DNA from: a virus
Direction: 5' to 3' (one strand)
DNA: 30,111 nucleotides
IMG/VR virus record: IMGVR_UViG_3300017746_000087
Coordinates: 1-30,111 of that record
Position 1 is the first letter of the stretch; each line of letters begins with the position of its first letter. A program made the position numbers and the translations under genes. A model generated the notes under the pieces. The model worked only from the letters and a program-made list of their open reading frames with translations. It was not told the origin of the DNA and did not search any database. Below, piece by piece: positions 1 to 30,111 of the stretch.

Positions 1-2415
1 GTTTTGACCAAAGTTGACTGTATATGTATGAACTACTACAGAACTACCATCCGCAAGTGTTAAGAATAAAGGAAATTGTGCCTCTGTATAAGTGTCTATT
101 GTTCCCTGAGAAACTCCGTTCTTATACATCACAACTGTTCCATCAGAATCAATGGAAATACCAATAACATGATATGTTTGTCCTGCCCATCCAGCACCAT
201 AATTAGTTGAAGTGCCGGAGTCATAAACAGCACCGCCAAAATGATATGATAATCCATTAGTGTTAGTACCTGGATAATGTCCTATACCCCCACCAGCTAC
301 ACCAATTCCAATCATCTCATCTTTGTAATTTCTTGTCTCCCAATACCACTTACCTGAGGTAAATGCCATATTTGCTTGAACAACTTTATCATTAATTGAA
401 GATTGGGCAAATAAGTTTCCATCTGAGTAAGAAACTCCATCAGTATGAAAAGGAAATAGAGGATTCAAAGTAGCAAAGTTATTCTTACAAGTATCATCAG
501 TTGTTCTCCAACTCTCAATACCTACTGGTGTGTAAGGTTTGGGAACATCAAAACCACCTTTGTATTTTGCTACACCTTTGTAAATACGAAGGTCTTGTAT
601 GGAACCAATTATCCTATTTGCAGTTGACCATAGTCCAATATTCAATTTATCTACGGGAGTAAATATTGATTGTGTTCCAAGATCCGTATTAATACCAACA
701 CAAACACCATTAACATATCCCAGTAAGTTACTACCATCTCTCACCATAGCATAATGAACCCATTCATCGGTTGGCAAAGTAAGACCAGAAACGTTTATGG
801 CAATTTGATTGCCGGAAGTACCATTAAAAGACACGTAAAATCTTGGTAAGCCACTACTGTTTTGATAAACTAACCAAGATCTTTCATCATTAGCACTATC
901 CCATATACCTACTCCACCTGATCCAGCAAAACTTGTAGCACTCTGCCAATACTCAACTGTAAAATCTCCAGATCCAAAAGCAAAGTCTGAATTGATTGGT
1001 GTACTTATATAATCTCCAACTGATGCAAGATGTATAGCACTTCCATAATAATTACCAAGTTCATAACCCACACCAGCATTACCATTTGCTGTAAGTGTCT
1101 TATTAGTTCCACTACCTTTGATATCAGCAGAGTATTCTCTTACTGCATTTGCTAATTTGAGAGAAACATTATCAAAATATGCAGTTCCAGTATTTCCTGC
1201 AGAAGTCATCAATCTAATATAAACAGAAGTGTTTGTATCACTGGCAAAGTTAACTGCATAAGTACCACTACCAGAAACATCTAAAGATACTAAAGTTGCA
1301 GAATTGGCAGAATTTCTTACTTGTAATCTAACCCCACCTGCAGTTCCTAAATCAACATCTACCTCTAATGTGTAATTTGTACTTGCAGATACAGAAACTC
1401 CAGAACTAGTTTCTGCACCATCAAAGTCAGTAGAAGCATCTATTGCTAATCTTTGATATAAACTATCCCAAGTTGGAGTAGAATTGTATCCAGTCCAACC
1501 AGTGATATTACTAGTAAAAGTTCCATTAGTAAATAATTCTGTATTGGTATTTTCTAATGCAATACCAGGAACAGCAAGAACTAAGTTAGCAGCATAAGAG
1601 TCACTTCTCAACTGACTAACATAAGCATCAGAAGTTGTAGGAGCACCATTGCGTGGTTGTGGTAAGTCTTCACCTTTCAGTGTAATAATACTATTAGGGT
1701 CACAATGGAAGTCAGCACCAGAATTAGAACTATCATTCATAGGAAGATAGAATCCATTGACTCCAAATCCACCACTATTATTGATTACATTCTTGATGAC
1801 TGATGGTGATTTAGGAACCCATTGTCCTGGTCTGAAATCAGTTGCTTCTGTAGTTCCAGAAGACATATAACCGTCTCCATCTTTATAGAAACCAAACACA
1901 TCTGGTTCAAGTGCTTGACCGTCTACGTAGAAGTAATCAAATAGTTGTGATTTAGTTGAGGTAGAAAGAGTTGAACTGTTATTGGGTCTTTGAGCTCCAA
2001 TTAAAGACCTGACTAATGTCGATACCGAAGTGTTATAATTTACATCATAATCTACTAAAGTAGACGAGTCAAAATTTGTAATCAAAGCACCATTTAAATA
2101 TAATTTACATCTACTTTTTTCATCACCAAGAGTTGTATTGACCGCAACCATAACATGATACCATCCACCATTATCTCGCTGCAATCTATCACTATCATTT
2201 ATTAGTTCACTAGTACCACTATTTTGATCTATTAGTCTTATTGCATTATCTGATCGTAGCTGTATGCCAAATTGTTGAGAACCATCAGAGTCAGCTCTTT
2301 GTTGAAAAAGATAATCAGTTTCGGTACTACTATTTTTCTTTACCCATAATGCAAAAGTAAATACCTTACGATTACCAGTGCTGGTAGGAGTTCTCTTTAA
2401 AAGTTCGTTTGCCAT
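1..2415 (-). CDS. Lectin-like virion protein, LamG-CBM-LamG-SPRY (3' end outside window)
   Basis: The reading frame is open from ATG at 2415 to the left edge (805 codons, no stop), so the C-terminus is missing. Read directly: a first concanavalin/LamG-like domain at about residues 19-250 (FTFALWV..., WYHVMVAVN, LYLNGA, GFYLPM); a carbohydrate-binding-module-like jelly roll at about 288-420 (ELFTNGTFTSNITGW ... AYFDNVSLK); a second LamG at about 475-600 (DFTVEYWQ, WVHYAMVRDG, GYVNGV); and a SPRY-like domain from about 685 to the edge (GKWYWETRNY, IGIGVAG, YHVIGISID, VVMYKNG, and NFGQ at the edge). These folds bind glycans or proteins, so a host-surface adhesin or virion decoration role is inferred. 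It starts 10 nt after the stop of the gene at 2426-3223, with GAGGTAAGG as ribosome binding site, so it is probably co-transcribed and translationally coupled from the late promoter at 3241. Confidence 0.85.
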   Translation of the reverse strand, partial: MANELLKRTPTSTGNRKVFTFALWVKKNSSTETDYLFQQRADSDGSQQFGIQLRSDNAIRLIDQNSGTSELINDSDRLQRDNGGWYHVMVAVNTTLGDEKSRCKLYLNGALITNFDSSTLVDYDVNYNTSVSTLVRSLIGAQRPNNSSTLSTSTKSQLFDYFYVDGQALEPDVFGFYKDGDGYMSSGTTEATDFRPGQWVPKSPSVIKNVINNSGGFGVNGFYLPMNDSSNSGADFHCDPNSIITLKGEDLPQPRNGAPTTSDAYVSQLRSDSYAANLVLAVPGIALENTNTELFTNGTFTSNITGWTGYNSTPTWDSLYQRLAIDASTDFDGAETSSGVSVSASTNYTLEVDVDLGTAGGVRLQVRNSANSATLVSLDVSGSGTYAVNFASDTNTSVYIRLMTSAGNTGTAYFDNVSLKLANAVREYSADIKGSGTNKTLTANGNAGVGYELGNYYGSAIHLASVGDYISTPINSDFAFGSGDFTVEYWQSATSFAGSGGVGIWDSANDERSWLVYQNSSGLPRFYVSFNGTSGNQIAINVSGLTLPTDEWVHYAMVRDGSNLLGYVNGVCVGINTDLGTQSIFTPVDKLNIGLWSTANRIIGSIQDLRIYKGVAKYKGGFDVPKPYTPVGIESWRTTDDTCKNNFATLNPLFPFHTDGVSYSDGNLFAQSSINDKVVQANMAFTSGKWYWETRNYKDEMIGIGVAGGGIGHYPGTNTNGLSYHFGGAVYDSGTSTNYGAGWAGQTYHVIGISIDSDGTVVMYKNGVSQGTIDTYTEAQFPLFLTLADGSSVVVHTYTVNFGQN

Positions 2416-2425
2416 TATCCTTACC

Positions 2426-3223
2426 TCAACCTAAGATAGTAGAACCTGATGGGAAATAATCAGAGATTATCTCCACCCAATTTGTGCCATTATAGACTTC
2501 TAACGCAGAACTAGTAGAGTTCCACCTAATGTATCCACCATATGCTGTTGATGGTCTCTGAGCAGTAGTACCAACAGGTAGAGCAACTGCATCAGTCCTT
2601 TTCGATATATCTAATGATACTGCTGGAGAGGTAAGAGTCCCAATACCAAGATTACCCTTCTCTGGGGAAACATGTGTATCACCACTGTTCAAATCAATGA
2701 ACATTGCAGGATATTCACCTGTTTCACCTTCAGATCTACCTTTTACAGTAAAACAAGAAAAATCTCCAGTTGAAGGAGAACCGCCTGAAGGTCGGGTATC
2801 AATTCTATATAAACCACCAACTCTGCTAGTGCTAATTCCACTTATTTGGGTAATATTATTTCCAATTGTGAAAATTTTACCATCTAATTCCGTAAATATA
2901 GCAGAACCAGTGGTTGATCCTACTGCAGTGAGTACCACTCCACCATCAGTACTAACCGGATAAAAACCACCTGAAATATCACCAATTTCTATATTAACAT
3001 CGGTATTTCCTAGTGAAATATTACTAGAGGTGATGGTGGTGATACCAACTAAAGAAGAACCAACACTAATACGCTCACTAATATCTAAATTAGTGAATGA
3101 ATAAGTATCGGTCGATGTTATAGTTTCTGCACTGATACTGGTAGCAGAAACCACACCAACATTCAAGTCTGTTGGTGGCCCAACTGCGGTGGTAAAACCA
3201 GCTAAATTACTTGCCCTTGACAT
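2426..3223 (-). CDS. Tail-fibre/structural protein, 265 aa
   Basis: Its N-terminus MSRASNLAGF is nearly the same as that of the 449-aa gene at 6428-7777 (MSRARNLAGF), which suggests a shared virion-attachment segment. The middle is made of the V-G-V-x-S-A-T and GITTITSS beta repeats common in marine phage fibres, and LGIGTLTSPAVSLDIS is a diverged VGIGT-x-P module. The C-terminus (AQRPSTAYGGYIRWNSTSSALEV.. then YNGTNWVEI) is a short beta hairpin motif often seen at the ends of phage fibre segments. A late promoter (TATAAATA, 3241-3248) lies just upstream and no clear Shine-Dalgarno is present. The lectin-like gene follows after 10 nt and probably shares its transcript. A structural role is inferred from composition and context. 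Confidence 0.85.
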   Translation of the reverse strand: MSRASNLAGFTTAVGPPTDLNVGVVSATSISAETITSTDTYSFTNLDISERISVGSSLVGITTITSSNISLGNTDVNIEIGDISGGFYPVSTDGGVVLTAVGSTTGSAIFTELDGKIFTIGNNITQISGISTSRVGGLYRIDTRPSGGSPSTGDFSCFTVKGRSEGETGEYPAMFIDLNSGDTHVSPEKGNLGIGTLTSPAVSLDISKRTDAVALPVGTTAQRPSTAYGGYIRWNSTSSALEVYNGTNWVEIISDYFPSGSTILG

Positions 3224-3240
3224 ATCGGTGTATTTTTAGT

Positions 3241-3248
3241 TATTTATA
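3241..3248 (-). promoter_or_regulatory. T4-type late promoter (TATAAATA)
   Basis: This is an exact T4 late-promoter octamer on the minus strand, 17 nt before the ATG at 3223. It is followed by ACTAAAAATA, close to the leader shared by the other fibre genes here. It would drive 2426-3223 and, by coupling, the lectin-like gene. Confidence 0.8.
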
Positions 3249-3272
3249 GTTCAGGTATTAAGTGGTTTGGGA

Positions 3273-3305
3273 TTATTCTTCGAACAAAATAGATTTAGTG
3301 GCCAT
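3273..3305 (-). pseudogene. Mini-ORF, possible remnant of a deleted structural gene start
   Basis: A 10-residue ORF (MATKSILFEE) lies in the 100-nt gap between the 362-aa and 265-aa genes. An AATAAATT sequence, one base off the late-promoter variant used here, sits just upstream on the same strand. It could be what is left of a promoter plus gene start after deletion or module exchange. It could also be chance, because a 10-codon ORF carries little weight. Confidence 0.2.
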
Positions 3306-3323
3306 TACGGGCTTAATTTATTA

Positions 3324-4412
3324 TTAAACAAAATATGTTATTTGTGCATTGTAATTCCTTGCAGTTACAAAAATTGCATTGTCTCCATTAACAACACCAT
3401 CCATAGAATTAATGGCAACGTTAGCATTACCAGCAGTAACTTGGGCAACAAAGATGTCACCATAAGCAGTTGATTCTCTACATACACCAGCATGATGAAA
3501 TGCACTACTACTGTTAAATGGAAGACCATTAAATGCAGCACTGGCATTGTTTGAACCAATTGCACTAAATTTAACTTGAAAATGAACAGAAACTAAATTA
3601 CCTATTTTTGTGTAATACCCACTAGTAGTTGATAAAGTATATCCTGATGATGTGATATTTGGAGTCCAAGTACCTTCTTCATAATCATCTAGAAGTTCAG
3701 AGGTCATTCCTGATGCATCACCAGTGGCAGAGAAGTCAACACCACCACCATCTGGAAGTTTTATAACTCCAGACCTAGTAAATCTTACGCATTCAGAGCC
3801 ACCAGTTCCATCATCTTGTCTGGTTCTAAACACCATCTCTGCATTATTGGAAGGATTACCCCCAACAATAATTTCCCATGTCCTTGCATTTGCGTTAGAA
3901 TTATTAGCATCTATTCTAATTGCACAATCACTATTTTGTGAAATTTGAAGGGCTTTAGTTGGATTATCAGTTCCGACACCAACATTACCTTGTTTTAAAA
4001 CTAGATTATTAGTATAATATGTACCTGCATATCTAGTAAAAAATTCAAGAGTATTATTGGTAGTATTTAATCGCATACTACCATTATATGCTGTGTTTGT
4101 AGACGATACTCTAATATTAGGGTCACTAGATCCAACTGCTTTTATTGATCCAACTACTGTTAGTTCTTCATCTGGATTATCAGTTCCGATGCCAACCAGA
4201 CCAGTAGAAGTTATACGAAGTCTCTCAACATCATTAGTACCTAGTGCTAATGTATTAGTAGCTGGACTACTAATAGAAGTACCAGAACCAACATTCAATG
4301 CACCAGATACGGTACTCACACCTGCTAGAATGGTACCCCCACCAATAGTCGTCTGAATTGACGGAGTAGAAGCATCTAAATGCTCAATATTATTAGTCTT
4401 GAGGGTACTCAT
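3324..4412 (-). CDS. Tail-fibre protein with DYEEGTWTP head, 362 aa
   Basis: The N-terminal part contains IEHLDASTPSIQTTIGGGT and beta repeats. Two VGIGT-type modules follow (RLRITSTGLVGIGTDNPDEE at about 67-86, and VGVGTDNPTKALQIS), as found in many phage fibre shafts. From about residue 242 comes the LLDDYEEGTWTP motif with a following G-YYTKIGNLV segment, known as a C-terminal head in phage fibres. The 395-aa gene at 7854-9041 carries a related head. Its own late promoter lies 18 nt upstream and there is no clear Shine-Dalgarno. It is inferred to be a fibre or receptor-binding protein; the receptor is unknown. Confidence 0.87.
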   Translation of the reverse strand: MSTLKTNNIEHLDASTPSIQTTIGGGTILAGVSTVSGALNVGSGTSISSPATNTLALGTNDVERLRITSTGLVGIGTDNPDEELTVVGSIKAVGSSDPNIRVSSTNTAYNGSMRLNTTNNTLEFFTRYAGTYYTNNLVLKQGNVGVGTDNPTKALQISQNSDCAIRIDANNSNANARTWEIIVGGNPSNNAEMVFRTRQDDGTGGSECVRFTRSGVIKLPDGGGVDFSATGDASGMTSELLDDYEEGTWTPNITSSGYTLSTTSGYYTKIGNLVSVHFQVKFSAIGSNNASAAFNGLPFNSSSAFHHAGVCRESTAYGDIFVAQVTAGNANVAINSMDGVVNGDNAIFVTARNYNAQITYFV

Positions 4413-4430
4413 GTCTATCTACTTTTTAGG

Positions 4431-4438
4431 TATTTATT
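4431..4438 (-). promoter_or_regulatory. Late promoter variant (AATAAATA) with shared leader
   Basis: AATAAATA is followed by CCTAAAAAGTA, nearly identical to the promoter-leader block found before several other fibre genes here. It precedes the ATG at 4412. Confidence 0.7.
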
Positions 4439-4442
4439 GAAC

Positions 4443-4730
4443 TTATACGGCTGGTTTGTTTGCAATCAGATATGCTTTGTAAGCATCCTTGACTCCTTGT
4501 GTCCATGCAGCATTACAAATTGCTTGAACATCTGCATCTTCACCACTGATATCTGTGTCAACAAAGTTGTCACTATCATCAATAGTACCACATGACAGTG
4601 CATGTCTGTGGAAAGAACGTGCAACTTCTACACCATCCTTCTCGATAACTTCTGCTCTACGTACTTGTACAGCTTTATATGTTCCAACGACTTCAATCTT
4701 GTCGTTTTCAAATCTTTCAGTAAGTGCCAT
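4443..4730 (-). CDS. Conserved-looking small protein, 95 aa, function unknown
   Basis: This is a soluble, charged protein (MALTERFENDKIEVVG, VQVRRAEVIEKDGVEVARSF, HRHALSCG, then an acidic DDSDNFVDTDISGEDADVQ stretch). From memory, proteins of this pattern occur beside fibre genes in marine T4-like phages, but I cannot name a function. It has a strong ribosome binding site (GGAGG, 4740-4744) and its own late promoter at 4769-4776, unlike most fibre genes here, which lack a Shine-Dalgarno. It lies between an S74 fibre gene (upstream) and the DYEEGT fibre gene (downstream). A fibre assembly factor or minor virion protein is possible by context only. Confidence 0.85.
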   Translation of the reverse strand: MALTERFENDKIEVVGTYKAVQVRRAEVIEKDGVEVARSFHRHALSCGTIDDSDNFVDTDISGEDADVQAICNAAWTQGVKDAYKAYLIANKPAV

Positions 4731-4739
4731 TAGGAAAAT

Positions 4740-4744
4740 CCTCC
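4740..4744 (-). promoter_or_regulatory. Strong ribosome binding site GGAGG
   Basis: GGAGG lies 9 nt before the ATG of the 95-aa gene. It is one of the few strong Shine-Dalgarno sequences directly behind a late promoter in this window, suggesting higher translation of this small protein. Confidence 0.7.
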
Positions 4745-4768
4745 GAATTAAACAGGTTTAGGCGTAAG

Positions 4769-4776
4769 TATTTATT
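4769..4776 (-). promoter_or_regulatory. Late promoter variant (AATAAATA)
   Basis: AATAAATA begins one base after the TGA stop (4778-4780) of the S74 fibre gene and about 38 nt before the 95-aa gene. Its leader differs from the common ACTAAAAAGTA block. Confidence 0.7.
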
Positions 4777-4777
4777 A

Positions 4778-6403
4778 TCAACCTTCAAGTGCAGACAATC
4801 GTGCCTCAAGGGAGGTGTTTTGTGTTTCAAGGGTTTCGATCTTTGAAAATGCATCCTTCAATGCCTCAACCAAAACAGGAATAATCCCCGTCTTCTCTAT
4901 GGATTTAGACCACTCAGATTGCGTATCATCTTTATATGCATCACTATAATCATCAACAATTTCTCCTTGCCCATAACCTTGTACAGTTGCTGCAGTCGAA
5001 ACTCGATTAATACCCATGGTTTGATGAACAAGATTTGGTATTACAGTTTCTACCTCTTGAGCAATAAATCCATACTTTGTATCAGTCCCCATTTTTGCTT
5101 CTTCTTTCCAGGTAAAAGTCCTTCCCTGAAGTCCCTTAATAATAGTTACTGCATCACTTGCACTAATATCTTGTATATTTTCTTTTAATCTACCATCAGA
5201 AATATCAGCACTAGAACTACCGGTAAAGTTTCCAGTAGAAGCATTAATGGTCAAGCGAACAGTATCGTTGCCAGCGGTAAAATATAGATCACCGGTACTA
5301 CCGTTGTGAATAATTCTTTGACCAATTCTCATCCCCCGGTTTTCCCAGTTCATAAACTGAGAAGTAGCATTATGACTTCTTATAATGAGACTAGCGTTAG
5401 ATCCCGAGTTAGTAACTGCTTGAGTATTTTCAATTTTTAGATAACCAGTGGAATCATTTTGAGTGAATGCACCTTGAACATGAAGCTTTGTATCAATATT
5501 TCCGAGAGTTCCCAGACCCATGTTGCCATTCTCATTGATTCGCAGCCGCTCGGCTGCAGCCCCTGTTGATGCTGACGTATAGAAAGTCATCAGTGATGAA
5601 CCATATGTCGCCGTTAATCGACACTCCCTATCAGTTTCGCCAAGCGTTACACGTAATCCACCATAATGGCTTGCAACTTGATTATTAAGATCAAATATAT
5701 TTTTTCCACCCACCCTTTCACTTTTGACCATTAAAGGCATGGTAGGACCTACCTCTCCAATCCCTATATTGCCCGAGTCGTCGATGCGCATCCGCTCGCT
5801 ATTTGCTGTAGAAAATGACATAAAGCCACTTTCTCTTAAATACAGCAACGTATTTAAACCGTTTTGAATAATGTTAAAACCGTTAGACGCACCATTGCTG
5901 CCAGTAGTGCTGTTAGTTAGTCCTAAGTGAGTTACTGTTGCTCCTGACGAATGGATTTCTAGCGAATTTCTGCCAGTGCCAAAGTTGGAAGGCGCTACTC
6001 CAAGCGCAACCCTGCCCGAGCTGTCGAGGCGCATTCTTTCTGCATTATTCCCATTATCAAAAAATATAAGAGCATTAGAGCCATTGTTATGATAAAGACT
6101 ATACTTATTAGTTCCCTGAGTTGCCCAACGAACTGCAGAATCTCCATTACTATCAACCTTTATTGCACCACCTGAACCATAAACATGTAGAGTCTCACTT
6201 GGAGCTGTAGTTCCAATACCAACATCACCAGTACTATCTTCAATCATTGAAGAGTAAGTTACAATCCCAGCGGTTCCACTGTTCTTATAGAACTGATTAG
6301 CAGCACCATTATTACCTGGCAGGGTAATAGTATTATCACCTGCGACTGCTGGTGCATTGATATCAATCGCACCAGATGTAGTTCCTCTTAAACTCAGACC
6401 CAT
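4778..6403 (-). CDS. Tail fibre with C-terminal Peptidase_S74 chaperone, 541 aa
   Basis: The shaft contains several VGIGT modules (DVGIGTTAPSETLHVYG, ERMRLDSSGRVALG, ERMRIDDSGNIGIG, ERLRINENGNMGLG). The last 140 residues are an intramolecular chaperone of the endosialidase/S74 type: SDGRLKENI at 402-410 supplies the Ser402...Lys407 dyad, followed by FTWKEEA, YGFIAQEVETVIP and a C-terminal coiled coil (IETLETQNTSLEARLSALEG). In this family the chaperone trimerises the fibre and then cuts itself off before the serine, so a mature fibre of about 401 residues is predicted. Its promoter at 6422 overlaps the stop of the upstream gene. The 533-aa gene at 9384-10985 has a diverged second copy of this domain. 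Confidence 0.93.
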   Translation of the reverse strand: MGLSLRGTTSGAIDINAPAVAGDNTITLPGNNGAANQFYKNSGTAGIVTYSSMIEDSTGDVGIGTTAPSETLHVYGSGGAIKVDSNGDSAVRWATQGTNKYSLYHNNGSNALIFFDNGNNAERMRLDSSGRVALGVAPSNFGTGRNSLEIHSSGATVTHLGLTNSTTGSNGASNGFNIIQNGLNTLLYLRESGFMSFSTANSERMRIDDSGNIGIGEVGPTMPLMVKSERVGGKNIFDLNNQVASHYGGLRVTLGETDRECRLTATYGSSLMTFYTSASTGAAAERLRINENGNMGLGTLGNIDTKLHVQGAFTQNDSTGYLKIENTQAVTNSGSNASLIIRSHNATSQFMNWENRGMRIGQRIIHNGSTGDLYFTAGNDTVRLTINASTGNFTGSSSADISDGRLKENIQDISASDAVTIIKGLQGRTFTWKEEAKMGTDTKYGFIAQEVETVIPNLVHQTMGINRVSTAATVQGYGQGEIVDDYSDAYKDDTQSEWSKSIEKTGIIPVLVEALKDAFSKIETLETQNTSLEARLSALEG

Positions 6404-6421
6404 GGTTTTATACTTTTTAGT

Positions 6422-6429
6422 TATTTATC
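6422..6429 (-). promoter_or_regulatory. Late promoter variant (GATAAATA) overlapping a stop codon
   Basis: TGATAAATA joins the TGA stop of the 449-aa gene (6428-6430) to the promoter of the 541-aa gene. It is followed by the shared ACTAAAAAGTA leader. Confidence 0.7.
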
Positions 6430-7777
6430 AGGCAGTAGATGAAGCCGTTAATATATGCTGTGAAGTAGGTACAGCATTCTGTACAATGACCTCATAGAAG
6501 AATGCTACTCCACTATCACCAGTTGGGTTAGTAATATCAATACTATATCCAAAACCACCTGAATTATTGAATGCGTAACTGGAAGTTGAATATGTGTATG
6601 CAAATGGTGTAGTTACTGATGCACTATCAGATGATGTACCACTACTATTTGTAAAGACCCTACACATAAACTGTGCTGCTACATGATTACTACCTGTATT
6701 AGATGCTGTCCAAGAACCAGTAGCATTAATCGTAATCATTGCAGAAGTTCTATCAGTTCCAGTGAAAGTAAATCTAGTCAATTGACCAGAGTCTAATGTA
6801 TCACTTACATAATACTTTCTAATTGTGCCGTTTGCAATGTTCTCGTAGTTATATACTGTATTTGCTGATGGACTACTGTCACCCAACAATAGAGTATTAC
6901 CAACACCTACTTGAATCTGACCACCAGAAGTTATACGAAGTCTTTCTGTATTGGTAGTTTTAAAACTAATGGGTCCAGCATTTACATTATTTAAGACTAA
7001 ATCGTTGCCACTTATACCATAATATATTTCAGCATCAGTAGTCCCATCTAAAGCAGAATATCTTATCGATGGATACGAACTACCTCTTAAAGCAATATTT
7101 GGACTACCAGAATCTACAATGTCTAATTTAACTGTAGGATTATCAGTTCCAATACCTAAACCAGTGCTTGTAACTCTTAATTGTTCAGACCCACTATTAG
7201 TAAATGCTAACTCACCAGCAGAAGGGAAGAATACTCCAGTGGTTGTATCAACACCAACTATACCAGGAGTTCCTTCAGTTCCATAACCAACTGATACTGC
7301 TGTACCAACAGGTACTGCAAGACCATAAGGTACATAAGCAGCACCAGTTCCTTTCTTATTTGTATAATTATCTGCTCTGACTTTGCTATTACCACCCGAA
7401 AGAATACCGGGCATATCAACATATGTACCAATACCTAAAATATCAGGAATAAAAGTATCACCATCACCAACAATCAAGTCAGCGTCACCTTGCATTACAA
7501 TATCAGTGTATTGTGTATATGCAGCTGATGCAGATTCTGGTGGGTCTACAGTAATCGTAGATGCAATCGAAAGATTAGCATTCGTATAATATATCTTATT
7601 CAGTGGACTAGAAAGATCTTCTGCCAGAGCAGTACCAAGACCACCTGGAGTTCCAGTCAACTCGGAACCATCACCACGGTATGAGATTGCCGTTAAATAT
7701 CCTACTCGAATATTAACTGGATTTTCTACATTAGTGACGGCAGAACCAAAACCTGCAAGATTACGAGCTCTTGACAT
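6428..7777 (-). CDS. Tail-fibre/structural protein, 449 aa
   Basis: The N-terminus MSRARNLAGFGSAV is shared with the 265-aa gene at 2426-3223. It carries a GDGSELTG module (35-42), found as a variant in at least three other proteins of this window, and a shaft segment LRVTSTGLGIGTDNPTVKL followed by ERLRITSGGQIQVG. The last roughly 110 residues (TRFTFTGTDRTSAMITINATG ... FGYSIDITNPTGDSG) form a beta-rich head that I cannot classify. It has its own late promoter at 7795. A fibre or receptor-binding role is inferred. Confidence 0.87.
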   Translation of the reverse strand: MSRARNLAGFGSAVTNVENPVNIRVGYLTAISYRGDGSELTGTPGGLGTALAEDLSSPLNKIYYTNANLSIASTITVDPPESASAAYTQYTDIVMQGDADLIVGDGDTFIPDILGIGTYVDMPGILSGGNSKVRADNYTNKKGTGAAYVPYGLAVPVGTAVSVGYGTEGTPGIVGVDTTTGVFFPSAGELAFTNSGSEQLRVTSTGLGIGTDNPTVKLDIVDSGSPNIALRGSSYPSIRYSALDGTTDAEIYYGISGNDLVLNNVNAGPISFKTTNTERLRITSGGQIQVGVGNTLLLGDSSPSANTVYNYENIANGTIRKYYVSDTLDSGQLTRFTFTGTDRTSAMITINATGSWTASNTGSNHVAAQFMCRVFTNSSGTSSDSASVTTPFAYTYSTSSYAFNNSGGFGYSIDITNPTGDSGVAFFYEVIVQNAVPTSQHILTASSTA

Positions 7778-7794
7778 TTTATCTACTTTTTAGT

Positions 7795-7802
7795 TATTTA
7801 TC
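7795..7802 (-). promoter_or_regulatory. Late promoter variant (GATAAATA) with shared leader
   Basis: GATAAATA is followed by ACTAAAAAGTAGATAAA and then the ATG at 7777. The leader has no Shine-Dalgarno. Confidence 0.7.
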
Positions 7803-7822
7803 AGGATCCTTTAAGTTAAGAA

Positions 7823-7838
7823 ACTACCGACTGGTAGT
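7823..7838 (-). terminator. Weak hairpin, possible terminator
   Basis: ACTACC and GGTAGT form a 6-bp stem with a 4-nt loop, followed on the minus strand by TTTCTT. It lies between the stop of the 395-aa gene and the next late promoter. The stem is short and the T tract is broken, so this is a candidate only. Confidence 0.3.
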
Positions 7839-7853
7839 GATAGGTTTAAATAG

Positions 7854-9041
7854 TTAAGAGTCAGTAAAATAATGACCACCGAAAGTGAGCACAAGGTGTG
7901 TTTGAGAATTTGTTGTTATATTGTTTTCGTCAATAACGTAATCACCTGTACTGTCATTAGAGTATAGATATACTCCAGCACTGTTTGCCACAAAGCCAAC
8001 AGAGAGTCCATAAGTAGTCTCTGCTCCCGCCATTGATCTTGTATGAAATACTGGTAACGCACCATTATGATTTGGAACAAAAGGTAATGTTGCTTTAGTA
8101 GTATTATCTGAGGTTTTTACTATAGCTACTGCGGCACCGCTGGCAGATCCTGTGTTTGCAGTGTATATATAGCCACTAATGTAAACACAACGCCCTATCT
8201 TTGTATATTGAATTTCTGTAGTACTATTATTGGAGCCATCAGTAGATCCAGTTTTTGCAAGTCTCCAATCAGTGATAGTACCTTCTTCATAATCATCAAG
8301 AGCATTTGCAGTAGCGGTGTCACCATTGAAAGCAATACCACCACCAGAAAGGAGACGAAGTTCTTCTGTTGCAGAAGCATTACCTCCATTGGTGTAGAAA
8401 ATCAAGTCGCCAGTATTGGCTGCTGTTCTTTGGACACCTAATTGCACTAAATCTTCATCTGCATCATGATCCGTATAAGATATAAACCCATAATCATTGT
8501 TTGACCGCATACTTATGTTAAGGCCAAATGCTCCAGTTGAAGATGATATAAGTTGGAGGGGAGCAGAAGCAGATTTAGTACCAACAGATGTTTGATTTAT
8601 AAGTACTTGTCCACCTGAAGTTATAGTAAGTTTATCTCCACCTATAAGATTATTGACATCAGGAATTCCATATCCAAAATCAAGTTCTCCATCATTTCTA
8701 ACAGAAATTCCCCAATAATTAGTTGTCGAGTCATTCTTATTCTGCATTAGCAGATGACTGAATCTATTAACTCGAAATCTTCCCTCACTTTGATTAAGAT
8801 CTAAACCATTTAGTGGATTAGTAGTTCCGATACCAACCGATCCACCAGTAACATGAATGCCACCCTGGGCGGTGATGATACCAACTGAATCTATATTAGT
8901 TACATCTTCATACGACAAAGTACCGCCAATGGATACATTACCACTGAAAGTTGATACACCAGTGACTGTCAGTCCTCTAGGACAGTCTGGAGCACCATTG
9001 TCAAAGTGATTGACGATTTCATTGACTTGTATTTTTGACAT
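7854..9041 (-). CDS. Tail-fibre protein with DYEEGT head, 395 aa
   Basis: The N-terminus MSKIQVNEIVNHFDNGAPDC has the form phage fibres often use for virion anchoring. Next come GLTVTGVSTFSGNVSIGGTL, SYEDVTNIDSVGIITA (nearly the same block as in the 558-aa protein at 12292-13968) and VGIGTTNPLNGLDL. From about residue 248, LDDYEEGT followed by QYTKIGRCVYISGYI marks a head of the same type as in the 362-aa gene, but the rest of the head has diverged. It has its own late promoter at 9058. It is probably a receptor-binding fibre; the receptor is unknown. Confidence 0.88.
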   Translation of the reverse strand: MSKIQVNEIVNHFDNGAPDCPRGLTVTGVSTFSGNVSIGGTLSYEDVTNIDSVGIITAQGGIHVTGGSVGIGTTNPLNGLDLNQSEGRFRVNRFSHLLMQNKNDSTTNYWGISVRNDGELDFGYGIPDVNNLIGGDKLTITSGGQVLINQTSVGTKSASAPLQLISSSTGAFGLNISMRSNNDYGFISYTDHDADEDLVQLGVQRTAANTGDLIFYTNGGNASATEELRLLSGGGIAFNGDTATANALDDYEEGTITDWRLAKTGSTDGSNNSTTEIQYTKIGRCVYISGYIYTANTGSASGAAVAIVKTSDNTTKATLPFVPNHNGALPVFHTRSMAGAETTYGLSVGFVANSAGVYLYSNDSTGDYVIDENNITTNSQTHLVLTFGGHYFTDS

Positions 9042-9057
9042 CTCAATACTTTTTAGT

Positions 9058-9065
9058 TATTTATT
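9058..9065 (-). promoter_or_regulatory. Late promoter variant (AATAAATA) with shared leader
   Basis: AATAAATA is followed by ACTAAAAAGTATTGAG and the ATG at 9041. It sits 4 bases after the stop of the 100-aa gene. Confidence 0.7.
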
Positions 9066-9069
9066 ATGC

Positions 9070-9372
9070 TCACCAAGGTAACTCAGTAATCCTGGTCTTA
9101 TTTTCTTTTTTTGAAATCTCTGTATCTAAGAAATCAATAATTTTTTGTTCTTTTTCTGACCCCAATCTCTCCTTTACCCAAGTTATAACTTGGGCTTCGG
9201 TCAGAGAAGAAAATGGTAATGGACTTGCTGCAGGAGGTACTTTCACATACCTTTCAGTACTTGTACTTAATTCTCCTTTAGTTGCGGAAACTTTATACTC
9301 AATATTCCACACCATGCCATCAGATGTGCGTCTTACTAGATTTAAAATGTGCCAAGTGTAATTAGTAGTCAT
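9070..9372 (-). CDS. Small fibre-associated protein, 100 aa
   Basis: The protein starts MTTNYTWHILNLVRR, has a VWNIEYKVSATKGE beta segment, and ends in a helical part with LTEAQVITWVKERLG. This N-terminal TW-I-L and C-terminal LTEAQVI-WV pattern recurs, from memory, in small proteins encoded next to phage fibre genes; I cannot assign a function with certainty. Its ribosome binding site GAGGAG overlaps the stop codon of the S74 fibre gene at 9384-10985 and there is no promoter in between, so the two are translationally coupled. That coupling makes a fibre assembly or accessory role plausible. Confidence 0.88.
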   Translation of the reverse strand: MTTNYTWHILNLVRRTSDGMVWNIEYKVSATKGELSTSTERYVKVPPAASPLPFSSLTEAQVITWVKERLGSEKEQKIIDFLDTEISKKENKTRITELPW

Positions 9373-9383
9373 GCTTTTTCTCC

Positions 9384-10985
9384 TCAGTTAGATTCTAATG
9401 TCGAGATTCTTTGTCTTAAAGAATCATTATCTGCTTTTAATTGTTTAATTGCAATCAACATTTCACATAGTACAGCTCTATCTGAAATGCCATCCACTAC
9501 TTCAACACCTTCATCTAAATCTTCACCATTTTTAGTAACAGGAGTTGTACCATTTCCGACCATATAGCTTGGTTCATCACCATATCCCAACTCACTTCCT
9601 GCATCCCACTCCGAATAAGATACTGCCTCAGTAAAACCAATATCGTGAAGTTCTTCTGCAATCAGACCAACAATTTGTTCACCGGTTGTATGATCTGCCC
9701 AGGTTTTGGGAGTAATATTCTCAATTCTTGTTAGACCAATACCAACATAATTTGTAATATTATCCTTATATCTTCTAGATGAAGTTGATCTTTGAAGTTC
9801 GTAAGCTGTACCAGAACCAGTAATTCTTAACAGATTTGTTGTTGAGGAACTGGTAGTATCGTAAATGAGTTTTGATTTGACTCCCACCCCATCGGTACCA
9901 CTTATACCGAAATTTGTGGCCCCCGCGTCTTCATAATTAATAGTAATTCCACCTGTACCATTCGCAAGACTGAGTGCATGATTCGTGTTACTATTATTAA
10001 TACTATAGTCTCCAGGGCTGTCGTTAATAATATTAAGTGCATCGCTATCACCAAGAAATCTGGTAATTTTATTAGTAGAACCGTAAGAAGTTTTACCTTG
10101 TATCTCTAGAAAAGCATCATTTCCAGTGTTAGTATTTCTTACTAATTCTAAAGTTCCATTAGCATCTTGAATACTTAAAGTTCCCCAAGTGGTACCTGTG
10201 GCCTGATTATTTGAATCAGTGCAATTGTAATTAAACTCTGCGTAACCCCTACCTGAAGCATTGTTATCAGCATTATATGCAACATTCTGACCACTACAGT
10301 TAAAATTAAACCAAGAAGTGTCAGGACCACCAGAAAAATATGAGTCATTACCTGCTCCATCCCCAAGATGTAGTATAGTAACACCATCAATTTTCATATC
10401 AATAGAACTAACAGATGCTTGATTGAAATGATCTGCAGAAATTGTTAAACCATCTGAACCAGAACCTATTCCAATAAAGTTAGTTCTACCCGTACTAGTT
10501 GTATTTACAAATTGAATCGTAGCCTGATCACCTTCTCCATAATCTTTAGATGAAAAAGTTTCAGTTCCTGCAATACAAACAGATGCTCCAGTTGCAAAAT
10601 CGCCACCAGTACCAGTATCTGAATTGAAAAATGTAGTATGAATACCAATTGATACTTTTTCTGAATCAATATTGACTCCACCTACTCTGAATCCTAATAG
10701 AAAATCATCACCTTGTTCACCTAATATATCACCCTCCATAATGAATCTACCTCCAACAGGAGAGGTAGTATTCATTCTCAGTCTTGAGGTACCACCCTGA
10801 ATGTCCTGAAATCTTATGTTTGGTCCCCCACTTCGGATGTGAAGTTGTCCCTCTGGTACCGAGGTTCCTATACCAACAGAACCACCAGTAACATTCAACC
10901 CATTCGTCGCGGTAGTCACACCCGTCAGCACTGGTCCGTGAGTACCAGTCCTACCTGTAATAGAATTTACATTAATTGCTGACAT
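9384..10985 (-). CDS. Tail fibre with C-terminal Peptidase_S74 chaperone, 533 aa
   Basis: The N-terminus MSAINVNSITGRTGTHGP is followed by LTGVTTATNGLNVTGG and SVGIGTSVPEGQLHIRSGG shaft modules, then a long beta-rich middle. The C-terminal 132 residues start at SSRRYKDNI (Ser402...Lys407, the dyad spacing of the S74 family) and continue with TWADHTTGEQIVGLIAEEL and a coiled coil (MLIAIKQLKADNDSLRQRIS). Self-cleavage before Ser402 is predicted. This S74 copy is clearly different from that of the 541-aa gene (SSRRYK versus SDGRLK). Its late promoter at 11005 overlaps the stop of the upstream gene, and the small 100-aa gene is coupled downstream. Confidence 0.92.
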   Translation of the reverse strand: MSAINVNSITGRTGTHGPVLTGVTTATNGLNVTGGSVGIGTSVPEGQLHIRSGGPNIRFQDIQGGTSRLRMNTTSPVGGRFIMEGDILGEQGDDFLLGFRVGGVNIDSEKVSIGIHTTFFNSDTGTGGDFATGASVCIAGTETFSSKDYGEGDQATIQFVNTTSTGRTNFIGIGSGSDGLTISADHFNQASVSSIDMKIDGVTILHLGDGAGNDSYFSGGPDTSWFNFNCSGQNVAYNADNNASGRGYAEFNYNCTDSNNQATGTTWGTLSIQDANGTLELVRNTNTGNDAFLEIQGKTSYGSTNKITRFLGDSDALNIINDSPGDYSINNSNTNHALSLANGTGGITINYEDAGATNFGISGTDGVGVKSKLIYDTTSSSTTNLLRITGSGTAYELQRSTSSRRYKDNITNYVGIGLTRIENITPKTWADHTTGEQIVGLIAEELHDIGFTEAVSYSEWDAGSELGYGDEPSYMVGNGTTPVTKNGEDLDEGVEVVDGISDRAVLCEMLIAIKQLKADNDSLRQRISTLESN

Positions 10986-11004
10986 TGTTGATATCTTTTA
11001 ATTG

Positions 11005-11012
11005 TATTTATC
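11005..11012 (-). promoter_or_regulatory. Late promoter variant (GATAAATA) overlapping a stop codon
   Basis: TGATAAATA combines the TGA stop of the 242-aa gene (11011-11013) with the promoter. The leader here (CAATTAAAAGATATC) is diverged from the shared ACTAAAAAGTA type. Confidence 0.68.
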
Positions 11013-11739
11013 AGAGGTTACCCAACTGATATAGGTCAGTTACAAGTGTCTTACCAAGACCAACTGTTACTGCTGCACCAGTTTGAACAATAATTCTTGG
11101 TTCTTGAACAACAACATAAGAGTGGTCATTACCAGCATTTGTTGTATCAAGTACAATGTTTTCAGTTACATATGTAGTGGCATTAATATAACTGAATGGA
11201 CTTTTTTGATTGTTTGGATACTTGATAGCAGTACCAACACCAGATGCACCACTTTCAATACTGACATCAACAGTTGTACCATTGACCTTAACAGTATTAC
11301 CAACACCAATAAAGTTTATGGTTGTAATACCAGTACCAATCTGATTACCACCAGACTGAATACCAACTGCAGAAATAAATCCAGTCGATACACCAGAAAC
11401 CAGTTCAGTGTCACCTTCTACTATTAAATTACCTCCAACAGTAAAGTTGCCAGGTGCATCTGTTGGAATAACTGCATTAAATGCTTTATATGATACCGCT
11501 TCTAATACATCTCCACTCTGAGCTGGAGTTGTTAATACAATATTTGTTCCGTCTGTTCCATTATAATCCTGACTTGTAATCAGTTTTGCACCATTCAGAT
11601 ATAGCTCAAGATACCCGATTTGATATTTTGTCGCGAAAACAAATGAAGTTTGAACACCCGTAGGATTGAATACCTGACGAGCAACAATTACTGATGAATC
11701 TCCTGGGTTACGACCTAGATACCCGTTATTACCTAACAT
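11011..11739 (-). CDS. Structural protein with YLNGAKL module, 242 aa
   Basis: The N-terminal half holds VARQVFNPTGVQTSFVFATK and IGYLELYLNGAKLITSQDY, then TDGTNIVLTTPAQSGDVLEA. This is the beta-sandwich module (Y-L-NG-x-x-L ... T-G-T-x-V-x-L ... GD) repeatedly found in phage fibre and virion proteins. The second half has a VGGNLIVEGDTELVSG segment and a C-terminal beta part ending LVTDLYQLGNL. The start codon overlaps the stop of the 175-aa gene by one base (TGATG), with GGAG upstream, so translation is coupled to it. A minor virion or fibre-base role is inferred. Confidence 0.87.
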   Translation of the reverse strand: MLGNNGYLGRNPGDSSVIVARQVFNPTGVQTSFVFATKYQIGYLELYLNGAKLITSQDYNGTDGTNIVLTTPAQSGDVLEAVSYKAFNAVIPTDAPGNFTVGGNLIVEGDTELVSGVSTGFISAVGIQSGGNQIGTGITTINFIGVGNTVKVNGTTVDVSIESGASGVGTAIKYPNNQKSPFSYINATTYVTENIVLDTTNAGNDHSYVVVQEPRIIVQTGAAVTVGLGKTLVTDLYQLGNL

Positions 11740-12266
11740 CAGGCAACTCCTTCTAAAATACTAAGACTTACATCTAACGCGTTTTCAGTATCACAATAAA
11801 CCCTAATTTCTTCATTGGGTCTCAGAATTGTTTTACCAGCGTCACTGATAACGAAAGAACTTCCAGTTGGGACGGGAATATCATTTGCAATATTAGCAAA
11901 AGTGTTTCCAATACCAATCTCAACAAACAGATTTACAGAGTTACCTGTAAGGTTTGCAAAAGTACCACCTACAAGAATTGATTTCCCCGATGCAGTGTAT
12001 GCAGTTGTAACCCCCATGAAGGTCACATTCTGATTGGCTGCGATTGAATTGTTTATAGACGACTTATCTACAAGAACCGAACCGGTACCAATTGAATATA
12101 CTTTCGTTGCACCCCTAAAGAATGTGGCATCAACCATATCACCAACAGATATACCACTCGTTGATATACCAGAAATGGTTGTTGCACCAGCACCAATACT
12201 AGCAACTGTCGTTGTTGTCACAATCCCAGCTGATGATGTCAGTTTATTGTTAAATGACTCCGCCAT
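11739..12266 (-). CDS. Small virion structural protein, 175 aa (paralogue of 114-aa protein)
   Basis: The N-terminal 75 residues are Ser/Thr/Gly-rich beta repeats. The C-terminal 90 residues align by eye with the 114-aa protein at 13974-14318: YTASGKS with YTAPTGYS, DIPVPTGSSFVI with GFPVPANDAANLL, and LDVSLSILE with VKFISSILE. The pair therefore looks like an ancient duplication. It has its own late promoter at 12286 without a Shine-Dalgarno, and the 242-aa gene is coupled downstream. The function is unknown; a virion role is inferred from neighbours and promoter type. Confidence 0.85.
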   Translation of the reverse strand: MAESFNNKLTSSAGIVTTTTVASIGAGATTISGISTSGISVGDMVDATFFRGATKVYSIGTGSVLVDKSSINNSIAANQNVTFMGVTTAYTASGKSILVGGTFANLTGNSVNLFVEIGIGNTFANIANDIPVPTGSSFVISDAGKTILRPNEEIRVYCDTENALDVSLSILEGVA

Positions 12267-12285
12267 TGTATTAATACTTTTTAGT

Positions 12286-12293
12286 TATTTATT
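12286..12293 (-). promoter_or_regulatory. Late promoter variant (AATAAATA) overlapping a stop codon
   Basis: TTTAATAAATA contains the TAA stop of the 558-aa gene (12292-12294) and the promoter. It is followed by the shared ACTAAAAAGTA leader. Confidence 0.7.
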
Positions 12294-13968
12294 AAAGTCC
12301 ACCAAGAGCAATTACCATTGCTAATGAAGGAATAGTGTTATTGTTGACCGTTAGGTTACCCTCAATGTTGGTATCACCCCTAACATCCAAAGTATGTAGT
12401 GGGTTTGTGGTACCAATTCCAACCATAATGGTGGAACCAGATGATACAACTGTAAACTGTGATGTAGCAGAACCAACATTTAACTCGGTACCAACATCAA
12501 TGTTTTGTGCTGTTAGTATACCAGCAAAGACTCCACTACCGTCAGGAAGAACAGTAACACCAATACCAGATGGTCCAGTGGTGTAACCAACATTCAATCC
12601 AGTCCTGGCAGTTACAAAACCAACAGCGTCTATACTAGCTACATCCTCATAGGTTAAAGTACCACCAATAGTGACATTACCACTGAATGTTGCAGTACCA
12701 CCAACAATATTATCAGTGTATATTGTAGTAACACCAATAGATTCTGCACCAGTGATGATACCCAGTGTTGAAACACCAGTAACAACTAAATTTGTAACAT
12801 TTAGGTCACTAACAGTACCACCAATCGAAACATCACCACTGAATGTTGCAGTGTCACTAACAATGTTAGTTGCATATACAGTACCAACACCCAGAGATTC
12901 AGCACCAGTAATGATACCTAGTGTTGAAATACCACTAACAACTAATGTTTCTGCCGAGACATTTGCAGTATTGGCAAGACCAATAATTGTTACTTGGCCG
13001 GTTGAGCCACTAACTGAAATATTAGCTCCAGCAACAATAGAAGTAACAATACCTGTGAGTTCAGTACCACGACCATAATATGTCGTAATACCAGCAGATG
13101 TTCCAACTGTTGCACCTACACCAGACGATGTAATCTTAAAGTCTGCGAATGAAGATACACCAGCGTTTACATTCAGTTGAGTAACTGAAGCAATACCACC
13201 AATAACATTCGTTGCAATACCCGAAAGTGTTACAAATGACTGTTGCGCGACAGTAATTGTGGCGATACCACCATTATTACCACCAGTTGCAGTTACATCA
13301 AGTCCTCTAAAGTCAACACCCGAATATGTTATTCCTCCACCAACTGAAGCACCTTCGTCAAATATCAGAAGACCTTCAATGGCACCAGCTGGAGCTGCGG
13401 CTAACCATTCTGGTGGTTGATTTGACCCTCTTGATATAAGTGCAAAACCAGTAGTTCCACTTTCAAATGCAGAGGTTATACCTGGTTGTGCCTGATATAG
13501 TAACTGACCTGTTGCTCCACCGTAGATATTAGTTGCATTCGTTGCACTGGTGATACCAGTCAGTCCAGTACCAGCACCAGTAAATGTTGTTGCAGTAAGG
13601 GCACCAGATACAAAGGTATCAACTAAATTAGAAGGTCCATTGACAGTAAGTGCTGTGCCGACTGTCGCGACACCAGTTATATTAAGATTTCTACCAGTTA
13701 CTTCATCATATACAAGGTCACCAACAACATTTAGGTTACCACCAACATATAAATCACTGACAAAGGTACCAATACCAGTAAATGTAGAGAGACCAGTTAC
13801 AGATAATCCATCTGATACGTTCACCGAACCGGCTACATCTAATGCCGATTTTGCACTAGAACTGTTGATACCAACGCGACCAATAACTTCCAACGAAGTT
13901 TTGTTGTCACTAAAAGAACTTATACCAATTTTAAAGTTTTTTTGGTCGTTACTAGCGTACTTTGCCAT
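12292..13968 (-). CDS. Repeat-rich fibre/structural protein, 558 aa
   Basis: VGI and VGIGT modules occur near both ends (RVGINSSSAKSALDV at 31-45; VGIGTTNPLHTLDVRG at about 516-531). GAGTGLTG (131-138) and GRGTELTG (299-306) are GxGxxLTG modules. A GGATGQLLYQAQPGITSAFE ... SRGSNQPPEWL block (150-189) is a phage fibre module with relatives in the 1595-aa protein. Two tandem 52-residue repeats lie at 343-446. The C-terminus (NTIPSLAMVIALGGL) resembles that of the 1595-aa protein (NITPYILALGGDS), suggesting a shared assembly signal. It starts 5 nt after the stop of the 114-aa gene without a Shine-Dalgarno, so it likely depends on translational reinitiation. Confidence 0.88.
   Translation of the reverse strand: MAKYASNDQKNFKIGISSFSDNKTSLEVIGRVGINSSSAKSALDVAGSVNVSDGLSVTGLSTFTGIGTFVSDLYVGGNLNVVGDLVYDEVTGRNLNITGVATVGTALTVNGPSNLVDTFVSGALTATTFTGAGTGLTGITSATNATNIYGGATGQLLYQAQPGITSAFESGTTGFALISRGSNQPPEWLAAAPAGAIEGLLIFDEGASVGGGITYSGVDFRGLDVTATGGNNGGIATITVAQQSFVTLSGIATNVIGGIASVTQLNVNAGVSSFADFKITSSGVGATVGTSAGITTYYGRGTELTGIVTSIVAGANISVSGSTGQVTIIGLANTANVSAETLVVSGISTLGIITGAESLGVGTVYATNIVSDTATFSGDVSIGGTVSDLNVTNLVVTGVSTLGIITGAESIGVTTIYTDNIVGGTATFSGNVTIGGTLTYEDVASIDAVGFVTARTGLNVGYTTGPSGIGVTVLPDGSGVFAGILTAQNIDVGTELNVGSATSQFTVVSSGSTIMVGIGTTNPLHTLDVRGDTNIEGNLTVNNNTIPSLAMVIALGGL
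12631..12942 (-). repeat. Two tandem 156-nt (52-aa) repeats
   Basis: Residues 343-394 and 395-446 of the 558-aa protein are copies (STLGIITGAES, ATFSGDVSIGG and ATFSGNVTIGG). Base-level similarity is also clear. This points to a fairly recent in-frame duplication that lengthens the shaft. Confidence 0.8.
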
Positions 13969-13973
13969 CGTTA

Positions 13974-14318
13974 TTACTGATTAAGTGTCTCTAAGATAGA
14001 TGAGATGAATTTCACGTCAGTATTACTACTTGATGATATAACAAGAGAATCTCCAGTTTCAAGAACAAGTTTACCTGCTAGAAGATTTGCGGCATCATTT
14101 GCTGGTACTGGGAAACCTTTTAAAATTTCTGTGGTTACAGCAATACCTGCGGATGTTCTCTCATGAGAAAAACTGATAGTTTGTGTGTCACTACCAATAT
14201 TGGTGGTTTGTGCTAAAAGGACAATAGCACTATAGCCAGTAGGTGCCGTGTAGATACCTACCGTATTGAGTCCGACAACACCTGTGATTGTCTGATAATT
14301 GTTAAGGGCTAATGCCAT
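13974..14318 (-). CDS. Small virion structural protein, 114 aa
   Basis: A beta-rich, cysteine-free protein (ALALNNYQTITGVV, GIYTAPTGYSAIVLLAQTTN, GDSLVISSSSNTDVKFIS) that is paralogous to the C-terminal part of the 175-aa protein. Its start lies one base after the stop of the 1595-aa gene, and GGAGGAG inside that gene's last codons serves as ribosome binding site. It is therefore coupled to the giant gene and followed 5 nt later by the 558-aa gene. A ring or collar subunit that connects fibre proteins would fit its size and place, but that is speculation. Confidence 0.85.
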   Translation of the reverse strand: MALALNNYQTITGVVGLNTVGIYTAPTGYSAIVLLAQTTNIGSDTQTISFSHERTSAGIAVTTEILKGFPVPANDAANLLAGKLVLETGDSLVISSSSNTDVKFISSILETLNQ

Positions 14319-14319
14319 T

Positions 14320-17300
14320 TTATGAGTCTCCTCCTAATGCGAGAATGTAAGGTGTGATGTTGGCAAATAGGCTTCTGTTGTAAGCATCACCAGTAATAGA
14401 TCCTTCAAGTTGATTAATAATAACTCCTTCACCAATCTTAAAGTTACCTGCTTGATCGGTAGAAGTAAAGATGACCAAACCACCATTCTTATTTACAATT
14501 TCATTCTCTGGGATTGCTACACCACCTCTTTGTGGGAGAGCGGTAAGAGCAGTATTACCAGAACCGATATATTCAAATGCTTGAGATGAAGCAAGTACTC
14601 TACTTTGTTTGAAGAAAGGAACAGTAGTTCCAACACCAACCGCATAAGGTACATTTTGAGTGAATGTGACCGTAGTGATACCACCAATAACTGGAGTTGC
14701 ACTGCTGACCACATAGTATGTAGGTAAGACATCAGGGGTGCCTGTAGCGGACCCAGTGAAGGTTACAGTCGGTGTTCCTGTATAACCCCTACCATTAGAA
14801 ATCATGTCTACAGATGTCACAGAACCACTTGTCAGTCGTGCAACACCTGTTGCTTTAACTCCCCATGATTCTGAAGGATCAGAGAAGGTAACTGTTGGTG
14901 CTGTTGTGTAACCAGAACCACCACTGGTGATATTAACACCTTTAATAGTGTTATAAATTGAATCAAGATATACAACCTGACCATCATAAGGTAGTGTTGT
15001 AAATATATTTGTGTTACCACCACTATCATAACCATGAGTCAGGGTCGAAACACCAACATAGGTCTTAAATGTAGTGGTATTTGTTACTTCATTAACCGTG
15101 AATACTCTACCGAAGTTGTCGGGGAATGTTGCCAGGTTTGCTGGACCAACATTGATAGTGATTGTATCCGTAGTTACTGCATCAACACCAAGTATTCTAC
15201 AAGATGCTGGGTCAGTGTATGCAGGATATGAACGAATAGATGTGTTATTATCTTTGGTGCAAGTGAAACTTACAGAATTGTCTGTAAGAGTAATCAAACT
15301 ATTTGCTCTCTTCACACCACCAGCAGTAGCAGAAACCCAAGTATGTGGATAGTTTCCAGTAGTTGTAGCACCAATAAAGACAGTGAATGTAGTAGCATTA
15401 GTTACAGTAACTTGCTTCCACTTATTGAATACTGGGTCAGTTGTTCTTGGATATGTAATCTGAGCAGTGTTACCATCAGATGTACAAGTGAATGTAAGTG
15501 ATTGCTTGTCAAACTTAACAAGGTCACCAGTTGTCATACCATGAGCACCTGTGGTTACAACAGTCAGAAGACCAGTTGTAGGTTCATAAGTTGTTCCAGA
15601 ACCAGCAGTAAGTGCAGTTGCAGCAGTCAATCCATGTGTTGTATTGACATCTAAGACAAGAGAACCAGTTGGTCCATCATAAGTTGTTCCAACAACAGCA
15701 GTGTATGATGCAGCCTTTGTTCTGGCTACAATAGCATCAGTAACACCACTAATCCAAGTATGTGTGGAAGTGTCGGATGACTTACCAATATTCAGTGTAA
15801 TTGTATCTGTAGTTATTGCCTCAACACCAAGTACCTTACCGGATGCCGGGTCAGTTGAACGTGGGTAATCATGGTTAGTTGCATTACCATCCAGAGCACA
15901 GGTGAATCTTACACCACCATCTGCAATACTGATGAGACTGTTTGCTCTCAGAATGCCATTAGCAACAGCACTTACCCAAGTGTGAAGGGAAGTATCAGAA
16001 GACTTACCAATGTTCATGGTAAATGTAGTGGTATTTGTTACTACAACTTGCTTCCACTTATTGTTTACAGGGTCAGTTGCTCTTGGATAGTCATGATTAG
16101 TTGCATTTCCATCCTTAGCACAAGTAAATCTCAATGAACCCTCAACAATCTTGACATAATCACCAGTGGTCATACCATGAACACCAGTTGTGACAACAGT
16201 TAAGATACCAGTTGATGGATTATATGCTGTACCTGTGGTAGCAGTAAATTCACTGTCTGCTGTTTGACCATGACCTGAACCAATGTTCAGAACCAGAAGA
16301 CCAGTTGCAGGGTCATATGTTGTACCTGTTGTAGCACTAAATCTATTTGATACTCCAGTGTTTGTAATACTATTAGTAACACCACTTGAGAATGTATGTG
16401 GATATGCAGGACAAGTGAATCCGAGACCAGCAAGGTTAATACTCATTCCTTTAGTATAACCATGTGCCTTCTGAGTGGTTACAGTAGTGAGACCAGTTGA
16501 TGCATCGTATAATGCATTCTGAACAGATATTGTTTCGGTACTGATATCGATTGGGAATGAATTTGACCCGGCAGATGTAAATTCAGTAACAGTTCCAATA
16601 AAGTTTGTTGGACCAATACCATCAGCAACAAGACCCAATCTACCAAAGGAAGAGTTGGAGTTTGTCAGGTCACATTGACCACCATTAATACAAACAATAC
16701 TCTGATCATTGTAGATTGTGAAGATTGAAACTAACTGAGCATAACCTTCATTAGAGATTGAAACACCAATACCACCCTGATTGAGTTGAGTATAGGAGTC
16801 AACGTTCATTGCTCTGGTGTCACCAATAACATGAGCACCATCAATCTTCATACCAATACTATTGGAGATAAAGTTTGTACAGTTTCTAATGTATGGACCT
16901 TGTGTTACATAAGATGGTTTGTTGGGGTTGAATGCGATAATTGCTTTACCTTCATTCAATGAACCCGTAAAGGACATATTCTCAACATAACTACCATTCG
17001 CAACATAGATGAGGTCTTCATCAGGGTTTTGTGGAATGATTGAGACTTCTCTTAAACTATCACCAAGAAGTGTAACTTGTTCTGGGATAATGATTGGATT
17101 ATTTTCTGAATAATTACCAGCAGAAATTCTAACGACCGTACTTGCTTCTGCAATCGTAAGAGCAGAACCAACAGTTCTCTTTGCGGTAGAGATTAGATAA
17201 CCATCATTCTCATCATTACCATCAGGTGTAACATAGATTTGGTTGGTAACAGATACCAGACCAACAACACCAGTCAGGTTTGAACCATCACCATAGAAGG

Positions 17301-19107
17301 CTGTAGCACTTACAATACCCGTTGTAGGATACATTGTAATGGCTGCACCTACCGATGCAATACCAGAGATATAAACATCACTCAGGAAGGTTGAGAACCC
17401 AGCGAGAGTAGAAACACCACTTACATATAAATTATCGGTTATGGTAGTGAAACCAAGAGTTGATGTACCAGTTACATTGAGTGTTGATGCAGTAACGATA
17501 CCTGAGAAGATTGCATTACCATCAGTTGTGATTGTGGCTCCAATGCTAGTAGTAGAACCACCACCAACAAGTAATGTACCAGTTGTGGTAACACCAATGA
17601 CTTGGAGAGATTGTGTAGTGGTAACACCAGTAACACCGAGTGTTGCGATAGTCGATACACCAGTTACCTCAAGGAACTGTGCTGTAGAAACTCCAGTAAC
17701 ACCAAGAGTTGCAACTGTACCAACACCAGTTACTTCAAGGAACTGTGCTGTAGAAACTCCAGTAACACCAAGAGTTGCAAGTGTTGTTACACCAGAGACA
17801 TTTAATGATTGTGAATCAATAACTCCATTGACATCTAACAGACCACTTATAGTGGTCATACCAGACAGTTGAGTTTGATTAGTAACTGTAAGGTTATTTG
17901 GGATAGTTACATTGGTATCAAGACCAACCGTTACGGTTTGACCAGAACCAATAGTATAGATTTCATTTGTTGTACCAACTACACCCAGTAATTGACTGTC
18001 AAGGTCAACAACAAATGTACCAGTATCAGCCGTACCATCAAGGTCTTGTGCAGTTACTTGTGCATCAACATATGCCTTAATTGATTGTTGAGTTGCAAGT
18101 GCCTCGTTACTATTTGAAACAAAGGTATCTTCATCCAGAATGGTAGTAACACCAACTGTTGCACCAGCTCCTGTACCTACCTTCAGAGTTGCAATGGTAG
18201 AAACACCAGTAACAACCATATTGGCTGCAGTTGTTACCCCAGTAACACGAAGGTCATTATCTACAACTACATTACCACCACTCAGTGTGGTAATACCGGT
18301 AACTTTAAGTGAATTGGTATCAACAACACCACCAATGGCACTCGTAGAGATACCAGATAGTCTTGCATATCTGACATCTAGATTTGCTTTAGGGTCAATC
18401 CAATTTGGTGCTGATGTACCCTGACCTAAAAGAAGATTACCTGTGGGACCAATTGGTAGGAATGCAGTCTGATTTTGACCTGATTGATAAGGAATTCTAC
18501 CAGCAGAACCACCTCTTAAGTTGGTTGAGATACCTGAACTGTCTGCATACGAGACATTAATTGCTGCAAGTGATGTCCAAACAGGAGTTCCAGTTCCTTG
18601 TGATTGAAGAATTTCTCCTGCTGTACCTGATGCAGTGAATGCAGTATCATTTGGACCAACCTGATACAAAACAGCACCAGCTGTGCCACCTTTTACATCA
18701 GTTGCAAGACCAGAATTAGTTGAATACCCAGAAACTACAACTCCATTTGCCGAGATTGTAAGTTTACCCTTACCAGATAGTGGTGAAATCTGGATACCAG
18801 GACCAGGTTGAATTTCAGTTACAATACCTGTTAGATTTACTCCATCACCAAAATAAGTTGCGTTGGTGATAATACCGGCAGTGGTGATACCAGTAAGAGT
18901 TGAATTGAATAATGATGCACTATTGGTTGCGTTAAGAAACTTTGTAGTTAATCCTCCACCAACTAGAACATTGTTTGTTACCCCGATACCCAGTGCAGTA
19001 AGTATTCCAGTAACAGTGAAGTTTCCACTTACAGTAGAAGGACCTACAATAATAGGACCACTGTTATTGAACCTATTGGCTATCTTGTCGGCCCTAAGTA
19101 AAGACAT
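14320..19107 (-). CDS. Giant virion structural protein with beta-helix, 1595 aa
   Basis: Layout read from the sequence: residues 1-620 are fibre shaft with GDGVNLTG (87-94), two GGTAG.../GGSAG...YQ blocks (140-240), 22-residue repeats (446-500) and GDGSNLTG (606-613). Residues about 623-830 are a pectin-lyase-like right-handed beta-helix (IYVTPDGNDENDGYL, IIIPEQVTLLGDSLREVSII, DLTNSNSSFGRLGLV). Residues 924-1347 are a 212-residue tandem duplication with FTC-DGN-YPR-TDP sub-repeats. Two GxGYTxxPTVTF motifs lie at about 1398-1450, then FEYIGSGNTALTALP and a C-terminal ALGGDS. The beta-helix resembles glycan-binding or glycan-degrading tailspikes, but I see no catalytic residues I can assign. 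Its last codons contain the ribosome binding site of the next gene. It has its own late promoter at 19135. Confidence 0.9.
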   Translation of the reverse strand: MSLLRADKIANRFNNSGPIIVGPSTVSGNFTVTGILTALGIGVTNNVLVGGGLTTKFLNATNSASLFNSTLTGITTAGIITNATYFGDGVNLTGIVTEIQPGPGIQISPLSGKGKLTISANGVVVSGYSTNSGLATDVKGGTAGAVLYQVGPNDTAFTASGTAGEILQSQGTGTPVWTSLAAINVSYADSSGISTNLRGGSAGRIPYQSGQNQTAFLPIGPTGNLLLGQGTSAPNWIDPKANLDVRYARLSGISTSAIGGVVDTNSLKVTGITTLSGGNVVVDNDLRVTGVTTAANMVVTGVSTIATLKVGTGAGATVGVTTILDEDTFVSNSNEALATQQSIKAYVDAQVTAQDLDGTADTGTFVVDLDSQLLGVVGTTNEIYTIGSGQTVTVGLDTNVTIPNNLTVTNQTQLSGMTTISGLLDVNGVIDSQSLNVSGVTTLATLGVTGVSTAQFLEVTGVGTVATLGVTGVSTAQFLEVTGVSTIATLGVTGVTTTQSLQVIGVTTTGTLLVGGGSTTSIGATITTDGNAIFSGIVTASTLNVTGTSTLGFTTITDNLYVSGVSTLAGFSTFLSDVYISGIASVGAAITMYPTTGIVSATAFYGDGSNLTGVVGLVSVTNQIYVTPDGNDENDGYLISTAKRTVGSALTIAEASTVVRISAGNYSENNPIIIPEQVTLLGDSLREVSIIPQNPDEDLIYVANGSYVENMSFTGSLNEGKAIIAFNPNKPSYVTQGPYIRNCTNFISNSIGMKIDGAHVIGDTRAMNVDSYTQLNQGGIGVSISNEGYAQLVSIFTIYNDQSIVCINGGQCDLTNSNSSFGRLGLVADGIGPTNFIGTVTEFTSAGSNSFPIDISTETISVQNALYDASTGLTTVTTQKAHGYTKGMSINLAGLGFTCPAYPHTFSSGVTNSITNTGVSNRFSATTGTTYDPATGLLVLNIGSGHGQTADSEFTATTGTAYNPSTGILTVVTTGVHGMTTGDYVKIVEGSLRFTCAKDGNATNHDYPRATDPVNNKWKQVVVTNTTTFTMNIGKSSDTSLHTWVSAVANGILRANSLISIADGGVRFTCALDGNATNHDYPRSTDPASGKVLGVEAITTDTITLNIGKSSDTSTHTWISGVTDAIVARTKAASYTAVVGTTYDGPTGSLVLDVNTTHGLTAATALTAGSGTTYEPTTGLLTVVTTGAHGMTTGDLVKFDKQSLTFTCTSDGNTAQITYPRTTDPVFNKWKQVTVTNATTFTVFIGATTTGNYPHTWVSATAGGVKRANSLITLTDNSVSFTCTKDNNTSIRSYPAYTDPASCRILGVDAVTTDTITINVGPANLATFPDNFGRVFTVNEVTNTTTFKTYVGVSTLTHGYDSGGNTNIFTTLPYDGQVVYLDSIYNTIKGVNITSGGSGYTTAPTVTFSDPSESWGVKATGVARLTSGSVTSVDMISNGRGYTGTPTVTFTGSATGTPDVLPTYYVVSSATPVIGGITTVTFTQNVPYAVGVGTTVPFFKQSRVLASSQAFEYIGSGNTALTALPQRGGVAIPENEIVNKNGGLVIFTSTDQAGNFKIGEGVIINQLEGSITGDAYNRSLFANITPYILALGGDS
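15067..16338 (-). repeat. 636-nt tandem duplication inside the 1595-aa gene
   Basis: Residues 924-1135 and 1136-1347 align at an offset of 212. Shared landmarks are GTTYDP and GTTYDG, VVTTG-HGMTTGD, KWKQV-VTN-TTFT, RANSLI, and DTIT-N. Each unit itself holds two shorter FTC-DGN-YPR-TDP repeats, so there were two rounds of duplication. Confidence 0.85.
17663..17794 (-). repeat. Two nearly identical 66-bp direct repeats
   Basis: Starting at 17663 and 17729, about 54 nt of each unit match with a single change near the start. They encode two copies of a 22-residue repeat (TLGVTGVSTAQFLEVTG...). A third, more diverged copy lies beside them. The nucleotide identity implies recent duplication or ongoing recombination. 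Confidence 0.85.
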
Positions 19108-19134
19108 TATCTATAATGTTTTATCCGTTGTTTT

Positions 19135-19142
19135 TATTTATA
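19135..19142 (-). promoter_or_regulatory. T4-type late promoter (TATAAATA), minus side of divergent pair
   Basis: An exact octamer 27 nt before the 1595-aa gene. It lies 9 bp from an exact late promoter on the other strand. Confidence 0.8.
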
Positions 19143-19151
19143 CCCGATACA

Positions 19152-19159
19152 TATAAATA
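19152..19159 (+). promoter_or_regulatory. T4-type late promoter (TATAAATA), plus strand
   Basis: An exact octamer 23 nt before the ATG of the plus-strand gene at 19183. It is the only late promoter I found on this strand. Confidence 0.8.
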
Positions 19160-19172
19160 TTTTTCAGGTATG

Positions 19173-19184
19173 ATGATATATCAT
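19173..19184. promoter_or_regulatory. Perfect 12-bp palindrome at a start codon
   Basis: ATGATATATCAT is its own reverse complement and runs into the ATG at 19183. It could be a binding site for a dimeric regulator, or chance in AT-rich DNA. Confidence 0.3.
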
Positions 19185-19503
19185 GAAAAAAGGCGAATTC
19201 TGTCCGTTAATTCAAAAGAAATGTGTTGAACATAAATGTGCCTGGTATACATGTGTAAGAGGAACAAATCCTAATACTGGGGAAGAGATTGATGATTGGC
19301 GTTGTGCCGTATCATGGATGCCTATGATGACAGTAGAAATCGCACAAAAGTCAAATCAAACTGGAGCTGCTGTAGAAAGTTTCAGAAATGAAGTAGTAGA
19401 AGCAAATCATCAAAACCAACAACTTTATGCTCATGCCCTTCAACAGGGAATTAATGTTGCTCAAATAACTCCCCTGAACCCCCCTATGATTGGAGGTGAG
19501 TAA
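19183..19503 (+). CDS. Cysteine-rich protein, 106 aa, function unknown
   Basis: The only convincing plus-strand gene. Cysteines at residues 7, 14, 19, 24 and 41, with His17, lie in the first 41 residues (CPLIQKKC, HKCAWYTC, DDWRC), a spacing that suggests a zinc or iron-sulfur site. The second half (QTGAAVESFRNEVVEANHQN) is helical and ends in a Pro-rich tail. From memory, similar proteins occur in several marine phage genomes without known function. It has its own late promoter back to back with that of the 1595-aa gene. Its stop lies 6 nt from the stop of the convergent 940-aa gene. The upstream frame is closed by a TGA, which fixes the start at 19183. No good Shine-Dalgarno is visible. Confidence 0.88.
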   Translation: MKKGEFCPLIQKKCVEHKCAWYTCVRGTNPNTGEEIDDWRCAVSWMPMMTVEIAQKSNQTGAAVESFRNEVVEANHQNQQLYAHALQQGINVAQITPLNPPMIGGE

Positions 19504-19509
19504 GAATAT

Positions 19510-22332
19510 TTAGTCCTTTCTACAGACGATAATATCGATGTACTGAACACGGAAGTCCATGTTATTTACATTTCCTGCACTACCAACAGTAATTGTATGT
19601 TGGTGGTCTGCGTTTTGAGCATTGATACTAAGGTTGTGACTATGAGTTGCGTTTGCTGCATTCGTACTAACACTATGACTATGTGCGGCATCACCAGTCT
19701 GCACATTCGGGTTTGAATAACCAACATCTTGTTTGTTATAACCGATATTAGTAATGGCTTCTTTTCCACCATCAGAGTCAAAGTCTCCTTTGCTCCAGTT
19801 GATACCTGAAAGGAATCTACCGTTTGCACCACCTTGATTAATTCCATGATTATGAGGTACATTTTGGTAAGCTGCATTTCCATTGTGACTATGATTTGCG
19901 TTAGCATTTACAGCTTCTCCACCATGGGTATGATTGGCGGATTGGTCTCCAGCATTTGCATTATGATTATGAGTAGGTACTGGAACAGACCTTTCAGAAA
20001 ATGCACTGGTGAAAGTATTAGTACCACCAGAACCACCACCAGAACCAGAAACAACACGCAATGTTTTGTTATTATCATTAGTTAGTTTTGTCCAACCATT
20101 TGGTGCAGCTGCCTGATAGAACAACATTTTTGAACCAGGAGGAATAAGATTTCCTACTGCATCGTATAGTTTCTTAAACGCCCCAACACTTGGAGGTTGA
20201 ACAGTTGAAGTACTTGTCGGTGGATATGCATTCTTAACTATAACTGCACCTTGAATCGCAGTTGTTGCAGAAGGAAGTCTTGCAGGAGAAATCGTACCCG
20301 TAGTAATCTTATCGCCAGCAAGATTAGTAAGACCTGCACCATTACCGGTAAAGTTTCCTACAGTCAGTCGATTAGTACTTGGATTATATTTAAATTGTCC
20401 ACTACCAGAATCAATATATGGTCTTTGATAACCAGCAGCCTGATTGGTACTGAATAATACTTGATAGTCTAAATTAGAACCCGTTTCATCTACATTGATG
20501 AAATCAGCTCGATTTGAAATACCAGAAAAACTGCTACCAGTAATAGTTGTCGTTTCGATATTTTGAACACTGAATGTTCTAGTAGATGGATTGTATGCAA
20601 GTTGGTTTGAACCACTATCAATATAAGGTCTCTGATATCCAGCAGCCTGATTAGTACTGAACAGTATCTGGAAGTTAGTATTAGTATTAATTTCATCTAC
20701 ATTGATAAAATCAGCATTCAACGAAACACCAGTCAGATTACCAGTTACATCACCAACCAAATCACCAACAATGTTTGAAACGGAGAATGTATTTGTTGAT
20801 GGGTTATAGGTTAGTTCATTACTTTGAGTATCAATATAAGGTCTTTGGAAACCACCACCTTGATTGACACTAAACAATACTTGATGATTAGTGTTTTGAC
20901 TATTGGTGTCTACATTAATAAAGTTCGCGTTTGTTGCAATACCAAAGAGATTACCAATGATATTTTCAACAGTAAGAGTTTCTGTAGATGGATTATATGT
21001 TAGATGACTATTATTAGTGTCAATATACATCCTCTTATAATCAGTTGCACCTTGTTCACTAAAGATGACCTGAAAATCGGTATTGGTGTTTATCTCATCT
21101 ACATTAATGTTATCTGCACCAGTAGCAATACCAGATACATTACCTACAAATCTAGTACAAGATAGTACATTTGTAGAAGGAACATATGTTAATTGATTGG
21201 TGTCTGAGTCAATTAGGTGAAGTGGGTAGTTTGAACCCAGACCCACATTATTAACAAAAGAAACCTGATGTGTAGCACTACTACTTGTAGTCTGAACACT
21301 AACTCTATCTGCACCAGTAGAAACACCAATAATAGCAGTCTGGTCCTGTCTGACGGTAACAATACCAGCACTTACACTAAAATTATTACTCTTGATGTTG
21401 TTAATTGTACCGATACCCGATACATAGATGTTCTCAAAGTCTGCATAACCATTACTATCTAATCTTTCTCTGACTGTTGCAACACCAACATCAATCTGTT
21501 TACCATTATTATTCAGATAGATTGTTGCTCCCATACCGGCAACATTAGATGCCTGGTAGAAAAGTTTATTTGGAGCATTAAATGGAACTCTAATGGTTAG
21601 AATACCAACCTGAGTACCATTACCATCTACACCATTACTGTAGATATTATCTAAGTCTGCGGTAGGTGCAGTCTTAATATAGAATGGGAAACCACCAGAA
21701 TCTACATGGAATTCATACTTATTACCTCTAATTAAGTAAAGTTCTGGGTCATCGGTATTTTGAGTAAAACCAATACCGGGAGGGTCACCTGCAGTTAAGA
21801 ACCTAAATGTATCACTATTAACTTCTTCTAATGTAAATTTGGTGAATATTTCTGCATCATTTGCGACTAAATTATTGTCTACAGTTACATTCGTAAACCC
21901 AACTGTTCCACCAGCAGAAATTTGACCTGTTAAAGATGTTCCTTTGATATTACCAGTAACTGTCAGGTCACCATAAACATACTCTGCAGTCTGACCAATC
22001 GAAACTGGTCCGATAACATCGAGAGTATATGCAGGGATTGCAGAATTGATACCAACTTTTTTGGTAAGAGTAGAACTCGTAAATACTGTCCCACCAACAC
22101 CTACATCAAGACCAATATTAGATGTAGATACACCAGTAGTTACAAGTCTTTGTGCACTAATAGTAGTACCAACAGCTAGTTGTTTACTGACCTCAGTATC
22201 ACCAATAATTACAAGTTTCTTGTCTGGTGTTGTAGTTCCAATACCAATTTTGTCACTATTGGCATCAGCATAGATTAAATTTTCATTGACTTGAATGCCA
22301 TTTCTTATGACAAAATCCTTATCTACTGCCAT
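19510..22332 (-). CDS. Long fibre protein with HxH metal-binding tip, 940 aa
   Basis: Domains in order: an N-terminal shaft with IGIGTTTPDKKLVIIGD; a cupredoxin-like beta-sandwich at about 165-273 (DPELYLIRGNKYEFHVDSGG, FPFYIK, IRVPFNAPNKLFYQASNVAG); five tandem repeats of about 65 residues at 341-673 (DFINVDE ... QRPYIDSGSNQ ... YNPST); a tail-collar-like segment at 731-750 (PPGSKMLFYQAAAPNGWTKL); and a C-terminal tip with seven HxH motifs at 788, 801, 814, 827, 884, 897 and 910. In T4 the gp37 receptor-binding tip uses HxH motifs to hold iron ions in a trimeric needle, and gp12 has a related arrangement, so this is very likely a receptor-binding fibre. Its late promoter at 22362 overlaps the stop of the 1629-aa gene. 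Confidence 0.93.
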   Translation of the reverse strand: MAVDKDFVIRNGIQVNENLIYADANSDKIGIGTTTPDKKLVIIGDTEVSKQLAVGTTISAQRLVTTGVSTSNIGLDVGVGGTVFTSSTLTKKVGINSAIPAYTLDVIGPVSIGQTAEYVYGDLTVTGNIKGTSLTGQISAGGTVGFTNVTVDNNLVANDAEIFTKFTLEEVNSDTFRFLTAGDPPGIGFTQNTDDPELYLIRGNKYEFHVDSGGFPFYIKTAPTADLDNIYSNGVDGNGTQVGILTIRVPFNAPNKLFYQASNVAGMGATIYLNNNGKQIDVGVATVRERLDSNGYADFENIYVSGIGTINNIKSNNFSVSAGIVTVRQDQTAIIGVSTGADRVSVQTTSSSATHQVSFVNNVGLGSNYPLHLIDSDTNQLTYVPSTNVLSCTRFVGNVSGIATGADNINVDEINTNTDFQVIFSEQGATDYKRMYIDTNNSHLTYNPSTETLTVENIIGNLFGIATNANFINVDTNSQNTNHQVLFSVNQGGGFQRPYIDTQSNELTYNPSTNTFSVSNIVGDLVGDVTGNLTGVSLNADFINVDEINTNTNFQILFSTNQAAGYQRPYIDSGSNQLAYNPSTRTFSVQNIETTTITGSSFSGISNRADFINVDETGSNLDYQVLFSTNQAAGYQRPYIDSGSGQFKYNPSTNRLTVGNFTGNGAGLTNLAGDKITTGTISPARLPSATTAIQGAVIVKNAYPPTSTSTVQPPSVGAFKKLYDAVGNLIPPGSKMLFYQAAAPNGWTKLTNDNNKTLRVVSGSGGGSGGTNTFTSAFSERSVPVPTHNHNANAGDQSANHTHGGEAVNANANHSHNGNAAYQNVPHNHGINQGGANGRFLSGINWSKGDFDSDGGKEAITNIGYNKQDVGYSNPNVQTGDAAHSHSVSTNAANATHSHNLSINAQNADHQHTITVGSAGNVNNMDFRVQYIDIIVCRKD
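19597..19971 (-). other. HxH fibre-tip region with 13-residue periodicity
   Basis: Codons for residues 788-912 of the 940-aa fibre. Four HxH motifs are spaced exactly 13 residues apart, then comes a 57-residue step, then three more at exactly 13. Each is a likely metal-binding layer in a trimer. Confidence 0.85.
20314..21312 (-). repeat. Five tandem repeats of about 65 residues in the 940-aa fibre
   Basis: Units start near residues 341, 406, 469, 540 and 609. Their shared core is AD-INVDE, then FQVLFS, PYIDSGSNQL-YNPST, and a G-x-x-SGI or TG end. Units four and five are the most alike (LFSTNQAAGYQRPYIDSGS is identical), which suggests recent duplication. Confidence 0.88.
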
Positions 22333-22361
22333 TTATCTTGCTAATCAGGAATTATTATTTT

Positions 22362-22369
22362 TATTTATC
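22362..22369 (-). promoter_or_regulatory. Late promoter variant (GATAAATA) overlapping a stop codon
   Basis: TGATAAATA contains the TGA stop of the 1629-aa gene (22368-22370) and the promoter for the 940-aa fibre, about 30 nt before its ATG. Confidence 0.7.
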
Positions 22370-25300
22370 AACTGATAACTCCGAAGGTTCTCCACTGATT
22401 GTTTGTTGTGTAGACCCAACCAACTGTTCCACTGTTCTCTGGATTTGCGTTGAAGACGATATCTCCAGGAGTACCAGCCTCTGTTGGTATGGATATACCT
22501 ACAGTCAACTTTCTTGAAACTTGGGCATTACCTTGAATAAAGACACTATTAGTTTCAAACCCTTCATCTGATGTACTGATAACTTTTTTAGTAAATTCTA
22601 CAGGTCCATTGAACTGAGAAAGAATATTACCTTTGTCACCACCATCAACCAGTACATTTCTTTCAATTTTAACGATAGAAGCCTCAATATAATTGAAGTC
22701 AGATACATCATCAGAAATACCACTTGAATAGGGGTCTTCACCAGTATAGGTTTGAACCGGAGTATCAAATACTTGTTCTCTACCAGTGTTAGAAGCAATT
22801 CTCTTGTTACCAATGAAGAAGTCACCTCTATCATTCATACCAGTGTAGTTGACAACACCACCGGCAATTGTTTGTGATTGTGCATTAATCTGTTGAGATA
22901 ATGTAAGTCTCTTTGTCTGTTTATCGGGGAATGCAGTCGAGTAGTTACCAGGACCGTAACCAATATATTCAAAGGTATGACCAGATGCCCTGATGATTGA
23001 GTTTCTTCTAAATTCAACCGGGAAGAACTTAACCCGAGTAATAACTGAACCTACCACATGAGTATTTGCAATAGAACCATATACACCTCTAAACACCTTA
23101 AGTTGTGTAGTTCCACCTACTCTACTCACAGTAGTTTTAATTCTCATCAACTCATCATTAACTCTAACAAAATCACCAATTCTGAAGTTATAATCAGTCA
23201 TGTTATTGACATTAATGGTGTCAGTTGTTTTACTCGTAATTGCAGAATTAAGTGTGGTCGAGATACCTGCATAGATTTGACTTTCTCTACCAGACAGTCT
23301 TCCGTTTCTTGCAATTAAGTCACCAAAGTTTCCAGAAGAACCAGATGGGAATAGTTGAATATTACCATTAATTGCTGGAGTAACTGTATTGATACCTACA
23401 TCGAGAACTACCGTAGTCAGTCCAATTTTATCGATACAAACAAACGAACCATTATAGAATGTTTGACCTGCACCACTTACAATCACAGAATTATTAACTC
23501 TAAAGTTATTATTCAGTTTTGTTGTTATGGTCGCAATACCGACATCTTTGTTGTAAACGAAACTTTCACTATCGAACGACGGTCCAATAATAGAGAAACC
23601 ACCACCTAATACTTTATCTGGACCAAGACCCAATGTTGTAATACCAGGAGAACCTAGGACTGGAGTTACTTCAATCTGATTAGTGTCTGAAATTGCAGAA
23701 ATTCTATAGGATTGATTATAACTTCTACCATCATAATCATTAATACCTGTTAGTGTAAGAGTGTCTCCTCTATTATCATAAATTTTATTAACACTACCAG
23801 TGGCTGCACTGAATCCAGTTGTTGTTGCAATACCAACAACTCGGAAGTCATCACCAGCTGCAAATGCTGAACCACCATCCATAATCTGAACCTCAATAAT
23901 CTCACCTGCAGATGTACCATCAATGGTGACTAATGCAGTACCAAAATCACCAATCGATCCACTAGTGATGTTTTGAAGTTTTGCGTTATAGTAATACTGA
24001 ATTGCGTTTGTACCATCACCATACCCTGCACCCGGATTATTGATAGTCGGAACAGTAATTCTATTCAATCCATGGTCATATTGGGTAAAGATTGTATATG
24101 CAGTTCCCACATTATTTGAAATAATTCCAGTAATTGCAACACCAACTTGTTGGAACATCTCTTCCAATGTTTCGCCGGTGATACTATTCTTAGGGTCATT
24201 AATTACAACTTCACCGATGTTATTAGAAAGTGCATAACATGCAGCTGATGGTGCCTTAGTTACAGGGTTATCTCTATCTAACTGTGGATAATAATTAGTG
24301 ACTGGTTGTGAGAAAGCATAATCATCATTATTGAATGGAGAAACCTTTGGTTCATTTGCAGAATTGATTATCGACAGGTGATAAACACCATCCTGTTCTC
24401 CATTGATATACTCATTAATAGTTTGTACATCGTAAACATAGAAATCTTTGTCAAAGTTTCTTCTAGAGAAAGTTGGAAGAGCAGTAGTTCTCTGTGAGGT
24501 ATCATTAATAAATGTACCGGCAGAAAGAGGAATAGAGTTTACCGTGAAGGTTTTTGCACTTGTAATTCCTGTAACTTCATACGTACCATTATAACCAGAG
24601 TTACCCGTACCAACTGTTGGGAACAAAGTACTTCTTACATTATCAATAATAACAGTAGAACCAATAGAAAGTCTATGTGGTTGTTCTGTTGAGTAGTATG
24701 TAATTCCGGCTCTATAATCAACACCAGAGATGAAACTAAAGTTTCTCATCTGAGAGTCATTACTCATCGTCACAGAACCTGGATTAAACTCCAATGCAAC
24801 TTCTGTGTTAGTTGATCCAGTAACATCACTCGATTCTTGAAGAGTAAAACCATCCAGTGGTTGTCTTGCAGAAGATATTCCAGTGTTTGCAGGAATAACA
24901 AATCTCAATTGATGAATTCTATCATCAGATTGTCTAGAATCTTTCTTTCTAATGATATATGTTCTAGAAGTAATATTTCCAAGTCCACCACCATTTAGTT
25001 TAGAGAACAAATTGTTCTCTGTTGATGCGGATGATACATTCACATACCATTGTGATTCATCAACATCGTATTGAACAGGGTGTCCTACATCACCAGGATC
25101 TTTATCACTAACTCTACTCTCTACAATAATCGTATCACCAAGATTGTTAATACCAACCTTATTACCAGTCAAAGAATCATTGAATGATTGTGCCAATTGT
25201 ATTTGATTTGAGGGTAGACCATCAACAACAGCAAAATAAACTCTATTACTCTCAAGACCATCAGGAAGTCTTCCATCATTTGAAATGGTTCTTACAGTCT

Positions 25301-27257
25301 CACCCTGTTTAAACTGATGGTCTTCAGTGAACATCAAAGTAGAGTTTGTAATACTATTACCAGTAGAAACATTTCTTCCGATTCTGGCAAGTTTTCTTCC
25401 AGTTATTTTCTTTGTTGCATATGCAGTATCGTCCATGACGACCTTTGCTCTAAAGACTTCAGTCTGTCCTCCTACTGGAATAACAACATTCAATGTCTCG
25501 TTATTGTTTGCACCAAATCTATAACCATTAACTGTACTTGGTGGTAGTACATCCTCATTAGTATAATTATAGAGATACATTCTACTTGTATCTGCAACAC
25601 CTACAGTTTTTGAGATATCGATTGAAGGATATTCAATTGTAGTAAATTGTGGTTTCAGTGATTGTGGTGGAATGATTTGTGTGATATATCCAACATCATC
25701 TTGAGCAAATGCCAAATCTCTATAACCTCTAGAGATAAGTGCAGATTGACCGAAGTTTGAGTTAGAGTTTGTAACTGAGAAGTCACCACCAGATTCTGTT
25801 AGGAATTGTTCAGCATAACCAATAGCAAAAATAGAAACCAACTGAATCAAAGAATTGTTCGATGCCTTGATGTGGTAACTTGAATATTCGGGTTTATATA
25901 CTGCATCAATATCTGTATGTAAATTGGCAATTACATTAGAGTCATCAAATGAACCACTCGTAGTATTATACTTTACAAAAGCTCTATCATCAACTTGAAG
26001 CCCAATTCCAGTGAATTGTGCAACAACCATTGACTTAAATCCATCTGCCTTACTGCCATCAGCATGCATGCCACACATACCATAAACAGATCTCTGTGAG
26101 ACATTGAAGATGTATGGTGATGCACTGGTTACAGTATCAGAAGAAAGTTCTACAGAAGAACCTAGAGGATTTGGTAGTGCATTGGCGGGAGGTACTGGAA
26201 GTTCATATGTAAACTCTGTAACACCATCTGCATCAGTATCCAACACTTGGTTGACAAGGTATGTACCATTATATCTTGTATCGGTTACATTGTTGATAAT
26301 AACATTAGTATCAACATTTAGACCAAAAATACCACTAGAAAGTTTAACATTAACATCTACGGAGGATGTCACACCATCACCAGCCTTGATACTACTGATA
26401 CCGACTGAACCAGATACTGGTCCAACAATACGGTACTCATCAATCTTGGGTTGAATATCTACACCTGCATTTGGATAATCAGGTTCAATTTCTCTTCCAC
26501 TCGCAGAACCATATGCAATACCAACCTTTTCATAATACATGTCTAGATCAGTACGATCTGTAACATAGTTAATGAAATCATCATTAATGTTTACATTATT
26601 CTTACCATCTGCATATTCAAAACAGGTAAGTTTATGGTGAGAGAATGTTGGTTTGAATGTAGAAGGACTGTAATCTTTATATGCGGGTCTCTGTGTGTCT
26701 GCATCCTTCAAGGTAAACTGGAACATGTAACATCCACCAGTCAATCTGAAGATTGCGGATCTTTCGATTAAATTGTTTTCTGGATTAGGAACATAGATTG
26801 GTCTGATAACAGTCTTTCTTAAGTCCTGACCAATAATGGACACACCTCTGGGGATAATAACTCCACCATGAATACTATTCAGTTTGTAAAGAATATTGTT
26901 ACCATCTGCAATATCAAAGTTTGATGTATTACTGAATGACTGGAAATCATTTGAATTAACACCACTTCTCAACAAATAAGTACCTGACCCTGTTGGAATC
27001 CAACCAGGTCTATTATCAATATAATGTGTACCAGGGAACAGATAGATTGAAGTTTTCTCAAATCTATCGTTATCAAGACCTCTCTGATAAGAAAATCTAG
27101 AGGCTTCAATCAATGCTCTTTGTAGAGTTCTAAATGGTCGAGCAAAGGAGTTCCCTTGGTTCTCAATACCATCTGTTGCATCCAAATTACTTGGATCAAC
27201 ATATAAAATATTTCCTTTTACGTTCTTTAGAAAGTTATCTAATCTTGAGAGAGGCAT
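22368..27257 (-). CDS. Giant virion structural protein with beta-helix, 1629 aa
   Basis: The N-terminus (MPLSRLDNFLKNVKG, then ILYVDPSNLDATDG and PFRTLQRALIEASRF) is the start of a pectate-lyase-superfamily beta-helix. It continues through GGVIIPRGVSIIGQDLRKT and SVYGMCGMHADGSKADGFKS to NSLIQLVSIFAIGYAEQFL and FSVTNSNSNFGQSALISRG (roughly residues 20-510). This last block matches the beta-helix of the 1595-aa protein (QLVSIFTIYN, LTNSNSSFGRLGLV). The rest is long beta-rich repeats (NNVTDTRYNGTYLV, NDYDGRSYNQSYRI, GAGQTFYNGSFVC), and the C-terminal part again matches the 1595-aa protein (HTFEYIGYGPGNYSTAFP versus QAFEYIGSGNTALTALP). From memory, large proteins with this N-terminus are widespread in T4-like cyanophages as virion structural proteins. 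Enzyme activity is not evident. Confidence 0.92.
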   Translation of the reverse strand: MPLSRLDNFLKNVKGNILYVDPSNLDATDGIENQGNSFARPFRTLQRALIEASRFSYQRGLDNDRFEKTSIYLFPGTHYIDNRPGWIPTGSGTYLLRSGVNSNDFQSFSNTSNFDIADGNNILYKLNSIHGGVIIPRGVSIIGQDLRKTVIRPIYVPNPENNLIERSAIFRLTGGCYMFQFTLKDADTQRPAYKDYSPSTFKPTFSHHKLTCFEYADGKNNVNINDDFINYVTDRTDLDMYYEKVGIAYGSASGREIEPDYPNAGVDIQPKIDEYRIVGPVSGSVGISSIKAGDGVTSSVDVNVKLSSGIFGLNVDTNVIINNVTDTRYNGTYLVNQVLDTDADGVTEFTYELPVPPANALPNPLGSSVELSSDTVTSASPYIFNVSQRSVYGMCGMHADGSKADGFKSMVVAQFTGIGLQVDDRAFVKYNTTSGSFDDSNVIANLHTDIDAVYKPEYSSYHIKASNNSLIQLVSIFAIGYAEQFLTESGGDFSVTNSNSNFGQSALISRGYRDLAFAQDDVGYITQIIPPQSLKPQFTTIEYPSIDISKTVGVADTSRMYLYNYTNEDVLPPSTVNGYRFGANNNETLNVVIPVGGQTEVFRAKVVMDDTAYATKKITGRKLARIGRNVSTGNSITNSTLMFTEDHQFKQGETVRTISNDGRLPDGLESNRVYFAVVDGLPSNQIQLAQSFNDSLTGNKVGINNLGDTIIVESRVSDKDPGDVGHPVQYDVDESQWYVNVSSASTENNLFSKLNGGGLGNITSRTYIIRKKDSRQSDDRIHQLRFVIPANTGISSARQPLDGFTLQESSDVTGSTNTEVALEFNPGSVTMSNDSQMRNFSFISGVDYRAGITYYSTEQPHRLSIGSTVIIDNVRSTLFPTVGTGNSGYNGTYEVTGITSAKTFTVNSIPLSAGTFINDTSQRTTALPTFSRRNFDKDFYVYDVQTINEYINGEQDGVYHLSIINSANEPKVSPFNNDDYAFSQPVTNYYPQLDRDNPVTKAPSAACYALSNNIGEVVINDPKNSITGETLEEMFQQVGVAITGIISNNVGTAYTIFTQYDHGLNRITVPTINNPGAGYGDGTNAIQYYYNAKLQNITSGSIGDFGTALVTIDGTSAGEIIEVQIMDGGSAFAAGDDFRVVGIATTTGFSAATGSVNKIYDNRGDTLTLTGINDYDGRSYNQSYRISAISDTNQIEVTPVLGSPGITTLGLGPDKVLGGGFSIIGPSFDSESFVYNKDVGIATITTKLNNNFRVNNSVIVSGAGQTFYNGSFVCIDKIGLTTVVLDVGINTVTPAINGNIQLFPSGSSGNFGDLIARNGRLSGRESQIYAGISTTLNSAITSKTTDTINVNNMTDYNFRIGDFVRVNDELMRIKTTVSRVGGTTQLKVFRGVYGSIANTHVVGSVITRVKFFPVEFRRNSIIRASGHTFEYIGYGPGNYSTAFPDKQTKRLTLSQQINAQSQTIAGGVVNYTGMNDRGDFFIGNKRIASNTGREQVFDTPVQTYTGEDPYSSGISDDVSDFNYIEASIVKIERNVLVDGGDKGNILSQFNGPVEFTKKVISTSDEGFETNSVFIQGNAQVSRKLTVGISIPTEAGTPGDIVFNANPENSGTVGWVYTTNNQWRTFGVIS

Positions 27258-27271
27258 CTTTCTCGCACGAC

Positions 27272-27289
27272 ATATCTATTATTAGATAT
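27272..27289 (-). promoter_or_regulatory. Inverted repeat at a late promoter
   Basis: ATATCTA and TAGATAT form a perfect 7-bp inverted repeat with a 4-nt loop. It starts inside the end of the late promoter of the 1629-aa gene and lies in its leader. It could be a leader hairpin or an operator; the function is unknown. Confidence 0.35.
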
Positions 27290-27294
27290 TTATT
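27287..27294 (-). promoter_or_regulatory. Late promoter variant (AATAAATA)
   Basis: AATAAATA starts 5 bases after the T run of the terminator at 27299-27327 and about 29 nt before the ATG at 27257. The leader contains GAGAAAG as a weak ribosome binding site. Confidence 0.7.
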
Positions 27295-27298
27295 ACAT

Positions 27299-27327
27299 AA
27301 AAAAACCACCCAGAATACTGGATGGTT
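27299..27327 (-). terminator. Strong intrinsic terminator
   Basis: On the minus strand AACCATCCAG, loop TATT and CTGGGTGGTT form a 10-bp stem with one G-U pair, followed directly by a run of Ts. It is the only clear rho-independent terminator in the window. It closes the sigma70-driven island and insulates it from the late promoter of the 1629-aa gene. Confidence 0.88.
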
Positions 27328-27361
27328 GATTAACACAATAGAGTGCTTCCTTCACACGGTC
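27299..27361 (-). ncRNA. Candidate small RNA of about 60 nt
   Basis: A perfect sigma70 promoter (27367-27395) is followed after 60-odd bases by the strong terminator at 27299-27327, with no convincing ORF between. The predicted transcript starts near 27360 and ends in the terminator stem and U tail. Its 5' half is purine-rich (GAAGGAAG) with GTG/CAC complementary stretches. Size, promoter strength and Hfq-like U tail fit a trans-acting or decoy RNA. An attenuated leader for the 1629-aa gene is the other reading. No target is proposed. Confidence 0.55.
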
Positions 27362-27366
27362 TTTAT

Positions 27367-27395
27367 ATTATATCATGGATTAATATCTGTGTCAA
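27367..27395 (-). promoter_or_regulatory. Perfect-consensus sigma70 promoter (TTGACA-17-TATAAT)
   Basis: TTGACA at 27390-27395 and TATAAT at 27367-27372 are separated by exactly 17 bases. It lies inside the last codons of the 56-aa gene, with the stop codon directly next to the -10 box. Full consensus implies strong use by the host polymerase before late takeover. Confidence 0.8.
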
Positions 27396-27543
27396 GTAAA
27401 TATTCTACAGTATTTGCCACATCATTCATAGCATCCCTTAAGTCTTCCTGACCACCTGAATGTTGGTCATTCGAATCTATATCAGAGACAAGAGACCATC
27501 TCCATTCTCTCATAGGTTCGGAGTACCAAAGTTGAATATTCAT
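27373..27543 (-). CDS. Small conserved-looking protein, 56 aa
   Basis: The protein begins MNIQLWYSEPMREWRWSLVS and ends in an amphipathic helix (EDLRDAMNDVANTVEYLLDT). The aromatic N-terminal beta strands followed by an RDAM helix look like a real small fold, and I recall similar short proteins in marine T4-like phages. AAAGGGG about 4 nt before the ATG is a usable ribosome binding site. It is the last gene of the sigma70-driven chain. Its 3' end carries the -35 box and spacer of the promoter at 27367-27395, so coding and promoter sequence overlap. The function is unknown. Confidence 0.72.
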   Translation of the reverse strand: MNIQLWYSEPMREWRWSLVSDIDSNDQHSGGQEDLRDAMNDVANTVEYLLDTDINP

Positions 27544-27571
27544 TCTACCCCTTTATTTTATATAGGAATCT

Positions 27572-27865
27572 TTATAAGGTTCTCTCTAATCTATTTGTTG
27601 CCTGGTCAGGAAAGTCTCTCGGACGACTATCAGTTGCATTATCAGTTCTAGGTGAACCTTCGTTTGCCTTCATTGTATGTTGGTAGTTGATTCTCTTGTA
27701 TCTAATACAGAATGGATCAGGCATCCAGTATGTTACTTGCCAATCAATTGATGAATTTAACTCTAGATGTTTTTCTACAGAATGGTTGAAGATACCAATC
27801 TGAATATACCCATCATGAGTAACACATCTACCATTACCAATGTCAACTACAAATAATTGTGTCAT
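27572..27865 (-). CDS. Hypothetical protein, 97 aa
   Basis: The start is placed at ATG 27865 (MTQLFVVDIGNGRCVTHDGY) because it overlaps the stop of the preceding gene as ATGA. The frame is open a little further to a TTG at 27898, but that is less likely. The first 65 residues are beta-rich (YIQIGIFNHSVEKHLELN, WQVTYWMPDPFCIRYKR); the last 30 are polar and Arg/Asp-rich, probably disordered. GGAGG lies only one base before the ATG, too close for a normal Shine-Dalgarno, so coupling by the overlap probably drives initiation. I do not recognise the family. Confidence 0.65.
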   Translation of the reverse strand: MTQLFVVDIGNGRCVTHDGYIQIGIFNHSVEKHLELNSSIDWQVTYWMPDPFCIRYKRINYQHTMKANEGSPRTDNATDSRPRDFPDQATNRLERTL

Positions 27866-28017
27866 TCCTCCGACCAAGTAGGAGGATGAAACACACAATA
27901 CTCATTGAAGGTAATTTTCATCTCCTTTTGAGTTAAGTTGCAATTCTTTGCTGCCTTGGGAAGATTCCATTTGGCAGAGAACAACATTTCCATAGACTGA
28001 CGGGTTTCTGGTCTCAT
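27862..28017 (-). CDS. Small protein with helix-turn-helix-like pattern, 51 aa
   Basis: The protein starts MRPETRQSMEMLFSAKWNLP and continues KAAKNCNLTQKEMKITFNEY. The AA-x(3)-NLT-x(2)-EM-x(3)-F-x(2)-Y spacing resembles a Fis/resolvase-like helix-turn-helix, so a small DNA-binding protein is possible; this is inference. Its stop overlaps the next start (ATGA at 27862-27865). It lacks a Shine-Dalgarno, and its ATG lies inside another short ORF (27902-28063), one base out of frame. The two may really be one gene joined by a +1 frameshift. A stop five codons upstream in its own frame prevents a simple N-terminal extension. Confidence 0.6.
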   Translation of the reverse strand: MRPETRQSMEMLFSAKWNLPKAAKNCNLTQKEMKITFNEYCVFHPPTWSEE

Positions 28018-28063
28018 ATTCGTAACAGTTTAGAATTTCTTCATAAAGGTCTGGACAGTTCAT
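27902..28063 (-). CDS. Overlapping short ORF, 53 aa (or 5' part of a frameshifted gene)
   Basis: The ORF begins MNCPDLYEEILNCYEYE and starts with a perfect ATGA overlap with the stop of the 72-aa gene (28060-28063), as expected for a coupled operon. Its first 16 codons look like a helix that would fit in front of the 51-aa protein. The remaining codons (from TRNPSVYGN on) lie opposite the other frame and look like out-of-frame sequence. So either only the first part is used through a +1 shift, or the ORF is spurious. Confidence 0.3.
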   Translation of the reverse strand: MNCPDLYEEILNCYEYETRNPSVYGNVVLCQMESSQGSKELQLNSKGDENYLQ

Positions 28064-28278
28064 TCTGCAGAAGTAACCAAAGGTTCTGCATAAACAATCT
28101 CGTCCTCCTTGATCAATGCACGTACCAACTCAAGAACATTCATAAACTGTTCTACAGTCTCACATTCGACATCTCTACTGTTACCTTCACTTGAGTAAAG
28201 ATAAAACTTACGAAGACTTGTGTCAACCACAACACGGGTCAGAAAGTCTTGGTCTTCTTCTTGTGGTTTGTAGGTCAT
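28060..28278 (-). CDS. Small conserved-looking acidic protein, 72 aa
   Basis: MTYKPQEEDQDFLTRVVVDT is followed by FYLYSSEGNSRDVEC, then a helix ETVEQFMNVLELVRALIKED. It has three beta strands and a helix, no transmembrane segment, and is acidic. I recall short proteins of this pattern in marine T4-like phages but know no function. AGGAG 6 nt before the ATG is a good ribosome binding site. It is the first gene behind the sigma70 promoter at 28300-28328, which sets this chain apart from the late genes on both sides. Confidence 0.82.
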   Translation of the reverse strand: MTYKPQEEDQDFLTRVVVDTSLRKFYLYSSEGNSRDVECETVEQFMNVLELVRALIKEDEIVYAEPLVTSAE

Positions 28279-28299
28279 TGAACTCCTGTCTACTCTAGT

Positions 28300-28328
28300 A
28301 GTATAACGGTTTTGGGATGCTCTGTCAA
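28300..28328 (-). promoter_or_regulatory. Sigma70 promoter (TTGACA-17-TATACT)
   Basis: The -35 is TTGACA (28323-28328) and the -10 is TATACT (28300-28305), spaced by 17 bases. It begins 17 nt after the stop of the late gene at 28345. CTACT-AG-AGTAG, an inverted repeat, lies at the expected transcription start and may be an operator. Confidence 0.75.
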
Positions 28329-28344
28329 CGGGTAGTGGACAGTT

Positions 28345-29400
28345 CTAATATGGTCCACCGTTGGCAGGGTCTTTTAGTATGTCAATTGCTGCATTGTTTG
28401 CGTTAATCGTTGTTTGAATATCGACATTAGTTTTTTCAAGTGTCCAAATATTTACAGAAGCACCCTTCTTGTATCCCTTGATAGTAGAAGAACCATTATT
28501 ATACGATGAAATACCTGACCTACCACTCGTAACTGAGACAATTAGATTATCAATATTATTCTTTTGAGTGGAACCAGATATTGTATTAAATGCATAGACC
28601 CTGCCGATAGAATTTATCGAATCGTATGAGTCCACGAAGTTTCCATTTGGATTATTTCCATTTTCTAAAGAATTTGAATAGAAGGTATTTGCAACACCTA
28701 TACCCTTAGTCGAATTATTCAATATCTTTAACTGTAAATCTGCGAAAGGATTATCGACAGAAGTATTTGCAGGTTCTAAATCTGGATAATATGTCACAAT
28801 AACATTATCATTATATACTTTTCCACTACCAACATAGTTTAAAGAACCCAGTGAGGTAAATGCAATACCTGCAAGATATACTGTTGCCCCTATACCAAAA
28901 CTACCACTTACATCCTGTATAATAACACTAAATGCCACACCAACTTGAGAAGTTTCTTGAATAGCAACTGTACCAGAACCTCCTGTACTTGAAGTTACTG
29001 TAGACCCAGAAGTAAAGTTGGTTGCAGATTTTACAGAGAGTGCACTAAAGTTCAAGTTATTCATTGCTTGAACTGTTGACAACACTCCATTGTATAATGT
29101 TGTTGTTGCACTAGTAGCATTACTAGTTGTTGCATAATATTTTGGATGGGACTCAAAAACACTCGAATTACCATTTGTGACAATACTATTCTTATTAGTA
29201 TTGATTGGAGTCAATTCAGTTATGACTCTATCATCAAGTGCAACACATGGTTGAAGCCATTGATTGTATCTGTCTTTATTCGTACCAAGTGTTGTATTGT
29301 TACTGGATAGGTCCAACAATTCTTGTTGGGAATTACCTGATGCAGATAAAAGACCTATTACTGGAGTCTCTTCTGCGTATGTTGTTACTGCAAATCCCAT
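28345..29400 (-). CDS. Virion structural protein, 351 aa
   Basis: The N-terminus MGFAVTTYAEETPVIGLLSA is followed by a polar, beta-rich protein with GSTVTSSTGGSGTVAIQE, VIIQDVSGSFGIGATVYLAG and a helical end (NVDIQTTINANNAAIDILKD) closing in PANGGPY. I recall proteins with this GGPY end as uncharacterised structural proteins in T4-like cyanophages; this is memory, not a search. Its start overlaps the stop of the upstream gene by one base (TAATG), with AGGAG 6 nt upstream, so it is coupled to it. No terminator follows before the sigma70 promoter. Confidence 0.87.
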   Translation of the reverse strand: MGFAVTTYAEETPVIGLLSASGNSQQELLDLSSNNTTLGTNKDRYNQWLQPCVALDDRVITELTPINTNKNSIVTNGNSSVFESHPKYYATTSNATSATTTLYNGVLSTVQAMNNLNFSALSVKSATNFTSGSTVTSSTGGSGTVAIQETSQVGVAFSVIIQDVSGSFGIGATVYLAGIAFTSLGSLNYVGSGKVYNDNVIVTYYPDLEPANTSVDNPFADLQLKILNNSTKGIGVANTFYSNSLENGNNPNGNFVDSYDSINSIGRVYAFNTISGSTQKNNIDNLIVSVTSGRSGISSYNNGSSTIKGYKKGASVNIWTLEKTNVDIQTTINANNAAIDILKDPANGGPY

Positions 29401-30111
29401 TATACTCTCCTATCGTAATTGTATCCAGCAATAGAATACTGACTTGAATCTCCAGGATAATTTGCAGGTGATTCTCCTTCATATTCTACATGTAAGTTTT
29501 CTCCGAGACGATTTGCCCACACTTGGTAATAACACTCAATTGGTCCACCTTCACGGTTTTTTATCTCAATTTTCTTACCCCAACTAATATTATCTACATA
29601 CAGTTCTTGATAAGAACCAATGGGGGTCAGATTAACTGAAATACTATCTTCATCAATCAAACCTTTCCAATAATTAGGAAGAGTAATTGAGGTTCCTTTC
29701 AATTTACCTCTAATATAAATTGGTCCATTCTCAGGACCCTCAACACAAATATGTCTAAGTCTATGACCTTCCTTATTTGGATGAGGGATATCAAATCCTT
29801 TTGCTGATGCCGGCAACTTATCGTTAATGGCACCTGCCACATCACCAACACCAGATAGAGACATTCCACCATTAAATGTAAACAATCCATTACAAGTAAG
29901 ATCACCAATTGTAGTGATATTCCCGATTGCCCTGAGATTACCTGTTAAATTAGTTTGTGCAGCAAATACATTAAAGACTGGAATATTACCATAAGACGCC
30001 TCCAAAGTCATCATTGCGGTACTTATGTAATCACAATGAAAACCGACATAATCTGCTTCATTATTAAACAAGTATGCACCAAGGTCTAAGTTTTTAAATG
30101 AAGTGTCAAAA
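29400..30111 (-). CDS. Fibre/structural protein (5' end outside window)
   Basis: The frame is open through the right edge (FDTSFKNLDLGAYLFNNEAD at the edge), so the true start lies outside; a TTG at 30071 is not the start. After a short shaft (NVFAAQTNLTGNLRAIGNIT, LTCNGLFTFNGG) comes a C-terminal domain beginning KGFDIPHPNKEGHRLRHI, with CVEGPENGPIYIRGKL, ITLPNYWKGLIDEDSISVNL, TPIGSYQELYV and IECYYQVWANR. This FDIPHP-K ... EGPE ... RG-L ... LP-YW-L module is common at the ends of phage fibre proteins. Here it sits where other fibres carry an S74 chaperone. Translation is coupled to the 351-aa gene. Confidence 0.88.
   Translation of the reverse strand, partial: FDTSFKNLDLGAYLFNNEADYVGFHCDYISTAMMTLEASYGNIPVFNVFAAQTNLTGNLRAIGNITTIGDLTCNGLFTFNGGMSLSGVGDVAGAINDKLPASAKGFDIPHPNKEGHRLRHICVEGPENGPIYIRGKLKGTSITLPNYWKGLIDEDSISVNLTPIGSYQELYVDNISWGKKIEIKNREGGPIECYYQVWANRLGENLHVEYEGESPANYPGDSSQYSIAGYNYDRRV

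What the first reader, a model, noticed from the sequence alone, without database searches (positions are those of the whole stretch)
19597..19971. Seven HxH motifs on an exact 13-residue ruler
The HxH histidines start at residues 788, 801, 814, 827 and then 884, 897, 910: every step inside each cluster is exactly 13. Seven is also the number of iron ions reported for the T4 gp37 tip. Exact periodicity suggests a metal-stapled needle in two blocks, separated by a 57-residue step that could form the receptor-binding loop (about residues 830-883).
Basis: partly seen in the sequence, partly recalled or inferred. Interest (0 to 1): 0.7.

Follow-up and report, generated by a model that had tools for sequence, protein, structure and literature searches.

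The report
Metal-stapled tip of phage tail fibre
The evenly spaced histidine pairs are most likely the iron-clamped needle at the tip of a cyanophage tail fibre, built like the known T4 tip, and the gene for a small unnamed four-cysteine protein sits beside such tips almost every time.

Summary
Observation confirmed: the only seven HxH motifs of the 940-aa fibre (window 19510-22332, minus strand) start at 788, 801, 814, 827 | 884, 897, 910, and shuffles never reproduce this. The window is a cyanomyovirus fragment. The element is best read as a T4 gp37-like tip: collar-like domain, four descending rungs, ~54-residue variable head, three ascending rungs, terminal strand. T4 gp37 also has seven, but split 3+4 and irregular, so exact 13-spacing is not required. 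Relatives show matched ladders: step 11, 12, 13 or 15 in one block predicts the same step in the other (rho 0.86, N=69), usually n descending and n-1 ascending rungs (7-15 in all). Thus the blocks lie side by side in one needle, not as two stacked blocks. T4's published contacts transfer: Ala820/Val888, Ala807/Leu901, Ala794/Ile914 mirror Gly921-Phe970. The head is the most variable part. Nothing here shows metal; the monomer model failed. Unexpected: an unannotated ~100-aa four-cysteine gene (19183-19503) sits beside the tip gene in nearly all relatives, including proteobacterial genomes. In 12-step tips that slot holds fibre-assembly proteins, so it is a candidate tip-assembly factor.

The parts
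19510..22332 (-). 940-aa tail fibre gene that carries the ladder
   Evidence: ORF list; homologous tip annotated as tail fiber in Synechococcus phages S-B05, S-B43, RB11-B, RN05-S; no Pfam or PHROG match
20143..22332 (-). shaft, residues 1-730, with ~65-residue imperfect repeats (NxDxQVLFS...YNPST)
   Evidence: read from the translation
19978..20142 (-). collar-like domain, residues 731-785 (PPGSKMLFYQAAAPNGWTKL...RVVSG), the most conserved part
   Evidence: alignment A2, 85-98% identity between relatives; Pfam Collar not detected in the window, but present at the same place before 12- and 13-step ladders and in T4 gp37
19846..19971 (-). descending ladder, residues 788-829: HxH at 788, 801, 814, 827; small residues at +4/+6 except Ile831 and Gln833 after the last rung
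19684..19845 (-). head / candidate receptor-binding insertion, residues 830-883; most variable part
   Evidence: 38-63% identity against 73-79% for the ascending ladder and 85-95% for the collar in pairs with L013-L015; length 56/57 in close relatives, 36-60 elsewhere
19597..19683 (-). ascending ladder, residues 884-912: HxH at 884, 897, 910; Val/Leu/Ile at +4, Ala at -2
19513..19563 (-). C-terminal strand, residues 924-940 (NMDFRVQYIDIIVCRKD)
   Evidence: conserved at the C-terminus of the whole tip family
19183..19503 (+). 106-aa four-cysteine protein, convergent with the fibre gene (6-bp gap); candidate assembly partner of the tip
   Evidence: found beside the tip in nearly all tip loci and vice versa; Cys7/14/19/41 conserved; no known family or fold

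Best explanation
The C-terminal 210 residues form the distal tip of a homotrimeric cyanophage tail fibre that works like the tip of T4 gp37. After a collar-like domain each chain runs outward through four HxH rungs, makes a variable head of about 54 residues, and returns through three HxH rungs to a C-terminal strand at the collar. Descending and returning strands lie antiparallel side by side, so the rungs interdigitate (D1-U3-D2-U2-D3-U1-D4-head). At each rung six histidines, two from each chain, would hold one metal ion on the threefold axis, giving seven ions. Small residues of the descending strand make room for large hydrophobic residues of the returning strand between rungs. The head is the likely receptor-contacting part. 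Shown here: sequence anatomy, coupling of the two ladders across relatives, strand asymmetry, head variability. Inferred: trimer, metal and its identity, receptor binding.
For: Same count and layout as T4 gp37, whose tip is a six-stranded antiparallel needle (PMC9659904) with seven iron atoms (PMC6957217). Coupling across relatives: the step of one block predicts the step of the other (11->11 5/6, 12->12 21/26, 13->13 18/21, 14->14 2/4, 15->15 8/12; rho 0.86, N=69, never reached in 10,000 permutations) and n_down-n_up=1 in 52 of 82 non-redundant ladders. Strand signature: position +4 is large hydrophobic in 95% of returning rungs (213/224) and 20% of non-terminal descending rungs (44/224); T4 shows the same. 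PMC6957217 reports that G921 (descending rung +6) packs on F970 (returning rung +4) and G964 (returning -2) on H929; the same register in the window gives A820/V888, A807/L901, A794/I914 and Ala at every returning -2. Ile831 after the last descending rung matches T4 I933, essential for plaque formation. T4 gp37 is a significant sequence relative of the strictly regular 12-step ladders (phmmer 1e-17; one of them hits PDB 2xgf at 5e-13). The head is the fastest-changing part.
Against: The window's own tip has no significant direct match to 2xgf (hhalign 62% over 23 columns). AlphaFold monomer pLDDT is 52, pTM 0.18, and no trimer could be modelled. Whether the step order is mirrored (antiparallel) or repeated (parallel) is undecided by the spacing data: 7 mirror, 4 parallel, 17 ties with all steps >=10, and ladders with shorter steps lean parallel (6 to 0). 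In relatives chosen by homology alone the count coupling is not significant (rho 0.28). T4's split is 3+4, not 4+3. No metal data.
Confidence: 0.85

Rival explanations
1. The histidines line the axis and stabilise the trimer without metal (stacked His rings), or bind another metal such as zinc or nickel.
For: Nothing here identifies a metal. PMC6116203 notes that the T4 gp12 HxH site held zinc after reconstitution.
Against: HxH sites solved in T4 gp37, R1/R2 pyocin fibres and P2/phi92 spikes hold iron in octahedral coordination (PMC6116203).
Confidence: 0.1
2. The two blocks are two separate needle segments stacked along the axis with a loop between them.
For: Spacing alone allows it.
Against: Step length and rung number of the two blocks are coupled across relatives and the strands carry complementary small/large signatures that match a known antiparallel contact in T4. 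Stacked segments would not need equal pitch or n/n-1 counts.
Confidence: 0.04
3. The regularity is a by-product of recent tandem duplication of a low-complexity unit, without structural meaning.
For: Some relatives do look like near-perfect repeats (e.g. L160, L080).
Against: Units are 31-67% identical at DNA level here; spacing is kept while other residues diverge; descending and ascending units have different conserved residues.
Confidence: 0.02

Closest known systems
Bacteriophage T4 long tail fibre gp37 tip (PDB 2XGF)
   Same: Seven HxH motifs in two clusters around a head insertion; collar domain before, C-terminal strand after; small/large complementarity of descending and returning rungs; Ile after the last descending rung
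   Different: T4 is 3 descending + 4 returning with irregular steps 32,14,37,14,9,9; the window is 4+3 with exact 13; head 37 against 57 residues; no significant direct sequence match of the window to 2xgf; shaft unrelated
Burkholderia phage E094 gp23 and relatives (PMC8174754)
   Same: Seven HxH motifs at the C-terminus, read by its authors as a T4 gp37-like trimeric tip; assembly protein encoded next to it
   Different: Different phage group; partner is a TfaMu-like chaperone, not the four-cysteine protein. Step length not checked here
Alteromonas phage R22Y gp12 (PMC11705849)
   Same: Six HxH motifs in a marine phage fibre, proposed as iron ligands (Trojan/Ferrojan Horse idea, which names cyanophages)
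   Different: Irregular spacing, motifs in the N-terminal half, iron placed by docking only
Pfam PF07484 Collar + PF03335 Phage_fiber (tail fibre repeat)
   Same: The architecture of many regular ladders found here, and of T4 gp37
   Different: Neither model detects the window's tip
Anabaena phage A-1(L) long tail fibre (PDB 8KEC)
   Same: Best PDB match of the tip profile; HxH-rich C-terminal segment of a cyanophage fibre
   Different: E=0.039, not significant; only a short HxH stretch

Membership tests
T4 gp37-type HxH needle tip | Several HxH motifs near the C-terminus, before and after an insertion | tested here: met
T4 gp37-type HxH needle tip | Antiparallel descending and returning strands with small/large core complementarity | tested here: inconclusive
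   The sequence signature is met (with contacts from PMC6957217); the step-order test is inconclusive and there is no structure
T4 gp37-type HxH needle tip | Significant sequence similarity to gp37 | tested here: inconclusive
   Direct: none, hhalign 62% over 23 columns. Transitive: relatives L045, L051, L080 of the window's tip match the T4 tip at 1e-6 to 5e-5, with composition bias possible
T4 gp37-type HxH needle tip | Trimer with one metal ion per HxH level | not testable with these tools
   Only monomers can be predicted; pLDDT 52
Pfam Collar (PF07484) | Score above the curated cut-off | tested here: not met
   the position and the GW...R-V-V pattern are collar-like only by eye
Kyanoviridae-type cyanomyovirus origin of the window | Synteny and DNA similarity with cyanomyovirus tail-fibre region | tested here: met
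   80 records, all cyanophage, best four 74-77% identity over 26-44% of the query; neighbouring gene matches phrog_529 tail fiber over its full length
Tail fibre assembly chaperones (Tfa, gp38) for the four-cysteine neighbour | Match to a known chaperone family or fold | tested here: not met

The most novel reading that the evidence does not exclude
The four-cysteine protein encoded beside this tip (window 19183-19503) is a dedicated, previously unrecognised assembly factor for HxH needle tips. It takes the gene slot that fibre-assembly proteins hold behind other such tips, and its conserved cysteines may carry or hand over the metal that staples the needle. The metal hand-over is pure speculation; the assembly role rests on linkage and position only.
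Probability: 0.4. Interest if true: 0.7.

Novelty: new member of a known kind. Interest (0 to 1): 0.5.

Why it matters
It places a cyanophage fibre in the T4-tip class and turns an eye-catching ruler into a testable rule: in this class the two HxH ladders share pitch and differ by about one rung, so strand topology, rung order and expected metal count can be read from sequence. The needle appears to be extended in matched pairs (7 to 15 motifs). Marine abundance of such tips bears on the proposal that phage tails hold iron in sea water. The linked four-cysteine gene gives an experimentally accessible candidate for how such tips are folded or loaded, which is open for phages without gp38/Tfa-like chaperones.

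Tried and rejected
AlphaFold of the tip as a monomer with 28 relatives: pLDDT 52, uninformative, not used for fold search. Step-order test for antiparallel against parallel ladders: inconclusive, reported as such. Count coupling in relatives picked by homology alone: not significant. Pfam, PHROGs and NCBIfam on the tip: nothing. First processing of the pattern loci crashed and was redone (then 36 and 45); about half of the pattern hits were His-rich low-complexity or out-of-frame and were dropped. Pfam on downstream genes failed because sequences were cut at 110 aa; repeated at full length with PHROGs. Fold search of the four-cysteine protein: only uncharacterised relatives. The T4 structure paper itself (Bartual 2010) is not held; T4 details come from PMC6957217, PMC9659904 and PMC6116203.

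Full report
OBSERVATION. The fibre gene 19510-22332 (minus strand, 940 aa) contains exactly seven HxH motifs at 788, 801, 814, 827, 884, 897 and 910; steps 13,13,13,57,13,13. Shuffling never produced such a ladder. The 39-bp units are only 31-67% identical to each other. Relatives from IMG/VR at 51-92% identity keep all seven motifs and all five 13-residue steps, with a middle step of 56 or 57. The regularity is therefore real and maintained.

SOURCE. The window is a 30,111-bp virus fragment. Its DNA is closest to Synechococcus phages of the Kyanoviridae type, and it is almost entirely tail-fibre-like genes.

THE T4 YARDSTICK. T4 gp37 read from its genome record has HxH at 883, 915, 929, 966, 980, 989 and 998 in its tip (plus one at 742): seven, split 3+4, with steps 32,14,37,14,9,9. 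Its tip is a six-stranded antiparallel needle with a head (PMC9659904) and seven coordinated iron atoms (PMC6957217). So the count matches, but the exact ruler is not a property of the T4 tip. Relatives of the window's tip also depart from it: 13,12,9|48|13; 13,15,12,9|47|13,15; 15,15,15|46|14,15,17; 17,17|39|17,20,9; 12x6,9|59|12x5.

MATCHED LADDERS. After removing out-of-frame and low-complexity hits, 82 non-redundant proteins have a two-block ladder near the C-terminus. The step of the block not used for finding equals that of the block used in most cases (11: 5/6, 12: 21/26, 13: 18/21, 14: 2/4, 15: 8/12; rho 0.86, N=69; 10,000 permutations never as close). The descending block has exactly one rung more in 52 of 82: 4+3, 5+4, 6+5, 7+6 and 8+7, hence 7, 9, 11, 13 and 15 motifs. 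Two blocks that must share pitch and rung number are best explained as neighbours in one needle. Caveats: dereplication was by shared 4-mers, not by tree; in relatives chosen by homology alone the count coupling was not significant. Whether irregular steps are mirrored or repeated was undecided (7 mirror, 4 parallel, 17 ties among ladders with all steps >=10; ladders with shorter steps lean parallel, 6 to 0), although L185, L187, L470 and L473 are near-exact mirror images.

STRAND SIGNATURE. The residue four places after the first His is large and hydrophobic in 95% of returning rungs and 20% of non-terminal descending rungs; position +6 is hydrophobic in 51% against 7%; the last descending rung is intermediate (61% at +4) (by group). 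T4 shows the same pattern. PMC6957217 reports that T4 G921 packs against F970 of another chain and G964 against H929. In rung coordinates these are descending +6 with returning +4, and returning -2 with the next descending His. This fixes the order descending, returning, descending next to the T4 head. In the window the same register gives A820/V888, A807/L901, A794/I914 and Ala882, Ala895, Ala908 at the returning -2 positions. Ile831 corresponds to T4 I933, whose alanine change abolishes plaques.

HEAD. Residues 830-883 are the most variable part of the tip (38-63% identity in comparisons of the window with L013, L014 and L015, where the collar has 85-95% and the ascending ladder 73-79%). In T4 the corresponding insertion carries the receptor contacts (PMC6957217). 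A receptor-facing role is inferred.

HOMOLOGY. T4's tip matches strictly regular 12-step ladders significantly (PDB 2xgf from the L225 tip at 5e-13). The window itself does not reach significance with 2xgf, and only its own relatives L045, L051 and L080 do so weakly. I therefore file it as working like the T4 tip, with membership by descent likely but not proven.

A LINKED GENE. Next to the fibre, on the other strand with a 6-bp gap, lies a 106-aa gene (19183-19503). Profile or BLAST hits to it were found in about 76 of the 80 tip loci; the five without a profile hit are all short stretches. Conversely, of 100 loci fetched only by similarity to this protein, 20 of them from bacterial and archaeal genomes or MAGs, 95 have an HxH-bearing ORF within 2.5 kb and 87 an ORF with at least two HxH plus the C-terminal strand motif; the same two-part criterion was met by 0 of 5,067 control ORFs. 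The median gap is 12-32 bp. The gene is co-directional in most phages and convergent in cyanophages; it follows the tip in the unrelated Roseobacter podovirus CRP-361 and in P-SSM2. Cys7, 14, 19 and 41 and an AAxESFRNE helix are conserved. No library, PDB entry or fold explains it (model pLDDT 74 with an N-terminal Cys region and a long helix). Behind 12-step ladders the same slot holds tail-fibre assembly proteins (phrog_105 and others), and in the Burkholderia phage with seven HxH a TfaMu-like chaperone (PMC8174754). An assembly role is thus a reasonable inference; metal handling is speculation.

LITERATURE. HxH tips like T4's are known in many phages (PMC8174754, PMC11705849, PMC10579305, PMC11990801). 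I found no paper in the held library that states the matched-ladder rule or describes the four-cysteine partner; the library is open-access only, so absence there proves little.

VERDICT. Real observation; reading partly right; a new member of a known kind, with a general ladder rule and a linked unknown gene as the parts worth following.

Noticed in passing
window 19183-19503 (+): Unannotated 106-aa protein with four conserved Cys, found beside HxH tip genes in phages and in bacterial genomes; candidate tip-assembly factor.
   Followed up: yes
L102:5281-5757 (-), L185, L236, L080: Relatives with far longer ladders (13 to 15 HxH motifs), predicting needles with up to about twice as many metal sites as T4.
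   Followed up: partly
L187, L470, L473, L185: HxH step series that are near-exact mirror images on either side of the head (e.g. 15 13 13 13 17 | 23 | 18 13 13 13 15).
   Followed up: partly
window 4778-6403 (-) and 9384-10985 (-): Fibres ending in a Peptidase_S74 intramolecular chaperone domain (the second just under Pfam's cut-off); another fibre (1-2415) carries a LamG-like domain.
   Followed up: no
L046-L089 type relatives: Tips in which the descending block keeps a single HxH while the ascending block keeps four or five at steps 9, 11, 11, (13), a strongly lopsided arrangement that the matched-ladder rule does not cover.
   Followed up: no
L643 (S-SCSM1) 1-9507: A tip plus four-cysteine gene surrounded by seven 2OG-Fe(II) oxygenase genes; in P-SSM2 (L642) piuC lies two genes downstream of the four-cysteine gene.
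   Followed up: no
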